A stretch of DNA of 64,000 nucleotides from Luteitalea sp. (lineage in GTDB: Bacteria > Acidobacteriota > Vicinamibacteria > Vicinamibacterales > Vicinamibacteraceae). Made by a program: the position numbers and the translations under genes. Every line of letters starts with the position of its first letter. Within the stretch, counting starts at the first letter, position 1. Below, one piece after another: positions 1 through 64,000 of the stretch. Where the stretch lies: NCBI GenBank assembly GCA_009377605.1, contig WHTT01000027.1:1-64000 (forward strand). The letters run 5' to 3'. A model generated the notes under the pieces. The model saw nothing but the letters and a program-made list of their open reading frames with translations, did not search any database and was not told the origin of the DNA.

Positions 1-8
1 TGTAGGGC

Positions 9-359
9 ATGGCAACGACTCCGGGCCTTCTGACGTTCGTCGAGACGACGGTGTTCACGAAGCGCGTAACTGCGCTCCACCTCGAGGATTCCCTACAGAT
101 GTTGCAGCACGAGCTGCTTGCCAATCCGGAAGCGGGCGATGTGGAACCGGGGACCGGCGGGCTGCGCAAGGTTCGGATGCGTGATCCAGGGCGGGCGAAG
201 GGTAAGCGTGGCGGCGCGCGCGTTCATTACTTGTGGCTCAAACATAAAGACCGCATCTATTTGATTTTCGTGTACGGGAAGAACGAATCCGCGAAGCTAA
301 CGGCGGAACAGAAGCGTCAGTTGCGACAGATTGCCACGCAGATCAGAGACCAGGCGTGA
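9..359 (+). CDS. HigB/RelE-family toxin
   Basis: The 116-residue product looks like a RelE/HigB-2 type mRNA interferase. It has a basic, compact core with LRKVRMRDPGRAKGKRGGAR at about residues 51-70, followed by the hydrophobic strand pair HYLWLKH and IYLIFVYGK, and a helical tail KLTAEQKRQLRQIATQI. Family members cleave mRNA on the ribosome. The next gene, 10 bp downstream, encodes a helix-turn-helix protein, so the order is toxin first and antitoxin second, as in higBA. The start is the ATG at 9, behind GTAGGG. The promoter would lie to the left of the window. Family assignment is by pattern only, and catalytic residues were not individually verified. Confidence 0.8.
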   Translation: MATTPGLLTFVETTVFTKRVTALHLEDSLQMLQHELLANPEAGDVEPGTGGLRKVRMRDPGRAKGKRGGARVHYLWLKHKDRIYLIFVYGKNESAKLTAEQKRQLRQIATQIRDQA

Positions 360-369
360 GGTGAGTTCC

Positions 370-777
370 ATGAAGAAAGAGACCTTTGGGGAGCTTCTCG
401 GATCGATGAAAGAGGCGCTTGAGCATGCCGAGGGCAAGCGAAACCTGCGAACGGCGACGCTGCCGCTTCCACCGGCACCGCTGAACGGCCGCGCGGTGAA
501 GCGCGTTCGCACTGCCCTCCATGCCTCGCAGGCGGTCTTCGCGCGATATCTCAACGTAAGTACGAAGCTTGTACAAGCGTGGGAAGCGGACCGGCGTGTA
601 CCCGAAGGGCCGGCTTTGGTTCTGCTGCATATCGCAGCAGAGAAACCGGAATTACTCGAAGCGATCAGGCATGAGAGCCAGGCAAGCCAGCGGCGCGCGA
701 CCAGAGTCACACGACGGCGTCAGCGTCGGAACGGCGATTCAGCGGCGGCGCAGAGCGGGACGGCTGCTCGCGCCTGA
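370..777 (+). CDS. HigA-type helix-turn-helix antitoxin
   Basis: This 135-residue protein has an Xre-like helix-turn-helix at about residues 40-80 (VRTALHASQAVFARYLNVST, then KLVQAWEADRRVPEGPA), the arrangement of HigA-2/NadS antitoxins. It should bind and neutralise the upstream RelE-like toxin and repress the shared promoter. An in-frame start at 331 exists, but the ATG at 370 is preferred because it directly follows the toxin stop (357-359) and opens with a normal N-terminus (MKKETFGELL). The last 25 residues are very Arg-rich (RRATRVTRRRQRRNG), unusual for the family. This may be a basic tail or read-through into non-coding DNA. Confidence 0.8.
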   Translation: MKKETFGELLGSMKEALEHAEGKRNLRTATLPLPPAPLNGRAVKRVRTALHASQAVFARYLNVSTKLVQAWEADRRVPEGPALVLLHIAAEKPELLEAIRHESQASQRRATRVTRRRQRRNGDSAAAQSGTAARA

Positions 778-814
778 TTGCTCGACGCGCCCGACTGATT
801 GACGCGAGGCAGGC

Positions 815-1786
815 ATGAGGCCGACGCTGCACCCTCCGACGCTCGCCGACGTGTTTCGAGCTCGTGCGAGACTCAACGGACGGCTGCCCCGCACGCCGCT
901 GCTGTCGCACCCCACCCTCGTCGAGGAGCTGGGCTGCGACATACGTATCAAGCACGAAAACCATCTCCCGACCGGCGCATTCAAGGTGCGGGGCGGGCTG
1001 AATCTCGTGTCGACGTTGGTGGAGACGGATCCAGGCATGCCCGTCATCACGGCGAGCACGGGCAATCATGGGCAGTCGATGGCGCTCGCCTGCCGGCAAT
1101 ACGGCGTGCCCTGCACCATCCTGGTGCCGCGCGGAAACAATCCCGAAAAAAACGCGGCGATGCGTGCCCTCGGCGCCGAGGTGGTCGCATACGGTCGCGA
1201 CTTCGACGAAGCGCGCGAGGAGCTGGAGCGGCGCGCTGCCACCGGAACCATGCGCTACGTGCACTCGGCCAACGAGCCGCTGCTCATCGCCGGCGTCGCA
1301 ATCTATGCCCTGGAGATCTTCGAAGAGCTGCCGGATGTCGACGTCATCTACGTGCCTATTGGCGGTGGAAGCGGCGCGTCAGGGCTCGTGACGGTTCGCG
1401 ACGTCCTCGGCAGCCGTGCGCGCATCATCGGTGTGCAGGCGGCCGGTGCCGACGCGTTCGCCCGGTCGTGGCGGACGGGCGAGCGGGTCACCAGCACGCA
1501 CGCCAATACGTTTGCCGAAGGCATGGCCACGCGCGTCACGTTCGACCTCACGTTCGGCATTCTTGCCAAGGGCCTCGCAGATGTGGTGACGCTGACCGAG
1601 GAGGAGCTGGCGGACGGCGTACGCCTCGCGCTGCGGACGACACACAATCTGGCCGAGGGCGCCGGCGCCGCCGCGCTCATGGCGGCCTGGAAGCAGCGCG
1701 ACGCGCTGCGCGGACAGCGCGTCGTGTGCGTGATGAGCGGCGGCAACCTGACCCTGCCCACGCTCGCCCGCATCGCCACTTCGTAG
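815..1786 (+). CDS. Threonine/serine dehydratase-like PLP enzyme
   Basis: The 323-residue protein is a fold-type II pyridoxal-phosphate enzyme of the threonine dehydratase/serine racemase group. The Schiff-base lysine is K57 in PTGAFKVRGG. STGNHGQS (81-88) binds the substrate carboxylate, and PIGGGSGASG (181-190) holds the cofactor phosphate. The conserved C-terminal SGGNL (about 308-312) supplies the residue near the pyridine nitrogen. It ends after the catalytic domain with no ACT domain, so it resembles a catabolic TdcB-like dehydratase rather than feedback-regulated IlvA. The likely reaction is deamination of L-threonine or L-serine to the 2-oxo acid. It is monocistronic here, and substrate preference cannot be read from the sequence. 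Confidence 0.88.
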   Translation: MRPTLHPPTLADVFRARARLNGRLPRTPLLSHPTLVEELGCDIRIKHENHLPTGAFKVRGGLNLVSTLVETDPGMPVITASTGNHGQSMALACRQYGVPCTILVPRGNNPEKNAAMRALGAEVVAYGRDFDEAREELERRAATGTMRYVHSANEPLLIAGVAIYALEIFEELPDVDVIYVPIGGGSGASGLVTVRDVLGSRARIIGVQAAGADAFARSWRTGERVTSTHANTFAEGMATRVTFDLTFGILAKGLADVVTLTEEELADGVRLALRTTHNLAEGAGAAALMAAWKQRDALRGQRVVCVMSGGNLTLPTLARIATS

Positions 1787-2064
1787 CCACGCCCCACGCC
1801 ATCTGCTCAGACAACGACTCGAGCTGCTGGAGCACACGCCGGAGGGCGTCCATGACCTGTTCCGTCGCGGAGCCGTTGCGGACGATGTTGTCCAGCGCAG
1901 AGATGACTGGGTCCGAGGCAACGTTCATTCATGACCTTCGGAAGAAGGCTAACCAACAACGATGGTACGGCATCAGTGTGCAGGGGAACAACTACTCGTG
2001 CCGGAGAACGATGCACGGATCGATGGTAGCTGCTCTGATGGCAGGAAGCCGCTCGAGCAGTCGA
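1787..2064. other. Gap with possible gene remnant
   Basis: This is a 278-bp gap between convergent genes. On the minus strand, from about 1928 down to 1790, one frame reads like genuine protein (helical, with DNIVRNGSATEQVMDALRRV and LQQLESLSEQMAW). It then runs into the end of the dehydratase gene and becomes nonsense. It may be a decayed gene end, but nothing was recognised. Confidence 0.25.
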
Positions 2065-4656
2065 CTAACCCTCCCTCAGAACCTCCGCCGGATCGACGCC
2101 GGCCGCACGGTGCGCCGGCACGAGGCACGCTATGAGCGCGACGGCCACGAGCGTCGCTGCCACGCCAACGATCGTCAGTGGATCTGTGGCGCTCACGTCA
2201 AAGAGGACGGTCGCCATCAAGCGACTGGCGACGAGCGCGGCTCCAATGCCAACCGTCACGCCTACCACGACCAACCGCAGCCCGTGCAGGACGATCATGC
2301 GGCGGACGCGGGCGGGATCGCCCCCGAGCGCGAGCCGGATCCCGATGTCGCGTGTGTGCTGCTGGACGAAGTAGGCCATGACCCCGTAGATGCCGATGAC
2401 GGACAACACGAGCGCCGTGAGCGCAAACATGCCGATGAGCACGCTGAGATAGCGGGGCCTCGCGAGCGCCTCAGCGACCAGCTCGTCGCCCGTGGCCACG
2501 CTCGAGAGCGCGAGGCCCGGGTCCAGCTCCTTCATCACCCGGCGTAGGGACTGCGACAAGGTCCCGGGGTCGCCGGTTGTCCGGAGCACGAGGAAGGCAT
2601 TCGAGAGATCCACGAACGGGAAATAGACCGTGCCGTCCTCCGGGGCGTCGAGGCCGGTCCATTTCACGTTACCCACCACACCGACAACGGTGGTCCACGG
2701 ACAGCTCGTGCACCCACCGCTACGGAAGCGGCGGCCCAAGACCTCCTCGCCCGGAAAGAATCGGTCGGCCCACGCGCGGTCGACGACGACGACATCCTCT
2801 TGAAGGGAGCGATCGTCGAGGAGCCGGCCTTGTTCGAGACGAAGGCCGACGGTTCCGAAGAGCTCGGGGGACGCCGCCACCCAGGGAGAGATTGGCTGGT
2901 TTTGACCGGGTGGCGTAGGGCGATCTTCGAGATCGAAGTTGTTCCGGATACCGATGTCGTCGGGCGGCCGGCTGTCGGCGAGCGCGGCGGCCTCGACACC
3001 CGGAAGCGCCGCCACGCGCTGCAGCGCACGCTTCCAAAACGTCTCTCGATCCACGTCTTGCGGGTAGCGTCCACTGGGAAGCGACACTGCCGCGGTGAGA
3101 ATGCGCGCCGTGTCGATCCCGACAGGGACACGGATCAGTTGGTCGAGGCTCGCAAGCACGAGGGCGCCGGCCACGAGGAGTGGAGTCGCGAGCGCGAACT
3201 CCGCCGCCACTAGCGCTCGCCGTACGCGGCGCGCCGCACGTCCATCGGTCGTCGATCGCCCGCTCGCCCTCAGCGCCTCGTCCACCCGTAGCCGTGAGCT
3301 GTGCCATGCCGGGACGAGCCCCATGACGATGCTCGTCGCCAGCGACAGGCCAGCCAGCCAAACGAGAGCGGCACCAGAGAGCCGGACCTCGTCGATGCGC
3401 GGGATGTACGCCGTGCCGCGCGCGGTCACGAGCTGCAGAGAGACAGCAGCAACCGCCAGCCCCACCAGCGCGGCACCGACAATGAGCGCCGCGGCCTCGA
3501 CCAGCACGTGCTGCAGAATGCGCGCGCGCGACGCCCCAAGCGCTCCGCGAATCGCCAGCTCGCGGCTCCGCTGCAACCCGCGCGCAATCAGTAGATTGAC
3601 GGCGTTCGCGCAGGCGATGAGCAACAAGCACCCGACCGCGGCGAGCACGACGAACAATATCGAACCGATCTCGCCAACCACGCGCTCCTTGAGATCCAGC
3701 ATGCCCCAGGTCGCCTTCTCGTCCTGGTACGACGATCGCCAGATCGGAAAGAGCCGGCGATTGGTGGCGTGTAGCGCGTCGAGCGCCGCCGCGCGCGACA
3801 CGCCAGGCCGCAGACGCGCCAGCACGGTCGTGAAGAATGGACCCTTTCGCGTGGGCGTCGCCCAGTCGGCGACGGTGAACAGGACAACGTCGTGCTCGAG
3901 CGGACCCGCTGTTCTCTCCAGGACGCCGAGGATCGTGTAGCCCGCACCGTCAACCGTCAGCGTCCGCCCCAGCACGGACGCGTCGCCTCCGAAACGTCGC
4001 GCCCAATAGGCATGGGTCAAGACGACGGACCGATCGCCGCGCTCGTCATCGGCAACGTCGAAGAGACGGCCGACGTGCGCGTTCTGGCCGACGAGTGGGA
4101 AATACGACCCTGTCACCGCCTTCGCGGAAACGCGCTCGGCGAGCGCGCCTTCGGTGACCGTAACGTCCCCGGTCTGATACGCTGCGATCGCGCTGAAAGT
4201 CGAATGGTCCGCCTCGAGCGCCCTGTAGTCCACGACCGACAGAGAAAAGCGATATGGTGAGTTGTCCGTATAGATCCAGACGAGCGAACCCGGATTGGCG
4301 TACGGCAGCGGATTGACGAGAATTGCCCGAACGAGGCTGATCATCGCCGTAGTCGCGCCCAGCCCAACGCCAACGGTGAGCACAATCGTGGCCGACAGCA
4401 CCGGCACCCGCGCCAGGCTGCGGAGGCTATAGCGGAAGTCCCGCCAGAGATGCTGCATCGTGGTGGCTCCAGGAAGGGCGGCGCGCACGCGGTCGACGAG
4501 AAGGTGCCAGGGATAGAGCACGCGCTGTCGACGCAACCAGCGGGTGGCGGCGCGAGTTCCCTCCCGACGCCGCCGAACTTCGTAAAGCTCCGCCAGGTCG
4601 CTCTCGATCTCGCGTCGGTCGGCGTCGCTCACAAGGAAGCGAAGGAGCCAGCGCAT
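2065..4656 (-). CDS. ADOP-family FtsX/MacB-type permease
   Basis: This 863-residue permease belongs to the acidobacterial duplicated orphan permease group. It begins with a short ADOP N-terminal segment (MRWLLRFLVSDADRREIESD). The MacB-like core follows, with TM1 at TIVLTVGVGLGATTAMISLV, a large periplasmic domain, an FtsX block around the ALRASG region, a second periplasmic domain, and three C-terminal TMs ending in PAEVLREG. These proteins lack their own ATPase gene nearby, and their substrates are mostly unknown. The open frame extends upstream to 5010, but the ATG at 4656 fits because it follows the PadR stop by 2 bp and starts the conserved N-terminus. It is co-transcribed with and probably repressed by that PadR. 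Confidence 0.9.
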   Translation of the reverse strand: MRWLLRFLVSDADRREIESDLAELYEVRRRREGTRAATRWLRRQRVLYPWHLLVDRVRAALPGATTMQHLWRDFRYSLRSLARVPVLSATIVLTVGVGLGATTAMISLVRAILVNPLPYANPGSLVWIYTDNSPYRFSLSVVDYRALEADHSTFSAIAAYQTGDVTVTEGALAERVSAKAVTGSYFPLVGQNAHVGRLFDVADDERGDRSVVLTHAYWARRFGGDASVLGRTLTVDGAGYTILGVLERTAGPLEHDVVLFTVADWATPTRKGPFFTTVLARLRPGVSRAAALDALHATNRRLFPIWRSSYQDEKATWGMLDLKERVVGEIGSILFVVLAAVGCLLLIACANAVNLLIARGLQRSRELAIRGALGASRARILQHVLVEAAALIVGAALVGLAVAAVSLQLVTARGTAYIPRIDEVRLSGAALVWLAGLSLATSIVMGLVPAWHSSRLRVDEALRASGRSTTDGRAARRVRRALVAAEFALATPLLVAGALVLASLDQLIRVPVGIDTARILTAAVSLPSGRYPQDVDRETFWKRALQRVAALPGVEAAALADSRPPDDIGIRNNFDLEDRPTPPGQNQPISPWVAASPELFGTVGLRLEQGRLLDDRSLQEDVVVVDRAWADRFFPGEEVLGRRFRSGGCTSCPWTTVVGVVGNVKWTGLDAPEDGTVYFPFVDLSNAFLVLRTTGDPGTLSQSLRRVMKELDPGLALSSVATGDELVAEALARPRYLSVLIGMFALTALVLSVIGIYGVMAYFVQQHTRDIGIRLALGGDPARVRRMIVLHGLRLVVVGVTVGIGAALVASRLMATVLFDVSATDPLTIVGVAATLVAVALIACLVPAHRAAGVDPAEVLREG

Positions 4657-4658
4657 TG

Positions 4659-4985
4659 TCAGGCCTTGTGTACTCTCAGCACGCGCTCGAGGCCCCGCCA
4701 GAGGCGGACGTGCTCGACGCGTTGGGCTTCCACTGCGGCGAGGCCCTGTTTCGTGACCTTGAAGTAGCGGCGGACCCGGCCACTCGCCGGCTCGTCGAGG
4801 CGCGACGTCACGAGTCCCTTCTGCTCGAGCCGCTTCAGGGCGATGAAGACCGCCGCTTGGGAGACCGGCCGACCGATGCGCTTCTCGAGCTCGAGCACGA
4901 GCGGCACGCTGTAGGTCTCGCCTCTCTCGCGGAGCATGGCCACGAGCACATGCAGCTCGAAGTTCTGGAGCGCGTGCGTCGACAT
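4659..4985 (-). CDS. PadR-family transcriptional repressor
   Basis: The protein has 108 residues with the PadR winged helix: LHVLVAMLRERGETYSVPLV (helix), SQAAVFIALKRLEQKGLVTS (recognition helix and wing) and YFKVTKQGLAAVEAQRVEHV leading into the short dimerising helix. It is a small PadR-s2-type protein. It is the first gene of a two-gene operon with the ADOP permease (2-bp gap). This is a recurring acidobacterial arrangement in which the PadR protein is thought to repress the pair until a ligand binds. The promoter and a candidate operator lie just upstream at 5001-5029. The start is the ATG at 4985; no good Shine-Dalgarno sequence is visible. Confidence 0.9.
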   Translation of the reverse strand: MSTHALQNFELHVLVAMLRERGETYSVPLVLELEKRIGRPVSQAAVFIALKRLEQKGLVTSRLDEPASGRVRRYFKVTKQGLAAVEAQRVEHVRLWRGLERVLRVHKA

Positions 4986-5000
4986 ATCGTATCGGCACGC

Positions 5001-5029
5001 ATACTAACACTAACAGCGCTAGTGATCAA
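5001..5029 (-). promoter_or_regulatory. PadR promoter with candidate operator
   Basis: Read leftward, TTGATC (5024-5029) and TAGTAT (5001-5006) are separated by 17 bp and resemble -35 and -10 elements. The spacer holds the inverted repeat CACTA-N7-TAGTG (5008-5024) and an extra TTAGTG copy, as expected for autorepression. The inferred transcript start is only about 9 nt before the PadR ATG. Confidence 0.55.
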
Positions 5030-5091
5030 CCACGATGCATCGGCTGCCAGTGTGGGGCGACGGGGCTACGGCTTGACGAGCTGACCGGCGA

Positions 5092-5580
5092 TCAGGGGTT
5101 GATGATTCGATGGAGGTCGAGATTTGGTGGCGCAATCGACGCCTGACTGAGCATCACGTGCACTTGGCCGCGGTGATGGGCCTGGTGGTTGAAGAAGTGT
5201 GCCACCGCAACCGGAACCTCGTCCACGTAGTGGCGCCCAAGATAGTTCACATAGTCCAGAGAGCGGGCCAGGAAGCCTTCATCGAGAGCGTCGAAGAAGC
5301 GGATGATTCGATCATCTTCCCGGACGCGAGCGGAACGTAAATCGACCAGCTCGTCAAAGAGAATGGCGCCCAACGGTGGCGTCTCCGCGCCCTGGCCGTG
5401 GAATCGATCCATCCAAATGCGGTCACCAAGCAACAGGTGATTGAGAAGACGATGGATGCTGCCGAACGAGCCGGGCCGCTCCCTGCGGTACTCCCCATCA
5501 CTCAAAGCCGCACAGGCGTCGTACAACCGCTCGTTCGCCACGCGATTGTATCGAGCGAGCATTCTGAAGTGATCCACCAT
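5092..5580 (-). CDS. DinB-family metal-binding protein
   Basis: This 162-residue four-helix-bundle protein is of the DinB/YfiT type. The likely metal-binding triad is H48 (RLLNHLLLGDR), H132 (FFNHQ) and H135 or H136 (AHHRGQVH). DinB-like proteins bind a divalent metal, and several act as thiol-dependent S-transferases, for example with bacillithiol. The substrate here is unknown. The N-terminus (MVDHFRMLARYNRVANERLY) matches the usual family opening, so the ATG at 5580 is convincing. It is a single gene, convergent with nothing on its left except the PadR promoter region. A second protein of the same superfamily is at 25949-26533. Confidence 0.85.
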   Translation of the reverse strand: MVDHFRMLARYNRVANERLYDACAALSDGEYRRERPGSFGSIHRLLNHLLLGDRIWMDRFHGQGAETPPLGAILFDELVDLRSARVREDDRIIRFFDALDEGFLARSLDYVNYLGRHYVDEVPVAVAHFFNHQAHHRGQVHVMLSQASIAPPNLDLHRIINP

Positions 5581-5756
5581 TTGCCATTCACCTCGTCAGT
5601 GGAAAGGTCGTCATGGAACTGCCAAGGCACGTCGTCCTTCGGGACACACTAAACCATCTCGCCCATCATCGGGGGCAACTGACCGTGTATCTGCGGCTCA
5701 ATGATCGACCCGTTCCGGCGATCTACGGCCCATCGGCGGACGATCAGCAGTTTGTG

Positions 5757-5870
5757 TAGGGCGCCTCGGCGAAGCGAAGGACGCCTCGGCGAGGCGTCCC
5801 TACCTTCCTTGGTAGGGCGCGTTCGCCGACCCGTCCGCCGTAGCGCGGAGCGCGAAGGCGCGAACGCGCC
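5757..5870. repeat. Dispersed palindromic repeat, family A (copy 1)
   Basis: This is a GC-rich intergenic element built from palindromic modules. One is CGCCTCGGCGAGGCG flanked by CCCTACC, one starts GGTAGGGCGCGTTCGCCGA, and one reads GTAGCGCGGAGCGCGAAGGC. The same modules recur near 16.1, 27.4, 34.7, 54.6, 56.6 and 60.6 kb. It fills most of the gap between the DinB gene and the membrane-protein gene. Confidence 0.8.
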
Positions 5871-5877
5871 ATTTGCC

Positions 5878-6636
5878 TCAACCAGCAACCCACGCGGCAA
5901 ACGCGAGCCAGGCGCCCGTGCCCGCGATTGCCAGACGCAGCGGCTGCGAGACGATGAGAAACAGCCCGCCCCAGAGAAAGGCGGGATGGATGCGTCCACG
6001 CATCAGGCGGTCGTGGAGCAGGCAGACGACCACGAAGAGATCCGTGAGACCGAAGAAGACCAGCGGGCCTGTTCCCGCGACCACGGGCAGGCGGGCAATG
6101 GCCGCGGTCAGCAGGCCGATCGTCGCGAGCAGCATCAGCCGCTTGTGTGTGTCGGGCCGGCGTCTGTACAGAAGGGCGCACCCGACCAGCGTCGGGAAGA
6201 CTACCAGGTCGCCAACCGGGATCGCGAAGAACACCAGCGGAGGCGGGCCACCCGGCGGTGTGAATCCGCGCCTGACGGACCAGAGCGCCGCCGCCCCGCC
6301 CGCCACGACCATCGCGACCGCCAGCAGCCCGCCGATCACACCGAGCCGCCGATGGATGTCTGTCCGCTTCGCCGCGACGAGTGACGTCTGCAGGATGAAG
6401 AGGAGGATCCAGGAGGTAAAGAGAGCGCCGTGCAGATGCAACAGCGGCGTGAGCGCCGGCGCGTCGAACGTCCCCTTGAGATAGTACGTAGGCGCGAAGC
6501 CGGCGAAGACGGTCAGCGCGGCCGCGGCGGCCATACTGCTGAAGAACAGGTGCTCGCCGCGCGGTTTCCGCACCGCAAGCGTCCCGACGACTGCCGCCTC
6601 TCGTGCAACGCCAAGCCCTGCGCTCATAACTTCCAC
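5878..6636 (-). CDS. Integral membrane protein, seven helices predicted
   Basis: The 252-residue hydrophobic protein has about seven membrane segments, including AAAAALTVFAGFAP, LFTSWILLFILQTSLV, VIGGLLAVAMVVAGGAAALW, VGDLVVFPTLVGCALL, MLLATIGLLTAAIARLPVV and VFFGLTDLFVVVCLL. The pattern LLHLHGALFTSW in helix 2, RRPDTHKRLMLLAT before helix 5 and the conserved His residues resemble a widespread uncharacterised family of small heme- or quinone-type membrane proteins. No function can be assigned. The GTG at 6636 is used because GGAG lies 8-11 nt upstream; ATG at 6627 is an alternative. The gene's 3' end abuts a family A repeat. Confidence 0.7.
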   Translation of the reverse strand: MEVMSAGLGVAREAAVVGTLAVRKPRGEHLFFSSMAAAAALTVFAGFAPTYYLKGTFDAPALTPLLHLHGALFTSWILLFILQTSLVAAKRTDIHRRLGVIGGLLAVAMVVAGGAAALWSVRRGFTPPGGPPPLVFFAIPVGDLVVFPTLVGCALLYRRRPDTHKRLMLLATIGLLTAAIARLPVVAGTGPLVFFGLTDLFVVVCLLHDRLMRGRIHPAFLWGGLFLIVSQPLRLAIAGTGAWLAFAAWVAG

Positions 6637-6818
6637 AACAACTCTCCGTTCGCCTGCCGATTCGTCCGTATCCGTAAACGCTCGGCGCTCGCGGATCGAA
6701 CGCGTCGAGTACGGTCAGGCTGGTCAATTTCTTACAAGGCACCGCGTCTCGGCAGGTAGTAGCATGCACTCGGCGGGTCGCGCGCTCCAGGGCGCGCTCG
6801 TGACTGGAGGGACCGATC

Positions 6819-8621
6819 GTGTTGCGCCGTCTCAGGGAACGCAACGAATGGAAGTTCTTCAGCGTGCTGCCGAGGGCCGATACTCCCCTCGCGGTGGCCT
6901 GGTGGCTCGTGCTCTTCCTTCGTGGCGCGCTGCCTGCCCTGTTCGCCATTGCCATGGGCGTACTGGTGGGCGCGGTGCAGCAGGGACATAGCCTCGCGGG
7001 CCCGCTTACCTTTGTCGGCACTCTGTTTGTCCTCCTCCAGGTGCTTACACCTCTCCACCAGGCACTGAGCGCAAACCTCGGCGATCGAACCGCTGCCTGG
7101 CTCTACGACCGCCTGACCGAGGCATGCGTCCGCCCTCCCGGGATGGGACACCTCGAAGACCCGAAGCTCACCAGCGACCTGACGGTCGCCCGCGATTTCG
7201 ATCTCGGTATCACCGGTCCGCCGCTCAGCATCTCGATGGAGTTCATTGCAAGCGGATTGGTCGAGTTGATTGGCGGCCTTGCTTGCGTCATGGTGCTCTT
7301 CGGCTATGCGTGGTGGGCGCCACTCGTCCTGGGCAGCGCATGGCTCGCCACGCACTGGCTGCTCCGCGAGAGCGCGGTCTGGCACGACCGCAATACCGAC
7401 GTCGTCCGCGCCGCGCAGCGCGACGCCGAGTACACCTACCGACTGGCGGTCGATCCGGCTCCAGCCAAGGAGCTGCGTCTCTTTGGCCTTGCCGCGTGGA
7501 CCATCGATCGCTTCGTCACCCGTCGCGCACGCCTGCATGCGCTGCAATACGAAGCCACACGGCTGCGTGAGAAGCCGGTGCTGTGGAGCTTGCTGCTCGT
7601 CGCTGGTGCAAACGTTGCGCTGTTCTGGTCGTTCGCCAACGCCGCCGACAACGGGACCCTGAGCCTGGCGCAGCTCGTCGTGTTCGCCCAGAGCGCGGTC
7701 GGCGCCTCGATGATTGCGTTCGGCGGCCTCAACTGGGCGCTCGACGGCGCTGCCGCACCGGTGGCCGCCGTGCTGCGGCTCGAGCCGGCGATGGCCGCCG
7801 CCGGCGCGCTTCGTCGCGGCAGCCGTGCAGCCAGCAAGATGCCGGCGCGCGAGATCCGCTTCCGCGACGTCACGTTTGCCTATCCGCGCGGTGCCTCACC
7901 GGTGCTCGACCACTTCGATCTCAGCATTCCCGCCGGATCGTCTCTCGCGATCGTCGGACAGAACGGCGCCGGCAAGACGACGCTCGCTAAGCTCCTGTGC
8001 CGCTTGTACGACCCGCAGTCGGGCGCCATCGAGGTCGACGGCGTCGATCTCCGCGATCTCTCGGTGGAGTCTTGGCGCGAGCGTGTGACCGCCGTGTTCC
8101 AGGACTTCACCCGCTTCGAGCTGTCGCTCCGCGACAACGTTGCTCCCGCAGGCGCCCCCGACGACGTCGTACGCCGCGCGCTCGTCTCCGCGGGCGCAGC
8201 CGATATGGCCAGCCTCGATACCGTCCTGGCCCGCGGCTATGAAGGTGGAACCGATCTCTCGGGCGGCCAGTGGCAACGCGTCGCGCTGGCGCGCGCTCTC
8301 TCGGCCGTCGAGCTCGGTGTAGGGCTCGTCTTGCTGGACGAGCCCACCGCGCAGCTCGACGTGCGCGGTGAGGCCGAGATCTTCAACCGGATCCTATCGG
8401 CCACGCGCCGCTGCACGACGATCCTCATCTCGCATCGCTTTTCCACGGTGCGCCAGGCCGACCGCATCTGCGTGCTCGAGCATGGCCGGGTCATCGAGCT
8501 CGGGACACACGACGAGCTGATGGCCAAGGGTGGTCGCTATCGCACGATGTTCAACCTGCAGGCGCAGCGCTTCAGCGCGACGGAAGACGAGGAGGAAACC
8601 ACGTATGACGTCCTCGGCTGA
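6819..8621 (+). CDS. ABC exporter half-transporter (subunit 1)
   Basis: This 600-residue type IV ABC exporter has an N-terminal membrane domain (about residues 25-330) and a C-terminal ATPase. The ATPase has Walker A GQNGAGKT at about 380, signature LSGGQWQ at about 479, Walker B LVLLDEPTAQLD at about 504 and the switch His in LISHRFSTV. It has no peptidase or substrate-binding domain. The next gene overlaps by 17 bp and encodes a second, different half-transporter, so the pair should form a heterodimer. The cargo is not evident and could be a lipid, peptide or drug. The start is GTG 6819 with GGAGG 8 nt upstream. Confidence 0.9.
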   Translation: MLRRLRERNEWKFFSVLPRADTPLAVAWWLVLFLRGALPALFAIAMGVLVGAVQQGHSLAGPLTFVGTLFVLLQVLTPLHQALSANLGDRTAAWLYDRLTEACVRPPGMGHLEDPKLTSDLTVARDFDLGITGPPLSISMEFIASGLVELIGGLACVMVLFGYAWWAPLVLGSAWLATHWLLRESAVWHDRNTDVVRAAQRDAEYTYRLAVDPAPAKELRLFGLAAWTIDRFVTRRARLHALQYEATRLREKPVLWSLLLVAGANVALFWSFANAADNGTLSLAQLVVFAQSAVGASMIAFGGLNWALDGAAAPVAAVLRLEPAMAAAGALRRGSRAASKMPAREIRFRDVTFAYPRGASPVLDHFDLSIPAGSSLAIVGQNGAGKTTLAKLLCRLYDPQSGAIEVDGVDLRDLSVESWRERVTAVFQDFTRFELSLRDNVAPAGAPDDVVRRALVSAGAADMASLDTVLARGYEGGTDLSGGQWQRVALARALSAVELGVGLVLLDEPTAQLDVRGEAEIFNRILSATRRCTTILISHRFSTVRQADRICVLEHGRVIELGTHDELMAKGGRYRTMFNLQAQRFSATEDEEETTYDVLG

Positions 8622-10431
8622 GCGCACTGTCGACACCGAGCCGACGACGCTCGACCAGTTGCCACCAGCGCTGTCGTCGATGTGGCGGCTGTGCAAGCTG
8701 GGCTACCGCCACGAGCCGCGGCTGATGCTGGCGGCCTTCGTGTTGTCGCAGCTCGCGGCGCTGCCCGACGCCCTGATCGCGCTCTGGCTGATGCTGCTCG
8801 GCGAGGGCGTGCTCGAGAGCAGACCGGGGCTCGTGCTCGCGGCGGCCATCGGCCTCGCGTTGTCGGCCACGGCCACCTGGTTTCTCCGCACGGTCAGCAC
8901 CCGGGTGCAGCGCCGCTTCCGCGACAAGGTGACGATTGCGCTCGAGTCGCACGTCGCGCGGCTCCAGGCCTCGATTGCGACCATCGCGCACCACGAGCGT
9001 CCCGATTACCTCGATCGGCTCGCGATGCTGCGCGATCAGGTATTCGTGCTCGATCACATGTACATGTCGCTGTTCTCGACGTGTGGCTGGATCCTGCGGC
9101 TTGGTGTGACCGTGGCTCTGCTCGCCTCGATTCATGTTGCGCTCGTGCTGCTCGCGCTCTTCGCGCTGCCCACAGTGCTGACGTCGACGTGGCGTCCCGT
9201 CGTCGAACGCGAGGCTCAAGAGCGTGCTGCGCAGGCCAACCGGCTGGCTCGGCACCTGTTCACGACGGCGACGACGGCACCACCAGGGAAGGAGGTGCGC
9301 GTCACGGGCATCGGCAATCGACTGGTGGCGCAGCGCCGGGCGGCATGGGAGCGGGCGTACGCGCCGGTGTCGGCAGTGCGGTGGGGCTCCGCCATGTGGC
9401 ACACGCTGGCCTGGGCGCTCTTCGGCGCCGCCTACGTCGGCGCTGTCGTCTTCGTATCGTCTGGTCTCGGCGCGCCGGCCGGCGACGTGCTGCTGGTGCT
9501 CGCAGCGGGATCGCGCCTGTCGGCATACATCGGTGCGACGGTTGGCGAGATTGGCTTCCTGCGGGGCTTCTGGATGGACGGCTCGAGACGCCTTGCGTGG
9601 CTCGAAGACTACGCCGCATCGCTGACAGCGTCGGCCGATCTGCCGGTGCCCGCCGCTCTCCGCAACGGCATTCGCTTCGATCACGTGTCGTTTGCGTATC
9701 CAGGCACATCACGCCTGGTCCTCAACGATGTATCGCTGTCGCTGCCTGCGGGTGCGGTGGTGGCCGTCGTTGGCGAGAACGGCGCCGGCAAGACCACACT
9801 GGTCAAGCTGCTTGCAAAGATGTACGAGCCCAGATCGGGCGCGATTCTCGTGGACGATACGCCGTTGGCTCGAATCAACGCCGATCACTGGCGGGCGCGA
9901 CTGGCCGGCGCGTTCCAAGACTTCTTCCGCTTCGAGCTCCGCGCGCGTCAGACGGTAGGCGTGGGCGATGTGCCGCGCCTCGAGGACGAGCCGGCGATCG
10001 TCAGGGCGGTCGGGCGGGCGGGCGCCACCGACGTCGTCTCACGTCTGAAGTCTGGGCTCGACACGCAGCTCGGTCCGACATGGCCAGGCGGCGTCGAGGT
10101 GTCATTTGGTCAGTGGCAAAAGCTGGCGCTCGCACGCGGCTTCATGCGCGACCGCCCCCTGCTCCTCGTGCTCGATGAGCCCACGGCCGCGCTCGATGCG
10201 GAGACCGAGCATGCACTGTTCGAACACTACGCCAGTGCGGCGCACGGCGAGAGAGATGCCGGCCGGATCACGATTCTCGTCTCGCACCGGTTCTCCACGG
10301 TGCGCATGGCCGATGTCATCGTCGTCTTGGACGGCGCACGGGTCGTGGAGGTGGGCACACACGAGGAGCTCATCGCGCGGGGCGGGCAGTACTCGGAGCT
10401 CTACGGCATCCAGGCTGCGGCGTACCGTTGA
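8605..10431 (+). CDS. ABC exporter half-transporter (subunit 2)
   Basis: This 608-residue ABC half-exporter is the partner of the preceding subunit. The membrane domain spans about residues 30-330. The ATPase has Walker A GENGAGKT at about 389 and Walker B LLVLDEPTAALD at about 521. The signature is degenerate, VSFGQWQ at about 498 instead of LSGGQ, while subunit 1 is canonical. Asymmetric signatures are common in heterodimeric exporters with one weak ATP site. ATG 8605 is chosen because GAGGAGG lies just upstream inside the end of the first gene. The longer frame from 8530 would read through that gene's codons. Coupling by the 17-bp overlap suggests equal production of both halves. Confidence 0.9.
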   Translation: MTSSAERTVDTEPTTLDQLPPALSSMWRLCKLGYRHEPRLMLAAFVLSQLAALPDALIALWLMLLGEGVLESRPGLVLAAAIGLALSATATWFLRTVSTRVQRRFRDKVTIALESHVARLQASIATIAHHERPDYLDRLAMLRDQVFVLDHMYMSLFSTCGWILRLGVTVALLASIHVALVLLALFALPTVLTSTWRPVVEREAQERAAQANRLARHLFTTATTAPPGKEVRVTGIGNRLVAQRRAAWERAYAPVSAVRWGSAMWHTLAWALFGAAYVGAVVFVSSGLGAPAGDVLLVLAAGSRLSAYIGATVGEIGFLRGFWMDGSRRLAWLEDYAASLTASADLPVPAALRNGIRFDHVSFAYPGTSRLVLNDVSLSLPAGAVVAVVGENGAGKTTLVKLLAKMYEPRSGAILVDDTPLARINADHWRARLAGAFQDFFRFELRARQTVGVGDVPRLEDEPAIVRAVGRAGATDVVSRLKSGLDTQLGPTWPGGVEVSFGQWQKLALARGFMRDRPLLLVLDEPTAALDAETEHALFEHYASAAHGERDAGRITILVSHRFSTVRMADVIVVLDGARVVEVGTHEELIARGGQYSELYGIQAAAYR

Positions 10432-10457
10432 GGGCGAGCGCGACACCATCGTCGTGA

Positions 10458-10492
10458 CTTGGGTCGCGACTTGGGTTGACATGCGACCCAAG
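10458..10492. promoter_or_regulatory. Inverted repeat over a -35-like hexamer
   Basis: A perfect 10-bp inverted repeat, CTTGGGTCGC (10458-10467) and GCGACCCAAG (10483-10492), encloses a second CTTGGGT copy and TTGACA (10476-10481). A weak CATTGT lies 17 bp after TTGACA. It precedes the shortened ADOP gene by about 85 bp and looks like an operator. No regulator gene is adjacent. Confidence 0.4.
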
Positions 10493-10575
10493 ATCTTGCA
10501 TTGTTGGGTCGGATGTCAACCCGAGGTCCGCGGCGGTGGGCTCGGGGCGGGGTGGTAGCGGCTGGGGGCTAAGTT

Positions 10576-12192
10576 GTGTTCCGCAAACAGAATCGCAGCG
10601 ACCACGATTTCGGCGACGAGGTCCAGGCTCATCTCCAAATCGAGGCTGACCGGCTGATGGCGCAGGGCATGGACCGAAAGGCGGCGATGGCGGCCGCGCA
10701 CCGTGCCTTTGGAAATGCCACCAGCAGCCGCGAACGCTTCTATGAGTCGAGCCGCTGGATGTGGCTCGATCATCTGACGAGAGATATCCAGTACGCGCTG
10801 CGTCAGATCAGAAGCTCGCCTGTCTCCGCAGCAACGATCATTCTGTCGCTTGCCCTGGGCATCGGTGCCAATACCGCAATCTTTTCCCTAGCGGATCAGG
10901 CGCTCCTGCGGGCACTGCCGCTCTTTGGCGGTCTGCCAGCGCTCTACGCGGCGTCCGTGCCGGCCGTGAGCGCGCTCAAAGAGCAGTCGTCTGCCGTCAC
11001 GGCTGGTCTCAGCGCGCGCAAGGTGCTCGTCGCTGCGCAGTTTGCGCTCGCGCTCATCCTGTTGATTGGCGCAGGCCTCTTTGCCCGAACACTTGGCAGT
11101 CTCCAGGCCCGAGGGCCAGGTTTCCCGACAACCAACCTGCTGATGTTCAGCGTAAAGCCTGTGCAGGATGGATATCGCGAGACGCAGGTGAAGCCGCTTC
11201 TTTGGCGATTGCTGGCGGAGCTCCGCGCGTTGCCGGATGTCGAGCGCGTTGGGGCCGCGCGCGATGCGATCGTGAGAGACGGCTCGTGGAATGGAGGCTT
11301 GACCATCGAAGCCAACGAGCGCATCGTCGCGGACGACATTACCAGGAACGCCGTTACTCCAGAATTCTTCGACGCGTTGGGCGTGCCGGTGATCGGAGGA
11401 CGCCATTTCAACGAGACCGATGCGCAAGACGATGCCGAGACGGAATGGGCGCTGCGGTCGGCGATCGTCAATGAGGAGTTCGTGAGACGGTTCATACCCG
11501 ATGTCGACCCCATCGGAGTACGATTGGGCCTCGGCAACCTGCCCACCACGGTCGCGGATATCGAGATCGTCGGCGTGATCAGCACGTACTACAACCTCAA
11601 CCAGCGCGAAGCGGAAGCCGAGGTCTTCGTGCCATTGTGGGAGCGCACCACGGACCGGGCAACCTTCTACGTCCGAACGCGCAGCTCCCCTGAGACCGTG
11701 GTCCAGTCGATTCGCACGCTCGTGAACCGCATCGACCCGACGTTGACGGTTCTCGCGCTGCGCACGCTCGACGATCAATTCAATCGGATGCTCATCAACG
11801 AGCGCCTCTTGGCCACGCTCGCCGGGGCCTTCGCCTTCGTGGCGACGTTGCTGGCGACGATCGGTCTCTACGGGGTCCTCTCCTTCTCAGCCGCGCGCCG
11901 CACCAAGGAGATTGGGATACGCGTCGCGCTTGGCGCGTCACGCTGGTCTGCCGGCGGGATGATCCTCCGCGAAGCAACCGTGCTGGCCGCTGCCGGCCTC
12001 GCGATCGCGCTGCCGGCGTCGTTCGCGCTGGGCCGCCTCGTCCAGAGCCAGTTGTTCGGCGTCGACGCGATGGATGCGCCAACGGTCATCGCGGCCGCCG
12101 CGCTTCTCGCCCTCGTCTCTCTCGGCGCGAGCATCGTCCCCGCCCGAAAAGCCGCATCGGTCAATCCGCTGGACGCACTGCGCAGCGAATGA
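10576..12192 (+). CDS. ADOP-family permease with internal deletion
   Basis: The 538-residue product has the typical ADOP start (HDFGDEVQAHLQIEADRLMA, then RDIQYALRQIRSSP) and TM1 (IILSLALGIGANTAIFSLAD). Right after ALLRALPL the sequence jumps to the middle of the family (LPALYAASVPAVSALKEQSS, then RKVLVAAQFALALILLIGAG). About 250-300 residues are absent: the first periplasmic domain and the next membrane helices. The second half is complete and ends PLDALRSE. The deletion is in frame, so a shortened protein is still encoded, but it is unlikely to work as a normal MacB-like permease. Start is GTG 10576 after GGGGGCT. Full-length relatives are at 2065, 17040 and 50350. Confidence 0.8.
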   Translation: MFRKQNRSDHDFGDEVQAHLQIEADRLMAQGMDRKAAMAAAHRAFGNATSSRERFYESSRWMWLDHLTRDIQYALRQIRSSPVSAATIILSLALGIGANTAIFSLADQALLRALPLFGGLPALYAASVPAVSALKEQSSAVTAGLSARKVLVAAQFALALILLIGAGLFARTLGSLQARGPGFPTTNLLMFSVKPVQDGYRETQVKPLLWRLLAELRALPDVERVGAARDAIVRDGSWNGGLTIEANERIVADDITRNAVTPEFFDALGVPVIGGRHFNETDAQDDAETEWALRSAIVNEEFVRRFIPDVDPIGVRLGLGNLPTTVADIEIVGVISTYYNLNQREAEAEVFVPLWERTTDRATFYVRTRSSPETVVQSIRTLVNRIDPTLTVLALRTLDDQFNRMLINERLLATLAGAFAFVATLLATIGLYGVLSFSAARRTKEIGIRVALGASRWSAGGMILREATVLAAAGLAIALPASFALGRLVQSQLFGVDAMDAPTVIAAAALLALVSLGASIVPARKAASVNPLDALRSE

Positions 12193-12265
12193 CCTCAATG
12201 GTTGGCGACGGCTGCGATGTAGCAATTGGGCAGATCTAAGACTGCAGCTCTCTTGATAGTCAGCC

Positions 12266-12325
12266 GTAGCGCAGGCCTTTAGGCCTGCCTACACCGCGAT
12301 GGGCAGGCCTGAAGGCCTGCGCTAC
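12266..12325. repeat. Dispersed palindromic repeat, family B (copy 1)
   Basis: This 60-bp imperfect hairpin starts GTAGCGCAGGCCTTTAGGCC, continues with TGCCTAC and a short loop, then returns with GGGCAGGCCTGAAGGCCTGC and GCTAC. Near-identical copies lie at 22533-22592, with shorter forms at 22505 and 59221. It fills the gap between the convergent ADOP and exonuclease genes and may also act as a bidirectional terminator. Confidence 0.8.
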
Positions 12326-12353
12326 GAGTACCAACGTCCAGCGAGCGCGGACA

Positions 12354-13277
12354 TCATCGAATCTGGCCCCGAGCTTTGCCCCGCTCTGCGGTCCGGCGCG
12401 CGCTGCCGCGCGTTGCCTCGGTAACCGCCGCGTCGAATCGTGCCGCGATGGTCTCGAATGCAGGCGTGTGACCGTCCCATCGCAGCTGCTCCACGTCGTC
12501 AAAGAGCTTCACGTTGGTTTTGAGGGTGGCGAGGGTTCGAAACAGGAGGGCGTGATCGCGCTCGCGGGAGAGCGTGAGGGCCAGGCCGCCGGCGTTGGCG
12601 ACGTTCACGCGCCACTCGCGCCAATCGGGCGGGATCGCTTCGAGATGGCCAAACTTGGCGAGCACCGCTGCGGAAGACTTCGGGCCCCAGCCGCGTAGAC
12701 CAGGATAACCATCGGACGCGTCGCCGACCAGCGCCAGGTAGTCCGGAATCGACTCCGGTGAGACACCAAACTTCTGGACCACGCCTGCCTCGTCGCAGAG
12801 AACGCCGGTCCGGCGATTCAGCTGCACGATCCGAGTGCCACGCACGCATTGGGCGAGGTCCTTGTCCGGCGTGCAGATGATCACGCGCTCGACCCGCGTA
12901 TCCCTCGCGGCCGCCACGGCCGCCGCCGCAAGCGCATCGTCCGCCTCGAGCTCCACCATCGGCCAGACGATGATGCCTGCGGCTGAGAGCGTTTCTTCGA
13001 GGAGCGGAAACTGGGCGAGCAGCTCCGGCTCTACGCCTTCGCCCGTCTTATAACCCGGCCAGAGCTCGTTGCGAAACGATTCGATGACATGATCGGTCGC
13101 CGCACCGACGTGGGTGGCGCCACCGCTGACCATGTTCAGCACCGATGTGACAACCCCGCGCACGGCAGCGATCTCCCGCCCGTCTTGATCCCGCGCGGAC
13201 GGCAGGGCGTAGTAGTGCCGGAATAGCTCGTATGTGCCATCGATGAGATGGACGTCCAGAGTGCAGCTCCCGCACAA
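12354..13277 (-). CDS. 5'-3' exonuclease (Pol I N-domain/flap endonuclease family)
   Basis: This 307-residue protein resembles the stand-alone 5'-3' exonuclease related to the N-terminal domain of DNA polymerase I. Acidic metal-binding motifs are visible: LIDGTYELFRHYYA near the N-terminus, VELEADDALAAAA and CTPDKDLAQCV (about 107-145), and VGDASDGYPGLRGWGPKSSA (about 188-207), which holds the helix-hairpin-helix with the catalytic Asp pair. It should remove 5' flaps or RNA primers, or act in repair. The start is uncertain: TTG at 13277 is the only in-frame initiator just upstream of the conserved LIDGTY, and no ATG is close. Confidence 0.85.
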   Translation of the reverse strand: MCGSCTLDVHLIDGTYELFRHYYALPSARDQDGREIAAVRGVVTSVLNMVSGGATHVGAATDHVIESFRNELWPGYKTGEGVEPELLAQFPLLEETLSAAGIIVWPMVELEADDALAAAAVAAARDTRVERVIICTPDKDLAQCVRGTRIVQLNRRTGVLCDEAGVVQKFGVSPESIPDYLALVGDASDGYPGLRGWGPKSSAAVLAKFGHLEAIPPDWREWRVNVANAGGLALTLSRERDHALLFRTLATLKTNVKLFDDVEQLRWDGHTPAFETIAARFDAAVTEATRGSARRTAERGKARGQIR

Positions 13278-13340
13278 CCCTACAAGAGCCCGTGTGCTCC
13301 GATCAACTCTTCGGCTTCACCGTAGTAGCGTTGGAGATGT

Positions 13341-13532
13341 CTAGAAGCAAGCCTGAACGCACATCAGTTTAGGGAAGATAATCTGCAGCAAGGTGCAGGG
13401 ATTCCAGCAGGCTTCCGGGCCGGCCGCCGCGACCGCTGCGTGCGCCGGTGTCGCCAACAGGACGACGGCCATCAACAACATGCCGAGAACGACCATCTTC
13501 GCGGTGAGCCTGCGGAGCTCGGGTCTGGTCAT
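13341..13532 (-). CDS. Small secreted twin-CX3C peptide
   Basis: The 63-residue precursor starts at ATG 13532, with AGGAGG 6 nt upstream. A longer frame starts at 13553, but the Shine-Dalgarno sequence decides. The precursor has a clear signal peptide: basic n-region (MTRPELRRLTAK), hydrophobic core (MVVLGMLLMAVVLLA) and cleavage after TPAHA. The predicted mature part is 31 residues with exactly four cysteines as CWNPC and CVQAC, that is C-X3-C-X11-C-X3-C, ending QACF. Twin CX3C spacing is typical of disulfide-stapled helical hairpins. No family was recognised and nothing nearby shows a modification or export function. It could be a peptide toxin, a signal or a small envelope protein. Confidence 0.65.
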   Translation of the reverse strand: MTRPELRRLTAKMVVLGMLLMAVVLLATPAHAAVAAAGPEACWNPCTLLQIIFPKLMCVQACF

Positions 13533-13663
13533 GAACGACCTCCTGATAGGCAATTACTATACCCTGTTCCAGTATGCTGTCAACGCAGTTGCCGCCCTCC
13601 GCTACCCAGCGGCAAGGCGGGCTTGTCCCGCACGAACCCGGTGAAGACTGTTCGCTCATGGTC

Positions 13664-13782
13664 CTACGCAATTGAGCGAAGCAGTCCTCCCTCAGCGCGA
13701 AGCGCGGCGCCGTTGGTAGCCGATGACAGCGGGCTCGCGAGATACGCCACCATCGTCGCGATCTCTCGCGGATCAATCACTC
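13664..13782 (-). pseudogene. Remnant of a short-chain dehydrogenase C-terminus
   Basis: About 39 residues, starting RVIDPREIATMVAYL and ending ALRAEGGLLRSIA with a normal stop (TAG 13664-13666), match the C-terminal end of SDR oxidoreductases (VAYLASPLSSATNGAALR). The Rossmann fold and catalytic Tyr-Lys part are gone. The remnant abuts the stop of the TauE-like gene, so a deletion or insertion fused the two loci. Confidence 0.7.
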
Positions 13783-14532
13783 TCAGTCGGTCAACCACAG
13801 GAGGATCGCAAAGAAGACAATCGTCACCGTCACGGCGCGCTGGAGCCAACGATGCCCCTTGAGCACGGTCATGCGCGCGCCCAGGACACCGCCTGCCGTG
13901 TAGCCGGCAGCGAGCGCGAGGCCGAGCGGCCAGTGGACATTGCCGGTGCCGGCGAAGATGCCGAGCGACAGGAGCGTTTGGAGCAGGATTGCGAGCACTT
14001 TGACGGCGTTCCCGCGCACGAGATCCAGGCCTGCGGTGGTCGTGAGCGCGAGGAGGAGGAATCCGACGCCGGCCTGGAGGAATCCGCCATAGATGCCCGC
14101 GCCGAAGAAGCCGACCACGCTCGCCCAGTGCCCGGGAGGACGCGGCTCGCTCCGGACGGCCGCGCCCAGCGCATCGCGCCAGAGCGTCCAGACCGTCAGC
14201 GCGAGCATAGACGAGGCGAGGATGCGCCGGAAGGCGAGGTCTGGCACGACCAGGGCGGCGCACGTGCCCACCGCGGCACCAGCGAGGATGGGCATGCTGG
14301 CAGCAAGAGCCCACCGCCAGTCCATCACGCGATACGCGTGGAAGCTCAAGACGGCGCTCACGCTTTGCGCGAGGACCCCCACACGGTTCGTGCCGTTGGC
14401 CACACCAGCGGGCAGGCCCAAGAACAGAAGGATTGGCAGCGTCAGGAACGAGCCGCCGCCCGCGAAGACGTTGAGCGTGCCCGCGACCAGGCCCGCTGCT
14501 GCGCACACGGTGTAGGCAGCCAGGTCGCTCAC
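13783..14532 (-). CDS. TauE/SafE-family sulfite/anion exporter
   Basis: The 249-residue membrane protein has about eight helices and the two inverted TauE/SafE halves. Half one has FAGGGSFLTLPILLFLGLPA and GVANGTNRVGVLAQS; half two has GFFGAGIYGGFLQAGVGFLL and DLVRGNAVKVLAILL. The family moves sulfite, sulfoacetate or related organosulfur anions across the inner membrane. The substrate is not predictable here. Start GTG 14532 overlaps the stop of the MgtE gene by 4 bp (GTGA), so it should be translationally coupled. The open frame extends further upstream, but only as antisense of the mgtE frame. Confidence 0.88.
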   Translation of the reverse strand: MSDLAAYTVCAAAGLVAGTLNVFAGGGSFLTLPILLFLGLPAGVANGTNRVGVLAQSVSAVLSFHAYRVMDWRWALAASMPILAGAAVGTCAALVVPDLAFRRILASSMLALTVWTLWRDALGAAVRSEPRPPGHWASVVGFFGAGIYGGFLQAGVGFLLLALTTTAGLDLVRGNAVKVLAILLQTLLSLGIFAGTGNVHWPLGLALAAGYTAGGVLGARMTVLKGHRWLQRAVTVTIVFFAILLWLTD

Positions 14533-15962
14533 AGCAGGAACATCTGCGCCAGGCCCAGAAAGAGCAGGAAGCCCATGCTGTCCGTGATGAAGGTCAGAAG
14601 GACACTGGCGCCCTGCACGGGATCGCGACCAGTACGTTGCAAGGCCAAGGGCACGGCGATGCCGACCAGCGCGGCGACCAAGAGATTGAGGAACACGGCG
14701 GACGCCATGACGAGACCGAGCGACGCGCTCCGATAGATGGCGAGCGCGAAGAAGCCCACCAGGAGGCCCCACAACACGCCGTTCAGCAGCGAGACCAGCA
14801 CCTCCTTGCGAACGAGATATCGGGCATTGCCCAACTGGATCTGATCGAGCGCCAGACCGCGCACGACCAAGGCGACGGTCTGGTTGCCCGTGTTCCCGCC
14901 CACGCTCGCGACGATGGGCATGAGCGTCGCCAGCGCGACGAGCTGCTCGATGGTGTGCTCGAACAGGCCAATCACGCGGGAAGCCACGAAAGCCGTGAGC
15001 AAGTTGACCATCAGCCACGGCCAGCGGTTGCGCGCCGAGTCCATGACCGATGCGAACAGATCCTCGTCGCCGCTCAGCCCCGCGCGCTTGAGCGTGCGTC
15101 GATCGGATTCAGCACGCACCCAATCCATCACCACGTCCACGCTGAGCCGCCCCACCAGCTTCCCGCGGTCGTCGATGACCGGAGCGGAGATCAAATCGTA
15201 TCGCTCGAACGCCTTTACGGCAGAGTCGATCGGCTCGTCCGGCTTGAACGTCACGATATCCGTCGTCATCACGCCTGCAATCGGCGCCTGCGGATCGTGA
15301 CGGAGAAAATCCGCCAGTGACACGGCGCCGCGCAGGACGTTGCGCACGTCGACGACGTAGAGGCGGTCGGTGTGGTCGGGCAACGGGCCGCGCTGCCGCA
15401 AGTCGCCCATCGCTTCCTGCAGCGTTCCCGACTCCCGCACGTCCGCGACCTCGCCGCTCATCAGGTGACCGATGCTGTCCTCTGGATAGGCGACCGTCGC
15501 CCGCAGAAAGCTCTGGTCCCCCGCGTCGAGGGATCGTGACGCCTCATGCCAGACCTCGTCCGGGACCGCGTCCTTCAGATACGCCAAGTCGTCGGCATCG
15601 AGCACGCGAAGCGCGGCCACGAGCGTAGCATGAGGCAACTCCTCCACGAGCGACCTTCGCACGCCTTCGGACACCTCGACCAGCACTTGTCCCTTCAGCT
15701 CGGTCGGCGTTTGGCTCCAGACCAGGTGCCGATCGTCGCGCGGGAGGGTCTCCAGAATGAAGGCGAGATCCGCCGGATGCAGCGTGCGGAGTCGACCGTG
15801 GAGCTCCGCCAGGTTCTGCCGATGCTGGAGGTTCTCCAACAGGTCGCGACGCGATCCCTCCTGCCGGTGGATCAGCGTGTCGAGAACCCGATGCGTCTCC
15901 AGCAGGCGCGTCACCTCGCCGAGGCTGGCCTGCAGGCGATCCTCTGGGCGTCCAATCTGCAT
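14529..15962 (-). CDS. mgtE: MgtE-type magnesium transporter
   Basis: The 477-residue protein has the MgtE architecture. The cytosolic N-domain of helical repeats covers about residues 30-150 (LHPADLAFILETLPRDDR). Two CBS domains follow at about 155-280 (SIGHLMSGEVADVRE and IAGVMTTDIVTFKPDEPIDS). The five-helix membrane domain starts near 310 (RNRWPWLMVNLLTAFVASRV) and includes PIVASVGGNTGNQT and the pore motif FITDSMGFLLFL, whose Asp binds Mg2+ in the family. It imports Mg2+ and closes when cytosolic Mg2+ loads the N and CBS domains. It is the first gene of a two-gene unit with the TauE-like exporter. Start is ATG 15962. Confidence 0.93.
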   Translation of the reverse strand: MQIGRPEDRLQASLGEVTRLLETHRVLDTLIHRQEGSRRDLLENLQHRQNLAELHGRLRTLHPADLAFILETLPRDDRHLVWSQTPTELKGQVLVEVSEGVRRSLVEELPHATLVAALRVLDADDLAYLKDAVPDEVWHEASRSLDAGDQSFLRATVAYPEDSIGHLMSGEVADVRESGTLQEAMGDLRQRGPLPDHTDRLYVVDVRNVLRGAVSLADFLRHDPQAPIAGVMTTDIVTFKPDEPIDSAVKAFERYDLISAPVIDDRGKLVGRLSVDVVMDWVRAESDRRTLKRAGLSGDEDLFASVMDSARNRWPWLMVNLLTAFVASRVIGLFEHTIEQLVALATLMPIVASVGGNTGNQTVALVVRGLALDQIQLGNARYLVRKEVLVSLLNGVLWGLLVGFFALAIYRSASLGLVMASAVFLNLLVAALVGIAVPLALQRTGRDPVQGASVLLTFITDSMGFLLFLGLAQMFLL

Positions 15963-16060
15963 AGGTGCTCCGCGGGTTCGGTGCTCTTGACAAGCCGACG
16001 AGGGGCGTGACGACCCCTCGCGGCAAGGCGCAGCGAAGTATCGCGGACGCCTCGGTGAGA

Positions 16061-16153
16061 TAACGGCCGCCTCGGCGAGGCGGCCCTACCACCGCCGTGG
16101 TAGGGCGCGTTCGCCGAACCATGATGGTAGGGCGCGTTCGCCGAACGCGCCGT
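16061..16153. repeat. Dispersed palindromic repeat, family A (copy 2)
   Basis: Three modules lie in a row: ACGGCCGCCTCGGCGAGGCG ending in GCCCTACC, then two GGTAGGGCGCGTTCGCCGAA modules, the second completing the ACGCGCC arm. They lie between the mgtE start and the 3' end of the HAD gene. The doubled module suggests growth by local duplication. Confidence 0.85.
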
Positions 16154-16175
16154 GGCGGCGGCAATGACATCGCGA

Positions 16176-16916
16176 TCAGACCGCGGGATGTTCGCGCGAC
16201 CGAGCGACGAGATCCGCCACGGCCCACAGATCGGGCGCCCGCTCGCAGTCGAGGGACGGCCAATCATGGAACGGGTCGAGCAGCAGAGCGTGCAGGCCAG
16301 CACCACGCGCACCCGCAACATCGGCATGATAGAGGTCGCCGACGTGCAGGGTGCGATCCGGCTGCGCGCCGCATGCCTCGATCGCTCGATGAAAGATACG
16401 CGGGTCCGGTTTTTCATAGCCGGCGATTGTCGAGTCGATCACCACCGAGAGATACGACCTGAGCCCGGCGGCCTCCAAGCTTCGTTCAGCCGTGCCGTCG
16501 GAGTTGCTCACGACCGCGAGCGTCACCCCCAGATCGCGGAGCTTTGCCAACGCGTCCGGTACACGGGGCATGACCGACCGCCACAGGTCGCTGGCGCGGC
16601 CGTCGGGGCGGAGTACTGTCCCGAGCTCTGCGACCAGCGACTCGAGGTCGGAAGCAGGCAAGGCTGTCGTGGCGTCGAGCTTGCTAAACATCGCGAACAG
16701 ATAGGCCCCAAAGAGGTCGACACCCTCGCTGATGCCATCGACGAATAGCCGTTGCGAGAATTGGGGCCGCGCCGCGGCTTCAGCGCGTCGCAGCGCGTCC
16801 GGCAGGCAGACAAGCCGGCGGGATGCGAGCTCTGACGCGACCCAATCGAAGTCGATCGAAATCAATGTATTGCCGGAGTCGAGAAAGATGGTGTCGATCT
16901 GCGTGTATGGAATCAC
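16176..16916 (-). CDS. HAD-superfamily hydrolase (subfamily IA-like)
   Basis: The 246-residue protein has a Rossmann core with a helical cap. Motif I is FLDSGNTL, where the usual second Asp (DxD) is replaced by Gly. Motif II is VVSNSDG, motif III lies around YEKPDPRIF (the Lys), and motif IV is HVGDLYHADVAGARGAG. Phosphoglycolate-phosphatase-like or dehalogenase-like activity is the family norm. The missing second Asp argues against ordinary phosphatase chemistry or for a divergent mechanism. The start is GTG 16916 with GGAG 8 nt upstream. The longer open frame to 17036 runs through a tandem repeat and is not supported. Confidence 0.8.
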   Translation of the reverse strand: MIPYTQIDTIFLDSGNTLISIDFDWVASELASRRLVCLPDALRRAEAAARPQFSQRLFVDGISEGVDLFGAYLFAMFSKLDATTALPASDLESLVAELGTVLRPDGRASDLWRSVMPRVPDALAKLRDLGVTLAVVSNSDGTAERSLEAAGLRSYLSVVIDSTIAGYEKPDPRIFHRAIEACGAQPDRTLHVGDLYHADVAGARGAGLHALLLDPFHDWPSLDCERAPDLWAVADLVARSREHPAV

Positions 16917-16954
16917 CGTAGGTTTCTCCAAGGCGACGTGGCACAATAAAAATC

Positions 16955-17020
16955 GAAGAAGATGCCTGTCATCCTTTTCCTTACCATTCACGTGGAAGAA
17001 GATGACGGGCACCTTTTTCC
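16955..17020. repeat. Two tandem copies of a 26-bp repeat
   Basis: Imperfect 26-bp direct copies lie at 16955-16980 and 16995-17020. Both begin GAAGAAGATG and end CCTTTTCC or CTTTTTCC, with the variable centre CCTGTCAT or ACGGGCAC. The style resembles the poly-pyrimidine-flanked dispersed repeats at 21073-21129. They lie in the gap between the divergent HAD and ADOP genes. Confidence 0.7.
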
Positions 17021-17039
17021 CCTCCTTTTCTAACACAAC

Positions 17040-19433
17040 ATGAACGACTTATTTCCCGATTTCCGCCATAGTTTGCGCCAACTCCGGCGGCGCCCTGGGG
17101 TGGCCGCAGCCGCCATTGTGACGCTGGCGCTCGGCATTGGTGCGACGACGGCTATCTTCAGTGTCGCCAACGCCTCCTTGCTGCGGCCGCTGCCGTTTCC
17201 TGAACCGGACCGCCTCGTGCGCATATGGGAGACCAGTCCCAACGTCGGAGACTTTTCGGCCGCGGAGGCCAACTATCTCGACTTCCGCGCGCGGAGTCCG
17301 ACATTTGCGGAGATGGCCGCGCTCAGCGAGGTGAGAAACAACCTCACCTTGACCGGGCCCCGTGTACCCGAGCGACTCGACAGCGCGGCTGTCACGTCTT
17401 CGTTCTTTCGCGTGCTGGGTGTTGACGCTATCAGCGGTCGTACGTTTCTGCCTGCCGAGGATCGACAAGGCGGTCGTCGCGTAGTGGTCGTCAGCCATGC
17501 CTTCCGGGCTCGTCGGTTCGCCGCAGACGAGAATGTCGTCGGCCGCACGCTCCCCCTCGACGGCGAGGCCCATGAGATCGTGGGCGTCATGCCTCCGGGG
17601 TTCTCGACTCCCGAGGTCGACGTGTGGGTGCCGCTAGGCCCTGCTCCTTGCACTGACACCCCTTGCGCGCGCGACGATCGAGAGTTGGCCATGATTGGTC
17701 GGCTGAGGACCGGCGCGACGATCGAGCAGGCCCGCGCCGATCTCGACCTCGTTGCGCGCCAGCTTGGGACAGAGCACCCAGTCTCCAATCGCGGCTGGGG
17801 CGTGCGACTGGCGCCGTTCTCGGAGTGGATGATCGGTCCACAATTCCGCCAGAGCATCGCTATCCTGTTCGGTGCGGTCAGCCTGCTCTTACTCATGGCC
17901 TGCGCCAACGTCGCCAACCTGTTGCTGGCGCGTGCCACCACGCGAGACGTCGAGTTTGCCGTTCGTGCGGCCTTGGGCGCTGGCCACCGACGCCTGACTC
18001 GCCAGCTCCTCGCCGAGAGCACACTCATCGGCCTGCTGGGTGCGGCGCTCGGATTGGCCGTCGCACTTGGCGCTCTCGAGATGTTCGCGGTCGTCGACCC
18101 CGGTATCCCGCGACTCGCCGAAGCGACGATTGACATGAAGGTGCTGGCGTTCGCGTTCGGCGCTGGGCTCTTGACGAGCCTGCTGTTCGGGCTCGCTCCA
18201 GTGGCGAAGATCTGGCGCGCGGACGTGCAGCGTACGCTGCGACGAGCGAGCCGTGGCTCCTCGGGTGGCGGTCGACTGCGAGAGACGTTGACGGTCGCTC
18301 AAGTGGCACTCGCCCTGATGCTTCTCATCTCCGCCGGACTGTTGCTCAGCAGCTTCCTTCGCCTGCGCTCCGTCGACCTCGGCTTCGACGCGGAGCATGT
18401 CCTGGCCGTCCCGCTGACCCTTCAGGACGGCGAGCAGCACGCGACGTTCCTTCGAGAGATCACGAGCCGCCTCGAGCGTCTTCCCGGTGTGCGCGCCGCC
18501 GGCGCGACCACGACCAACCCTCTGCGCCAGTGGGGCTTCAGCAACGATGTTACGCCCGAGGAGCGCGCCGCCAGCGTGCCGCCGAGCGGCTTCATGCAGG
18601 CTGGGTGGCGCAGCGTCACGCCGGGGTTCTTCGACGCCATGGGGATACCGCTGCGCCGAGGACGCGTCTTCACGGCAGACGACCGAGCGGGCGGCATGCC
18701 GGTCGTCGTGATTTCCGAGACGCTGGCGCAGAGCATGTGGCCGAAGGCGGATGCGGTCGGCAAGCGTCTCTTCTGGGGAGGCGTCTCGGGGTCTCCCCGG
18801 CTCGTCGTGGGCGTGGTCGGGGACATCAGGGATGTTCAGCTCGACGCCGATCCGCCCCCGGTGATGTTCCTTCCCTATGATCAGGTTCCCGTTCCCGGAA
18901 TGACGTTGGTCGTCAGGACGGCTGGACGGCCGGGAGCCATCGCCGCGTCGGTGCGTGAGACGATTTGGGATGTGGATGGAACACTGCCCGTTCCGGAAGT
19001 GCAGTCGATCGGGCAGAATCGCGCCGCGGCCATGGCGGGCCCGCGCTTCAACACACTGCTCTTGGGAGTCTTTGCGGCCGCCGCGTTGATGCTTGCCGCC
19101 GTTGGCATCTATGCGGTCATGGCGTTTGCCGTCGCCCGGCGAACGCGCGAGATCGGCATTCGCGTGGCGCTCGGTGCAACGCCGAGGAACATTCGCAACT
19201 TGGTTCTGGGACGCGGCGCTGCGCTGGCCGCCTGCGGCATCGCGCTCGGCGCCGTCGGAGCCTGGGGTGCAACGCGGTTCCTCGGGGGCCTTCTCTATGA
19301 CACGGCGCCGACCGAGGCATGGACGTTCCTCGCCGCATCTCTGCTGCTCGGAAGCGCGGCTCTCGCAGCCAGCTATCTGCCCGCCCGCCGGGCGCTAGGT
19401 GTCGACCCCACCGTCGCCATGCGCGAGGAGTAG
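17040..19433 (+). CDS. ADOP-family FtsX/MacB-type permease
   Basis: This 797-residue permease has a complete duplicated MacB/FtsX layout. TM1 is IVTLALGIGATTAIFSVANA at about residue 26. The first periplasmic domain extends to about 270. Central helices include SIAILFGAVSLLLLMACANV and LTSLLFGLAPV. The second periplasmic domain is at about 425-650, and the last helices end YLPARRALGVDPTVAMREE. Unlike many ADOPs it lacks the long cytoplasmic N-terminal extension and has no PadR gene beside it. No ATPase gene is nearby. Start is ATG 17040, directly after the tandem repeat. The substrate is unknown. Confidence 0.9.
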   Translation: MNDLFPDFRHSLRQLRRRPGVAAAAIVTLALGIGATTAIFSVANASLLRPLPFPEPDRLVRIWETSPNVGDFSAAEANYLDFRARSPTFAEMAALSEVRNNLTLTGPRVPERLDSAAVTSSFFRVLGVDAISGRTFLPAEDRQGGRRVVVVSHAFRARRFAADENVVGRTLPLDGEAHEIVGVMPPGFSTPEVDVWVPLGPAPCTDTPCARDDRELAMIGRLRTGATIEQARADLDLVARQLGTEHPVSNRGWGVRLAPFSEWMIGPQFRQSIAILFGAVSLLLLMACANVANLLLARATTRDVEFAVRAALGAGHRRLTRQLLAESTLIGLLGAALGLAVALGALEMFAVVDPGIPRLAEATIDMKVLAFAFGAGLLTSLLFGLAPVAKIWRADVQRTLRRASRGSSGGGRLRETLTVAQVALALMLLISAGLLLSSFLRLRSVDLGFDAEHVLAVPLTLQDGEQHATFLREITSRLERLPGVRAAGATTTNPLRQWGFSNDVTPEERAASVPPSGFMQAGWRSVTPGFFDAMGIPLRRGRVFTADDRAGGMPVVVISETLAQSMWPKADAVGKRLFWGGVSGSPRLVVGVVGDIRDVQLDADPPPVMFLPYDQVPVPGMTLVVRTAGRPGAIAASVRETIWDVDGTLPVPEVQSIGQNRAAAMAGPRFNTLLLGVFAAAALMLAAVGIYAVMAFAVARRTREIGIRVALGATPRNIRNLVLGRGAALAACGIALGAVGAWGATRFLGGLLYDTAPTEAWTFLAASLLLGSAALAASYLPARRALGVDPTVAMREE

Positions 19434-19540
19434 AAGTCGAGTAGACTTGACCGCGTAACCCCGCGCAGCCGACGCGCCTGTGGACTCCGAGCCCTTCTGG
19501 GCGTGCCCGCCACGGCGGACGGCTGGCGAAACGGGGAGAG

Positions 19541-21064
19541 ATGGCGGAGGACAACGATCTGACGGAGGGCACCGTGACCACTGACAACAAAGAGCAAAAG
19601 AAGATGTCCCGGCGCGACTTCGGATCGCGGCTGGGCTTGGCTGCGGCAGGCGTCGTGACGGCGAGTGAAGCGCTGGGTCGAGGCAAGCTCGACGCGGCCC
19701 CGCTGATGAACAGCCGGGTACCAGGTGCCAACGACCGGGTCGTAATGGCGAGCATCGGCATCCGAGGACAGGGCAACGCGCTGAAGCGCGGCTTCGCGAG
19801 CCTGAAGAACGTCGAGATCAAGACGCTGTGCGATATCGACGCCAACCTCGCGGACGAACGGATCAACGACGAGCGTCTGGCCGACGTCCCGACATTCAAG
19901 CCGAACTTCGTCCAAGACCTTCGCAAGGTGCTGGACGACAAGGACATCGACGGCGTGATCATCGCGACGCCGAACCACTGGCATGCGCTGGCCACGATCT
20001 GGGCGCTCCAGGCGGGCAAGCACGTGTACGTGGAAAAGCCGTCCTCACACACGGTGTGGGAAGGACGCAAGATGGTGGAGGCCACCGAGAAGTACAAGAA
20101 GATCGTGCAGGTCGGGACGATGAACCGTAGCCGGCCGGCGGTGCGCGAAGCCATCGAGCTCATACACAATGGTGGGATCGGCAAGGTGTACATGGCGCGT
20201 GGTCTCTGCTTCAAGACACGGCCGTCGATCGGCAAGTTCCCGGATGGCCCGTTGCAGCCCGGCGAGCGCTACACGCTGAACGTCGAGAGCGATGATCCCG
20301 AGCCGACGTGGGACGCCGCCTACCTTTCCGAAGTGGACTACGACCTGTGGCTCGGCCCGGCGCCGGAGACGCCGTTCAACCGGAACCACTTCCACTACAA
20401 CTGGCACTGGCACTGGGACTACGGCAATGGCGACACCGGCAATCAAGGCCCGCACCAGTTCGACGTCGCGCGCTGGGGCCTCGGTAAGCAAGAGCACCCG
20501 ATGAAGATCTGCTCGATGGGCGGGTATTTCGGGCCGGAATCCTCCCAGAACACGCCCGATACGCAGACCGTGCTCTTCGAGTACGCCGACGGCACGATCC
20601 TCGAGTTCGGCACGCGCGGGGAATACACCAACGACGAGGGGACGCAGAAGATCGGCAACCTCTTCTACGGGAGCGAAGGCTGGCTGTGGATCGACGGCAA
20701 TGGGCGGGACTGGCAGTCGTATCGGGGACGCAAAGACGAGAAGGGTCCGGGCTCGAGCCAGTCAGCCGACAAGACCAATGGCGATGGTGGCGGCAGCGAT
20801 CCGAACGTCCTCACGAGTATCGAGTACCCGCACTATCAGAACTTCGTCGATGCGATCCGTGCCGACGATCCCAAGCTGCTCACGTGCGACGTCCTGGAGG
20901 GGCACCTCTCGTCCGCACTACCGCACTTGGCGAATGTCTCGTACCGCGTCGGCCGCGGGCTGAAGTTCGATGGGGAGACCGAGCGCTGCGTGGACGACCA
21001 GGAGGCGAACACGCTTCTGACGCGTGAGTACCGCAAGGGTTTCGAGGTGCCGGAGAACGTGTAG
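19541..21064 (+). CDS. Tat-exported Gfo/Idh/MocA-family oxidoreductase
   Basis: This 507-residue protein begins with a twin-arginine signal (MSRRDFGSRLGLAAAGVVTA from residue 22), so it should be folded in the cytosol and exported. The Rossmann domain follows (ASIGIRGQGNALKRGFASL) with the family motifs IIATPNHWHALATIWALQAG and HVYVEKPSSHTVWEG, in which the Lys of EKP is catalytic. A C-terminal alpha/beta domain with NWHWHWDYGNGDTGNQGPHQ probably binds the sugar substrate. Such Tat-exported members are common in Acidobacteria and Planctomycetes and act on sugars, usually with tightly bound NAD(P). The next gene encodes a secreted glycosidase-like protein and begins immediately after the stop, which suggests joint carbohydrate processing. 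Confidence 0.9.
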   Translation: MAEDNDLTEGTVTTDNKEQKKMSRRDFGSRLGLAAAGVVTASEALGRGKLDAAPLMNSRVPGANDRVVMASIGIRGQGNALKRGFASLKNVEIKTLCDIDANLADERINDERLADVPTFKPNFVQDLRKVLDDKDIDGVIIATPNHWHALATIWALQAGKHVYVEKPSSHTVWEGRKMVEATEKYKKIVQVGTMNRSRPAVREAIELIHNGGIGKVYMARGLCFKTRPSIGKFPDGPLQPGERYTLNVESDDPEPTWDAAYLSEVDYDLWLGPAPETPFNRNHFHYNWHWHWDYGNGDTGNQGPHQFDVARWGLGKQEHPMKICSMGGYFGPESSQNTPDTQTVLFEYADGTILEFGTRGEYTNDEGTQKIGNLFYGSEGWLWIDGNGRDWQSYRGRKDEKGPGSSQSADKTNGDGGGSDPNVLTSIEYPHYQNFVDAIRADDPKLLTCDVLEGHLSSALPHLANVSYRVGRGLKFDGETERCVDDQEANTLLTREYRKGFEVPENV

Positions 21065-21065
21065 C

Positions 21066-22520
21066 GTGCAACAAGGGGACAGGCCCCTTTTTCGGGATCG
21101 AGGCCGCCGGAAAAGGGGCCTGTCCCCTTTTCCGGCTGTTGGCGCAGCGGCACTGGCGCTTCTCGTCATGTTTCCAGCGTCACCGCGCGCCAACGACGGC
21201 GACGTGATAGCGCCGTGGCCCGAGAACCGCTCGTACTGGCAGTACAAGGGCCAGCCAATCCTCCTCCTCGGCGGCAGCGACGACGACAACGTGTTTCACT
21301 GGCCGGGCGAGCAGCTACGCCGGCAGCTGGATCTATTGCGGTCGGCCGGGGGCAACTACGTCCGCAACACGATGTCGGATCGAAAGGACCGTGGCTTCGA
21401 GCTGTATCCTTTCGAGCAGCTGGACAACGGCAAATACGACCTCGAGGTGTGGAACCCGGAGTACTGGAAGCGCTTCGAGCAGTTCCTCCGCTGGACCAAC
21501 GAACGGGACATCATCGTCCAGATAGAGGTGTGGGACCGATTCGATTACAGCCTCGAGCCTTGGACGAGCCATCCATACAATCCGAAGAACAACGTCAGCT
21601 TCACCGCGGAAGACTCGGGGCTTGCCGAAGAGTACCCCGAGCATCCGGGAAAGAACCTCCAGCCCTTCTTCTTCACCACACCGCCGCAGCGCAACAATGC
21701 CGTGCTCCTGAAGCACCAGCAGCGATTCGTCGATCGCATGCTGTCCTACACGCTGCGCTTTGGTCATATCCTCTATTGCATCGACAACGAAACGAGCGGT
21801 GAGGAGGCATGGAGCCGCTACTGGGCGGAACACATCAAGCAGCGGGCGCGCGAGCGCGGGCGAGCCGTTTACGTCACGGAGATGTGGGATCCCTGGGACA
21901 TCCAAGCCGACCAACACCGCCGCACGCTCGATCACCCGGAGCTGTACGACTTCGTCGATCTCTCACAGAACAACCATAACTCCGGCGCGGAGCACTGGCA
22001 GAACGCGCTCTGGGCACGCGGCTATCTCGCTGCAGCACCCAGGCCGATCAACACGGTGAAGACCTATGGCGCCGATGGCAACAAGTTCGGCCACAGCGAT
22101 CAGGATGGGCTCGAGCGATTCTTTCGGCACATCCTTGCCGGCTTTGCGGCTGCACGCTTCCACCGGCCGGACTCTGGGCTCGGCCTGAGCACGACCGCCC
22201 GGACCGCTATCCGCGCGGCGCGGCAGTTGGAGTCGATCGTGCCACCCTGGACCTTGCAGCCGCGGGAGGAGGTCCTCACCAACGGGTCGGGAAGCGATGT
22301 CTACCTCGCCGATGCGGGCGACGCGCTCGTCCTCTATTTTCCCAAGGGTGGCCGCGTGGAGGTCGCCATGCCGGATGGCAGCTACGACGTCAACTGGATT
22401 GGCGTCGGCAGCCTCCCGGTACAGACCAGAGAAGCCGCCAAGGACGGTCGGCTTGCGCTTGCCGCCCCGAGCCAAGGCCACTGGCTCGCCGTCGTCCGTA
22501 AGCATAGCGCAGGCCTTTGA
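21066..22520 (+). CDS. Secreted glycosidase-like protein
   Basis: The 484-residue product has an N-terminal export signal (hydrophobic core AVGAAALALLVMFPA, cleavage near SPRA). After that comes a TIM-barrel-like domain similar to putative glycoside hydrolases: YWQYKGQPILLLGGSDDDN, DLLRSAGGNYVRNTM, IIVQIEVWDRFDYS and LYCIDNETSGEEAW, whose acidic residues could be catalytic. A small C-terminal beta domain contains YDVNWIGVG. GTG 21066 lies 1 bp after the upstream stop, so the gene is coupled to the oxidoreductase. Its first 20 codons are made of a family C hairpin repeat, and its stop (TGA 22518-22520) lies in a partial family B repeat. Family assignment is tentative. Confidence 0.65.
   Translation: MQQGDRPLFRDRGRRKRGLSPFPAVGAAALALLVMFPASPRANDGDVIAPWPENRSYWQYKGQPILLLGGSDDDNVFHWPGEQLRRQLDLLRSAGGNYVRNTMSDRKDRGFELYPFEQLDNGKYDLEVWNPEYWKRFEQFLRWTNERDIIVQIEVWDRFDYSLEPWTSHPYNPKNNVSFTAEDSGLAEEYPEHPGKNLQPFFFTTPPQRNNAVLLKHQQRFVDRMLSYTLRFGHILYCIDNETSGEEAWSRYWAEHIKQRARERGRAVYVTEMWDPWDIQADQHRRTLDHPELYDFVDLSQNNHNSGAEHWQNALWARGYLAAAPRPINTVKTYGADGNKFGHSDQDGLERFFRHILAGFAAARFHRPDSGLGLSTTARTAIRAARQLESIVPPWTLQPREEVLTNGSGSDVYLADAGDALVLYFPKGGRVEVAMPDGSYDVNWIGVGSLPVQTREAAKDGRLALAAPSQGHWLAVVRKHSAGL
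21073..21129. repeat. Hairpin repeat, family C, inside a gene start
   Basis: There are perfect 19-bp inverted arms, AAGGGGACAGGCCCCTTTT (21073-21091) and its complement AAAAGGGGCCTGTCCCCTT (21111-21129), around a 19-nt loop. The element sits immediately behind the stop of the oxidoreductase and encodes the n-region of the next protein's signal peptide. Confidence 0.85.
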
Positions 22521-22592
22521 AGAAATTCCCTGGTAGCGCAGGCCTTTAGGCCTGCCTACGCCGCAATGGGCAGGCCTAAAGGCCTGCGCTAC
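22505..22592. repeat. Dispersed palindromic repeat, family B (copy 2 plus partial)
   Basis: A full 60-bp copy lies at 22533-22592 (GTAGCGCAGGCCTTTAGGCC at the left, GCTAC at the right). A partial left arm, TAGCGCAGGCCTTTGA, lies at 22505-22520. The partial arm contributes the last codons and the TGA stop of the glycosidase-like gene. Confidence 0.85.
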
Positions 22593-22605
22593 GGCGGTCG
22601 GTCAT

Positions 22606-23304
22606 TCAACGGAGCCCTGGGCTTAGGCTATGTCGGCGCAGCGCCTCGCCGATGCCCGCAACGTCGGTCAGGATGGCGTCACCGATATAGCGCAGGCTTG
22701 CCAATGCGCGGTCCCCGGCGTCTTGATGTCCGGCGCCGCAGGCATCGGTCACCACGATAGGGATATAACCTAGATCCGCGCCATGTCGGACCGTTGGCTC
22801 GATGCCGATCTCGGTGGCCACCCCGACGATGATGAAGGCGTTCACACCGCAGTCGCGCAGGGCAATATCGAGTGGCGTGCCCTCGAAGGCCGACATCGTG
22901 ATCTTGTCGAAGATCGCTTCCGACGGAAGGGGGCACAGCTCGGGCGTGAGCTGGAAGCCTGGTGTGTCGCGCAGGAACCACGGGCGCACGTCATTCGGGT
23001 CACTGACTCGCTGCCAGGCCATGGCCATGCGAAACTGGAAGATGCCCATCAGCTCCTTCGGCAACGACAGGTGCCGCATGAAGAAGACGCGAACGCCAGC
23101 TTGTCGAGCTGCCTGCAGCACCTCGGCAACCTTGGCGGTGACTTCGGCACCATGCTCGAGCTGCCGCAGGATGCCCACCTGCATGTCATAAACAATGAGC
23201 GCGAGGCGGCGTGGGTCACACACCTCGTCTAGATTGCGAGGAATCTCGAGGCCGTAAGCACTTTGCAAAACTGTCGTCTCCTCGTAACTCCGGTCGCTAC
23301 CCAT
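22606..23304 (-). CDS. Isochorismatase-fold hydrolase lacking the Cys nucleophile
   Basis: This 232-residue protein has the cysteine-hydrolase fold. Asp40 (IVYDMQVG) and Lys134 (FDKITMSAFEG) of the catalytic triad are present. The usual Cys is Gly167 (VATEIGIEPTVRHGAD), and the cis-peptide VGVAT loop is conserved. Replacement of Cys by Gly is known in isochorismatases of the PhzD type, which cleave a vinyl ether rather than an amide. The role could therefore be isochorismatase-like ether hydrolysis, or the protein may be an unknown non-amidase. It is divergent from the AsmA-like gene with a 38-bp gap. No siderophore or phenazine genes are near. Start is ATG 23304. Confidence 0.8.
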   Translation of the reverse strand: MGSDRSYEETTVLQSAYGLEIPRNLDEVCDPRRLALIVYDMQVGILRQLEHGAEVTAKVAEVLQAARQAGVRVFFMRHLSLPKELMGIFQFRMAMAWQRVSDPNDVRPWFLRDTPGFQLTPELCPLPSEAIFDKITMSAFEGTPLDIALRDCGVNAFIIVGVATEIGIEPTVRHGADLGYIPIVVTDACGAGHQDAGDRALASLRYIGDAILTDVAGIGEALRRHSLSPGLR

Positions 23305-23342
23305 GCTATGAAGGATGAGCGTAACATCGTAGGCGTTGTCCG

Positions 23343-24872
23343 ATGAAGAAGATTGCTCTCATCGCGATCGTGCTTCTCGTCCTGGCCGGCGTCGGGCTGT
23401 TCATTGCCGTGCGCCTGCTGCTCAACCCGGACAGCGTGCGCTCAGCCATCGAGGCGCAAGCAAGCGCTGCGCTCGGCATGCCGGTCAAGGCCAGTGCGGT
23501 GAGCGTCCAGCTGTGGCCGCGTGCGGGGTTGACGCTCGAAGACGTTCGGGTCGGCGAGCCAACCCAGGTCACCCTGCGGCGGGCGCTGCTCTCGACCGGC
23601 CTCTGGCCGCTTCTGTCACGTCGCGTAGAGGATGCAGAGGTCATTGTCGAAGATAGCCGTGTCGACTTGATCCAGGTGCTCGCCACATTGGACGCACTCG
23701 GTGACGCCCAAGCGTCACCGCAAGCCGAGGGCTCCTCCTCACCAGCGTTCACCATCGCCAGCGTGCGAACGATAGGACTGCGCAACGTGGAGCTCATGGT
23801 CGGCAAGCGTCGGGCCATCGTCTCGGTCGAATCGTCCCTCTCGGGCGATCGCCTCGACATCGCTCACCTGTCCGCCCGCGCCGAGGGATCCGAGCTCGAA
23901 GCGACAGGCAGTGTGGAAAGCCTTGCGCGCCGAGTGGCTCGCCTCGACATCGTCGCCGATCCGCTGGATCTCGATGGGCTCCTGGAGCTGGCGGCGGCGT
24001 TCTCCGGTCGGCCGGCGGATGGCGGCAGTCGCCCGACGAGCGGCGGTCCCATGGCAATCGACCTCCGCGCCAAGGTGCACGCAGGGAACGGTCGCTTCGC
24101 GGGGATGACGTTCACCGACCTGAAGATGATGATCGCGGTCACCCCGGAACGCGTCACGCTATCGCCACTGGCACTGCGGCTCTTCGACGGCGGCGTCAAG
24201 GGCGAGGTCGCCATCGATCTCGGCTCGCCGCCGGAGCTGCGCGTCGCCGGTACTTTCAGCGATGTCGATGTTCAGAAGCTCTCTGCCTTCGCCGGCCAAC
24301 CGAGCGCCATCACGGGCACGCTGAACGGCCGCATGAAGGTGAGCGGCCGCGGACTCGACCCGGCCTCGGCGCTGCAGGCCGCACGAGGCACTGCCGACGT
24401 CGCGATCGCGAAGGGCCGCATGCCCGGTCTCAACCTCGTGCGTCCGGTGGTGTTGTTCTTTGGTCATCCCAAGGGTGCGCCTCCAGAAGGAAGCGGCGAG
24501 GCGTTCGAGCGCATCTCCGCCACGCTCGCGATTGATCAAGGTCTGATTCAGACGGACGACCTGGCCTTTGAATCTCGCGATGTCGACATGGCCGGTAACG
24601 GCAGCCTCGCGACTGCCGGCGGCACGCTCGATGTTCGGGCGAACCTCATGCTGTCGGAAGAGCTGTCAGCCCAGGCGGGCCGAGACCTGGTGCGATACAC
24701 ACGAGAAGGCAACCGGGTGGTCCTGCCGGCGACGATTACCGGAACGGTCGCTGCGCCGCGCGTGATGATCGATGAAGGAGCGGCTGCCAAGCGCGCCATC
24801 CGCAACGAGCTGGAGCGGCGCACGAAGTCTGTATTGGACCGGCTGCTTCGGCGCAAGAAGCCGGAGCCCTAA
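23343..24872 (+). CDS. AsmA-like membrane-anchored protein
   Basis: This 509-residue protein has a single N-terminal membrane anchor (ALIAIVLLVLAGVGLFIAVR). The repetitive beta-rich domain that follows is typical of AsmA proteins, starting NPDSVRSAIEAQASAALGMP and VQLWPRAGLTLEDVRVG. The C-terminal half holds ITGTLNGRMKVSGRGLDP and DLAFESRDVDMAGNGSLATA, the AsmA/DUF-type repeats, and the end is basic (RLLRRKKPEP). AsmA-like proteins are thought to bridge membranes and help move phospholipids. Whether this short member spans the envelope is unclear. It is a single gene with ATG 23343. The downstream gene is convergent. Confidence 0.85.
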   Translation: MKKIALIAIVLLVLAGVGLFIAVRLLLNPDSVRSAIEAQASAALGMPVKASAVSVQLWPRAGLTLEDVRVGEPTQVTLRRALLSTGLWPLLSRRVEDAEVIVEDSRVDLIQVLATLDALGDAQASPQAEGSSSPAFTIASVRTIGLRNVELMVGKRRAIVSVESSLSGDRLDIAHLSARAEGSELEATGSVESLARRVARLDIVADPLDLDGLLELAAAFSGRPADGGSRPTSGGPMAIDLRAKVHAGNGRFAGMTFTDLKMMIAVTPERVTLSPLALRLFDGGVKGEVAIDLGSPPELRVAGTFSDVDVQKLSAFAGQPSAITGTLNGRMKVSGRGLDPASALQAARGTADVAIAKGRMPGLNLVRPVVLFFGHPKGAPPEGSGEAFERISATLAIDQGLIQTDDLAFESRDVDMAGNGSLATAGGTLDVRANLMLSEELSAQAGRDLVRYTREGNRVVLPATITGTVAAPRVMIDEGAAAKRAIRNELERRTKSVLDRLLRRKKPEP

Positions 24873-24881
24873 CCTCGCTCC

Positions 24882-25127
24882 TCAAGCGGTGACTCTGACG
24901 TTGTCATGCAGGAACTCCGGAGCGAAGTCGGCGCCGTTTGGCCAAACTAGGGTGCGGAACTCCGGATGAATGATGAACGACTTGAAGAACGCTGGATCAC
25001 GGAGTGGCTCGAACACTGAGCCGTGCAGCGCCGCGGCCAGATCGATCTCACCGCTCGTCCCATCTCGAAACCTGAGCCAGATGCTGTACCCGCCGACATA
25101 CCGTGCTTCGAGAACGTGGTAGTTCAT
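24882..25127 (-). CDS. DUF2442-like protein
   Basis: This 81-residue protein has the DUF2442 pattern: an N-terminal VLEARYVGGYSIWLRFRDGT, a central EIDLAAALHGSVFEPLRDPA, and FRTLVWPNGADFAPEFLHD near the end. It lies 4 bp behind a DUF4160 gene, a pairing seen in many genomes and sometimes suspected to be a toxin-antitoxin-like unit, although activity is unproven. ATG 25127 is chosen over the open frame to 25226 because it starts the conserved domain and follows the neighbour's stop. Confidence 0.8.
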   Translation of the reverse strand: MNYHVLEARYVGGYSIWLRFRDGTSGEIDLAAALHGSVFEPLRDPAFFKSFIIHPEFRTLVWPNGADFAPEFLHDNVRVTA

Positions 25128-25131
25128 GACG

Positions 25132-25389
25132 TCACTCCAAGGGAGCGATTTGTTTGAGGGGCTGCCCCTGACGGGCGAGCTCCCAATTGTCCAATAATTC
25201 TTGCTTGTGAAGGCCCGCCCACTCAAGTACGTGCCGAAGAGCTCTTGGTGGGAAGCTACCGTGCACAGTGTTCGTCTCTACTTCTACCGAGATCTCGTGT
25301 TCTCCGTACACAGCGTGGAAGTGGGCGACGCCATGTTCCTTGTAGAACATGCCGATGACGATGCCGAGAAATCGCGAGAGCTCGGGCAT
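25132..25389 (-). CDS. DUF4160-like protein
   Basis: This 85-residue protein matches the DUF4160 pattern: LSRFLGIVIGMFYKEHGVAH, then HFHAVYGEHEISVEVETNTV, and PPRALRHVLEWAGLHKQELL with a final NWELARQG. The His-rich HGVAHFHA segment is the family hallmark. It is the first gene of a pair with DUF2442 (4-bp gap). The function of the pair is unknown; regulatory or toxin-antitoxin-like roles have been proposed on the basis of gene order. Start is ATG 25389. Confidence 0.82.
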   Translation of the reverse strand: MPELSRFLGIVIGMFYKEHGVAHFHAVYGEHEISVEVETNTVHGSFPPRALRHVLEWAGLHKQELLDNWELARQGQPLKQIAPLE

Positions 25390-25446
25390 TGGCTCTTCAG
25401 CCTCCCAACCACGATCGGCGCGAAACCTAGTAGCGTTGTTTCGTTC

Positions 25447-25917
25447 CTACGTTGACGCAAGCGACGTTTTGGGCCGCTCCCGGACAGTACCGCCAACAAC
25501 AAGCGCTGCAGAAATAATCAAGAGATTCTTGATGATGTATTGCCCCTCCATCGTGGGCGCGAACGGGATGCCACCGGGTTGAAACGTCACGTCGGGCAAC
25601 ATGATCAGCGGTAAGAAGGTGCCGGCCATCTGCGCCGCCAGCAACGCGATGGCCACTCGGATCGTGCGTCGGAACAAGAATGTCACTCCGATGACGACCT
25701 CCCACCAGCCGATCATCGCCACCCACGTATGCGGCAATAGCAGCGGCAGCCAGGCAACCGTGGCCTCGACGAGCGGAGCCGCCGGCGACAAACCAAATGG
25801 CTTGAGAATGCCAAACCACACGAAGATCACGGCCAGGGACACCCGCAGCGCGCGAATGCCCACGCGTTGCATGGACGTGGCAAGGCGGCGGTCCACCGCG
25901 TCGAAGGCCGCCTTCAT
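25447..25917 (-). CDS. DUF417/DoxX-like membrane protein
   Basis: This 156-residue protein has four membrane helices: LRVSLAVIFVWFGILKPFGL, WLPLLLPHTWVAMIGWWEVV, IRVAIALLAAQMAGTFLPL and IIKNLLIISAALVVGG. The WFGILKPF and GWWEVVIGV motifs and the conserved EGQYIIKN before helix 4 resemble DUF417 (YkgB-like) proteins of the DoxX superfamily. The role is unknown, though some relatives are linked to redox or chlorine stress. Start is ATG 25917. The gene is transcribed with nothing obvious, and its 3' end is 57 bp from the DUF4160 start. Confidence 0.75.
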   Translation of the reverse strand: MKAAFDAVDRRLATSMQRVGIRALRVSLAVIFVWFGILKPFGLSPAAPLVEATVAWLPLLLPHTWVAMIGWWEVVIGVTFLFRRTIRVAIALLAAQMAGTFLPLIMLPDVTFQPGGIPFAPTMEGQYIIKNLLIISAALVVGGTVRERPKTSLAST

Positions 25918-25948
25918 GCAACACCTCGGGTAAGCAACGGGGTTAGGA

Positions 25949-26533
25949 TTAGCTGCTCCCGCCTTCGCTCGGGCGGGCGGGCGCTTTGCTCAGCGCGGCC
26001 GCGTGACTTGCGGGACGGTCCTTCGTTGCATCCTGGTTGTATGCCGTCGAGCCGCCCGGCGGGATACTCAGGAACTTCCAAGCTTCCCCACGGATGGACT
26101 TCGCGAGATAGACGATCTGGCCAGCATGATAGCTCGCGTGCGCGAGCGACCGCTGCAGCGCTTCGTGCACCGTCAGCGGCTGGCCTCGAATCGTCACCGT
26201 CTCGCCGAGCTGGTCGTCTCGCAGCGCCCCCAGCGTTTGCAGGAGTACCTCCCATCCTTGTTCCCACTTCGAGATCAGCTCATCGCGGCTGACGCTCCGA
26301 GCCTGAAACTCTTCTTCGCGGCGACGCCACGGCTTCTCGCCGTCGCCGGTCAGGAAGTCCGTGAAGCGCGAGCGCAGGTTCCCCGACACGTGCCAGCAAA
26401 TCACGGCAATCGAGTTGGAGCCGTTGGGACCTTCGGCCGACAGCTCCGCCTCGGTGAGTTGGCTCATTGCAGCCTCGGCGAGCGCCTTGTAGCGAAGGTA
26501 CTCGCCACGGATCGACTCTATGATCGTGGTCAT
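25949..26533 (-). CDS. DUF1572/DinB-superfamily protein
   Basis: This 194-residue protein has the DinB-like four-helix bundle of DUF1572: ESIRGEYLRYKALAEAAMSQ, then SIAVICWHVSGNLRSRFTDF and EALQRSLAHASYHAGQIVYL. Metal-ligand candidates are H48, H132 and H136. The last 30 residues are low-complexity and outside the domain. It starts 5 bp after the PhzF-like gene stop, so the two form an operon. The reaction is unknown; thiol transferase chemistry is the superfamily guess. ATG 26533 is preferred over the longer frame to 26620, because only from there is the domain conserved. Confidence 0.82.
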   Translation of the reverse strand: MTTIIESIRGEYLRYKALAEAAMSQLTEAELSAEGPNGSNSIAVICWHVSGNLRSRFTDFLTGDGEKPWRRREEEFQARSVSRDELISKWEQGWEVLLQTLGALRDDQLGETVTIRGQPLTVHEALQRSLAHASYHAGQIVYLAKSIRGEAWKFLSIPPGGSTAYNQDATKDRPASHAAALSKAPARPSEGGSS

Positions 26534-26538
26534 GATGA

Positions 26539-27324
26539 CTAGTCCCCGACGCTGATTTCTCCGTGGAGGTACTCGACCGCCCGCCCCCCGATGACGACAC
26601 GGTCGCCACGAAGCTCGCACTCGAGCTCACCGCCGCGAGCAGAGACCTGTCTGGCCGTCAAGCTGGACTTGGCGAGGCGCGACGCCCAGTAGGGTACGAG
26701 CGTGCAGTGCGCAGAGCCGGTCACCGGATCCTCCGGAATGCCGGCGCGCGGCGCGAAGAACCGCGAGACGAAATCGGTGGCATCTCCAGGCGCCGAGACG
26801 ATGACGGCAAATGCATCGAGCGCCTCGACGGCCCGCATATCAGGCCGTAGCGCCCGGACTTCCGCTTCGGAATGGAGAACGACGAGCAGATCGCTGGCAA
26901 GGTGCGCCTCACGTGGCCGAACGCCGAGTGCCGACGTCAATTCGTCGGTGACCTCGATGGGCGTGCCAGGTCTCGCCGGGAAGTCCATGCTGAGGAGATC
27001 GCCGTCGCGCGTGACGATCAGGTTGCCACTGCGAGTGCTGAACGTGAGGCGCTCCAGCGCCGGAAAGCGGTGGTGAAAGAGAACGTGCGCCGTGGCGAGC
27101 GTCGCATGGCCGCACAGGTCGACCTCCACGGTGGGGGTGAACCACCGCAAGGGAATCACGTCCGGACGAGGAATCACAAACGCGGTCTCGGCCAGATTGT
27201 TCTCCGCAGCAATTGCCGCGAGCAGCTCGTCCGGAAGCCAATCGTCGAGCGGGACGACGGCGGCCGGGTTACCCCCGAAGAGCCGATTGGTAAACGCATC
27301 AACCTGATAGAGTGGCAGCTTCAT
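26539..27324 (-). CDS. PhzF-family isomerase/epimerase-like protein
   Basis: This 261-residue protein has the PhzF double hot-dog fold. Visible motifs are LYQVDAFTNRLFGGNPAAVV at the N-terminus, the catalytic Glu46 in NNLAETAFV, VDLCGHATLATAHVL (about 69-83) and AGIPEDPVTGSAHC (about 212-225). PhzF itself isomerises a phenazine precursor. Most homologues have other, unknown substrates, and no phenazine genes occur here. It is the promoter-proximal gene of a pair with the DUF1572 gene. The ATG at 27324 begins the conserved domain; the upstream extension is made of a family A repeat and is not coding. Confidence 0.88.
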   Translation of the reverse strand: MKLPLYQVDAFTNRLFGGNPAAVVPLDDWLPDELLAAIAAENNLAETAFVIPRPDVIPLRWFTPTVEVDLCGHATLATAHVLFHHRFPALERLTFSTRSGNLIVTRDGDLLSMDFPARPGTPIEVTDELTSALGVRPREAHLASDLLVVLHSEAEVRALRPDMRAVEALDAFAVIVSAPGDATDFVSRFFAPRAGIPEDPVTGSAHCTLVPYWASRLAKSSLTARQVSARGGELECELRGDRVVIGGRAVEYLHGEISVGD

Positions 27325-27325
27325 G

Positions 27326-27434
27326 GTAGGGGCACGCTCTGCATGGTAGGGGCGCTCGCCGACTCGTCCGCCGTAGCGCGGAGCGCGAAGGCGTGAGCGC
27401 ACCATCACGGCCGCCTCGGCGAGGCGGCCCTCCC
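27326..27434. repeat. Dispersed palindromic repeat, family A (copy 3)
   Basis: This mosaic holds two degenerate GGTAGGGGC modules, a GTAGCGCGGAGCGCGAAGGC module and the terminal ACGGCCGCCTCGGCGAGGCG palindrome ending GCCCTCCC. It occupies the gap between the phzF-like start and the tctA stop. Confidence 0.82.
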
Positions 27435-27449
27435 GAGAATTGTAAGGCT

Positions 27450-29027
27450 TCAGGACGTCAGCGAGCGATCTTCTTGGCCGCTCCGCGTTCGTTTCATCGC
27501 CCACGCAATTGCTGGCGTCAGCCACAAGACGAGCGCGGTGACTCCTAGCAAAGCGGCGACCGGCCGGGAAAAGAATGCGAGAAAGCTTCCGTCGGCCGCC
27601 GTCAGCGCCTGGATGAAGCGCTCCTCCAGTGGGCTTCCCAGGATGATTCCGAGGACCACCGGACCCGCGGAGATGTCCCGGCGATCCAGCAAGAACCCGA
27701 CGAAGCCCATGATGCCCATCACGAGCACGTCGAAGTAGCTTCCGTTGATGGCGTAGGCGCCGGTGATACAGAAGAGAAGAATAATCGGAAGCAAGACCCG
27801 CTTGGGCGTTCGCCGGATCAAGCCGCCAGCCCTGATGGCCGCTGTGCCAGCGACGATCAAGACCAGGTTCGCCAAGATGAACAGCAAGTAGATGCTGTAA
27901 ACGATGTCGGCCTGCGCCGTGAAGATATCAGGGCCCGGCGTCACATCCTTCATCAGGAGCACGCCGATGACGATCGCGGTTACGGAGTCTCCCGGAATGG
28001 CAAATACGAGCGCCGGCACCCATGCCCCTGCTAGCGCCGCGTTCTTCGCAGCGGCGCCGTCGCTAACACCCTCCATCGAGCCTCGCCCATATTCGTTCGG
28101 CTTGCTCGAAAAGCGCTTCGAGGCGGCCACCGATACCCAGGAGCCAATGTCGGCCCCGGCGCCAGGCAGCATGCCGATAACAGCACCAATCGTGCTGGAC
28201 CGCAGGGCGTGCAACTTGCGCGTCCAGAGCGACGCCGACGCCTCCCGCATCGCGCTGATCCCCAGGAGATCGGTGGGGCGTGCGAACCAGCGCCTGCGCT
28301 CCGCCGGCTCTCGCAACTCGGATGCATCCGCCGTTTGTTCACCCAACCGTGGCGCGAACATGTTGCGCAGGATCTCCGAGACCCCGAACAGCCCAATCAT
28401 TGCGGGGATGAAATTGATGCCCTGATAGAGCTCCGGACGCCCGAGCGTCAGGCGAGCTTCGGCGTGCACGGCGCTCAGTCCCACGAGGCTGAGCAGCAGC
28501 CCAATGATGAGGGCGAACAGGCCGCGCAGCATGGATCCTCGCGAGACAATGACCGCGCAGCTCAGACCCAGCAGATACAGCCAGAAATACTCGGCCACGC
28601 TGAAGGTGCGAGCCGCAAGCTGCGCCAGTGACGGCGCAAACAAGATGAGGATGACCGCCCCGAACAGACCGCCTGCCACGCTGGAGATCAGACAGACAGC
28701 AAGCACCCGATCGCCCTTGCCAAGCAGCGTGAGCCTGTAGGCATCCTCGGTGTACGCGGCGCTTGCTGGAGTGCCAGGAATCCTCAGCAGCGCGTTCGGG
28801 ATGTCGCCGGCAAAGATCGCGCAGGCGGTGAGCGTCACCAAAGCCGCAAGCGCCGGCACCGGATCCATGAAGTAGACGACCGGAATGAGCAGCGCCACTG
28901 CCATGGTCGCAGTCAGGCCTGGAACGGCGCCCATGAAGACCCCATAGATGGCCGCCGCAATGACGACGAACCACACATAGGGGCTGAAGAACACCTGTTG
29001 GACGGCCTGGATGAATGCTCCTTCCAT
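27450..29027 (-). CDS. tctA: Tripartite tricarboxylate transporter large permease
   Basis: This 525-residue protein with about 12 membrane segments matches TctA. The family signature PGLTATMAVALLIPVVYFMD lies near residue 35, AIFAGDIPNALLRIPGTPAS at about 78, and the internal repeat IGAVIGMLPGAGADIGSWVS at about 275. TctA is the large transmembrane subunit of tripartite transporters that import carboxylates using a periplasmic binding protein. It starts 6 bp after the fused TctC-TctB gene and is clearly in its operon. The exact substrate (citrate, another carboxylate or an aromatic acid) cannot be told. Confidence 0.92.
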   Translation of the reverse strand: MEGAFIQAVQQVFFSPYVWFVVIAAAIYGVFMGAVPGLTATMAVALLIPVVYFMDPVPALAALVTLTACAIFAGDIPNALLRIPGTPASAAYTEDAYRLTLLGKGDRVLAVCLISSVAGGLFGAVILILFAPSLAQLAARTFSVAEYFWLYLLGLSCAVIVSRGSMLRGLFALIIGLLLSLVGLSAVHAEARLTLGRPELYQGINFIPAMIGLFGVSEILRNMFAPRLGEQTADASELREPAERRRWFARPTDLLGISAMREASASLWTRKLHALRSSTIGAVIGMLPGAGADIGSWVSVAASKRFSSKPNEYGRGSMEGVSDGAAAKNAALAGAWVPALVFAIPGDSVTAIVIGVLLMKDVTPGPDIFTAQADIVYSIYLLFILANLVLIVAGTAAIRAGGLIRRTPKRVLLPIILLFCITGAYAINGSYFDVLVMGIMGFVGFLLDRRDISAGPVVLGIILGSPLEERFIQALTAADGSFLAFFSRPVAALLGVTALVLWLTPAIAWAMKRTRSGQEDRSLTS

Positions 29028-29033
29028 TTGTGA

Positions 29034-30422
29034 TCACCAGCCGAAGATGCCCTGCGGCAGCGGCACACGAAGATAAACGGCAAATACTTGATAGACCAAG
29101 GCGACCAGAATCAGACTTACCAGCAGCGCAACCGGCCATCGGACACCGAGACGCCACATCAAGAACGCCATGATGGCAAACCCCGTCACTAAGAAGCCCA
29201 ACGCCTCCGCGACGAGAAGATAGAGAAGAATTCCCCCCAGGACTTCCGCGACCCGCCAAGCGCCGCGCCACGAGAAGCTGTCCGAAGACTCGGTCCTGCT
29301 CATCCCTCCAGTGGTCACGAGCATCACCAGCGAGATGAAGCCGAGGCCAAGGAGAATCGCAGGAAACACCATGGGGCCGATCGTGCCCTCGCCCATGTTC
29401 TTGAACGCGTCGCCCGTCAGCAACGTGCCAAAGGACCGATCCATCCGCGCCAAGCTGCGGCTGAACTCCGCGGGGCCTTCGAATGCCCAATTGAAGCCAG
29501 CTCGCGCCATGAACCGACGAAACTCGTCGCCCTTCACCACCCGCTCCAACGCCGCCGCCAACACGCGACTGACTTCGTCCGGCGTCTCGGCCGGCATCCC
29601 GATGCCACGCCAACCTTCGAGGACGAGCTCGACACCCTGCTCCTTCAACGTGGGGATGTTGGGAAATTCGGCGAGCCGCTCGTCGGCCATCACGCCGAGG
29701 GCACGGATCTCGCCCGCGTCGAGCAGGGATCTGGCCTCCGGGAGGCTGCAGCTCACGATGTCGAGGCCTCCCGCCATCAATTCCTGGAGAGATGGCGACG
29801 CCCCTTCCATGGATATCCATCGAACAGCGTCTGATCGAGCGCCAATCTCGGTCAGCCAGCCGGCCAGCGCGACATGCCAGATGCCTCCCATCGCAGTGCC
29901 CGACGCGCGAAGCTGCCGCGGATGCGCTCGAACATGCGCGTTGAGCTCTTTGAGCGTCTGCCACGGAGCATCCTTGCGAACGAAGAGCGCTGCCGGATCG
30001 CGGTTCATCAAGGCCGCGGGGCGGTAATCGGCGTAGCTGATCGGCGTCAGGCCGCGCCAGTGAAGCATGCTGAGCTCCACCGTCATCAACGTGATCGTGT
30101 AGCCGTCTGGACGCGCCAGCGCCCCTCGTGTATGCCCGGTCACGCCGGCTGCGCCCGTGGCATTGACCACGTTCACCGGGACACCCAGCTCTCCTTCGAG
30201 CCCAACCGCCAACTGCCGCGCCACCCTGTCGGTGCCACCTCCCGCCGTCCACGGGCAGATCAAGATCACCGGACGACTCGGGTATTCTTCTCTCCGGTCG
30301 GCACAGCCAGGCGTCAGCCCGCCGAGCACAATCACGCACGCCACTACGAGGCCTCTGGAGATCCAGGCGGGACCACCATGTCGGCGCCAGCGCACTGCGG
30401 CGCACGAGGATTTGATCAGCAT
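29034..30422 (-). CDS. Fused TctC binding protein and TctB small permease
   Basis: This 462-residue fusion begins with an export signal (SRGLVVACVIVLGGL). The Bug/TctC periplasmic binding domain is residues ~50-325: RPVILICPWTAGGGTDRVAR at its start, VNATGAAGVTGHTRGA and a central VRWISMEGASPSLQELMAGG. A TctB-like domain with four helices follows from about 330 (AILLGLGFISLVMLVTTGGM, GGILLYLLVAEALGFLVTG). TctC and TctB are normally separate proteins, so fusion tethers the receptor to the membrane permease. ATG 30422 shares two bases with the start of the divergent RidA gene; GTG 30395 is an alternative. The frame also continues upstream, antisense to that gene. Confidence 0.85.
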   Translation of the reverse strand: MLIKSSCAAVRWRRHGGPAWISRGLVVACVIVLGGLTPGCADRREEYPSRPVILICPWTAGGGTDRVARQLAVGLEGELGVPVNVVNATGAAGVTGHTRGALARPDGYTITLMTVELSMLHWRGLTPISYADYRPAALMNRDPAALFVRKDAPWQTLKELNAHVRAHPRQLRASGTAMGGIWHVALAGWLTEIGARSDAVRWISMEGASPSLQELMAGGLDIVSCSLPEARSLLDAGEIRALGVMADERLAEFPNIPTLKEQGVELVLEGWRGIGMPAETPDEVSRVLAAALERVVKGDEFRRFMARAGFNWAFEGPAEFSRSLARMDRSFGTLLTGDAFKNMGEGTIGPMVFPAILLGLGFISLVMLVTTGGMSRTESSDSFSWRGAWRVAEVLGGILLYLLVAEALGFLVTGFAIMAFLMWRLGVRWPVALLVSLILVALVYQVFAVYLRVPLPQGIFGW

Positions 30423-31662
30423 GAAGATTCCAATCATGAGACTGCTATTGATTGCGGTGCTCCCTTCATCAGTGCTGCATTTCGGGTGTGCCGCCGAAGA
30501 CCCGCCCATCGAGCAGCCGGCCGAGCAGCCCGCCGTCAGCCGCCGGGTCGTCCGGCCGGATCATTTCCCCGCGGATCGGCCGTACTCGTTCGGCGTTCTC
30601 ACCGGCGACACACTTTACCTCGCTGGTCAAGTCGGCCAGGACCCGGTGACCGGACAGCAAGCGAACGGAATTGGCGACCAGACCCGCCAGGCAATGGAAA
30701 ACGTGGGGCACGTCCTGAAGGCGGCCGGAATGGACTTCACAAACCTGGTCAAGTGCCACGTCTACCTGAACGACATGGACGACTATACCGGGATGAACGC
30801 AGTCTACGGCAAGTTCTTCTCAGAGCGAGTGCCAGCACGAACCACCGTCGAGGCAGATGGATTGCCTGCAGATGCGAGCATCGAGATCAGTTGTGTCGCC
30901 TACCGTGATTCTTCGCGGATCTCGGTAGTCTCTGTGCCGAAGGGCTCACTTCCCGCGCCACTGGGACCTTACTCCCCCGCAGTCTGGGCCGGAGACACGC
31001 TCTACTTGTCCGGAATGGGCGGACAATTTCCCGAAGACCGGCGGCTACCGGAAGCCTTGACCGAGCAGACAACCCAGACCCTCGTCAATATCGGAACCAC
31101 TTTGGAGACCGCGGGGCTCGGTTTCTCGCACCTGGTCGACAGCAACGTCTACGTCACGACGCCAGACGAGGTGGGAACGCTGGCCGGCGCCTATGCGCCA
31201 TCGTTTGCCTCGATGCCGGCGCCACCGCGAGGTTTGGTGTTGCTGCCACGGCTGCCTGGTGAGATCAAGACGGAGATCACCGTCGTGGCGGCTCGGCGGA
31301 CAGACGAGCGTCAGATCATTGCAGCCGCCGATGACGCCGACGACCCGACGCGCGGCATGCGCGTGCGAGGCACACTCTACACGCGCACGGAGTCTGCACC
31401 CGAGGCCGGCCCGGACTTCGAACAGCAGTTTCGAGGCGTTCTGCGAAAGCTGGAAAGCACGCTCACCAACGCCAGCCTGCGATGGCGCGACGTCGCACAT
31501 GTTGAGGTGTATCTGGCCGACATCGCGGACATGGACGGTATGAACCGTGTCTTTCGCGAGACGTTCCCGGAGCAACCTCCAGCGCGCACGACCCTCCAGA
31601 CGACCCCGCGCTCCGGCGAGCGCGTCCAGGCGGCGTTGGTGGCAACGCGGGCCCAAATGTAG
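30421..31662 (+). CDS. Exported protein with three tandem RidA domains
   Basis: This 413-residue protein has a signal-like N-terminus (IMRLLLIAVLPSSVLHFGCA, possibly lipidated at the Cys). Three YjgF/RidA-like domains follow. Domain 1 is about 45-165 (LTGDTLYLAGQVGQDPVTGQ and MNAVYGKFFSERVPARTTVE). Domain 2 is about 175-300 (GPYSPAVWAGDTLYLSGMGG). Domain 3 is about 305-410 (LESTLTNASLRWRDVAHVEV and FPEQPPARTTLQT). RidA enzymes deaminate reactive enamines/imines using an Arg in the PART motif; domains 1 and 3 retain PART, while domain 2 has PPRG. RidA proteins are usually single-domain, trimeric and cytosolic. A single-chain pseudo-trimer exported from the cell would be unusual. ATG 30421 is used; ATG 30436 is an alternative. 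Confidence 0.85.
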   Translation: MKIPIMRLLLIAVLPSSVLHFGCAAEDPPIEQPAEQPAVSRRVVRPDHFPADRPYSFGVLTGDTLYLAGQVGQDPVTGQQANGIGDQTRQAMENVGHVLKAAGMDFTNLVKCHVYLNDMDDYTGMNAVYGKFFSERVPARTTVEADGLPADASIEISCVAYRDSSRISVVSVPKGSLPAPLGPYSPAVWAGDTLYLSGMGGQFPEDRRLPEALTEQTTQTLVNIGTTLETAGLGFSHLVDSNVYVTTPDEVGTLAGAYAPSFASMPAPPRGLVLLPRLPGEIKTEITVVAARRTDERQIIAAADDADDPTRGMRVRGTLYTRTESAPEAGPDFEQQFRGVLRKLESTLTNASLRWRDVAHVEVYLADIADMDGMNRVFRETFPEQPPARTTLQTTPRSGERVQAALVATRAQM

Positions 31663-31748
31663 CGTTGTGGAGGGTGTCGCCGTAAATATCACAGGCTCGG
31701 GAGCGGCAGAGCGCCGTGGCGGCACGGCCACTACACGGAGACGAATCG

Positions 31749-32177
31749 ATGAACGGACTGCTATTCGGGGGAGCCGGGACAGCAAGCGTGGTAGGGGATT
31801 TGGGACTACTCGTCTTGCGCGCCTTTACTGGCCTGGCCCTGGCATTCGCCCATGGCATCAACAAGATTCCACCGTCGGCAGGCTTCATCGAGAGGGTTGA
31901 CGGTTACGGATTTCCCCTCCCGATGGTCTTTTCCTGGGGAGCCGGCCTCTCCGAGCTCGTCGGCGGTTGCCTGATCGCGGTTGGGCTGCTGACCCGCCCG
32001 GCCGCCCTGTTCGTCTTCAGCACGATGAGCGTGGCGGTCCTCTTCGCACATGCCGATGACCCGTTCTCGGTGAAGGAGAAGGCGTTCCTCTTCGGAATGG
32101 TCGCTCTCCTGCTCATCGCAGCCGGCGCCGGCCGGTTTGCCCTCGATCCACGCGTTCGCCATCGTCGCAACCGCTGA
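31749..32177 (+). CDS. DoxX-family membrane protein
   Basis: This 142-residue protein has four helices: LGLLVLRAFTGLALAFAHGI, FPLPMVFSWGAGLSELVGGC, PAALFVFSTMSVAVLFAHAD and KAFLFGMVALLLIAAGAG. This is the DoxX pattern, with HGxxK after helix 1 and the ELxGG motif in helix 2. Some members act with thiosulfate:quinone oxidoreductase or SodA/SseA in redox balance, but most are uncharacterised. Start is ATG 31749, with GGAG 8 nt upstream. It lies 86 bp downstream of the RidA gene and may be in the same transcript. Confidence 0.85.
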   Translation: MNGLLFGGAGTASVVGDLGLLVLRAFTGLALAFAHGINKIPPSAGFIERVDGYGFPLPMVFSWGAGLSELVGGCLIAVGLLTRPAALFVFSTMSVAVLFAHADDPFSVKEKAFLFGMVALLLIAAGAGRFALDPRVRHRRNR

Positions 32178-32219
32178 GGCGCGCCTGGCGCCCCGCTGAA
32201 TCGACAGCGCCCATGCCTC

Positions 32220-32248
32220 TTGCAGATGAACGACATTCTCTGTAAACT
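32220..32248 (+). promoter_or_regulatory. Promoter of the Xre/RES pair
   Basis: TTGCAG (32220-32225) and TAAACT (32243-32248) are separated by 17 bp. The inferred start of transcription is about 7-9 bp later, which coincides with the ATG at 32257, so a leaderless mRNA is likely. The same TAAACT -10 element occurs before the tRNA-His gene and the 58.6-kb methyltransferase. Confidence 0.5.
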
Positions 32249-32256
32249 TTCACGTG

Positions 32257-32640
32257 ATGGCGCTCACGCCGCAATCGACAGCCAGGTCTAAACCCGAGCC
32301 GGCCGCCGTGCTCGCGAAGGCCGTGCTCTCCGCCGCGGCACGGCTTGGCCTGCGCAACCGCCCTCTCGCGATGATCCTCGGCACCAGCGAAGCCTCCGTT
32401 TCCAGGCTGCAACGCGGTCGGGGCATCGATCCCACCAGCAAGGAGGGAGAGGTCGCGCTGTTGTTCCTGCGGATGTACCGTAGCCTCGATGCGATCATGG
32501 GCGGCGACGACGCTCAAGCACGCGCGTGGCTGCACGCGGCGAACTCTCACGTCGGCGGGGTGCCTGCAACGCGCATCCGCCACATCGAGGGGCTGATGCA
32601 TGTCCTCCAGTATCTGGACGCGATGCGAGGGCGCCTCTAG
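32257..32640 (+). CDS. Xre/MbcA/ParS-type antitoxin
   Basis: The 127-residue protein combines an Xre-like helix-turn-helix (AVLSAAARLGLRNRPLAMIL, then GTSEASVSRLQRG) with the C-terminal ParS/MbcA toxin-binding domain (LLFLRMYRSLDAIMGGDDAQ, then AWLHAANSHVGGVPATRIRH). It is the partner of RES-domain toxins, forming a large complex that also represses the operon. A GTG at 32254 is 3 bp upstream; ATG 32257 is preferred. The toxin gene starts inside its last 41 bases, so the two are translationally coupled. Confidence 0.88.
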   Translation: MALTPQSTARSKPEPAAVLAKAVLSAAARLGLRNRPLAMILGTSEASVSRLQRGRGIDPTSKEGEVALLFLRMYRSLDAIMGGDDAQARAWLHAANSHVGGVPATRIRHIEGLMHVLQYLDAMRGRL

Positions 32641-33355
32641 GTTCCGCCTGCTCCGACTCGTTGCGTGGCGCGTCGTCGAAGCGCAGCACCAGGTCTCGAC
32701 GCGCAAGCTCGTCGACACACTCGATGAGCAGGCGCTCCTCGAAGAGCTGATCGAAGCTGCCAAGCCGCCGAACCTGACCGACGGCCACCTCCACTATCTG
32801 CTGTCCACGCCGTTCCGTTATCCGCCGCTTGCTCACGGCTCTCGCTTCGCCAGCCGATACGAACGGGGAATCTGGTACGGATCGGAAGGGCGGCGGGCAG
32901 CATTCGCTGAAGTGGCGTACTACCGACTCGTTTTTCTCGACGGCACGCAGGCGGATCTCGGTGTCGTTACGACTGAGCTCACGGCCTTCACCGTGCGTGT
33001 GAGCTCGGAGCGAGGGATCGATCTTGTGGCGCCCCCCTTCGATGCGCACCGCACCCCTATCGCTTCGCCCAGCGCCTACGGCGAGACGCAAGCGCTGGGC
33101 CAGGCGATGCGCACGGCCCACGTCGAGCTATTCCGCTACCCGTCAGCGCGCGACGCAGAGGGCGGTGTCAATGTGGGCATCTTCTCACCCGCCGCGTTCA
33201 GCGCGACAAAGCCGCGCAGCATGGAAACATGGCGCTGCACCGCGACACGCGAATGGGTCGAGATCGTGAAGCGCGATTACTTCGAACAGTCCGCGTTCAG
33301 CTTCGTGCGTGAGACGTTCCTGGTGGACGGCCTGCTGCCGGCGCCTGCGCCGTGA
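32600..33355 (+). CDS. RES-domain NAD-degrading toxin
   Basis: This 251-residue protein has the RES fold. The namesake residues are visible: Arg in the SRFASRYERG segment (81-90), Glu104 in AAFAEVAYYR and Ser196 in VGIFSPAAF. In the characterised RES-Xre toxin-antitoxin systems (such as MbcT/MbcA) the toxin phosphorolyses or hydrolyses NAD+, arresting growth. It overlaps its antitoxin gene by 41 bp, and GAGGGG lies 7 nt before ATG 32600. The N-terminal 20 residues are poorly conserved, so the true start could be slightly downstream, nearer WRVVEAQHQVSTRKLVD. Confidence 0.88.
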   Translation: MSSSIWTRCEGASRFRLLRLVAWRVVEAQHQVSTRKLVDTLDEQALLEELIEAAKPPNLTDGHLHYLLSTPFRYPPLAHGSRFASRYERGIWYGSEGRRAAFAEVAYYRLVFLDGTQADLGVVTTELTAFTVRVSSERGIDLVAPPFDAHRTPIASPSAYGETQALGQAMRTAHVELFRYPSARDAEGGVNVGIFSPAAFSATKPRSMETWRCTATREWVEIVKRDYFEQSAFSFVRETFLVDGLLPAPAP

Positions 33356-33364
33356 ACTACGAAG

Positions 33365-33428
33365 GGGTCTAGGGGTCTAGGGATCTAGGGATCTAGGGAT
33401 CTAGGGATCTAGGGATCTAGGGATCTAG
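33365..33428. repeat. Octamer array 1 (GGATCTAG, 8 units)
   Basis: There are two GGGTCTAG units (33365-33380) and six GGATCTAG units (33381-33428), all in perfect 8-bp register, 10 bp after the RES toxin stop. The unit contains CTAG. The array pairs with the related inverted array at 33524-33563. Confidence 0.9.
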
Positions 33429-33523
33429 GGAGGGTTCTACAGACGCCTCCTGGGTTGCCCTAGCAACCATTCGATCGGGAAGCGTCGGGCCGCTGGCGCC
33501 CCGGACGCTGGAGTGCCCCCCTT

Positions 33524-33563
33524 CCCTTGATCCCTTGATCCCTTGATCCCTTGATCCCTTGAT
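33524..33563. repeat. Octamer array 2 (CCCTTGAT, 5 units)
   Basis: Five perfect CCCTTGAT units end 8 bp before the stop of the sugar isomerase. On the minus strand the unit is ATCAAGGG, that is GGGATCAA in another phase. It differs by one base from the GGGATCTA phase of array 1, so the two arrays form an inverted pair with a 95-bp centre. Confidence 0.9.
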
Positions 33564-33570
33564 CCCTCCT

Positions 33571-34446
33571 TCAGCTCGTCGCTTCGCCCAACAGCGCTGC
33601 GTGCACACCCCGCTCGTACGCGAGTGATTCCTTCATGCCAGCGAGCGGATCGTCGGCGTTGATCTCGTACTCCAGCGCCAGGTGTCCCTCGAAGTTGGCC
33701 TTGAGCAGCGCGCGGAACAGGCCGGGAATATCGAGTGCTCCTTTACCGACCTCCACCTGGCTGTCTTTGTCGCTCTTGTCCGCGAGATCCTTGATGTGCA
33801 GATCGAGCAGGCGAGGGCCGGCCAGGGTGACAGACTCCACGATGTCCGCCCCAGCGCGCACGGAATGGCCGATGTCCATGCAGATGCCCATGCGCGCATC
33901 GCGGCCCTTCAGCGCGGCCAGCGCGTCTGCAGGCGCCGGATACCACTCGTCTTCCGGGCCGTGATTGTGAATCGCAATCTTGATGTCGTACTCCTTCACC
34001 AGCTTCTCGACGATGTCGAGCGTCTCCGGCGCGGGTGAGCAGACGATCGTCGGAAAGCCGCCAGCCTTGGCATAGTCGAAATCCTTGCGGATCTCCGCCT
34101 CGTCGTTGGCCTTCCAGGTGATCACGCCGCCCCCCATGATGGTCAGACCGGCCGCTTCGATCTTCTTGCCGTTGGCGCGAATCACCTCGGGTGGGTCGGT
34201 GCGCGGCAGATGCATATCCTTGAGCGTGATGTACTTAACGTCCATGTCCTGGCACATCTCCAGCGCGGCATCCAGCGGGAACTCTCGAAGCGAGTAGGAG
34301 GCCACGCCGATCTTGAGCCCTTTCGACTCCGCGGGCCGAGGCGGCGCAGATGAGCCGAACGCGATCCGGCCGACGAGCGCGGGACCGGTGAGCGCGATGC
34401 CGGTGGTCGCGAGGAATTGCCGGCGAGAGGACGGAGACAACGACAT
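33571..34446 (-). CDS. Tat-exported sugar-phosphate isomerase/epimerase-like protein
   Basis: This 291-residue protein starts with a twin-arginine signal (SSRRQFLATTGIALTGPALV). A xylose-isomerase-like TIM barrel follows: LKIGVASYSLREFPLDAALE, DVKYITLKDMHLP, IKIAIHNHGPEDEWYP, GICMDIGHSVRAGADIVESV and LLDLHIKDLADK, ending with LALEYEINADDP. The His and acidic residues in HNHG, DIGH, LHIKD and EYE are the metal-binding positions of the family. Such Tat-exported members are frequent in Acidobacteria and Planctomycetes, and their sugar substrates are mostly unknown. ATG 34446 begins the Tat signal, and the last codons abut octamer array 2. Confidence 0.88.
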   Translation of the reverse strand: MSLSPSSRRQFLATTGIALTGPALVGRIAFGSSAPPRPAESKGLKIGVASYSLREFPLDAALEMCQDMDVKYITLKDMHLPRTDPPEVIRANGKKIEAAGLTIMGGGVITWKANDEAEIRKDFDYAKAGGFPTIVCSPAPETLDIVEKLVKEYDIKIAIHNHGPEDEWYPAPADALAALKGRDARMGICMDIGHSVRAGADIVESVTLAGPRLLDLHIKDLADKSDKDSQVEVGKGALDIPGLFRALLKANFEGHLALEYEINADDPLAGMKESLAYERGVHAALLGEATS

Positions 34447-34622
34447 GACGACTCCTTTGGCTTGTGTCAGGGACATTGGTCATTCTACGCCTACTGGCGC
34501 GTGAAGGGCAGATCCCAGACGCGGTCTTGCACGACGCTGAGCGCTGTCGGGCGTCCCGCAGCATCGCGTCTGAAAATCACCCATCACCTTTCCTCTCGCA
34601 CTCGCCATTCTTGCGGGCGCCT
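34447..34622. other. Gap with no recognised gene
   Basis: This lies upstream of the sugar isomerase gene, which is transcribed leftward, and should hold its promoter. I see no convincing -35/-10 pair or conserved ORF. It is followed by two dispersed repeats (34625-34709 and 34720-34783) and a PQQ-propeller remnant before the next gene's 3' end. Confidence 0.4.
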
Positions 34623-34624
34623 CG

Positions 34625-34709
34625 CCCTTCGACAAGCTTACCCCTCGACTCCGCTCGGGGTGACCCTGAGCTCGTCGAAGGGTCAGGGCGCGGTGAGCCT
34701 GTCGAACGG
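34625..34709. repeat. Dispersed hairpin repeat, family D
   Basis: The arms CCCTTCGACAAGCT (34625-34638) and AGCTCGTCGAAGGG (34669-34682) pair with one mismatch around CTCCGCTCGGGGTGACCCTG, and a further half GAGCCTGTCGAACGG follows. Repeats of this CTTCGACAAGCTCAGGGTGA type are known from many bacterial genomes. Only one copy was seen in this window. Confidence 0.75.
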
Positions 34710-34719
34710 CGACGATCCC

Positions 34720-34783
34720 GGCGCGTTCGGCAAGGCGGCCCTACCATCGCGGTAGGGCCGCCTCGCCGAGGCGGCCGTTATCT
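34720..34783. repeat. Dispersed palindromic repeat, family A (copy 4)
   Basis: A GGCGCGTTCGG half is followed by AAGGCGGCCCTACC, then GGTAGGGCCGCCTCGCCGAG and GCGGCCGT. The second module is an exact palindrome of the family, here in the opposite orientation to copies 2 and 3. Confidence 0.85.
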
Positions 34784-34790
34784 CAGGAGG

Positions 34791-34876
34791 CAAAGCTGTT
34801 CGCGGTCAACCCGGTGACGGGCGACAAGGTATGGCAGGTAGTGAGGAAGTTCAACGCCAGTGCGCTGCCTCAATAG
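34791..34876 (+). pseudogene. Remnant of a PQQ-type beta-propeller protein
   Basis: The plus-strand frame ending at TAG 34874-34876 reads KLFAVNPVTGDKVWQVVRKF and then NASALPQ. The AVNPVTGDKVWQ motif is a blade of PQQ-dependent dehydrogenase-type propellers. The rest of the gene is missing upstream, replaced by a family A repeat. It overlaps the 3' end of the outer-membrane protein gene by a few bases. Confidence 0.45.
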
Positions 34877-35760
34877 CTCAGCGAAACACCGGCGATGACA
34901 ATCGGCTGAAAGTCGTCGTCGCCATTGAACGCCTCGAGCGTGTCGCCGAGGACCAGGAACTTGACGCCGCCGGTGACGCTCCACGATCCGTAGGCGGCCG
35001 GCACGTTGAGCGGCAGCGAAGCGATCACCCCGAAGTCGAAGAAGCCAAACCCGCTGTCCTCTCCCGTCACCGGATGCTCGTAGTAATCGCTCAAGCTGAG
35101 ACCCAAGGTCACCGGCACCGACAGGCTGACCGGTGAATCGACGCCGAGCGGAATGGGCGCCTCGGCACCGAGCTCCAGGTAGACGCCCTCGTTCGATCCG
35201 CCGTCCGCTTGCCCGTCGGTTTCAAACGCAATCGTCGCGGAAGGGCTCAGCATGAGCCCCCCGTGAGCGAACCCAACGGCAACCTCCTTGACGGTGCCGA
35301 AGACGCTGTTTGGGCTCATGTACGCCGTATAGGTCAGCGACGTTTCCATATCGCCCTGGAGCCCCAGGGCAAGTGACGCGTAGAAGTCTGCTTCGTACCA
35401 CAGCTCCGGATCGCCATTGTCCCCGTCGAGACCGGTCGGCCCGGAGTGCATGCTGTTCCAGACTCCCCCTGTGACCGAGGCGCTGGTCAGGCCGCCGTCG
35501 CCTTCGTACAGCGTGAGGCCGCCCTCGAGAAATGGCTGCCCAATGAACCCGTCGGTCTCCTGGACAATGCCGCGGAAGAAGTACGCAGAACCGATATCGA
35601 TCCCAGCTCCCAGAGAAATCTTGCCCTCGTTGCCCGCGGGCTCCGCGGGCTCCGCCGTCTCGGTCTGAGCGCCTGCGGATCCTCCGAGCCACAGCACTCC
35701 GACAGCCGCAACAAGACCTACGTGGAACAAACGTCGCACCATGGGTAAAGCAGTCTTCAT
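34870..35760 (-). CDS. Outer-membrane beta-barrel protein (TorF-like)
   Basis: This 296-residue protein has a signal peptide (HVGLVAAVGVLWLGGSAGAQ) and then alternating strands ending in an aromatic C-terminus (FQPIVIAGVSLSY), the outer-membrane insertion signal. The barrel opens with SLGAGIDIGSAYFFRGIVQE, the pattern of the TorF/Gcw_chp putative porin family, and contains many Gly/Asp-rich turns (SGPTGLDGDNGDPELWYEAD). It probably forms an outer-membrane channel of unknown specificity. ATG 35760 begins a proper signal peptide, and another in-frame ATG at 35811 would add 17 residues. No partner gene is adjacent. Confidence 0.8.
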   Translation of the reverse strand: MKTALPMVRRLFHVGLVAAVGVLWLGGSAGAQTETAEPAEPAGNEGKISLGAGIDIGSAYFFRGIVQETDGFIGQPFLEGGLTLYEGDGGLTSASVTGGVWNSMHSGPTGLDGDNGDPELWYEADFYASLALGLQGDMETSLTYTAYMSPNSVFGTVKEVAVGFAHGGLMLSPSATIAFETDGQADGGSNEGVYLELGAEAPIPLGVDSPVSLSVPVTLGLSLSDYYEHPVTGEDSGFGFFDFGVIASLPLNVPAAYGSWSVTGGVKFLVLGDTLEAFNGDDDFQPIVIAGVSLSY

Positions 35761-36415
35761 AGACGTGTCACCAGCGAAAAGTTGAACGAGCCTCCGCCGT
35801 AAGGGCTTCATAGACGAAGACAGGAAGCGACCCGAGAATGACTTCTACGCCTGACTCGAGCCTTAGGACGAGGCTCATAGGAGCAAGACGTGGGCCCGAA
35901 TGCCCTTCTGCCACGTTATTGCAGTGAATTGGCGGTAACACCCGAAAAACCGGGGAATCTTGTTGTCCGGTCACACGGCTGGAGGGTGTGGCGATTGACA
36001 CAAAGGTAGATTGACCTTCGCGCTACAACAAAACTGTCGCCATGTTACGCCCGCGAGAGGCGCATTCCGGCCGCCAACGAGGCAAAACCAAGAATTTACG
36101 CGGTTGTCCTGCCGCCGCTCCAACGATGAGAGCCAAGCTCGGTCATGCGCCCAAGGTCAGCGCAGTCGGTCTCGCGCACATCGAGAATCAATTTTCGTCC
36201 CACAATCCCACAAATACGTCGCAGCACAGGAATGAGACGACCTGGAGCGCATAGTGCCGAGGTAATGGCAACAAAACTGTTCCAGACAAGAGAGCGTGGG
36301 CACAGATCTGTCTCCCGCCTCCCCGCTGCATGGCTGAGTTTGACGACCGGTCCACTCTAGCGCTAGCATCGCCCGACAGCTGGCACCAAGAAGGAGTATC
36401 AAAGGAGGGGAGGGC
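35761..36415. other. 655-bp gap without recognised genes
   Basis: This lies between the divergent outer-membrane protein and LysM genes. The base composition is less GC-rich than the flanks. AACAAAACTGT occurs twice (near 36028 and 36270), and CTAGCGCTAG, a 10-bp palindrome, lies near 36357. No ORF with protein-like composition or known RNA fold was recognised. It could carry regulatory DNA for both genes. Confidence 0.4.
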
Positions 36416-36751
36416 ATGAGCATTTTTCGCTCAGCTGATAACGAGTACGAGGAGGCACTCATCTTCAAGCGTAGCAGCGCCAGCTCGATGGGACGTCGCG
36501 GAGAAAGCCCCAAGACACACATTGACGTCTCTCACCTACAGTTGGGCGCCTCGCCGGTGACATCCAACGCTCGTCCTCTCGGAAGGGCGCTGACCTACAC
36601 CGTCGTCGCGGGAGACACTCTCTGGAAAATCGCCACGCGCCAATTGGGTGACGGGAGGAAGTGGGCCAAGATTTACGAGGCCAACAAGGACAAGATCAAG
36701 GATCCCGACTTCATCCATCCAGGACAGGTCTTTCGGATGCCGCACGCGTAA
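36416..36751 (+). CDS. Small LysM-domain protein
   Basis: The 111-residue protein ends in one LysM domain: [20 protein letters not shown], then [20 protein letters not shown] and HPGQVFRMP (about residues 60-109). The N-terminal 55 residues are polar with no signal peptide or membrane segment. LysM binds peptidoglycan or chitin. Cytosolic LysM proteins of this BON/LysM-like type (compare YgaU/LysM 'potassium-binding protein Kbp') also exist, so location is unclear. Strong Shine-Dalgarno sequence GGAGGGG lies before ATG 36416. It is a single gene, 149 bp before glnS. Confidence 0.85.
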
Positions 36752-36900
36752 CCAGCCAAGGGTCTCTGCTGTCGATGTCCCCGCCGCTCGCGCGGATAAA
36801 TCGACGGCAGAGCCCCCTCGCTGGTTCGCCAGTATTAGCGTGGCGCGCGCCACGCGCTGGGCTCTTCCCGGCCGGCCGATGCTTCCAGTACACTGGGGTG

Positions 36901-38652
36901 ATGAGCGCCCCCGAGTCGGAAGCCCCCGTGGAAACGAAGCGCACTGGCCCACCGGAGCCAAGGGCAGCGTCCGGCGCCCCGGTGGATTTCGTTCGTCAGA
37001 TCGTTACCGACGACGTGCGACGCGGGCGGCGCCAGGGGCGCGTTCATACCCGATTTCCGCCGGAGCCCAACGGGTATCTGCATATTGGGCACGCCAAGGC
37101 CATCTGCCTGGACTTCGGTGTCGCCGAGGAGTTTGCCGGCCTCTGCAACCTCCGGTTCGACGACACCAACCCTGCCAAAGAGAACGTCGAGTACGTCGAC
37201 GCCATCCGGGAAGACATTCACTGGCTGCGGTTCGACTGGGGCGATCGCGAATTCTACGCGTCCGACTACTTCGAGCGGCTCTATCAGTGCGCGGTGGCGC
37301 TCGTGCGCCAGGGCAAGGCGTACGTCGACAGCCTGACGGCGGAGGAGATTCGAGACTATCGCGGCACGCTCACCGACCCGGGGCGAGAGAGTCCGTATCG
37401 CAACCGCAGTGTCGAAGAGAACCTCGATCTGCTCGACCGCATGCGTCAGGGTGAGTTCCCTGATGGTATGCACGTGCTGCGTGCCAAGATCGACATGGCC
37501 TCGCCGAACATCAACATGCGGGATCCGACGCTGTATCGGATCCGGCACGCGACGCACCATCGAACGGGGGATGCGTGGTGCATTTATCCGACGTACGATT
37601 ACGCGCACCCGCTGTCTGACGCCTTCGAGCAGATCACGCACTCGCTGTGCACCCTCGAGTTCGAGGATCATCGGCCGCTGTACGATTGGGTCATTGCGCA
37701 GCTGGACTTCGTGGACCCGCCGCAGCAGATCGAGTTCGCCCGTCTCAATCTCTCGTACACGATTACGAGCAAGCGCAAGCTCGCCCAGCTCGTGACCGAA
37801 GGGCACGTCACCGGGTGGGACGATCCGCGCCTGCCAACGCTGGCCGGTTTGCGGCGTCGCGGCTACACGCCGGAGGCGATACGCGATTTCTGCGGGCGCA
37901 TTGGTGTCGACAAGAGCGAGGGCGTCGTGGATCTCGCGTTGCTGGAGCACTGCCTCCGCGAACACTTGAATGCGCGCGCCCTGCGCGTGATGGGCGTGCT
38001 GCGTCCCATCAAGGTCGTGCTCCTCAACTATCCCGAGGGCGAGGTCGAAGAGCTCGACGCCATCAACAATCCAGAAGACGACTCGGCTGGAACACGCAAG
38101 GTGCCCTTCTCGCGTGAGCTCTACATCGATCGTGACGACTTCCGCGAGGTGCCGCCCCCCAAGTATCATCGCCTCTCGCCCGGCGCCGAGGTGCGCCTGC
38201 GCTACGCCTACATCATCAAATGCGTCGACGTGGTCAAGGACGAGCATGGTGAGATTACGGCGTTGCACTGCACCTACGACCCCGAGACCAAGAGCGGATC
38301 CGGACCGCAGGCGAAGCGACGGGTGAAGGGCACCATCCACTGGGTCTCGGCTGGCCACGCTCTGCCTGCCGAGGTGCGGCGCTACGATCGGCTCTTCAGC
38401 GTCGAGCAGCCGGGACGCGACCGACCGCTCGTCGAGGACGTCAGCCCGACGTCGCTCGAGGCGCTCACCGACAGCTGGGTCGAGCCGTCGCTGGCCGACG
38501 CCCCCGCCGGCAGCCGCTACCAGTTCGAGCGTCTCGGATATTTCGTTGTGGATGCAGACTCCGTGCGTGGCCGCCTCGTCTTCAATCGGACGGTGACGCT
38601 CCGGGACACGTGGGCCAAGATTGAGCAAAGACAGGTAAGAGATTCGAGGTGA
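36901..38652 (+). CDS. glnS: Glutaminyl-tRNA synthetase
   Basis: This 583-residue class Ic synthetase charges tRNA-Gln with glutamine. The HIGH-type motif is [14 protein letters not shown] (54-67). Glutamine-specific features follow, such as [16 protein letters not shown] and [20 protein letters not shown]. The KMSKS-type loop is TITSKRKL (about 287-294). The two C-terminal anticodon-binding beta-barrels begin near 345 ([16 protein letters not shown]). Length matches the E. coli enzyme (554 residues) plus an N-terminal tail. ATG 36901 is preferred; a GTG sits 3 bp before it. Having GlnRS means the organism need not rely on the Gat amidotransferase for Gln-tRNA. Confidence 0.96.
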
Positions 38653-38703
38653 GAGGTTCGAGGTAAAGAGGTTGGTTCAGCCTCCCGTGCGGGCCGTTGG
38701 TGG

Positions 38704-38733
38704 TTGCCGCCTAGTCCACTGGAATGGTAAACT
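38704..38733 (+). promoter_or_regulatory. Candidate promoter of tRNA-His
   Basis: TTGCCG (38704-38709) and TAAACT (38728-38733) are separated by 18 bp, about 75 bp before the mature tRNA. The -10 element and the following TTTCGCG resemble the promoter before the Xre/RES pair. Confidence 0.45.
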
Positions 38734-38807
38734 TTCGCGTTCGGGCGTGAGCGATATCGCGTGCCATGCGGCTCGCGTCGCCCGGCCGGACGCCCCGCCG
38801 CCAGCGT

Positions 38808-38883
38808 GGTGAGTGTAGCTCAAGGGCAGAGCGCCGGACTGTGGCTCCGGATGTTGGGGGTTCGAATCCCCTCACTCACCCCA
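38808..38883 (+). tRNA. tRNA-His (anticodon GTG)
   Basis: The cloverleaf is complete. The acceptor stem GTGAGTG pairs with CACTCAC. The anticodon arm is CCGGA, loop CTGTGGC, TCCGG with anticodon GTG. The T arm is GGGGG, TTCGAAT, CCCCT. The histidine identity pair is clear: G at -1 (38808) opposite discriminator C (38880). CCA is encoded (38881-38883). Confidence 0.96.
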
Positions 38884-39163
38884 TTCACCTCGTCGCTTCT
38901 CAGAAGACTTGTAAGCCCAGCTCTCTCTAGTGCTTAGCGAGTTCGAATTCTCGAAGGACCTCTGACCGACTCTGTCGCTCTGAACCGGATCTCGAGGTGT
39001 ATCCTTTCTTTGCGGGGTTCGAATCCCCTCAATCCAGCCGCAGAGCGCCATCGGAATCTGACAGCCTGGGTCTTTGTTTCTTTGGCGGAGCCATCGCGTC
39101 CTTCGAGCACTGGCACAATGGACTCTGCTGGGCGCAGATGTCGCTTTGGGCTGAAAAGGAGTG
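38884..39163. repeat. Gap carrying a duplicated tRNA T-arm
   Basis: The 18-bp sequence GGGGTTCGAATCCCCTCA from the tRNA (38857-38874) recurs exactly at 39014-39031, followed by ATCCAG. A looser GAGTTCGAATTCTCG lies at about 38939. Such 3' tRNA duplications are typical of integration scars or tRNA decay. No integrase gene is present. Confidence 0.6.
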
Positions 39164-39502
39164 ATGAGCGGCGTGGAGAAGCCATACATTGAAGAACGAG
39201 ATGGCGGGTATTGGGTGGCCGGGACCCGCGTATCGTTGGACTCGGTGGTCTGGGCCTTCAAGCGCGGCGCGTCGCCCGAGTCCATCAAGCACTCTTTTCC
39301 TCTCCTGACGCTCGAGCACGTGTACGGCGCCATCACATACTATCTTGCGCATGAGGAGGACATCGATCGGTATCTTGATGCTTCTGAGCACGCATTCGCC
39401 AGACAGGCCGCTGAGATCAGGTCCAACGCCCGTGACGCGAATCCGCCGCTGTTCGAACGGCTCTCGCAGATGAAGCAGGACCGCAAGACGTCACGTCGAT
39501 GA
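39164..39502 (+). CDS. DUF433 antitoxin (first copy)
   Basis: This 112-residue protein has the DUF433 HTH-like domain: GGYWVAGTRVSLDSVVWAFK, RGASPESIKHSFPLLTLEHV and YGAITYYLAHEEDIDRYLD. DUF433 proteins partner PIN-like DUF5615 toxins in VapBC-like systems. The next gene overlaps by 4 bp and encodes that toxin. ATG 39164 is used, with AAGGAG just upstream and a GTG at 39161. A paralogous pair is at 47411-48099, and this copy is about one-third identical by eye. Confidence 0.82.
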   Translation: MSGVEKPYIEERDGGYWVAGTRVSLDSVVWAFKRGASPESIKHSFPLLTLEHVYGAITYYLAHEEDIDRYLDASEHAFARQAAEIRSNARDANPPLFERLSQMKQDRKTSRR

Positions 39503-40065
39503 AGGTCCGCTTCCAGGCCGATGCGGATCTCAACGAAGACATCGTATCGGGACTGCTTCGTCGAGAGTCAGCCATCGATTTTCAGACCGCACGTGAAGCC
39601 CACCTGGCGGGTCTCACCGACGAAGAGGTCCTTCGTCGTGCCGCGGACGAAGGGCGGATCCTCGTGACTCACGATCGCCGCACCATGCCACGGCACTTTA
39701 CAGCGTTCATCCAACAGCGCACGAGCCCTGGCGTCATTCTGATCTCGCAGCACGTCAGCGTCAGGGATGCGATCGACGAACTGCCCGAGGGGCGTCAGAA
39801 GTGCTTCCCTATCAACCATCCTTTGACGGCGCCGGCTTTGACGCCGATCAACGCTCCGATCGGGCCACCCAAAGCGAATCCCACACCACCTCCGAGAACC
39901 GCCCCGCCGGCGGGGAGCGCCCAGGACATGCTTCCCCTTTCAGCCTCTGTCTCCTTCTGCGCGTTTTCCCTCGGGATGGATGGTTGCTCCGTGACCGCGT
40001 CGTACACGCGGCGAAGGCTCACGTCCCGTCGCGGCATCTCGATCTTCACCGTCACAAGCAGTTGA
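39499..40065 (+). CDS. DUF5615 PIN-like toxin with a foreign C-terminus
   Basis: Residues 1-94 match DUF5615: FQADADLNEDIVSGLLRRES, LTDEEVLRRAADEGRILVTH and GVILISQHVSVRDAIDEL. The acidic residues D8, D10, D50 and D59 would be the PIN-like metal site. From residue 95 homology stops: the intact relative at 47749 continues LLLIVECSLEGEWEGQVRYL, but here the frame reads PEGRQKCFPINHPLTAPALT. The remaining 90 codons are antisense to the next gene. The toxin has therefore lost its last beta-strand/helix and is probably inactive or altered. ATG 39499 overlaps the antitoxin stop. Confidence 0.7.
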   Translation: MKVRFQADADLNEDIVSGLLRRESAIDFQTAREAHLAGLTDEEVLRRAADEGRILVTHDRRTMPRHFTAFIQQRTSPGVILISQHVSVRDAIDELPEGRQKCFPINHPLTAPALTPINAPIGPPKANPTPPPRTAPPAGSAQDMLPLSASVSFCAFSLGMDGCSVTASYTRRRLTSRRGISIFTVTSS

Positions 40066-40583
40066 GGCGGGCTCGGCGATCGCTCGTACGTCTCGATGAC
40101 TTTGGCATTCCCGACGGTGGTCTCTGACACGAGTCGGTTGCTCTCCCACCGCGTCCGGACGTCTCGCCCATCAACCTTCACCGGGCGATTATTCGTGGGC
40201 AACGCCCGCACGTGTCCGTCGGGCTCCGTCAGCACGACTTTCTGCCCGTCTTGCGTCAGGACGAAGTGGATTGGCGCGTTCAGGATCAGGTCGTGCGCCT
40301 CCTTCATCTCTGGGCCCATCTCTTCCTCTGCACGCCCGCCGCCATGGCGGCCTGGTCCATGACCGCCACCGCCGCGACCGGCATGCTCGCCAGCGCCTCC
40401 CCTGCTTTGGAGTTTCTCTTGGGCGTCGTCACTGAGGTCCTTGTTCAACTGCCACTGCCCGGTCAGATCCGGCCGGCCTGGGGTAGCGGCCTGGGCGGCC
40501 ACGGAAACGCCGGCTGCGGCCCAGGCGGTGATGACGGCCGCCACGCAGGCCAACAGCGCGCGAGTGATTCTGGTCTGGATCAT
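39795..40583 (-). CDS. Secreted protein with His/Gly linker and glycine zipper
   Basis: The 262-residue protein has a signal peptide (ALLACVAAVITAWAAAGVSV, cleavage near AAQA). A short GRPDLTGQWQLNKDLSDDA segment typical of secreted acidobacterial proteins follows, then a Gly/His-rich linker (about 62-85) and a beta-rich domain (IHFVLTQDGQKVVLTEPDGH and GRDVRTRWESNRLVSETTVG). Near the C-terminus is a hydrophobic glycine-zipper segment, GGAVLGGGVGFALGGPIGAL. The function is unknown; an envelope-stress or metal-related role is a guess from the His-rich linker. A regulatory site like that of the response-regulator gene lies 40-90 bp upstream (40620-40675). Start is ATG 40583 with AGGAG. Confidence 0.75.
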   Translation of the reverse strand: MIQTRITRALLACVAAVITAWAAAGVSVAAQAATPGRPDLTGQWQLNKDLSDDAQEKLQSRGGAGEHAGRGGGGHGPGRHGGGRAEEEMGPEMKEAHDLILNAPIHFVLTQDGQKVVLTEPDGHVRALPTNNRPVKVDGRDVRTRWESNRLVSETTVGNAKVIETYERSPSPPQLLVTVKIEMPRRDVSLRRVYDAVTEQPSIPRENAQKETEAERGSMSWALPAGGAVLGGGVGFALGGPIGALIGVKAGAVKGWLIGKHF

Positions 40584-40619
40584 GGATGTGCTCCTGTCAT
40601 GACGCTGGCGTTGGCGGAC

Positions 40620-40675
40620 AGCGTAATCCGGCGCGGTTGAATGCGACCTGAACGCGCCGTTCAGGTGCCGTTCAG
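40620..40675. promoter_or_regulatory. Operator copy 1 (GTTCAG half-sites)
   Basis: From the left: AGCGTA (the -10 TACGCT of a leftward promoter, 40620-40625), TTGAAT (40637-40642), CTGAAC (40648-40653), GTTCAG (40659-40664) and GTTCAG (40670-40675). Both outer pairs have 11-bp register. The whole block is a near copy of 45369-45424. The leftward promoter would serve the glycine-zipper gene. No -10 follows on the right. Confidence 0.6.
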
Positions 40676-40697
40676 CGGGAAGAGCGTCGCGGCCGCG

Positions 40698-41759
40698 TCA
40701 CATGATGATCCCGACCTCGCTGAGCAGCCGGCGAGCGCCATCCAGTTCCTCGAACTGCCGCACGTCGAGGCCCGGCACGGTCAGATCGTCGGCCGTCGGA
40801 CTGCCCTTGCGCGGCTCGACGCCCTCGAGCACCGGGATCTCGGTAGTGTCCTCGGCGTAGTACTGCCCGACGATCTGCGACAGCATGAAGTCGACGAAGG
40901 CGCTGGCCGCAGCCTCTTTGTCGGTGCCCTCGATGATGCCGACGCCGGCCACGTTGAGGAGACCTCCGGGATCACCGCCGTAGAACTTGGCCGCGACGTT
41001 CATGGCGTCGTCCTCGGCCTGCTGGTCGTCGAGATAAGAGTGACTCCCGAAGCCGACGTCGATGATCTCGCCTGCGGCCACGGCAGCGACGATCGGCGTG
41101 GCGCCTTGGAACACCGCGGGCGCGTTTGCCTGGATGCCCTCGAGCCACGCCCGCGCCTCCTCCTCGCCCTCGATCTGGCGCAGCGCAGTGATGACATCCT
41201 GCAGGGAGCGGCTGGTGGGATCCCAACCGATGCGACCACGCCAGGCGGGATCGGTGAACCCCAGGATTGAGTCGGGGACGTCGTCTTTCCTTAGCTTGTC
41301 GGTGTTGTAGAACACGACGTGCGCCCGGCCGGAGGTCCCCACCCAGGTGCCGTCAGGGGACCGGTACGCCGCGGGTATCCGATCGAGCTGCTGGTCGGAG
41401 AGCGTGGCGAGCCGCCCGGCGGCACTCAGCGACCCGAGGGCGTCGCTAAGCGGTCCATAGAACACGTCGGCGGGCGAGTTGGCGCCGTCCTCGAGGATCT
41501 GGTCGGCCAGGTCGATCGGGTTCCCCCAGCGGGCCCGGACCTTTATCCTGGTCTGCCGCTCGAACTGGTCGAACAAAGGCTCGGCGATCTCCCGGTCGCG
41601 CGCGTAGACAGTGAGGGTGTCGTCCGGCTCGCGGTCGGTGGCTGCCTGGTCATCGGGGACAGCGGGGGCGGGGTCGGCGGCACCGCTATCGCGGCTGCAC
41701 GCAGTGGCGACCATCGCCGTCGCGACCGCCAGGGGCAGCATCCTGAACAGTTGCTTCAT
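40698..41759 (-). CDS. Iron(III)-type solute-binding lipoprotein
   Basis: This 353-residue protein starts at ATG 41759 with a lipoprotein signal (LAVATAMVATAC, lipid-anchored Cys about residue 21). A periplasmic-binding fold of the Fe(III)/FbpA type follows: DTLTVYARDREIAEPLFDQF, VRARWGNPIDLADQILEDGA, SPADVFYGPLSDALGSLSAA and GRAHVVFYNTDKLRKDDVPD. The C-terminal lobe has AAVAAGEIIDVGFGSHSYLD. Fe-type binding proteins normally serve BPD-type permeases. Here the only transport genes nearby (same strand, 109 bp upstream) encode an FtsX-type permease and its ATPase, so it is a receptor without its normal partner. Its Ala/Asp/Pro-rich style hints at an actinobacterial source (inference). Confidence 0.82.
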   Translation of the reverse strand: MKQLFRMLPLAVATAMVATACSRDSGAADPAPAVPDDQAATDREPDDTLTVYARDREIAEPLFDQFERQTRIKVRARWGNPIDLADQILEDGANSPADVFYGPLSDALGSLSAAGRLATLSDQQLDRIPAAYRSPDGTWVGTSGRAHVVFYNTDKLRKDDVPDSILGFTDPAWRGRIGWDPTSRSLQDVITALRQIEGEEEARAWLEGIQANAPAVFQGATPIVAAVAAGEIIDVGFGSHSYLDDQQAEDDAMNVAAKFYGGDPGGLLNVAGVGIIEGTDKEAAASAFVDFMLSQIVGQYYAEDTTEIPVLEGVEPRKGSPTADDLTVPGLDVRQFEELDGARRLLSEVGIIM

Positions 41760-41868
41760 CGGTGCTCGGCAGGACCAGTCGGCCATGTTCCGGTTCCTCT
41801 CTATCGCGCGTCGTTATCAAGGGTTCGCTAAGTCGCGCCGACCTGATCGCCTCGGTGTCGTTGTCATG

Positions 41869-44322
41869 TCAGAGGTAGGCGAGGGCTTCGCGGACGGTGA
41901 TGCGGGAGGCGCGGGTTGCTGCTGCGTCGGTGGCAAGTATCGCGCCGAGGATGATCAGCACAGTCCAGACGGCGGCAGCAAGGATGGAGAACCGAAAGGG
42001 TAGCGGCGCGTTCACGAAGAGGTTGCCGAGCACGGCGTTCATGGCCAGGGTGAGCCCCAGAGCTGGGATGACCGCCAGCAGGCAACTCGCGAGGGCGATG
42101 AAGACGCCTTCGGCGACGACGATGCGGCGCACGGTCTTAGGGCGTGCCCCGATGGCGTGCATGACGCCGAACTCGCGGATCCGCTCGAGGACGTTGGTGC
42201 CCATCGTCGAGGCCAGACCGATGCAGCCGATGATCCCCATCGGAAGGGCGGTCGCCAGGAGAATTACCAGGATGGGTTCCAGGTGCCCTCCGGTAGAGGC
42301 TTCCGACCGGCCTACCGATTCCGCGGATCGCACGTCGATCCCCGCGCCGGTAAGGCGCTTGCCAACAGCCTTGGAGACGGCTTCGCGGGTCTGCTCGTCG
42401 TGGCCATCCGTGGCGATGCGCAGCGTGTTCGACCAAAGCGGCTGCTCCATGGCTTTGGCGAGGCCTTCGGCCGTCACGTACGCGCCGCCGACGTGGCCCC
42501 TTTCTTCCGCGATGCCTACGACGCGCCAGTTGGTGGACTCGCCAGCGATGGACAGTTCAACGGTGTCACCGGCTCGGACGTCGAAGTCGGTGGTAACGAG
42601 GATGACCTGGCTGAGCACGATCGCCCCGGTTTCACCAGGCCTCAGCCAGCGGCCCTCCAGCAGCTTCGGAGGTGTGAACATGGTGGCGTCCGCGGGAACC
42701 GCGGTCACCGAGACGCGGCCGTGCCCCTGGTCGGGATAGGTGCGCGAGAGCGGGAACTGTCCTGGCCCGTAGACGCCGGCCGCTGCGCCGGTCCAGCCTT
42801 CGATCCGCCTGACGTCTGGCACCTGCTCGAGCATCGGGGCGAGCGCGTCCACCGAGATCGAGCCGGTGAGCTGCACCACGACATCCCATTTGAGCTTGTC
42901 GGTGGCTTCCTCGGCGACTGCCGCGGTACCTTCGCGTGCGGACATTCCGGCGACGAATACCATGCCCGCGCTGGCCAGCAGCCCAACGGACAGCAGGAAC
43001 CGGGCAGGACGCCGGATGGTGTTGCGCAGCGCCAGGAGCAGACCACGGTCGACGCGGGGAAGACGACCAAGCCGGGCGAGGAAGCCGGTCGACACGCGCG
43101 GGTTCGAGCCAAGGCCACGATGGTCGATCGCCGCCCGTACGGTGGTGCGGCTGGTTTTGACCAGCGGTACCGCGGCCATCAACACTGGGAGGACGAGGCC
43201 GGCGGCGAGGACCACCAGGTACGTCCACCAGGCAGCCGCGAGGCTGGCAGCCTCGATGCCCAGAAACGCGAAGACATTGGGGACAAAGACGCGGCCGATC
43301 AGGATGCCTGGGACTAGCGCGAGCAGGGTGGCCGCCCCAGCCACCGTCAGCGTCATCGCCAGGTACAGGCGCCCAATACGGCCGGATCGCGCACCGATCG
43401 CCTTCATGATGCCGATCTGCGGTATCTGCTGGGTGAACAGGCCATTGAGCATGTTGGCGACCAGGATCGTGCTGAGCAACAGGGCAGACCCCGCGCCGAT
43501 GAGCAGCGTGCTCAGGAGGGCCTCGGCCTGCCCTTGGTGGGGGTGCGCATAGGGCTCGGGAACTTGGATCTCCCGGATCGCCAGCCCGTGTTCTTGCTGT
43601 AGCCACGTGGCGACGTCGCCGGCAACGGCCACGATGGCATCGCGGTCTCGGCTCGGCGTCGCCTGCCCCGGGTCGGCGACCTGGATCTTCAACTGGTCAA
43701 AGACGTCCGGCTCCCCGAGCGCGGCCAGCGACGCCGTAGACAGATAGCCCTGCCCTGTCTGCTGCTGGGGCGCGGGCGCGAGGCTGGGGTCGTACACGGT
43801 ATCCGCTACCCGGAGCTGCGCAGGTTCGCCGTCAGGTGTCTCGACGGTGATGGTGTCGCCAACCGCCACGTCCAGCAGGCTGAAAGAGTCGCGTCTGATG
43901 AAGACGTCCCCAGGGGCAGGGGGCCAGCTGCCCTGCCGCACCCCGACGTTCGCCATCCGCATCGGATCGTCGGGCGCTGCGGCGAACACCTGCAGCGGGA
44001 TCTCCCGCACATGGCCGTTCACCTCGATCTCACTGGTGAACACGGTGCGCCCGGTCGCCTCGATGACGCCCGGCTGCGTACGTGCCTCCGCTGCGATCGC
44101 CGCCATCTCCTCGGCGTCGATGGCGGGGCCGAATCGGATCGTTGCCGATGCCGGCTCGGTGCTCAGGTACGCCTGTTCCGTCTCCCTGTCGATGACGCTC
44201 CAGGCATAGAGCACCGCGCTGAACATCGTCAGACTGACCGCGATCGCGACGACCATCAGTGCGATCCGGCCCCAGGTCGCCCGGAGGTCCCTGCGCAACT
44301 TGACTATCAGTAAGCTGCTCAC
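41869..44322 (-). CDS. FtsX-type ABC permease
   Basis: This 817-residue permease differs from the ADOP group. It opens with LIVKLRRDLRATWGRIALMV and TM1 IALMVVAIAVSLTMFSAVLY. A long extracytoplasmic domain (about 45-265) comes before an FtsX core (LIGAGSALLLSTILVANMLN, LYLAMTLTVAGAATLLALVP and TYLVVLAAGLVLPVLMAAVP). A second extracytoplasmic domain (about 475-690) and three final helices follow, ending SRITVREALAYL. Its start overlaps the ATPase stop by 4 bp (ATGA). Extracytoplasmic function, as in MacB/LolCDE, or antimicrobial-peptide handling as in BceAB are both plausible. The substrate is unknown. Confidence 0.85.
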   Translation of the reverse strand: MSSLLIVKLRRDLRATWGRIALMVVAIAVSLTMFSAVLYAWSVIDRETEQAYLSTEPASATIRFGPAIDAEEMAAIAAEARTQPGVIEATGRTVFTSEIEVNGHVREIPLQVFAAAPDDPMRMANVGVRQGSWPPAPGDVFIRRDSFSLLDVAVGDTITVETPDGEPAQLRVADTVYDPSLAPAPQQQTGQGYLSTASLAALGEPDVFDQLKIQVADPGQATPSRDRDAIVAVAGDVATWLQQEHGLAIREIQVPEPYAHPHQGQAEALLSTLLIGAGSALLLSTILVANMLNGLFTQQIPQIGIMKAIGARSGRIGRLYLAMTLTVAGAATLLALVPGILIGRVFVPNVFAFLGIEAASLAAAWWTYLVVLAAGLVLPVLMAAVPLVKTSRTTVRAAIDHRGLGSNPRVSTGFLARLGRLPRVDRGLLLALRNTIRRPARFLLSVGLLASAGMVFVAGMSAREGTAAVAEEATDKLKWDVVVQLTGSISVDALAPMLEQVPDVRRIEGWTGAAAGVYGPGQFPLSRTYPDQGHGRVSVTAVPADATMFTPPKLLEGRWLRPGETGAIVLSQVILVTTDFDVRAGDTVELSIAGESTNWRVVGIAEERGHVGGAYVTAEGLAKAMEQPLWSNTLRIATDGHDEQTREAVSKAVGKRLTGAGIDVRSAESVGRSEASTGGHLEPILVILLATALPMGIIGCIGLASTMGTNVLERIREFGVMHAIGARPKTVRRIVVAEGVFIALASCLLAVIPALGLTLAMNAVLGNLFVNAPLPFRFSILAAAVWTVLIILGAILATDAAATRASRITVREALAYL

Positions 44323-45017
44323 ACCAACACCCCCGTCCGCTCGTCGGCGACGATTCGGCCGTCCATCAGGGTGACCTCTCTTCCGACGAGCGACCTGATA
44401 TCGCGTTCATGAGTGACCACCACGATGGTCCGTCCTTCGGTGTGCAGATCGGCGAACAGCTTCAAGACGGCGTCGGCCGTGTGGGAGTCGAGGTTGCCAG
44501 TCGGCTCGTCGGCCAGTAGCAGCGGTGGATCATTGGCCAGCGCCCGCGCGATCGCCGCGCGTTGCTGCTGGCCGCCCGATAGCGTGGCGGGCAGTTTGTC
44601 GGCCTGGTCACCGATGCCAACGCGTTCCAGTAGCTGCAGCGCACGATCGCGGCGTTCACCAACGGGGATCTTCACGGCGAAGTCCATCGGCAGCATCACG
44701 TTCTCCGCCGCGGTCAGTGTCGGCAGCAGCTGGAAGAACTGGAACACCAGCCCGACGTTGCGGCCCCTCCAGGCGGCCAGTCCGGACTCCGACAATGAAC
44801 CAAGATCGGCGCCCGCTGCATGAACCACTCCCGACGTGGGCCGATCGATACCGGCGAGCAGATTCATCAACGTCGTCTTACCACTGCCCGACCGCCCGAC
44901 GATCGCGACGAACTCGCCCTGCGAGATGTCGAGGCTGAGGTGATCAACGGCGACGAGATTGCCGGCGGCCAGCGGATATGTCTTGACGACGTCGCTGACT
45001 TGTATCGCAAATCCCAT
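44319..45017 (-). CDS. ABC transporter ATPase (MacB/LolD type)
   Basis: This 232-residue ATPase has a complete motif set: Walker [10 protein letters not shown] (about 42-50), Q-loop VFQFFQLLP, signature [15 protein letters not shown], Walker [13 protein letters not shown] and the switch His in VVTHERDI. The DEPTGNLDS form is typical of the LolD/MacB/FtsE group, which power FtsX-type permeases by mechanotransmission. It overlaps the permease gene by 4 bp. ATG 45017 begins the conserved domain; the longer frame to 45095 is not supported. Its upstream neighbour on this strand is the 60-residue membrane peptide. Confidence 0.93.
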
Positions 45018-45127
45018 GGTGAGTCGTCCTACCGCGGTGCTTGGGTTTGGCTGGATGCATGACGCCGGACGGCTGGTGCCCCTCGTGTTTGGCACGCTGC
45101 TTCCCTACTTGCGCGGCCCGTACGGGA

Positions 45128-45310
45128 TCATCCGTGAAGCCTGGGTCCGTGGCCGCCGCCGATGAGCATGATGGCGACAACCGCCAGGACCACGACGGCC
45201 ACGATGATCCCCGACACCCACACCCAGCGTGGTAGACCGCTGGTCGATTCGCGATCGGACCCCGCACCGGTGTCGTGGCCGGTGTCGGGGTAGAGCGACC
45301 GGTTAGTCAT
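45128..45310 (-). CDS. Single-helix membrane peptide
   Basis: This 60-residue protein has a polar N-terminus (MTNRSLYPDTGHDTGAGSDR), one membrane segment (VSGIIVAVVVLAVVAIMLIG) and a short basic/Gly C-terminus (GGGHGPRLHG). It is the first gene of the ABC module on this strand, 59 bp downstream of the operator region and 110 bp before the ATPase start. Similar short membrane peptides sit beside FtsX-type transporters in actinobacteria (recollection of family style, not a search). It may be an accessory subunit. ORF size alone is weak evidence, but composition and topology are convincing. Confidence 0.65.
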   Translation of the reverse strand: MTNRSLYPDTGHDTGAGSDRESTSGLPRWVWVSGIIVAVVVLAVVAIMLIGGGHGPRLHG

Positions 45311-45368
45311 GTGCGCCTCCGTTGTGTCGCGGTTGTTCTCCCATTGGTCGACGCTGCCGCTGGAAAAC

Positions 45369-45442
45369 AGCGTAGCCAGGCGCGGTTGAATGGCACCTGA
45401 ACGCGCCGTTCAGCTGCCGTTCAGCTCCGACTGCGCTATAAA
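45369..45442. promoter_or_regulatory. Divergent operator/promoter, operator copy 2
   Basis: The leftward -10 is AGCGTA (45369-45374, TACGCT read leftward). Half-sites are TTGAAT (45386-45391), CTGAAC (45397-45402), GTTCAG (45408-45413) and GTTCAG (45419-45424). The rightward -10 is TATAAA (45437-45442), with no usable -35. Outer half-site pairs are in 11-bp register, as OmpR/PmrA-type regulators require. This points to activation of both directions and autoregulation of the response regulator. Confidence 0.7.
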
Positions 45443-45455
45443 GGGCTGAGGTCGG

Positions 45456-46109
45456 ATGCGAATTCTTGTCGTTGAGGACGAGGCGTCGCTCGCGAAGCAG
45501 CTCACCGCGTCCATCGCGGAGGCCGGGTATGCCGTCGACCACGCCGCCGATGGCGAGCGCGCGGACTTTCTGGCGCACACGGAGCCGTACGACGCGGTGG
45601 TTCTCGATCTGGGGCTGCCAAAGATGGACGGCCTGACGCTGTTGCGGACGTGGCGCGACCGAGGCCTCGCGACACCCGTGCTGGTGCTCACGGCTCGCGG
45701 CAGCTGGCACGAGAAGGTACGGGGGATCGACGGTGGCGCGGACGACTACGTGTCGAAGCCGTTTCGCATCGAGGAAGTGCTCGCGCGCCTGCGCGCGCTG
45801 ATGCGCCGCGCCAGCGGCCACGTCACGCCGGAGCTTCGCGCGGGCCGCGTCATGCTGGATCCGCGGGTGTCACGCGTCACGCGAGACGGCGCGCCGGTGA
45901 AGCTCACGAGTCACGAGTTCCGCGTGCTCTCGTACCTGATGCACCATCGGGGACGCGCCGTGTCTCAGGCGGAGCTCACGGAGCACATTTACGCGCAGGG
46001 CTTCGATCGCGACTCGAACACGGTCGAGGTGTTCATCGCGCGCCTGCGCCGCAAGCTGGGCGCGTCGTTCATTGAAACCGTGCGCGGCCTGGGCTACCGA
46101 ATCGCATGA
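45456..46109 (+). CDS. OmpR-family response regulator (QseB/PmrA-like)
   Basis: This 217-residue protein has a receiver domain with the acidic pair in VVEDEA (7-9), the phosphoacceptor Asp51 in VVLDLGLPKMDG and Lys101 in YVSKPF. A winged-helix output domain spans about 125-217 (LTSHEFRVLSYLMHHRGRAV and DRDSNTVEVFIARLRRKLG). It overlaps the kinase gene by 4 bp. The operator upstream (45369-45442) has GTTCAG direct repeats spaced 11 bp, which suits a dimer of this family, so autoregulation and control of the neighbouring ABC module are inferred. Start is ATG 45456. Confidence 0.93.
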   Translation: MRILVVEDEASLAKQLTASIAEAGYAVDHAADGERADFLAHTEPYDAVVLDLGLPKMDGLTLLRTWRDRGLATPVLVLTARGSWHEKVRGIDGGADDYVSKPFRIEEVLARLRALMRRASGHVTPELRAGRVMLDPRVSRVTRDGAPVKLTSHEFRVLSYLMHHRGRAVSQAELTEHIYAQGFDRDSNTVEVFIARLRRKLGASFIETVRGLGYRIA

Positions 46110-47119
46110 GTCATCTCTCGCTCAAAGCGCGCCTCCTGCTGGGCGGCATCCTCTGGACCATCGGCCTGTTCATGATCGCGCACGGCCTTCTCACCTCCGT
46201 CATTCAGCACCCGTCCGCGCCGGTTGTGTTTCACTCGACATTCCGGCACACGCCTGCGACGGCACTGGTCGGCGTGCTCTGCATGCTCGTCGGATTGCTG
46301 CAGGTCCGGCGCGGCATGTCGCCGATCACGCAGCTGCGCACCCGCCTCGCGGCGGTACACAGAGGCGTGGACGCGCGCGTCGGCGGCAGCTATCCGGCAG
46401 AGGTGCAACCCCTGGTCGACGACCTGAACGCGCTACTCGACGAGCGCGAGCGGCGTGTCGCGCGCGCCATCGCCAAGGCCGGCAACCTCGCGCATGGCCT
46501 GAAGACGCCGCTGGCGGTGCTGGGGCAGGAGGCGCAGCAGGCGCGAGCGGCAGGACATGAGCAGCTTGCCACAGCGATCGATCAACAGATTGATCGCATG
46601 GGGCGGCAGATCGACTATCACCTGGCGCACGCGCGATCCGCCGCTTCCTCCGTGTCGGCTGCGGCGCGCGCGTCGATCACCGAATCTGCCGAAGGGCTGG
46701 TCCGCGCGCTTCAGCGTCTGCATGCCGACCGAGGCCTCCGCATGGAGATCCAGGCGCGTGCGTCGCACGCCTTTCGGGGACAGCGAGAAGATCTCGACGA
46801 GATGCTCGGCAACCTACTCGACAATGCCTACAAGTGGGCTCGCACCGAGGTCAGGCTTACCTGCGCGAGGGAAGGCGAGGAGATCGTGATTGCGGTTGAT
46901 GACGACGGCCCTGGAATCGCGCCGTCGTTGCGAGAGGCGGTCATGCGGCGCGGCGTTCGCGCCGACGAAGCAGCGCAGGGCTCCGGCCTCGGTCTGGCGA
47001 TCGTGCGCGATCTCGCCGAGCTGTATGGCGGATCGGTTTCGCTCCACGAATCGCCGATGGGCGGCACGCGCGCGCGACTCACGCTGCCGGCTCAGAACGC
47101 CGTCTCGCGGCGAACATGA
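46106..47119 (+). CDS. PhoQ-like sensor histidine kinase
   Basis: This 337-residue kinase has two membrane helices (about 10-30, LLLGGILWTIGLFMIAHGLL, and 52-68, TALVGVLCMLVGLL) around a very short periplasmic loop of roughly 20 residues. The HAMP-like linker follows, then the His box NLAHGLKTPLAVL with His130, and the ATPase N box NLLDNAYKWA and G boxes DDDGPGIAP and QGSGLGLAIV. NLAHGLKTPL is the PhoQ-like form. With so short a sensor loop, the kinase probably senses within the membrane or through the partner ABC transporter, as in BceS. It is translationally coupled to the response regulator. Confidence 0.92.
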   Translation: MSHLSLKARLLLGGILWTIGLFMIAHGLLTSVIQHPSAPVVFHSTFRHTPATALVGVLCMLVGLLQVRRGMSPITQLRTRLAAVHRGVDARVGGSYPAEVQPLVDDLNALLDERERRVARAIAKAGNLAHGLKTPLAVLGQEAQQARAAGHEQLATAIDQQIDRMGRQIDYHLAHARSAASSVSAAARASITESAEGLVRALQRLHADRGLRMEIQARASHAFRGQREDLDEMLGNLLDNAYKWARTEVRLTCAREGEEIVIAVDDDGPGIAPSLREAVMRRGVRADEAAQGSGLGLAIVRDLAELYGGSVSLHESPMGGTRARLTLPAQNAVSRRT

Positions 47120-47410
47120 GCGACATGGGAGCCGTGCTGCCATAGTATCTGTCGATACTCGGCGTGACGTCACGTCAAATGCCCGAGCCCCTCAGAGCGT
47201 GCGCCCGAGGAGAGGTTCAGCAATGGCCGTCCCGATGACGGGTGGCGTATCAAGGACAGGTGTCAACGGTGCGCACCAATGGCGGCCCTCAGAACGGTGA
47301 GCCACCATTCGCTTCGGAAGGGACCACAGCTCAGCTGACAGGACAGCTCGCCGCCTTCCCTTTCGCTCTCGCGAGATGCCGCGCGTATAATCAGCATTGG
47401 AGTATTTGAC
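47120..47410. other. Gap with hairpins and a promoter
   Basis: GTATCTGTCGATAC (a 5-bp hairpin) and the palindrome TGACGTCA lie just downstream of the kinase stop. TATAAT (47386-47391) lies 19 bp before the DUF433 start and is a strong -10; the region upstream at -35 is poor (TCGCTC, 17 bp away). Otherwise I see nothing. Confidence 0.5.
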
Positions 47411-47734
47411 GTGAGCGCGACTGAGACGATCCAGCCGGTTCCCATCCATACCGACCCACATGGGGTTATCCGTGTCGGCGGTACGCGCGTGACGTTGGAC
47501 ACGCTCGTCGCCGCCTTCCACGCAGGTGCGACCCCGGAGGAAATCGTTCAGCAGTATCCGTCCGTCACCTTGGCCGATGCCTACTCGGTGATTGCCTACT
47601 ATCTGCGACATCAGGCTGAGATCCGAGCGTACATCACCGTACGCCAGCAACAGGCCGCGCAGGTCCGCGAGGGGAACGAGCGGCGCTTCGACGCGTCTGG
47701 CATACGCGACCGTCTCCTGGCCCGGCGCCGATAG
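47411..47734 (+). CDS. DUF433 antitoxin (second copy)
   Basis: This 107-residue DUF433 protein starts with GTG 47411, 19 bp after a perfect TATAAT -10, so its leader is short. The domain holds GVIRVGGTRVTLDTLVAAFH, AGATPEEIVQQYPSVTLADA and YSVIAYYLRHQAEIRAYI. A charged tail follows and the gene ends 14 bp before a DUF5615 toxin gene. The pair is a VapBC-like toxin-antitoxin module. A related but damaged pair is at 39164. Confidence 0.85.
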   Translation: MSATETIQPVPIHTDPHGVIRVGGTRVTLDTLVAAFHAGATPEEIVQQYPSVTLADAYSVIAYYLRHQAEIRAYITVRQQQAAQVREGNERRFDASGIRDRLLARRR

Positions 47735-47748
47735 CCCGCGAGTCCCTC

Positions 47749-48099
47749 GTGCTGCGACTGGCGGCAGACGAAAACTTCAACAACGATATCGTCCGCGGCT
47801 TGATGCGCCAAAAGCCAGATCTCGACATCCGTCGGGTCCAGGATGCCGGACTCTCTGGCGCGGATGATGCCGCCGTGCTCGAATGGGCCGCCAACGAAGG
47901 GCGCGTGCTGGTGACACACGACGTGGCGACCATTACCAAGCATGCCTACGATCGCGTCCGGTCCGCGCAGCCGATGCCTGGGGTCTTCGAAGTGGAGCCT
48001 AGTGTCGCTGTCGGTCGCGCGATTGAGGACCTGCTCTTGATCGTAGAGTGCAGCCTCGAAGGCGAGTGGGAAGGACAGGTCCGCTATCTACCGCTGTAG
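47749..48099 (+). CDS. DUF5615 PIN-like toxin, intact
   Basis: This 116-residue protein covers the whole DUF5615 domain: MLRLAADENFNNDIVRGLMR with the N-terminal Asp/Glu, GADDAAVLEWAANEGRVLVT, then HDVATITKHAYDRVRSAQPM, and the end AIEDLLLIVECSLEGEWEGQ followed by VRYLPL. The acidic residues D7, E8, E50 and D58 would form the metal site of a PIN-like nuclease that cleaves RNA. GTG 47749 is used. The antitoxin is the upstream DUF433 gene. It provides the reference for how much is missing from the 39499 copy. Confidence 0.85.
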   Translation: MLRLAADENFNNDIVRGLMRQKPDLDIRRVQDAGLSGADDAAVLEWAANEGRVLVTHDVATITKHAYDRVRSAQPMPGVFEVEPSVAVGRAIEDLLLIVECSLEGEWEGQVRYLPL

Positions 48100-48165
48100 C
48101 ACCCGGGCAGCGACGCCGAGGGTGCCACCGTAGCCGTCACTCCGCCCCCGAAGCCTCGTCATCCG

Positions 48166-48633
48166 TCAACCATCGTAGGCCCGCCGGAGCGCGTCGAGGT
48201 CGAATTTCTTCATCTGCAAGAACGCCTGTGTCACGCGTGCGATCTGCTCGCTGGAGCCGGCACGCATCATCTCGTCCAACGTCGCCGGGACGATCTGCCA
48301 CGACAACCCGTACTTGTCTTTGAGCCAGCCGCACTGCTCGGCCGCCGGCTCTGCCGACAGCTTCTCCCAATAACGATCGATCTCCTCCTGGGTGTCGCAA
48401 GACACCCTGAAGGAAATCGCCTCGTTGAACGTGAACAGCGGACCGGCGCTGATCGCCATGAAGGGCTGGCCTGCCAGCTCGAACGACACAACATCGCAGT
48501 CCCCGGAGGGCGTATCACGGAGTGTCGTGACATTGGTGACTTTGGAGTTCGGGAAGATCGAGCAGTAGAACTCCGCCGCTTCCTTCGCTTCCTTGTCGAA
48601 CCAGAGATGTGGCGTGATCGGCTTCATTCTCAT
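48166..48633 (-). CDS. VOC-superfamily (PhnB-like) protein
   Basis: This 155-residue protein matches the PhnB/3-demethylubiquinone methyltransferase-like VOC family: ITPHLWFDKEAKEAAEFYCS at the N-terminus, IFPNSKVTNVT, SFELAGQPFMAISAGPLFTF, ISFRVSCDTQEEIDRYWEKL, and GWLKDKYGLSWQIVPATLDE toward the end. VOC folds bind a metal between two beta-alpha-beta-beta-beta units. The reaction is unknown for most PhnB-like proteins. ATG 48633 is chosen, with AGGAG 5 nt upstream. It is a single gene. Confidence 0.87.
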   Translation of the reverse strand: MRMKPITPHLWFDKEAKEAAEFYCSIFPNSKVTNVTTLRDTPSGDCDVVSFELAGQPFMAISAGPLFTFNEAISFRVSCDTQEEIDRYWEKLSAEPAAEQCGWLKDKYGLSWQIVPATLDEMMRAGSSEQIARVTQAFLQMKKFDLDALRRAYDG

Positions 48634-48729
48634 TCCGTCTCCTATTCGCCGCCGATGATGAGGTTTTCAATATGAAACGGCTGCCAGGTGCGCAAAGGTC
48701 GCGCGGTATCAGGGACGGGGGCGCGTATC

Positions 48730-49404
48730 CTAGTGGCCGCTGCGGCGGAAGATCGCGAACCACTTGTCGTCGAACAGCGCGACCTCCTCGACGGACGTGA
48801 AGCCGACCTCCCGCAGCAGCGCCTGCGCCTGCTTCAGGGACACTAGCATGGCCGGCTCGTCGCGATGTGGGCTCCGGGCGGGATCGTAGTCGATGATGGC
48901 GATCCGCGCGGCCGGCTTCAGGTAGGTCGCGAGCGCGCGGACGTACGCCGCCCGGTCCTCGATGTGGTGCAGCACGTCGTGCATGAACGCCACGTCCACG
49001 TCCCGCGCGGGCAGCCGCGGATCGGTGAACCCGCCAACCACGGTGCGCACGTTCGCCAGCCCCGCGGCGTCGGCCCGCTGCCGGATGCGCGGGAAGAACT
49101 CCTCGTCGATCTCGACGGCGTAGACCGTTCCCGCGGACACGGCCTTCCCCAACGGCACCACGAACGGCCCGGTGCCTGCGCCGAGGTCGGCCACGACATC
49201 CTCCGGCTCCAGCTTCAGCGCGTCCACCACCGCGTCGGCCCTCAGGCCCGTCAGGCGCTCTGGGGCGTCGAGCACCTTCTCCCACTCGCTCACAGGTCGC
49301 GACGCGAGCTGCGCGGCGACGGTCGAGCCGAGCACCAAGACGATGATCAGGAGGGCTGCCAGGTGAACGGCCCGGGCGGCGTAGGCAATCGCCGGTCGAA
49401 TCAC
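48730..49404 (-). CDS. Membrane-anchored or secreted SAM methyltransferase
   Basis: The 224-residue protein has an N-terminal hydrophobic stretch (RAVHLAALLIIVLVLGSTVA) resembling a signal or anchor. A class I methyltransferase fold follows: motif I VVADLGAGTGPFVVPLG (about 70-86), the acidic AVEIDEEFF, FMHDVLHHIEDRAAYVRALA, and KPAARIAIIDYDP toward the end. SAM is cytosolic, so a periplasmic methyltransferase is unexpected unless the anchor keeps the domain inside. Proteins of this type recur in Acidobacteria. Start is GTG 49404, with no good Shine-Dalgarno sequence. The substrate is unknown. Confidence 0.82.
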   Translation of the reverse strand: MIRPAIAYAARAVHLAALLIIVLVLGSTVAAQLASRPVSEWEKVLDAPERLTGLRADAVVDALKLEPEDVVADLGAGTGPFVVPLGKAVSAGTVYAVEIDEEFFPRIRQRADAAGLANVRTVVGGFTDPRLPARDVDVAFMHDVLHHIEDRAAYVRALATYLKPAARIAIIDYDPARSPHRDEPAMLVSLKQAQALLREVGFTSVEEVALFDDKWFAIFRRSGH

Positions 49405-49571
49405 AGTCGTGCTCCAGTCTGACGGCTCCCGCCGGCCGTCCGCACGATCTTACACGCGTCTCGCACCAGAGACGTACTCTCAATACGCTGGGATTCAGGG
49501 CATGGCGGACCGGCCGACGCTGCAGAACCGCCGTCGCACTCCTCCGCCACCACAGACTTCGCTCGAGCGAG

Positions 49572-50171
49572 TCAATCGGCGAGCTTGCGCTTCTGCGGGT
49601 AGATCGTCTTGCCGCCGGCGAGCATGGCGACGAACTGCTCGATGCGACGGACTCGAGTGTCGGGGCGCTTGGCGGTTGCGATTCGGTACAAGATTGCGAA
49701 CCTGTTCTGCTTCGTGAGGATGTCAAACATCGCCTGAGCCCTGGGCTCTGCGACCATTGCGGCAGCCAGATCAGCCGGCACCTCGATGCCGGCCTGACCA
49801 GCGTACGCGGCGTCCCAGCGTCCGTCCGCCTTCGCGCGCTCAACTTCGGTCAGGCCGGCCGGGTGCATCCGGCCTTCGCGCTCCAGGCGTTGGACAAGAC
49901 CAACATTGCGCTTTGACCAGGGACTCCGTGCCCGGCGCGGGGTGAAGCGCTGGTAGTAGGTGGTCTCGTCCCTGCGCCGCCCCTGGCCATCGATCCACCC
50001 ATGGCACAGCGCTTCATCGAGTGCCTGATCGTAGGTGAGGCTCGTGGGATCGGTCACGCCCTTCTTGGCGATCACCAGCCATCGCCCCGCCGAAGTCGCG
50101 TGGTGTTTTCGCAGCCACCTGCGCCAACCAACGGCGTCGTCAACGGTCAGCTCCGACAGCTCACTAGCCAT
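49572..50171 (-). CDS. YdeI/OmpD-associated family protein
   Basis: This 199-residue protein matches the YdeI family of bacteriocin-protection-like proteins: DAVGWRRWLRKHHATSAGRW and LVIAKKGVTDPTSLTYDQAL, then EALCHGWIDGQGRRRDETTY, and TPRRARSPWSKRNVGLVQRL, with a C-terminal helical domain ending in IYPQKRKLAD. YdeI of Salmonella contributes to polymyxin resistance with OmpD. The biochemical activity is unknown. Start is ATG 50171. The gene stands alone, with the ADOP permease gene on the same strand upstream. Confidence 0.88.
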   Translation of the reverse strand: MASELSELTVDDAVGWRRWLRKHHATSAGRWLVIAKKGVTDPTSLTYDQALDEALCHGWIDGQGRRRDETTYYQRFTPRRARSPWSKRNVGLVQRLEREGRMHPAGLTEVERAKADGRWDAAYAGQAGIEVPADLAAAMVAEPRAQAMFDILTKQNRFAILYRIATAKRPDTRVRRIEQFVAMLAGGKTIYPQKRKLAD

Positions 50172-50349
50172 GACTTATTACAGCATTTTCATGAATAGAT
50201 CGGCGACCTGCGGCCGTTTCCATCGAAAGGAGCGCGCCACCTCGTCGGACCCGTTGCGTAGACGTACATGATGATGTACGTTTAAGACATGTCTCAGAGG
50301 TAACCGGGGCGAGTCCGGCGCCAAGCTTGTGCCAGCCCGCGGCCAGTCA

Positions 50350-52932
50350 CTATTCCGCGCGAATGGCTGTTGTCGGATCCAGACGAACGGCACGCAGCGC
50401 TGGCAACAGGCTTCCCGCGAGTGTCATCAGCAGCGACAAGCCCACTGCTGCGCTGAAGGTGATTGCGTCCGCCGGTCTGATTCCGGCCAGAAGAGCCTCC
50501 ATCGAGCGTCCCGCCACATACGCCAGCCCAGCGCCGAGCAAGACACCTGCGCAGGCAAGCATTGCCCCGTGCCACATGACGAGCCCCATGATGTCATGCC
50601 GCTGGGCGCCCAGCGCGATTCGCACACCGATCTCCTGTGTGCGCTGCGACACGGTATACGCCAGCAAGCCGTGAATCCCGATGCCGGCCAGCAAGACGGC
50701 CGCTGCTGCAAACGCGACGATTACGCGCGATTGCGACTGGCGGGACGCCGTCTCCTGATCCACGATCTCGGCCAGCAGGCGTACGTCGGAGATCGGCTGT
50801 TCAGGGTCCGCGCTGCGCACGATCCGGTGAACCTCGGGCATCAGCCTCTCGGGGCTGCCAGCCGTGCGAATGAGGAGATCCTTCGGGGTATAACCGAGAA
50901 TCGCGCCGTCGGGAACCTGCTGATACGGTAGATAGACTTGCGGCTCACTGTTCCGCTCGAGACCGCGAACGCGAATGTTGCCGACGACTCCAACGACGGC
51001 CCTTTCAGCAAGCGCAAACTCGAAGCGCCGCGCCATGGGATCCTGACCGGGCCAGAAGCGCTGCGCGAACGACTCGCTGACGACGGCAACGTAGGGCGAC
51101 TGCTGGGTGTCCGACTCGCTCACATCGCGGCCCATCTTTACGGGAATCCCTAACGCAGACAAGAATCCGGGAGTGACGTAGCGCAAGCTCGCCGTGGTCG
51201 TTCCCGCTCGATCGGTGGGCATGCCGTCGAGCGAGACCGGCCAGATTCCCCCGCGCATCACCATCGGGAGATAACTGATGTAGGCCGCATGGCTGACTCC
51301 TGGCAAGGCCCGCACCTCAGTCAGCACGTTCGAGTAGAACTGATGACGCGCAGTTACCGTCGCATACTTTGGAAGCGGCAGCGCCGTGCGCATGGTAAGC
51401 ACGTTCTCGCGATGGAACCCGGGATCCACGGCCTGCACCTGCCACAGCGCCCGCAGCAACAGCCCTGCACAGACGAGCAGAACTACGGACGCGCTGACCT
51501 CGGCAATCACCAGCATCGAACGCAGCCGTTCTTTGAAGCCGCCTCCTGCGCGCGCGCCTTCACGCAGGCCTTCGGCGCCGGTGTCCCGGCACACCTTGAA
51601 CGCAGGCATAATGCCGAAGCCAATACCTGTGAGGGCCGTCAGCATCGCCGCAAAGCCCATCACGCGGAGGTCCAGGGAGGGCGTCTGAGCGATGGGCAGA
51701 TTGCTCGGCACCAGGCGAGTCAACAACGACAGCCCAAGAAGCGCAACGAGAGCGCCCAGCAACCCGCCGAGGACGGCAATGCACAGGCTCTCCGTGAGCA
51801 GTTGCCGGGTGAGCCGTTCCCTTCCAGCGCCCAACGCCGTCCGGACCGCCAACTCTCGCCGCCGCGCCAGTGCCCTCGCAAGGAACAGGTTCGCAACGTT
51901 CGTGCAGGCAATCAGGAGCAGGCACAGGGAAGCCCCTAGCAGAACCACGAGCAAAAGCCGCGATTGGCTCGAAATCTCATCTCGCACCAGATTCACGGTG
52001 GCCCCAGTCTGCGCGTTCTCCACCGGATACGCACGCTCGAGTCGAGCGGCGATGCGGCTCATGTCGCTCCGCGCCTGATTCAGCGAGACGTCCGCCTTCA
52101 GCCGGGCCACTGCATAGAGCTCGTTGTTGTTCCTATCTTCCATGTCCGCCGGACCGAGTTGCATCGGCCTCCAGAGCAGAGCGTCGCGGTTGGGAAAGTG
52201 AAAGCTCTGGGGCATCACGCCAATGACGGTATGCGGCGAGCCATCCAAGAGAATCTTCTTGCCGAGCACACGACCGCCTCCGAAATAGCTCTGCCAGAAG
52301 TCGTAGCTCAAGACGACGGTTCCGGGAGCTCCGTCTCGGTCGTCTTCTGGCGTGAAACGTCGCCCCGTAATCGGCCGGGCTCCCAGGATGCCGAACACTT
52401 CCGACGTGACAAGCGTAAGCTCCACGCGCTGCGGCTCCCGATGACCAATCAGATTGGCCGCTCTCCCCGTGTATGCCCCCATGGATTCGAAGGAGCTGCT
52501 CATCTGCTTCCAGTCGCGGTAGTTCGGAGGAGACAGCTCCATCTGCGTGTAGCCTGGTGGGCTCTCCCACAACCGCACCAGTTGATCCGAATTGGCAAAC
52601 GGAAGCGGGCGGAGCAAGACGTGGTCGGTGATGGAGAACGTGGCAGTCGTCGCGCCGATCCCTAGTGCTGTGACCAGGATTGCCGTGAGCGTGAAGCCTG
52701 GGCTGCGCGCCAGTGTGCGCGCCGTATAGCGCACGTCCTGCCCCAGGATGTCCCAATGCACCTGGGCTGCGCCTGCCGGAAGCTCCAGCAATGTGTCGAT
52801 CCAACACCAGACCCGCGCCCACACACCGCCTGCAACGCGCAGTCGCTCCTCGAGGACCACGCACAGCTGCTCGCCGTACTCGGCGCGAAACGATGCCGGA
52901 TAGAGGCGCAACAGAATTCGGTAGAAGCGCAT
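50350..52932 (-). CDS. ADOP-family FtsX/MacB-type permease
   Basis: This 860-residue permease opens with the ADOP-type N-terminal extension (MRFYRILLRLYPASFRAEYG), then the core. TM1 is AILVTALGIGATTATFSITD at about residue 85. The first periplasmic domain extends to about 320. Central FtsX helices include LLLVVLLGASLCLLLIACTN and IAVLGGLLGALVALLGLSLL. The second periplasmic domain and the final helices end DPTTAIRAE. It overlaps the PadR stop by 1 bp if ATG 52932 is used, or by 4 bp if the GTG at 52935 is used. It is co-expressed with that PadR repressor, and no ATPase gene is nearby. Confidence 0.9.
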   Translation of the reverse strand: MRFYRILLRLYPASFRAEYGEQLCVVLEERLRVAGGVWARVWCWIDTLLELPAGAAQVHWDILGQDVRYTARTLARSPGFTLTAILVTALGIGATTATFSITDHVLLRPLPFANSDQLVRLWESPPGYTQMELSPPNYRDWKQMSSSFESMGAYTGRAANLIGHREPQRVELTLVTSEVFGILGARPITGRRFTPEDDRDGAPGTVVLSYDFWQSYFGGGRVLGKKILLDGSPHTVIGVMPQSFHFPNRDALLWRPMQLGPADMEDRNNNELYAVARLKADVSLNQARSDMSRIAARLERAYPVENAQTGATVNLVRDEISSQSRLLLVVLLGASLCLLLIACTNVANLFLARALARRRELAVRTALGAGRERLTRQLLTESLCIAVLGGLLGALVALLGLSLLTRLVPSNLPIAQTPSLDLRVMGFAAMLTALTGIGFGIMPAFKVCRDTGAEGLREGARAGGGFKERLRSMLVIAEVSASVVLLVCAGLLLRALWQVQAVDPGFHRENVLTMRTALPLPKYATVTARHQFYSNVLTEVRALPGVSHAAYISYLPMVMRGGIWPVSLDGMPTDRAGTTTASLRYVTPGFLSALGIPVKMGRDVSESDTQQSPYVAVVSESFAQRFWPGQDPMARRFEFALAERAVVGVVGNIRVRGLERNSEPQVYLPYQQVPDGAILGYTPKDLLIRTAGSPERLMPEVHRIVRSADPEQPISDVRLLAEIVDQETASRQSQSRVIVAFAAAAVLLAGIGIHGLLAYTVSQRTQEIGVRIALGAQRHDIMGLVMWHGAMLACAGVLLGAGLAYVAGRSMEALLAGIRPADAITFSAAVGLSLLMTLAGSLLPALRAVRLDPTTAIRAE

Positions 52933-53300
52933 CACGCCCTCCCGGTGGCCAGGCCGCTCGCCCGCGCCAGCTTGAGCAGCCGCGCCAGGCGCCGCGCCTC
53001 GGCGCGAGCCACGGCCTCGCCAAACGGCGTGATCCGGTAATAGCGCCGCCGCTCATCGTCCAGCTCCCGCGCCGGGCGCTGCCGCTGGCTGACTTCGACG
53101 ATCAATCCCTGCTCCTGCATCCGCTGGAGCGAGCGATAGAGCGTGCCCGCCCCAAGCTTCAGCTCACCGCCTGTGTGGGCCGCGGCATCCTGCATGATCG
53201 CGTAGCCATGCTTCGGCTGATCCGCCAGCGTCACGAGGATCTGGAAGGTCGCCGGTGGCAGCGGAAGCAAGGACTCAGGTTGTTCGGTGTGCTCTGCCAT
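52932..53300 (-). CDS. PadR-family transcriptional repressor
   Basis: This 122-residue winged-helix protein has LPPATFQILVTLADQPKHGY, AIMQDAAAHTGGELKLGAGT and LYRSLQRMQEQGLIVEVSQR, then the wing RRRYYRITPFGEAVARAEAR and a C-terminal helix ending in GLATGRA. This is PadR-s2 architecture. It is the first gene of a PadR-ADOP operon (overlapping stop and start). Its promoter at 53307-53334 carries repeated TATAGC half-sites, so autorepression is likely. Start is ATG 53300, with GGAG 2 nt upstream. Confidence 0.92.
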   Translation of the reverse strand: MAEHTEQPESLLPLPPATFQILVTLADQPKHGYAIMQDAAAHTGGELKLGAGTLYRSLQRMQEQGLIVEVSQRQRPARELDDERRRYYRITPFGEAVARAEARRLARLLKLARASGLATGRA

Positions 53301-53306
53301 GTCTCC

Positions 53307-53342
53307 AATATAGCCGATCTACATATAGCGTCAATGGCTATA
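53307..53342 (-). promoter_or_regulatory. Strong PadR-operon promoter with operator
   Basis: Read leftward: TTGACG (53329-53334), a 16-bp spacer and TATATT (53307-53312). A 7-bp inverted repeat TATAGCC (53309-53315) and GGCTATA (53336-53342) brackets the whole promoter, and a third half-site TATAGCG (53324-53330) sits in the spacer. Repressor binding would block both core elements. Confidence 0.65.
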
Positions 53343-53525
53343 CTTATTCGGGCGCGCTACGTACTTGGACGAACTGCTCTCGCTTTCACGTTCCGTAAGG
53401 TGCCTTTCGCTTGTCGAAACAGCGTTCATCGTTTGGGACGAAACCCTCGAGATCTGTTCGCGCTTGCCGTGCGGCAGCTGTCTTGCAATGCGTAACCAGC
53501 AAACACGGCTTCAGGATGAAAAGCG

Positions 53526-53909
53526 ATGAAGGATCCCAAGGAGCTCGTCGATTCGCTGCTCGATCGCCGCGAGTTCAACGCGAAAACCGTTCTCGCCTTG
53601 CTCAGCGGCGTCACCATTACCGTCAGCGCCTGCGATGGCGACGATGGCCCAACGGCTCCCAGCCCGCCTGGGGGCGGTGGGGACATCACTGGAACCGTCT
53701 CGGCGAACCATGGCCATCGGGCCGTCCTGGAGGCTGCGCGGCTTGCTGAGGGAGACGCGTTCCCACTCGACATCCGAGGAGACGCTGACCATCCCCACAC
53801 CGTGGAGCTGACCGCAGCGGAGGTGATGCGGGCGGCCGACGGGGAACGCGTCTCAAAGTCCTCCACCACGGACGCCGGGCACACGCACACGGTCACCTTC
53901 AACGCGTAA
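53526..53909 (+). CDS. Small His-rich lipoprotein
   Basis: The 127-residue protein has a lipoprotein-like export signal (VLALLSGVTITVSAC, anchored Cys about residue 36) preceded by a polar 20-residue n-region. A Pro/Gly linker (GPTAPSPPGGGG) and a compact domain with His pairs follow: SANHGHRAVLEAARLAEGDA, RGDADHPHTVELTAAEV and DAGHTHTVTFNA. The spacing of HGH, HPH and HTH suggests metal binding (inference). No family was recognised. ATG 53526 is used and is the only in-frame ATG before the signal sequence. It is a single gene. Confidence 0.65.
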   Translation: MKDPKELVDSLLDRREFNAKTVLALLSGVTITVSACDGDDGPTAPSPPGGGGDITGTVSANHGHRAVLEAARLAEGDAFPLDIRGDADHPHTVELTAAEVMRAADGERVSKSSTTDAGHTHTVTFNA

Positions 53910-53956
53910 AAGGCTGGCTCGTGGCCTGTATCAGCTGAGTCTTGGTGCCCAAGACT

Positions 53957-54487
53957 TCATTCAGGCCTGCTCGGCTCCCCGTGCGAAGACGGAGGAATGT
54001 TGTGGTTGAAGCGGAAGATATTGTCGGGATCGTACGTATCCTTCAGCGCGACGAGCTTTAGGTAGGTCGCCTGGGAGTAGGCAGCCCGCGTCTGAGCAGG
54101 GCCCGTGCTTCCCGGACCAAGGGCATTGATCTGCATTTCGCCAGTCAGGCTCGGCTTCAACGCCTTCATCATCGCATCGGGCACGGTCTTCGCCCATTGG
54201 ACGTACGCATTCAACACCTCTCGCCCTTGTGCCATCGGATAGGCAACCTGACCGCCAAAGATCTCTTTCACCGGGTACAACGTACACTCGAGCGCGGTGA
54301 CGATACCGAAGTTACCGCCGCCTCCTCGCAGCCCCCACAGCAGATCCGGATGGCTGTCCTCGTTCACCTGCAGCAGACGGCCGTCGGCTGTTACCAGCTC
54401 GACGGATCGAATACTGCCGGCGCCGGGCCCGTACTGGCGAACCAACCAGCCGACGCCACCGCCGGGACTTTCTGTCGTGATGGGTCA
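53957..54487 (-). pseudogene. Remnant of a BBE-type FAD-linked oxidase
   Basis: On the minus strand, ESPGGGVGWLVRQYGPGAGS, SVELVTADGRLLQVNEDSHP and LLWGLRGGGGNFGIVTALEC are the middle of a berberine-bridge-type FAD oxidase. Residues from there to ALKPSLTG are followed abruptly by the C-terminal end (RAAYSQATYLKLVALKDTYD, DPDNIFRFNHNIPP). The N-terminal FAD-binding domain and a large central part are missing. Two deletions are needed to explain it, so this is a pseudogene. The reading frame is still open from the GTG at 54445. Confidence 0.8.
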
Positions 54488-54557
54488 CTGGTTGCGCTCA
54501 TGTCTCTCCTTCACGTTCACGACTTGGCCATGGCGAAGGTCGTGCCGGCACCACCGC

Positions 54558-54588
54558 CAGGCAGGGCGCGTTCGCCGAACGCGCCGAG
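54558..54588. repeat. Dispersed palindromic repeat, family A (short copy 5)
   Basis: This single-module copy reads CAGGGCGCGTTCGCCGAACG and then CGCC. It lies in the gap between the FAD-oxidase remnant and the GH13 gene. Confidence 0.75.
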
Positions 54589-54659
54589 TGCTACTCTACA
54601 GAAACGGCGTGCGTCTCGATGTATCAGCATTGCAACCGCTGCCGCCGTCAAGGAGCGCC

Positions 54660-56570
54660 ATGCCTGCTTCCCTCGCGCACATTCGTCACAATACTCCAAT
54701 GGGGGCGAACCTCATTGCCGACGGGGCGACGTTTCGTGTCTGGGCGCCCCACGCACGTACCGTTCATGTGCTTGGGGACTTCAACGATCGCCAGCGGAAC
54801 GACGCGAGTCTGCTGACCGCTGACGAGCACGGACATTGGCGGGGATTCATCGCCGGCGCGCGAGATCGTCACCGTTACATGTTCTACGTCGTTGGCGACG
54901 GCAGCGAGGGCCCGAAGCGAGACCCGTACGCACGCGAGCTCCAGACGCCGTTTCCCAGTGAGTGCGTCATCCGCCGCCCCGACTTTCCCTGGCACGAGAG
55001 CCGCTTCGTCACACCGAGGTTTCAGGATTTCGTCATCTATCAGCTCCACGTCGGCACGTTCTTTACACCCAACCTGCCGAGGAAGGGGGGCACGTTCCTC
55101 GATGTCGCGTGCAAAGTGCCCTATCTGGCCGAGCTGGGCGTGACGGCGATTCAGCTCCTGCCGATCCAAGAGTTCCAGACGACGTTCAGCCTCGGGTACA
55201 ACGGCACCGACTACTTCTCTCCTGAGATGGACTTCGCCGTCGAGGACATCGACTTGCCTCCGTACGTCGCTGCGGTCAATCGACTGCTAGAGGCAAAAGG
55301 GCTGGCAATCTATAGGATCGAGGACTTGCACGGTGAAATGAATCAGCTCAAGGCTCTCGTGGACCTGTGTCACCTCCACGGGCTGGCGGTCATCCTCGAC
55401 GTCGTTTACAACCATGCCGGTGGGGACTTCGGCGATGAGAGTCTGTACTTCTTCGACCGGCAACCCACCGACGAGGGACCGCGCAACTCGCTCTACTTCA
55501 CCGACAAGGGCCACGCTGGTGGACTGGTATTCGATTTCGGGAAGCCAGAGGTATGCGACTTCCTCATTCAAAACGCGAAGTTCTTTCTGGACGAGTACCG
55601 CATCGATGGCTTGCGCTACGATCAGGTGAGTGTCATCGATCACGACGGCGCGCCGCACGGCTGGCGTTTTTGTCAGGACCTCACCTCGACGCTGCGGCAT
55701 CATCTCCCCCACGTCTTCGACAAGGCCGAATACTGGAACGTCAATCCGTACGTGGTGAAGCCGCCGCCCGACGGCGCTGGGTTCGACGCGTCACTGACCG
55801 ACGGCCTCCGCGCTGCGATTCGCCATGTGATCGGCAACGCGAGCGCACCCGACGAGCGCCCGCTCGACATGACCCGCCTGGCGCGCAGTCTCTGGCCGGA
55901 AGGCTTCCACGAGCCTTGGCAGTTCGTGCAGGGCCCGGAAAACCACGACATCGTCTATCGCGGCCGCGACGAGCGCATCGCCCGGCTCGGCGATCCAGGG
56001 AATCCGCGCTCGTGGTTCGGCCGCAGCCGCGCCCGCGTGGCAACTGGAATGAGCCTCACCGCACCTGGCATTCCCATGCTGTTCATGGGCCAGGAGCTCT
56101 TGGAAGACAAGCAGTGGTCGGACAATCTCGACTTCCACGAAGATCTGCTGCTCCACTGGGCTGGCCTCGACCAGGGTGACACGCAGATGATCGATCACCT
56201 GCGCTTCACGCGCGAGCTGCTTCACCTGCGCTGGCGATACGCCGCCTTGCGAGGCCATGGCTTCCGGGTGGTGCACGTCCACGATCACAACCGCGTGCTC
56301 GCCTTCCGACGCTGGGCAGAGGGAACGGCTGACGACGTGATGGTGGTGGTGCACCTTTCGACGTTCAACCGCTTCGACTACCGAATCGGCTTTCCGAGCG
56401 GCGGCGAGTGGCAAGAGGTCTTCAACAGCGACGTCTACGAGAACTGGGTCAATCCGAACGTCGTGGGGAACGGCGGGCACGTATGCGCCGAGTCAGAGCC
56501 GCAGCACGGTCTCAGCCACTCCGTCGCGCTGGTGCTGCCGGCAAACAGCCTGCTCGTGTTCACCAGGTAG
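54660..56570 (+). CDS. GH13 alpha-glucan branching-type enzyme
   Basis: This 636-residue protein resembles a 1,4-alpha-glucan branching or trehalohydrolase-type enzyme. An N-terminal CBM48-like domain (FRVWAPHARTVHVLGDFNDR) precedes the GH13 barrel. The four conserved regions are DVVYNH (247-252), DGLRYDQV with the likely nucleophile Asp321, EYWN with the general acid Glu at about 356, and ENHD at about 426-430. The acid/base and nucleophile arrangement is intact, so it should be active. Length is shorter than typical GlgB (about 730 residues). ATG 54660 with AAGGAG is clear. The longer open frame upstream is antisense to the FAD remnant. No glycogen operon is present. Confidence 0.88.
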   Translation: MPASLAHIRHNTPMGANLIADGATFRVWAPHARTVHVLGDFNDRQRNDASLLTADEHGHWRGFIAGARDRHRYMFYVVGDGSEGPKRDPYARELQTPFPSECVIRRPDFPWHESRFVTPRFQDFVIYQLHVGTFFTPNLPRKGGTFLDVACKVPYLAELGVTAIQLLPIQEFQTTFSLGYNGTDYFSPEMDFAVEDIDLPPYVAAVNRLLEAKGLAIYRIEDLHGEMNQLKALVDLCHLHGLAVILDVVYNHAGGDFGDESLYFFDRQPTDEGPRNSLYFTDKGHAGGLVFDFGKPEVCDFLIQNAKFFLDEYRIDGLRYDQVSVIDHDGAPHGWRFCQDLTSTLRHHLPHVFDKAEYWNVNPYVVKPPPDGAGFDASLTDGLRAAIRHVIGNASAPDERPLDMTRLARSLWPEGFHEPWQFVQGPENHDIVYRGRDERIARLGDPGNPRSWFGRSRARVATGMSLTAPGIPMLFMGQELLEDKQWSDNLDFHEDLLLHWAGLDQGDTQMIDHLRFTRELLHLRWRYAALRGHGFRVVHVHDHNRVLAFRRWAEGTADDVMVVVHLSTFNRFDYRIGFPSGGEWQEVFNSDVYENWVNPNVVGNGGHVCAESEPQHGLSHSVALVLPANSLLVFTR

Positions 56571-56643
56571 GGCGCGTTCGCCGAACGCGCCGTCCCGGAC
56601 GCCGCCGCGACAGAACGGCCGCCTCGGCGAGGCGGTCCTACCT
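56567..56643. repeat. Dispersed palindromic repeat, family A (copy 6)
   Basis: The element begins AGGTAGGGCGCGTTCGCCGA, continues with a GCCGCC-rich centre and ends ACGGCCGCCTCGGCGAGGCG followed by GTCCTACC. It begins inside the last codon of the GH13 gene, whose TAG stop (56568-56570) is part of its AGGTAGGG motif, and supplies the TAG stop (56638-56640, minus strand) of the truncated sulfatase. Confidence 0.85.
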
Positions 56644-57033
56644 CGCCTCCGGATAGGGATCCTTTTCCGGGACTTTCAAGTCCGTTCGCAGTCGCTTCAG
56701 CTCCGCCAGCAGCTCCTCTTGCACCTCCTTGTAAGCCGGATCGCCGTAGCGGCTGCGCAGCTCCGTCGGATCCTTGGCGAGGTCGAAGAGCTCCCATTCG
56801 TCGGCATCGTAGTAGTGGATCAACTTGTGCCGCTCGGTGCGAACGCCGTAGTGCCGCGCCACGGCATGAGGGGCACCCTCGTGCCCTTCGTAGTAGTGGT
56901 AGTAGAACGTCCGGCGCCAGTCCGGCGGCGCGTCGCCGGTCTCGAGGATCGGGATCAGGCTGCGGCCCTGCATGTCGCCTGGAATCTCCGCCCCCGCGAT
57001 CTCCAGAAGCGTCTCCGGTACATCGATGTTCAT
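56638..57033 (-). pseudogene. Truncated sulfatase (C-terminal domain only)
   Basis: The 131-residue frame is the C-terminal part of a formylglycine-dependent sulfatase: NIDVPETLLEIAGAEIPGDM, QGRSLIPILETGDAPPDWRR, then VRTERHKLIHYYDADEWELF, DLAKDPTELRSRYGDP. The catalytic CxPxR motif and the metal site are in the missing N-terminal part. GGAGG lies before ATG 57033, so the fragment may still be translated, but it cannot hydrolyse sulfate esters. The stop codon is within the adjacent family A repeat, so the 3' end may also be disturbed. Confidence 0.85.
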
Positions 57034-57077
57034 AGCCTCCTACGTCCACGCCTGCACGGAGGTCTCGCCGCGGCGCG

Positions 57078-58331
57078 CTATTTCGTGCCGCTGTTGAGCC
57101 AGAGGTCGAGTCTCGGCGCGTTCCAAGTGTACGGCTTGTTCACCACATCCACATCGCCATCACCATCGACATCGGCCAGCTTGCCTTCGTGCCAATCGTG
57201 GCCGCTCACTAACACGCTCTCGCGGAACTGTCCCTTGCCATCACCGTAGAGTATCCATGCGCTGGCGTCTGGGTGGTCCACCTGATCCGGCGTGCTCGTC
57301 CACTTCGCCATCTCGGCGGCAAAGATGTCTAGATGACCGTCGCCATCCACGTCCGCGACGTCGAGGGTATGCCCGTGAACCATGTCGCGGCCCAAGAGAT
57401 CGCGACCGTGCCACGACGCGGCGTCCGTCGGGTCACCGTCCGCTTCATAGAATTTGAGCGGCCCGCTGCCGTCACCCGGGGCGATCACGATTTGCGCCAC
57501 GCTGTCCTTGGTGAACCGACCAGCGCGAATACGGCCTCCGATAGCGCCCACCCTGATCGGCGTAAACGTTCCGCGCTCGTATCTGAACCAGTAGTTGCCG
57601 GCCAGCAAGTCGGTCCGCCCATCTCCGTCCACATCGAACCTATCGAGCCCCTCGGCGTACTCCGCGGCGTCACCGACCTGCTCACCCGCCCGTCCCGCAT
57701 ACACGACTTGGAGGGGCCAACTGTCCGCGCGCTTGGGGTCCGCGGGAATGTCGGCAATGAAGAGCGTCTTGGCCCGCTGGTTCCAGAAGACGAGCTGTGG
57801 CGTGCCCGTTCCCTTGAAGTCGCCAAAGATCTGGTCGTGGTGCTGGTTCGCACCTCCAGCCTTGATGGTGTGCCTGACCCACGGCACGTCGGGATCGAAG
57901 CTCGGCGAGGGATTCTCCCACCAGTACAGCTTGTTGCCGCTCGCGTCCTCGCCAAACACGATGTCTCGATCGCCATCGCCGTCGATGTCGTGTGCGGCGC
58001 CCCCGGCCTCGAGTCGAATGAAGTCCTTCTCGATGACATAGCGATCCCATCCCTCGTCGGTTGGCCGGATCCAGACGAGCGCGGGCGCCTGCACTCGGTA
58101 GCTGATCACGATATCGGAGGCACGCCCACCACCGAGGTCTGTCACGAGGAGCCCCGTCTGCTGATGAGATCCCTGGGGATTCGGCAGCTGCTCTTTCTCA
58201 CTGGAGCGGTGCACCCATCGAATCTCTCCAGCCACGCCGCCAATGCCGATCGAGAACAGCCCTCCGAGGAGCAGCCACGAGATGGCATGACAACGTGCGC
58301 GCGTACGGGACGGGGTAGCGGCAATACTCAT
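57078..58331 (-). CDS. Secreted FG-GAP/VCBS-repeat protein
   Basis: The 417-residue protein has a signal peptide (ISWLLLGGLFSIGIGGVAGE). It then has repeated beta-propeller-type blades with calcium-binding DxDxDG loops: AAHDIDGDGDRDIVFGEDAS, DRFDVDGDGRTDLLAGNYWF, LDVADVDGDGHLDIFAAEMA and KLADVDGDGDVDVVNKPYTW. This is the FG-GAP/VCBS-like family, extracellular or periplasmic, often attached to carbohydrate metabolism or adhesion. The function is unknown. The sulfatase remnant follows on the same strand, so the pair may once have formed a polysaccharide-utilisation unit. Start is ATG 58331. Confidence 0.87.
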   Translation of the reverse strand: MSIAATPSRTRARCHAISWLLLGGLFSIGIGGVAGEIRWVHRSSEKEQLPNPQGSHQQTGLLVTDLGGGRASDIVISYRVQAPALVWIRPTDEGWDRYVIEKDFIRLEAGGAAHDIDGDGDRDIVFGEDASGNKLYWWENPSPSFDPDVPWVRHTIKAGGANQHHDQIFGDFKGTGTPQLVFWNQRAKTLFIADIPADPKRADSWPLQVVYAGRAGEQVGDAAEYAEGLDRFDVDGDGRTDLLAGNYWFRYERGTFTPIRVGAIGGRIRAGRFTKDSVAQIVIAPGDGSGPLKFYEADGDPTDAASWHGRDLLGRDMVHGHTLDVADVDGDGHLDIFAAEMAKWTSTPDQVDHPDASAWILYGDGKGQFRESVLVSGHDWHEGKLADVDGDGDVDVVNKPYTWNAPRLDLWLNSGTK

Positions 58332-58544
58332 GGGATCATCTCAGGATTCCGGAAGTCGCGCTGGAGCGCGGACCGGCCGGCGAGGCTACTCGAAGGCCGG
58401 TGTCGTCGGGCTTGGCACAGCAGAAAACGTTTTCGACCGCAGTATACCCGAGCCTTCCATGCTCGTGTCAAGGTCCGACAAAGACGGCCCCAAGGGTTCG
58501 CTCGTCACGATGCACACGCTAATGATTTCGTCATACTTATCACT

Positions 58545-58574
58545 TTGACTTATCGACAGCGCCGTGCCTAAACT
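58545..58574 (+). promoter_or_regulatory. Promoter for a leaderless transcript
   Basis: TTGACT (58545-58550) and TAAACT (58569-58574) are 18 bp apart. Transcription would start at about 58581-58582, exactly where the ATG of the methyltransferase begins (58582). Confidence 0.5.
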
Positions 58575-58581
58575 GCCCCTC

Positions 58582-59223
58582 ATGGAGCAGTCGAACGTCA
58601 ATCTGTGGGGATCGTCGGCACATGCGCTCGACTATCTCGCTCGGGCCAACTCGATTCCTCATCGAAGCGAAGGAGAGGCGGAGCTGCTGGCCTGTTTGCC
58701 ACGCGCACTCACGCGCGTGCTCGACCTGGGAAGTGGCGACGGCCGGCTGCTCGCCCTCGTCCGGTTGGCGCGCCCAGAAGCAGAAGCCGTGGCGATCGAC
58801 TTTTCCGAGACCATGCTCGAGCGACTCCGCGGGCGCTTCGCCGGCGAGTCCCTGGTCACCGTCCGTGCACATGACCTGGACCACCCGCTGCCGGAGTCGC
58901 TCGGCACCTTCGATGCGATTGTCTCCAGCTTCGCGATTCACCATCTCTCGGACGATCGCAAGCGCGCTCTGTACGAAGAGGCGTATCGCCTGCTCCGCCC
59001 GCGCGGCGTGCTCTGCAATCTGGAGCACGTGGCATCTCCATCGAGGACGCTCCATGAGCAGTTTCTCGCGCTCATCGAGGTCGATCCCGCCGAGGAGGAC
59101 CCTTCCAACAAGTTGCTCGACCTGGAGACACAGCTCGCCTGGCTGCGTACCATTGGCTTTGTCGATGTCGACTGCCACTGGAAGTGGCGGGAGCTGGCGC
59201 TGCTGGCAGGCACCCGCCTGTAG
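58582..59223 (+). CDS. Class I SAM-dependent methyltransferase
   Basis: This 213-residue methyltransferase has motif I VLDLGSGDGRLLALV at about residues 46-60, AVAIDFSETMLERLRGRF, the motif IV region DAIVSSFAIHHLSDDRKRAL and PRGVLCNLEHV. It is a small-molecule type with no extra domain. The substrate is unknown. ATG 58582 fits a leaderless start; an upstream in-frame GTG at 58564 is the alternative. Its stop codon TAG (59221-59223) is part of a family B repeat, so the C-terminus has been reset by the repeat. Confidence 0.85.
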   Translation: MEQSNVNLWGSSAHALDYLARANSIPHRSEGEAELLACLPRALTRVLDLGSGDGRLLALVRLARPEAEAVAIDFSETMLERLRGRFAGESLVTVRAHDLDHPLPESLGTFDAIVSSFAIHHLSDDRKRALYEEAYRLLRPRGVLCNLEHVASPSRTLHEQFLALIEVDPAEEDPSNKLLDLETQLAWLRTIGFVDVDCHWKWRELALLAGTRL

Positions 59224-59252
59224 CGCAGGCCTAGATTTAGGCCTGCGCCACG
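59221..59252. repeat. Dispersed palindromic repeat, family B (short copy 3)
   Basis: TAGCGCAGGCCTAGATTTAG followed by GCCTGCGCCA is a shortened family B hairpin. It supplies the stop codon of the methyltransferase and lies before the ligase gene's 3' end. Confidence 0.75.
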
Positions 59253-59264
59253 AGTGTCGGTGAT

Positions 59265-60584
59265 CTAGGAGCCGTCGGCGGCCTTCAATCGTTCTATCGC
59301 GGCTCGCAATGACTGCGCGCGCATGGCCGACCATATATCGCCCACCTTGCCGACACGCTCGGCCATCGTCCGGAGCGTGAAGGTCCGCGGCCTCACGTCG
59401 CCGCGCTCGAGCTCTTCCCACGTGCATGGCGCGGAGACCGGTGCGTTGGGCTGCGTGCGCACGGCGTAGGTCGCGGCAAACGTTGCGCTGTAGGCGTTCG
59501 GTCCGGTGTCGACCAAGATGCGGCCCCGGCGGTCGGCCTTGCTGAACTCTTGTGTGAGATGCTCCGGATCACGACCGACGAGGATCGCGCCGACCGCATG
59601 CGCGAACCGGGAGACGTCGCCAAAGCCCGCTCCACCGTCGAGGGGAACGATGATGTGGAAACCCTTCGAGCCGGATGTCTTCACCCAACTTTCCAAGCCC
59701 AGCTCGCTCAGGAGATCGCGCAGTTGAAGCGCGGCCGCACGCAGGATGTCTGGCTGATCTTTGGACGGGTCGAGGTCGAAGACGCACAGGTCGGGCTGGT
59801 ACAGGTCTGGCGCACGTGACGTCCAGACGTGCGGGGTGATGCAGTTCTGGTTGACGAGCCAGAGCAGCGATCGCAGGTCGTCGACGAGCGGCTTCGCGAT
59901 CTCGAGCCCATCGAGCCGCGCACGAAGCTCCAGCAGCAGCTTCGTATCGAAGCCGGTGCCGATTCTGCCTGCGAAGACGAAGTCCTCGTGCTCGAAGTAG
60001 CCGACGAGCAACGCCCCCAGCCCAACGCGTGTCCCTTGCGGATCGGTGAATCCTCCGACCACGAGATCCTGCGTCGCCTCGCACTTCATCTTCAGCCAGT
60101 GCCGCGAGCGACGCTGTTCATAGGGCGAGTCGCGGCGCTTTGCGATGACGCCTTCCCAGCCTTCCCTGCACGCACGTTCCCACGGCTTGGGGTCCTCGAG
60201 CGGGCGCACACGCTCCAACGGCGGTTGCAGCGGCAACCCGCTCAGTAGTGCCAGACGCGCGTCGAGCGGCAGCGACATCACGTCACGACCGTCGAGCCAC
60301 ATGACGTCGAACAGGTGGTAGGCGAGCCCATCGCGACCCCAGGTCACCTCTCCGTCGAGGATCAGGTCGTCCACTGGCAGACCCTGGACCGCCTCGAGGA
60401 GGGCGGGAATCGTCTGCGGCAGGCGGTTGCGCGAGAGGAGGCGGATCTCCGCCCCGCGCTTGAAGACCAGGAGGCGAACACCGTCGAACTTGCGCTCGAA
60501 GAGCCATTCCGGGCCGGCGAACCGCTCCTGCGTCAGGGTCGCAGCCATGGGCTCGACCCACTCAGGAAAGGGGACATCGCTCAT
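59265..60584 (-). CDS. ligD: LigD-type ligase-polymerase with internal deletion
   Basis: This 439-residue protein joins an ATP-dependent DNA ligase domain to a LigD polymerase domain. Ligase: adenylation Lys32 in FERKFDGVR, GEVTW (79-83), EGVIAKRRDSPY (143-154) and HWLKMKC (162-168). Polymerase: LLWLVNQNCITPHVWTSRAP (240-259), the metal-binding FDLDP (269-273), SGSKGFH (304-310) and D359. The join near residue 228 (ELRARLDGLEIAKPLVDDLR) skips the end of the ligase OB domain and roughly the first 100 residues of the polymerase domain, in frame. NHEJ ligation could survive, but polymerase function is doubtful. No Ku gene is in the window. Confidence 0.85.
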   Translation of the reverse strand: MSDVPFPEWVEPMAATLTQERFAGPEWLFERKFDGVRLLVFKRGAEIRLLSRNRLPQTIPALLEAVQGLPVDDLILDGEVTWGRDGLAYHLFDVMWLDGRDVMSLPLDARLALLSGLPLQPPLERVRPLEDPKPWERACREGWEGVIAKRRDSPYEQRRSRHWLKMKCEATQDLVVGGFTDPQGTRVGLGALLVGYFEHEDFVFAGRIGTGFDTKLLLELRARLDGLEIAKPLVDDLRSLLWLVNQNCITPHVWTSRAPDLYQPDLCVFDLDPSKDQPDILRAAALQLRDLLSELGLESWVKTSGSKGFHIIVPLDGGAGFGDVSRFAHAVGAILVGRDPEHLTQEFSKADRRGRILVDTGPNAYSATFAATYAVRTQPNAPVSAPCTWEELERGDVRPRTFTLRTMAERVGKVGDIWSAMRAQSLRAAIERLKAADGS

Positions 60585-60587
60585 GCC

Positions 60588-60665
60588 AGGTAGGGCCGTC
60601 TCGCGGCGCGCTCACGCCTTCGCGCTCCGCGCTACGGCGGACGAGTCGGCGAACGCGCCCTCCCG
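60588..60665. repeat. Dispersed palindromic repeat, family A (copy 7)
   Basis: AGGTAGGGCCG is followed by the GCGCTCACGCCTTCGCGCTC module (antisense of the GTAGCGCGGAGCGCGAAGGC module) and CGGACGAGTCGGCGAACGCG with CCCTCCC. It fills most of the gap between the two minus-strand genes. Confidence 0.8.
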
Positions 60666-60710
60666 TCGTAGCAGAGACACCTGCAGGGGCCGCTCGTTAC
60701 TTTACGATCC

Positions 60711-61439
60711 TCAGCCGCGCTCCGCAACAGCTCGGCTGCTCCTGCCACTCCAGGCGGACCCGGGTTGAAAGGACCGGCGCGTTTCTGGCTCGACGAGACC
60801 GTGGCGGAAGGCGTAGACGGCAAGCTCGAATCGGTCCGAGAGCTCGAGCTTCCCGAGGATGGAGGTGAGGTGATTTCGCACGGTGCCTTCGCTGATGAAC
60901 AACCGCTCGCCAATTGCCGGGTTCTTCAGCCCGAGCCCGACCAGCGCAATCACCTCGCGTTCTCGCTTCGTGAGGCTCAGAATCCTGGCGGCGTCTGGAT
61001 CGCGCCGACGGAGCCCGACCAGGAGCTCTGCGGTCTTACCCCGTTCCAGCCAGATCTCTCCGGCGTGGACCCGTTCGACCGCCTGGACGAGCGTCTCGGC
61101 AGGCTGGTCCTTGCGCACGACGCCAACGGCTCCAAGCTCGAAGGCGCGGTAGTGCATCCTCGCCTCCGTGCTCGCCGTCAACACCAGTAGGCGACTCGCA
61201 CCAGCCTCGTTCAACTCGCCGATGGTGTGGAGCGGCAGCCTGTCCGAATCGGGATCGAGCAAGACGATATCGGGCCCTGTGCGCGCGGCCAGCGACAGCG
61301 CCTCCCCCGTTGCGCTCGCCTCGCCCACGATGATCAGATGCCCGTGGCTGGCAAAGATGTACTTGATGCCGGCCCGCACGACGGTGTGTGCCGCCGCGAT
61401 GACGATCCGAATACTCTCGAGATGTAGTGCATTAGCCAC
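60711..61439 (-). CDS. LuxR/NarL-type response regulator with altered receiver
   Basis: This 242-residue protein has a receiver domain (about 10-125) and a LuxR helix-turn-helix (about 150-215: LTKREREVIALVGLGLKNPA and RLFISEGTVRNHLTSILGKL). The usual phosphoacceptor Asp is present (Asp62 in IVLLDPDSD) and a Lys is in the right place (VVRKDQ, about 109). The acidic pair that binds Mg2+ is replaced by Ala (IVIAAAHTVV instead of IxxADDH). Phosphorylation is therefore doubtful, and the protein may act without phosphate or bind another signal. No kinase gene is adjacent. Start is GTG 61439. Confidence 0.85.
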   Translation of the reverse strand: MANALHLESIRIVIAAAHTVVRAGIKYIFASHGHLIIVGEASATGEALSLAARTGPDIVLLDPDSDRLPLHTIGELNEAGASRLLVLTASTEARMHYRAFELGAVGVVRKDQPAETLVQAVERVHAGEIWLERGKTAELLVGLRRRDPDAARILSLTKREREVIALVGLGLKNPAIGERLFISEGTVRNHLTSILGKLELSDRFELAVYAFRHGLVEPETRRSFQPGSAWSGRSSRAVAERG

Positions 61440-62137
61440 TGTCAGGTCATACGGTCAGTCAGCGGCACGAGGCACACCGTCCCTGCAACCTCGCGAACGG
61501 GGAACGTGAGATGTGGGTCAAGCCGTGTGGACACCATGAAACGTTGATCAGGACTAGCTTCGATCCCTGAACACACCGCAGGACTCGGGTAATACAAAGG
61601 TGATCGTGCCGGAGGATCTGAGTCTTGTCAAATGTTAAGACACGTGATACGAAATACGGATCCGCTGATGCGAGAGGACGTGAGCACTCGGTGTATTCAC
61701 GCTCGAGATAGCACTATCTTGCGTTTTTTCATGCTCATCTAGCATCGACTCACCTGGAGTACTGTCACTCTCACATCGCGAAACAGTTCCTGTCGGGGTT
61801 GACAAGTTAGGACAGAAGAATTTACCGCCCCTGGAGCACATTCCAAGGAGCGTCGCATTCCACTGGCACCTCCGGGTGCCGACGTCTCCGTAACTCTCGA
61901 CGGAGTTACACGACGTCGCTTCCCTTCATCAACTGTGACCTGGCTCCTACTTCAAATGTGAGAGAGGTCACGTGTCGAAAACGTCCAACACCGACTACAC
62001 TGCACTCTGTTGTTGTTTCTCCGCCACTCAATACCCGTATTCGTGCCGAGCTTGATTCCTCCTGCTCGAACGCTGTCGACGGGAGGTCTTGCACCGGGCA
62101 AGAACCGTGGTCAGACCGGCCCGTGAAGTGACACGGC
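61440..62137. other. 698-bp gap without recognised genes
   Basis: This region is lower in GC than its neighbours. A perfect TTGACA (61799-61804) with a poor -10, and TTGTCA (61625-61630) with TACGAA 17 bp later, are possible promoters. Around 61870-61918 are two small hairpins, GGCACC-TCCG-GGTGCC and GTAACTC-N6-GAGTTAC, flanked by GACGTC copies. They could be a regulatory leader for the ExeA-like gene. No ORF with protein-like composition was found. Confidence 0.45.
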
Positions 62138-63133
62138 ATGTATGAGGCGTTCTTCGGACTCCGGGAGCGGCCCTTCGACCTCACGGCGAACCCGCGCTTC
62201 ATCTTTCTCACGGCCCGCCACCGCGAGGCATTGAGCACGCTGCGCGCCGGTCTGTCAGCGCCCAGTGGCGTCACGTTACTACTGGGCGAGGCCGGGACGG
62301 GCAAGAGCACGCTCGTGCGCGGAGCGCTGGCCGAGCCACCGCATCCCGAGAACCGGACCTTGCTCTTGAGCAATCCGACGCTGACGCGCGCGGAGTTCTA
62401 CGAGTACATCGCGCGCAGCGTCGGCCTGACCACGCGCGCCGCGAAATCCAAGGCACGGTTTCTCGTCGAGTTCCAGGGCACGCTCCAGGCGCGGCAGGCC
62501 GCAGGCGGACTGACAACGATGGTCATCGACGAGGCGCAGAGCCTCCCGGACGAGCTGCTCGAGGAGGTGCGGCTGCTCGCCAACATCGAGACATCCAACG
62601 TCAGGCTGCTCAACGTCGTGTTGGTCGGTCAGCCGGAACTGGCCGATCGCCTGAATCAACGCTCGCTCCGCCACCTCAAACAGCGCATTACGCTCCGCTG
62701 GCAGCTCACGCCGCTCGATTTGCGTGAAACGGCTGTCTATCTGGCAGCTCGCGTCCGTGTGGCCGGTGGGAACGCCGCCGAGATCTTCACGCGCGAGGCC
62801 GTCGTCAACATCTACCAGGCGTCGGGCGGGCTCCCCCGGATCATCAACGTGGTCAGCGACAACGCGTTGCTGGGCGGGTACGCCGCCCAGGTCAAGCCGG
62901 TGAACCAAGCAATCGTGCGGGGCATCTGCCGCGACCTCGATCTCGGCTCGCCGCAGCCGGGCGAGTCGAGCGCCGCGTCGGAACCGCTTGAAGACGAGAC
63001 AGACAGCCCCTCGCACTCGCACAGCACGGAGGTCTGGGTTCCGACGACGCGGTCGGAGGCGCTGTTTCCCTGGCAGCGCTGGAAAGAGGTCGTCGTGAGG
63101 AGTCTGGCGCGCCTCCGCCCAGCCAGCATGTGA
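62138..63133 (+). CDS. ExeA/GspA-like AAA ATPase
   Basis: This 331-residue ATPase begins MYEAFFGLRERPFDLTANPR, the hallmark of the ExeA/GspA family. Walker A is LLGEAGTGKSTLVRG (about 48-62) and Walker B is MVIDEAQSLPDELLEEVRLL (about 128-147). The arginine-rich sensor region includes LTPLDLRETAVYLAARVRVA, followed by SGGLPRIINVVSDNALLGGY. A C-terminal unstructured tail (SSAASEPLEDETDSPSHSHS) ends at Met331. ExeA-type ATPases assist type II secretion or capsule/exosortase-type export, and peptidoglycan binding was lost here. The next gene starts 19 bp later and encodes a secreted protein, so they form an operon. Confidence 0.9.
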   Translation: MYEAFFGLRERPFDLTANPRFIFLTARHREALSTLRAGLSAPSGVTLLLGEAGTGKSTLVRGALAEPPHPENRTLLLSNPTLTRAEFYEYIARSVGLTTRAAKSKARFLVEFQGTLQARQAAGGLTTMVIDEAQSLPDELLEEVRLLANIETSNVRLLNVVLVGQPELADRLNQRSLRHLKQRITLRWQLTPLDLRETAVYLAARVRVAGGNAAEIFTREAVVNIYQASGGLPRIINVVSDNALLGGYAAQVKPVNQAIVRGICRDLDLGSPQPGESSAASEPLEDETDSPSHSHSTEVWVPTTRSEALFPWQRWKEVVVRSLARLRPASM

Positions 63134-63151
63134 GGCAAGTCGGAATATGTC

Positions 63152-64000
63152 ATGGCCGCGCTTCGGAGGAACCTCGCTTGGATCCTGTGTCTGATCCCGC
63201 TCATCCTGCCGCTCGGGACCCGCGCACAGGGGCTACTCGAACGTGCGCAGGCGCTCTACGCGTCGGCACAGTTCGCCGCTGCTCTCGCGATACTGAAGAA
63301 CGTTCAGCCGGCGACGCAAGCCGAGGCGGTCGCTGCAACGAAGACCCGCGCGCTCTGTCTACTGGCGCTCGGTGAATCCGCCCAGGCAGAGCGCGCGTTC
63401 GAAGCGCTGGTCGCAGCGGATCCGGCAGCACGCCTGACCGAAGCCGAGGCCGCACCGCGCGTGCGCGCGTTGTTTGCCAAGGTGCGCGTGCGCGTGCTGC
63501 CGCCCCTCGTGCGCCAGCGCTTTGCTGTGGCCAAGGAGCTGTTCTCGAACGGGAACGACGCCGAGGCTGCGGTCGCCTTTCGTGAGCTGAGCCCGCTCAT
63601 CGACGATCCTGACCTCGCGACGGCCGGTGTGACCGGTCTCTCGGACCTGCGCGTCCTGGTCGATGGGTTCCTGGCACTCGCCGACGCAGCAGACAAGAAG
63701 CCATCATCCGGGAAACCTGTGTCGCGCACGCCTGACTCGACCGATATACCCAACGGCGGCGAGCGTAGCGAAGGCGCCGAGGCGAGGCGGTCGACTCCTC
63801 CGGCGATCGTGCCGCCGGTTGTGATCTCTCAACCCATTCCCCAGCCACGCGGCATCACGCTCCGGCGCAAGCCGGCCACGCTGGTGATCGAAGTCCTGAT
63901 CGACGAACAGGGCCGTGTCGAACGCGCGAGGCTGCAGCAACCGCTACACCCGACCTACGACAAGATGGTCTTGGCCGCGGTCGACGACTGGCGATACCAG
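63152..64000 (+). CDS. Secreted repeat protein with TonB-like C-terminal domain (partial)
   Basis: The frame from ATG 63152 stays open to the edge of the window, so the gene is cut off and at least 283 residues long. A signal peptide (WILCLIPLILPLGTRA) precedes a helical TPR-like region (LLERAQALYASAQFAAALAI and ALCLLALGESAQAERAFEAL), then a Pro-rich linker and the start of a TonB-like domain (KPATLVIEVLIDEQGRVERA, VLAAVDDWRYQ). The latter normally contacts outer-membrane receptors and in secreted proteins can bind partners. It follows the ExeA-like gene by 19 bp and may work in the same export system. Confidence 0.8.
   Translation, partial: MAALRRNLAWILCLIPLILPLGTRAQGLLERAQALYASAQFAAALAILKNVQPATQAEAVAATKTRALCLLALGESAQAERAFEALVAADPAARLTEAEAAPRVRALFAKVRVRVLPPLVRQRFAVAKELFSNGNDAEAAVAFRELSPLIDDPDLATAGVTGLSDLRVLVDGFLALADAADKKPSSGKPVSRTPDSTDIPNGGERSEGAEARRSTPPAIVPPVVISQPIPQPRGITLRRKPATLVIEVLIDEQGRVERARLQQPLHPTYDKMVLAAVDDWRYQ

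Follow-up and report, generated by a model that had tools for sequence, protein, structure and literature searches.

A 64,000-nucleotide stretch of Luteitalea sp. DNA (contig WHTT01000027.1, positions 1 to 64,000; hereafter the window) encodes a protein of 413 amino acids in which three RidA domains follow an export-type N-terminus. We propose, with moderate confidence, that this 3x-RidA is an exported pseudo-trimer with composite active sites which would work outside the cytoplasm, deaminating the imines or enamines that arise from an exported PLP ammonia-lyase of the DgaE family. The proposal builds on features seen in the sequences, namely the three domains, the signal-like N-termini, the residue pattern, the gene linkage in relatives and the presence of both partner orthologs in the genome. 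Location, catalysis, substrate and step order of the pathway are what we infer from them, and the order deacylase, lyase, RidA, aldolase is taken from the protein families.

The gene (30421..31662, + strand) is a stop-free frame, for which the start at 30421 is favoured over an upstream GTG because the 66% identical relative L066 begins at the equivalent of M1 to M6. Three separate parts of the product match PF01042 (213 bits, E 1.1e-63, cut-off 27.3), and TIGR00004 of NCBIfam assigns it to the RidA subfamily (206.5 bits against a cut-off of 106.25). With three Pfam stretches and three modelled folds in tandem on one chain it qualifies as a 3x-RidA. The three RidA domains behind an export-type N-terminus, described in the original prediction, are thereby confirmed as an observation. 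Nine PF01042 matches occur in the host genome, three of them being the domains of this gene itself. Domain 1 comprises residues 39–163 (30535..30909, +), as delimited by Pfam, a residue-column table and the AlphaFold model; domain 2 (residues 166–292; 30916..31296, +) and domain 3 (residues 296–411; 31306..31653, +) were delimited by Pfam and the residue columns of orthologs.

The three domains differ in what they retain of the active site. Domain 1 keeps Y55, K111, N126, R140, T142 and E155. The PART motifs announced for domains 1 and 3 are found at R140 and R389, and the PPRG of domain 2 leaves an arginine, R270, in the aligned position. In domain 2, Y184 and E285 are invariant in six orthologs and the active-site asparagine is lost, while domain 3 keeps R389 and the asparagine, lacks the equivalents of Tyr17 and Glu120 and has an eroded N-terminal half. 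Across ten orthologs, R140 and R389 (the equivalents of catalytic Arg105) and E285 are each present in all ten; the position of R270 holds arginine in seven and valine, threonine or glutamine in three, and E155 is replaced by glutamine in three. Neither a duplicate row of the window protein nor L142, which is truncated, entered the residue counts.

Export of the protein is predicted from its N-terminus (MKIPIMRLLLIAVLPSSVLHFGCAAED), which a simple hydrophobicity rule identifies as a Sec-type signal. Residues 1–23 (30421..30489, +) are hydrophobic, contain two basic residues and end in Cys23; in the AlphaFold model, pLDDT is below 50 for nearly every residue up to 39. The lipobox consensus is [LVI][ASTVI][GAS]C, from which the LHFGC of the window protein departs by a histidine at −3. 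L066 and L067, its two nearest relatives, likewise have a cysteine at the end of the hydrophobic run, so the protein may be a lipoprotein whose lipobox departs from the consensus. Our home-made signal rule asks for a charge-free stretch of ten residues before the domain whose mean hydropathy is 2.0 or higher; it was passed by 12 of the 14 members of the window's clade (the window protein included), by 28 of 33 other 3x-RidAs and by 5 of 20 single-domain controls; L070 and L142 were omitted from these counts and from the tree. Both clade members that miss the rule, L043 and L067, have N-termini that are hydrophobic by eye. As most of the phylum's 3x-RidAs pass the rule, export appears to be a general habit of these proteins rather than a peculiarity of the window gene.

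The signal-like N-termini of most homologs thus support export of the window protein. The contrary reading, a cytosolic protein whose hydrophobic N-terminus does not function as a signal, strikes us as very improbable: it could draw on the missing consensus lipobox and on a signal predicted by a simple rule alone, but it sits badly with hydrophobic N-termini that recur in the clade with differing sequences, and with the 15 of 20 single-domain controls that show none by the same rule. Homologs without any signal peptide, which the original prediction had named as evidence against itself, exist only as a distant minority (L129–L131). These three 3x-RidAs of the same phylum, two of them from the window's family, have no N-terminal extension and are probably cytosolic, as judged from sequence.

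The single-domain RidAs that adjoin a DgaE gene carry a twin-arginine N-terminus in 13 of 13 cases (by eye). The Tat route was considered for all exported RidAs and rejected, because most 3x-RidAs and six exported single-domain RidAs with no DgaE nearby (the five controls and L062) lack the twin arginine. Single-domain RidAs with signal-like N-termini were also observed in L073 (a Glassbacteria MAG) and L075 (an unclassified bacterium).

Structure prediction for a pseudo-trimer, one of the checks originally suggested, gave an AlphaFold model (eight sequences) with a mean pLDDT of 84.8 and a pTM of 0.84. In Foldseek searches this model matched single RidA chains and, over 356–370 columns, single-chain chorismatases. 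Chorismatases themselves have the architecture of a RidA trimer. Alignment of the model with chorismatase 4bps by VIA-align yielded a Z score of 26.2 and 2.8 Å over 275 residues (model residues 62–409), so that the predicted match extends over the whole chain. Chorismatases 4bps, 5ag3 and 5a3k all match the entire model in a single chain (Z ~26); they share 13–14% identity with the window protein and catalyze another reaction, and we do not class the window protein as a chorismatase. No solved 3x-RidA is among the fold-search matches listed, which is not evidence that none exists.

Residue losses in the family point in the same direction. In AtRidA, a glutamate near the substrate carbonyl is contributed by the neighbouring subunit, and R165 holds the carboxylate (PMC4960622, as far as its available text goes). 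In a closed ring of three domains, joint loss is therefore expected for the arginine of domain n and the glutamate of domain n+1. In 48 sequences, which provide 144 domain pairs, joint loss of these two residues had a phi of 0.45 (both present in 112 pairs, arginine only in 19, glutamate only in 3, neither in 10); the Fisher p-value of 4.9e-6 is an overstatement because the rows share ancestry. The other pairings gave a phi of −0.10 (same domain) and −0.04 (domain n−1), and arginine and asparagine within one domain gave 0.63, as expected for an asparagine of the same subunit. The domain pair that is affected differs between lineages: it is 2 and 3 in orthologs of the window protein, 1 and 2 in L072, and 3 and 1 in all five members of the L118 group. 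The pattern of the L118 group requires domain 3 to adjoin domain 1, as in a ring. The L121 group and L147 fit poorly, having lost the glutamate and kept the arginine.

Taken together, the model and the residue co-loss support a pseudo-trimer of the three RidA domains. Composite sites would combine arginine and asparagine from domain n with glutamate from domain n+1. Judged by its residues, the window protein should have two complete sites, R140/E285 and R389/E155, and a degenerate third one in which R270 is paired with Q403. The claim that a trimer is made from one chain stands on the model, the chorismatase match and the co-loss; its novelty does not, as covalent trimers had been proposed by Niehaus et al. 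in 2015. One might instead see a triple chain that is drifting, as domains 2 and 3 might indicate: a RidA-like protein outside the cell that serves for binding or as a structural component and has at most slight deaminase activity. One degenerate composite site, the eroded N-terminal half of domain 3 and the glutamine in place of E155 in three of ten orthologs would suit that reading; we nevertheless consider it improbable since the conservation of R140, R389 and E285 in every one of the ten orthologs fits selection on the sites.

The same three-domain order, for which a search had been suggested, is common in the phylum: it was found in 38 of the 40 candidate loci fetched, and L134 and L139, which are single-domain, were left out of the 3x-RidA set. 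Six of seven genomes of this family, counting that of the window, carry an ortholog; the sole other genome of the window's genus has no ortholog of the 3x-RidA gene. A scan of named genomes returned 36 loci, among which L066–L071 are 51–66% and L072 is 30% identical to the window protein (two of L066–L071 are the same records as G006 and G004); these seven loci all come from Acidobacteria MAGs. The window's clade comprises 14 rows with a support of 99/98. Several loci end at contig ends.

DgaE catalyzes a PLP-dependent elimination that converts D-glucosaminate-6-phosphate to a keto acid and ammonia. A DgaE-family PLP ammonia-lyase is encoded within 5 kb of the 3x-RidA gene in 11 of the 14 members of the window's clade, but near none of the 33 other 3x-RidAs and none of the 20 single-domain controls, the search model having been seeded partly from linked loci and applied unchanged to the controls. 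The controls form a homogeneous set, since 14 of the 20 have an identical neighbouring gene and thus represent mostly a single conserved locus. In the window's clade the linked DgaE is usually accompanied by an exported amidohydrolase. In five genomes of the family, the 3x-RidA gene has a gene for an exported NF006689 amidohydrolase on one side and one for a PLP protein of the DgaE family on the other; all five also have a Tat-signalled single-domain RidA nearby, and an exported RraA-like aldolase and a large TonB-receptor-like protein were each found in four. Twin-arginine N-termini are present in 19 of 19 DgaEs of a first set (by eye) and in 21 of 28 of a second set. As a separate observation, L072 (1513–13268) holds four twin-arginine DgaE-type genes, a single RidA and a 3x-RidA within 12 kb, in addition to an amidohydrolase and one more gene of aminotransferase-like type.

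The window's own 3x-RidA gene has no partner gene close by. Likewise, L066 has no DgaE nearby, and L135 has the amidohydrolase only. Both partners are encoded elsewhere in the genome. The DgaE of contig C109 is 64–70% identical to six 3x-RidA-linked DgaEs and 39–56% identical to the remaining twelve compared, some of which are also linked. The amidohydrolase of contig C60 is 72–76% identical to six linked ones and scores 444.7 bits on NF006689 (cut-off 371). For the DgaE, the match to the solved structure of D-glucosaminate-6-phosphate ammonia lyase (7lc0/7lce) has an E value of 3.4e-42; the 194 bits on TIGR01437 (cut-off 385.3) make the protein a relative and not a member of that family. Because DgaEs of this kind fall short of the curated cut-off, they may catalyze a different reaction. 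On contig C53 (L058, 6309–9764, − strand), genes for a second DgaE-type lyase, an amidohydrolase and a single-domain RidA lie side by side on one strand, all three signal-bearing and with both junctions overlapping.

Across the phylum, a DgaE at E 1e-40 or better was detected in 15 of 149 genomes. Of the 28 DgaEs encoded in 24 additional regions, eight have a RidA gene and seven an amidohydrolase gene at a distance of up to 5 kb; a RidA lies within that distance of 8 of 21 twin-arginine DgaEs versus 0 of 7 others, numbers too few for significance. Around the 3x-RidAs of the other clade, the neighbours within 6 kb are mixed, with no consistent partner. As most exported 3x-RidAs of the phylum have no DgaE nearby, a DgaE partner cannot be deduced from the fact that a triple RidA is exported. 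This pattern leaves some room, though not much, for an exported general imine scavenger that has no dedicated partner and for which the DgaE linkage is one use among several. The 28 signal-like members of the other 33 3x-RidAs, the unlinked window gene and L066, and the exported single-domain RidAs of five controls (which also occur apart from DgaE) agree with such a scavenger. We rate it unlikely because the DgaE linkage marks the window's clade and because the window genome retains the orthologous DgaE and amidohydrolase.

The immediate neighbours of the gene were also inspected. A TctC-TctB fusion of a tripartite tricarboxylate transporter (29034..30509, − strand; PF03401 and PF07331) is divergent from the RidA gene; a potential ATG start at 30422 would overlap that of the RidA gene on the opposite strand, and a TctA gene (27450–29027, −) adjoins it. 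This linkage to the RidA gene was not seen in relatives, and we claim no part for it in the proposed system. Downstream, a small regulator-like gene is followed by a gene for a RES-domain protein (32254–33355, +), an arrangement resembling an Xre/RES toxin–antitoxin pair, and a TIM-barrel sugar isomerase-like protein (PF01261) with a twin-arginine N-terminus is encoded at 33571–34476 (−). A function deduced from the neighbours TctA, TctC-TctB, PhzF, DoxX and Xre/RES was rejected, as none of them was found beside orthologs.

In the pathway that we favour, an exported amidohydrolase would release an amino acid or aminosugar acid, from which a Tat-exported DgaE-family lyase would then eliminate to give an enamine and, from it, an imine. 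Outside the cytoplasm, both the lyase and its PLP would face this product; by hydrolyzing the enamine or imine to a keto acid and ammonia, the 3x-RidA would also protect the exported lyase from the reactive compound that it generates. More tentatively, and with rather less confidence, we suggest that Acidobacteriota may have an entirely extracytoplasmic pathway around a PLP ammonia-lyase, in which the deacylase, the RidA and an RraA-type aldolase are all exported, the lyase leaves by the Tat route already loaded with its cofactor, and a TonB receptor takes part, with two solutions to the RidA trimer problem, a Tat-signalled single-domain RidA or a Sec-exported covalent triple RidA as in the window.

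Several known systems share parts of this arrangement. Niehaus et al. named the 3x-RidAs in 2015 and presumed them to be covalently linked trimer units, e.g. EF_0115 of Enterococcus faecalis; the window protein likewise has three RidA domains per chain, and the words 'periplasm' and 'signal' do not occur in the available portion of that text (PMC4433059). The window protein differs in its predicted export and in the tie of its relatives to an exported DgaE-type lyase. With the homotrimeric imine deaminases RidA, UK114 and TdcF the window protein shares the fold of its domains (Z ~21 for one domain) and the active-site residues of domain 1; unlike them it is a single chain with an export signal and unequal sites. 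The ong cluster of marine bacteria, as described in the accessible text, resembles the present trio in combining a deacetylase (OngB), a PLP deaminase (OngC) and a RidA (OngD, single-domain, 127 amino acids), but OngB and OngC are predicted to be cytoplasmic, whereas export signals are found here on all three kinds of protein (PMC9537276). That an extracytoplasmic enamine-handling enzyme would be new, as the original prediction supposed, was too strong a claim: the available part of one report describes an LAAO–RidA complex in the Chlamydomonas periplasm, lao-cccA-ridA in Gluconacetobacter and a Tat-signalled LAAO with ridA in the same operon (PMC5053998). As in our proposal, a RidA and an imine-producing enzyme are located outside the cytoplasm in these systems; the enzyme, however, is a flavin oxidase and no PLP lyase, and in that text their RidA is not described as a triple chain (PMC5053998). 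A triple RidA combined with an exported DgaE-type lyase was not found described in the literature searched, whose coverage is thin for subscription journals. The triple chain, its reading as a trimer and extracytoplasmic RidA are thus already known; new is the link to an exported DgaE-type lyase.

RidA is known for protecting PLP enzymes in the cytosol or in organelles. If our proposal is true, chemistry that is usually intracellular seems to run outside the cell, and enamine damage control would be needed wherever such a PLP enzyme works, outside the cell too. Covalent triple chains with one dead site would allow clean tests of composite active sites, site by site. For the soil bacteria concerned, the proposal would imply an undescribed periplasmic route for the degradation of N-acylated amino acids or aminosugar acids.

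Follow-up and report, generated by a model that had tools for sequence, protein, structure and literature searches.

A duplicated candidate operator of a two-component system on both sides of an ABC transporter operon in Luteitalea

Near-identical promoter-like blocks lie on either side of an ABC transporter operon in a Luteitalea sp. genome, and one of them adjoins a response regulator gene. This raises the question of whether one regulator governs the units around both blocks, and of how the second block arose. We analyzed a stretch of 64,000 nucleotides (the window; contig WHTT01000027.1, positions 1 to 64,000, assembly GCA_009377605.1), for which a preliminary description had reported a 56-bp block at 40620-40675 recurring at 45369-45424. 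Upon alignment, the repeat proved to be real and longer than claimed: positions 40601-40676 and 45350-45425 are identical at 65 of 76 positions (86%), gap-free and in the same orientation with an offset of 4749, since both copies also have in common ~19 bp of the leader transcribed leftward. The similarity is far above chance (blastn against the contig, E = 1.2e-19), and the runner-up ungapped 76-mer in the 70.8-kb contig matched at just 40 of 76 positions.

The elements within the blocks were located as the preliminary description had placed them. In the left copy, the half-sites are TTGAAT at 40637, CTGAAC at 40648, and GTTCAG at 40659 and 40670; those of the right copy start at 45386, 45397, 45408, and 45419, and the steps are exactly 11 bp throughout both. 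Each copy is thus an intact array of four half-sites, TGAAN7TGAACN5GTTCAN6GTTCAG (cores 40638-40675 and 45387-45424), and each carries the leftward -10 TACGCT (AGCGTA on the plus strand) at 40620-40625 and 45369-45374, respectively. The rightward -10 of the regulator promoter, TATAAA (45437-45442, plus strand), follows the last half-site of the right copy by 12 bp. Where the right copy has this element, the left copy has CGCGGC, so the rightward -10 is absent there, which bears out both earlier statements on this point. The 6.79-Mb genome contains exactly two instances of the paired motif GTTCAGN5GTTCAG, namely those in the window copies; with one mismatch allowed, matches were at about the control level.

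Downstream of the left copy lies a minus-strand gene (GZ; 39795-40583) for a 262-aa secreted protein with a signal peptide, a GxWxLN motif, a Gly/Arg/His-rich linker, and a C-terminal glycine-zipper tail, the zipper being restricted to the last ~60 residues. GZ matched no Pfam or NCBIfam model, and homologs were found in 63 of the 149 genomes of the order. The leftward operon between the copies, all on the minus strand, begins with a 60-aa protein with one hydrophobic segment and hence a single predicted transmembrane (TM) span (45128-45310), which had no Pfam match. It continues with an ABC ATPase (44319-45017; Pfam ABC_tran, 7e-37; LolD/MacB/YbbA-like, under the curated NCBIfam cut-offs) and a duplicated FtsX-type permease of 817 aa (PERM; 41869-44322; two Pfam FtsX stretches), full-length relatives of which occur in nine other genomes of the 396 searched in the phylum. 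The module ends with an extracellular solute-binding protein gene (40698-41786; Pfam SBP_bac_8, 2.8e-19, and SBP_bac_6). We did not find a solute-binding protein gene beside the relatives' ABC genes, and its tie to the module is positional only. To the right of the right copy, on the plus strand, are a 217-aa OmpR/PhoB-family, PmrA/QseB-like response regulator (RR; 45456-46109) with Acidobacteriota-wide orthologs, whose receiver (PF00072, Response_reg) and winged-helix (PF00486, Trans_reg_C) domains both score above the Pfam gathering thresholds, and a sensor histidine kinase (HK; 46106-47119; Pfam HATPase_c) with two TM segments and a ~24-aa loop.

The surroundings of this segment have features of their own. 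A tRNA-His gene lies at 38809-38883, and 21 bp of its 3′ end are repeated at 39014-39034; synteny with the tRNA-His contig of the congener (G056 C15) ends at 38908, just past the tRNA. This stretch (38809-39034) resembles a hotspot for integration; we saw no obvious integrase. Two DUF433-DUF5615 pairs (toxin-antitoxin-like, PIN-type; 39161-40065 and 47411-48099) flank the segment from GZ to HK and have a 35-bp repeat in common (80%).

To see what the block represents, we turned to regulator orthologs elsewhere. RR and HK orthologs are present in 35 of the 193 genomes of the class and in further classes, and the same operator stands upstream of the orthologous RR gene in at least 28 independent loci across the Acidobacteriota, accompanied by -10 elements that point in both directions. 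Nearly all RR orthologs are preceded by TGAAC-N6-TGAAC-N5-GTTCA-N6-GTTCAG, 12 bp, and TATAA. An alignment of 31 operators contained 14 invariant columns, every one of them within half-sites; the spacers vary freely across the phylum. On the leftward side, 11 bp separate the outer half-site from a -10 of the form TAnnnT, whose T, A, and T are kept in 24, 27, and 27 of 28 loci. This recurrence argues well for reading the block as a bidirectional operator that belongs to the regulator itself. When GTDB genomes were scanned by pattern, the same layout also turned up in many Alpha- and Betaproteobacteria among the matches listed, where the operators often lie ~350 bp from a related RR (L197-L276), a distance that suggests a short intervening gene.

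Half-sites spaced by 11 bp are the usual target of OmpR/PhoB-family regulators, and promoters activated by PhoB- or OmpR-type proteins carry tandem half-sites ~11 bp apart in place of a -35. Such tandem half-sites upstream of a -10 were found in the 28 independent loci and in both window copies. The window operator thus resembles PhoB, OmpR, and PmrA promoters in regulator family, half-site spacing, and a -10 at 11-12 bp, but differs in having two pairs back to back in one palindromic divergent promoter, and in its TGAAC/GTTCA motif, which is found phylum-wide with changing divergent partners. As judged from these features, the operator is a nearly palindromic divergent promoter with two tandem half-site pairs, each predicted to replace a -35. 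For comparison, 7-bp repeats with a 4-bp spacer are reported for Mycobacterium tuberculosis PhoP (PMC4832192). We found no description of this four-half-site operator, or of the two-component system that it serves, in the titles and abstracts of the open-access literature.

How unusual is a second copy? We derived a matrix from 28 operators, none of them from the window's genus, and applied it to the contig; it scored the left and right sites at 51.8 and 51.7 bits, respectively, and the next independent contig site at 2.4. An operator profile whose training set includes both window copies was run over the 193 genomes of the class. RR-bearing genomes had as a rule a single strong site, which adjoined the RR gene. 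For its one RR, the window's genome had two strong sites, and no second genome of this kind was found among the 193. One candidate, G163, was set aside since its two strong sites each adjoin a separate RR paralog; the second paralog there (L181:352-982) sits beside an ABC operon, next to an intact operator, and its frame appears split, with matches in two frames. In both genomes of the window's genus, a weaker related site precedes a paralogous RR (G000 C22, G056 C33).

The two copies could in principle have arisen independently under selection for the same binding site, and the strong phylum-wide conservation of the half-sites is what such selection would leave. However, the copies share spacers that vary across the phylum and the ~19-nt leader, which points to duplication; we rejected convergence on these grounds and regard an independent origin as extremely improbable. 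The blocks are instead, in our judgment, quite likely duplicates by descent of the RR's cognate bidirectional operator, through which the RR would drive three units. The presence of one RR and these two operator sites in the genome supports the earlier proposal of one regulator and two operators serving RR-HK, the ABC operon, and GZ, which we consider well supported at the level of sequence. Binding, activation, and co-regulation are inferred here from conservation. In the proposed mechanism, phosphorylated RR would bind both copies, with the outer half-site of each pair, 11-12 bp from the -10, standing in for a -35. At the right copy, RR would activate its own RR-HK operon rightward and the small-protein, ATPase, permease, and solute-binding protein operon leftward; at the left copy, devoid of a rightward -10, it would activate GZ alone, leftward.

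The genus is represented by two genomes, that of the window and a congener (G056), and the latter bears directly on the history of the locus. Its GZ gene has a single operator (L045:9553-9620) and no ABC module, and lies in a non-syntenic place; the encoded protein is 79-81% identical and ends at residue 202, lacking the zipper tail, where ~165 bp are missing. The congener operator is a mosaic: it is of the left type up to 40645, with one exception at 40626, and of the right type from 40665 to ~45435 (right-copy coordinates), where similarity ends at the -10. It differs from the left copy at 2 of 76 positions, compared with 11 of 76 between the two copies. We found no RR or HK ortholog in the congener, the best RR being 49% identical. 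The operator there is thus a predicted orphan, and its GZ gene would be controlled by another regulator or would have lost this control.

These data also bear on whether the left copy has any regulatory role or is merely the scar of a recombination or insertion event. A scar would fit the missing rightward -10 and the start of the locus beside the synteny break 3′ of tRNA-His. The left copy nevertheless retains four half-sites and a leftward -10 at the conserved spacing, scoring 51.8 bits, and the congener GZ promoter keeps the same elements with 74 of 76 positions identical, so we consider a scar very unlikely.

The preliminary description had proposed that a divergent RR/GZ promoter was duplicated when the ABC module inserted. 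The duplication stands, whereas its direction does not follow, because the congener mosaic fits deletion as well. If the two-operator locus is older, the congener would have lost the ABC module by direct-repeat recombination, and RR-HK separately. Recombination between the copies yields exactly the left/right mosaic observed; by a simple clock, the smaller distance between left copy and congener (2 against 11 of 76) places the duplication before the split of the two genomes; and the congener also has neither RR nor HK, with similarity ending at the rightward -10. We hold such a loss to be possible, although we lean against it, in view of the relatives of the RR and of the ABC genes.

In the RR-HK tree, the window pair is sister to that of a Bryobacterales MAG, RYN_18 (RR 90% identical), followed by G251 of another class, and stands apart from the same-family genomes G003 and G027. 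Since the pair groups with other classes it looks horizontally acquired, probably from another class of Acidobacteriota. This closest relative has the RR-operator arrangement with no ABC module, and its leader resembles that of GZ: both are 45 nt long and have ATGACAGGAGCACA in common, a short match that includes the ribosome-binding site and that 1 of 2000 shuffles equaled in score. Such a relative speaks against loss in the congener and, together with the mosaic operator, leads us to favor insertion. On this reading, to which we give moderate preference, the GZ-operator-RR arrangement would be the older one, and the ABC module would have inserted into the core of the operator, so that it came to be flanked by two hybrid operators. 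An RR directly beside the glycine-zipper gene in relatives, as the earlier proposal would lead one to look for, was not found intact: the congener has no RR ortholog, and the GZ homologs in other orders have no adjoining RR.

The ABC module had been called foreign-looking, a label that its composition does not sustain. GC and GC3 (0.674/0.830 for PERM, 0.642/0.772 for the ATPase) are within the range of other contig genes, and operons of an ATPase and an FtsX-type permease are recurrent divergent partners of the RR (G157, G164, G165, G251, G448, and an Eisenbacteria MAG). Other divergent partners are ADOP-like permeases at many loci, SAM methyltransferases (G003, G027, G087, G129, G185, G009), and short secreted proteins with a TGTW-like motif (G075, G142, G066, G051); the methyltransferases were identified by Pfam and the remaining partners by reading translations. 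In G420, a similar ABC operon carries the operator, and the RR-HK pair of that genome lies on a separate contig; orthologous RR-HK pairs without any adjacent ABC genes also exist. The operator on ABC operons of other genomes suggests that their control by the RR is a recurring theme and not an accident of the window.

In the ABC tree, the window module groups with operator-less operons (G419, G337) and not with the RR-linked ones (support at the relevant nodes 0.995-0.999; the window branch is long), which fits a recent recruitment into the regulon. Late entry of this kind counts further against an old two-operator locus. It also counts against the idea that ABC operon, operator, RR, and HK came as one unit, with GZ and its operator copy as the newcomer. 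That idea draws on the existence of the ABC-operator-RR-HK arrangement in the six ATPase-permease genomes listed above and on the non-syntenic position of the congener GZ-operator, which shows an ability to move. Yet RR-type sequence follows the congener GZ operator up to 45435, and we consider a GZ newcomer unlikely.

Comparison with known systems places the proteins near, but outside, several families. PhoPQ, QseBC, and PmrAB of Escherichia coli and Salmonella are the best NCBIfam matches of RR and HK; with scores of 209.6 (cut-off 345) and 159.5 (cut-off 497), respectively, the two window proteins fall far short of the curated thresholds for PhoP/PhoQ or QseB/QseC equivalogs, and, in contrast to those systems, the window HK has no periplasmic sensor domain of appreciable size. 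PERM is ADOP/MacB/LolE-like, with FtsX domains mid-protein and at the C-terminus as in ADOP, MacB, and LolCDE, and the ATPase is LolD/MacB-like, but both are under every curated cut-off (for PERM and the ADOP family TIGR03434, 61.3 bits against 622.3). By hydropathy analysis, nearly all HK orthologs share the two TM segments and the short loop of the window HK, which probably perceives its signal within or close to the membrane, possibly via a partner. Bce-type modules of Firmicutes combine a short-loop two-TM kinase, an OmpR-type regulator, and an adjacent ATPase and FtsX-superfamily permease. The window locus has the same set of neighbors, and its HK, like Bce-type kinases, is without a periplasmic sensor domain. 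Unlike in Bce modules, the permease is duplicated, ADOP/YbbP-like, and divergently transcribed, and many orthologous RR-HK loci have no ATPase partner.

Taken together, the single regulator, its two operators, and the mosaic operator of the congener make it possible to read from sequence how a regulon grew when its operator was duplicated, in a soil-type acidobacterium whose relatives nearly always have one operator copy. The four-half-site operator provides a testable candidate binding site for a two-component system widespread in the Acidobacteriota, and the changing divergent partners suggest that the RR is a general envelope-response regulator. More tentatively, the locus may belong to an undescribed phylum-wide two-component system with a portable bidirectional operator whose divergent partners (ABC exporter, ADOP permease, methyltransferase, secreted protein) are swapped from lineage to lineage, and which was copied here to capture two of them. 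If so, by analogy with Bce modules, the short-loop HK and the FtsX-type permease may form a transporter-coupled sensor of envelope stress.
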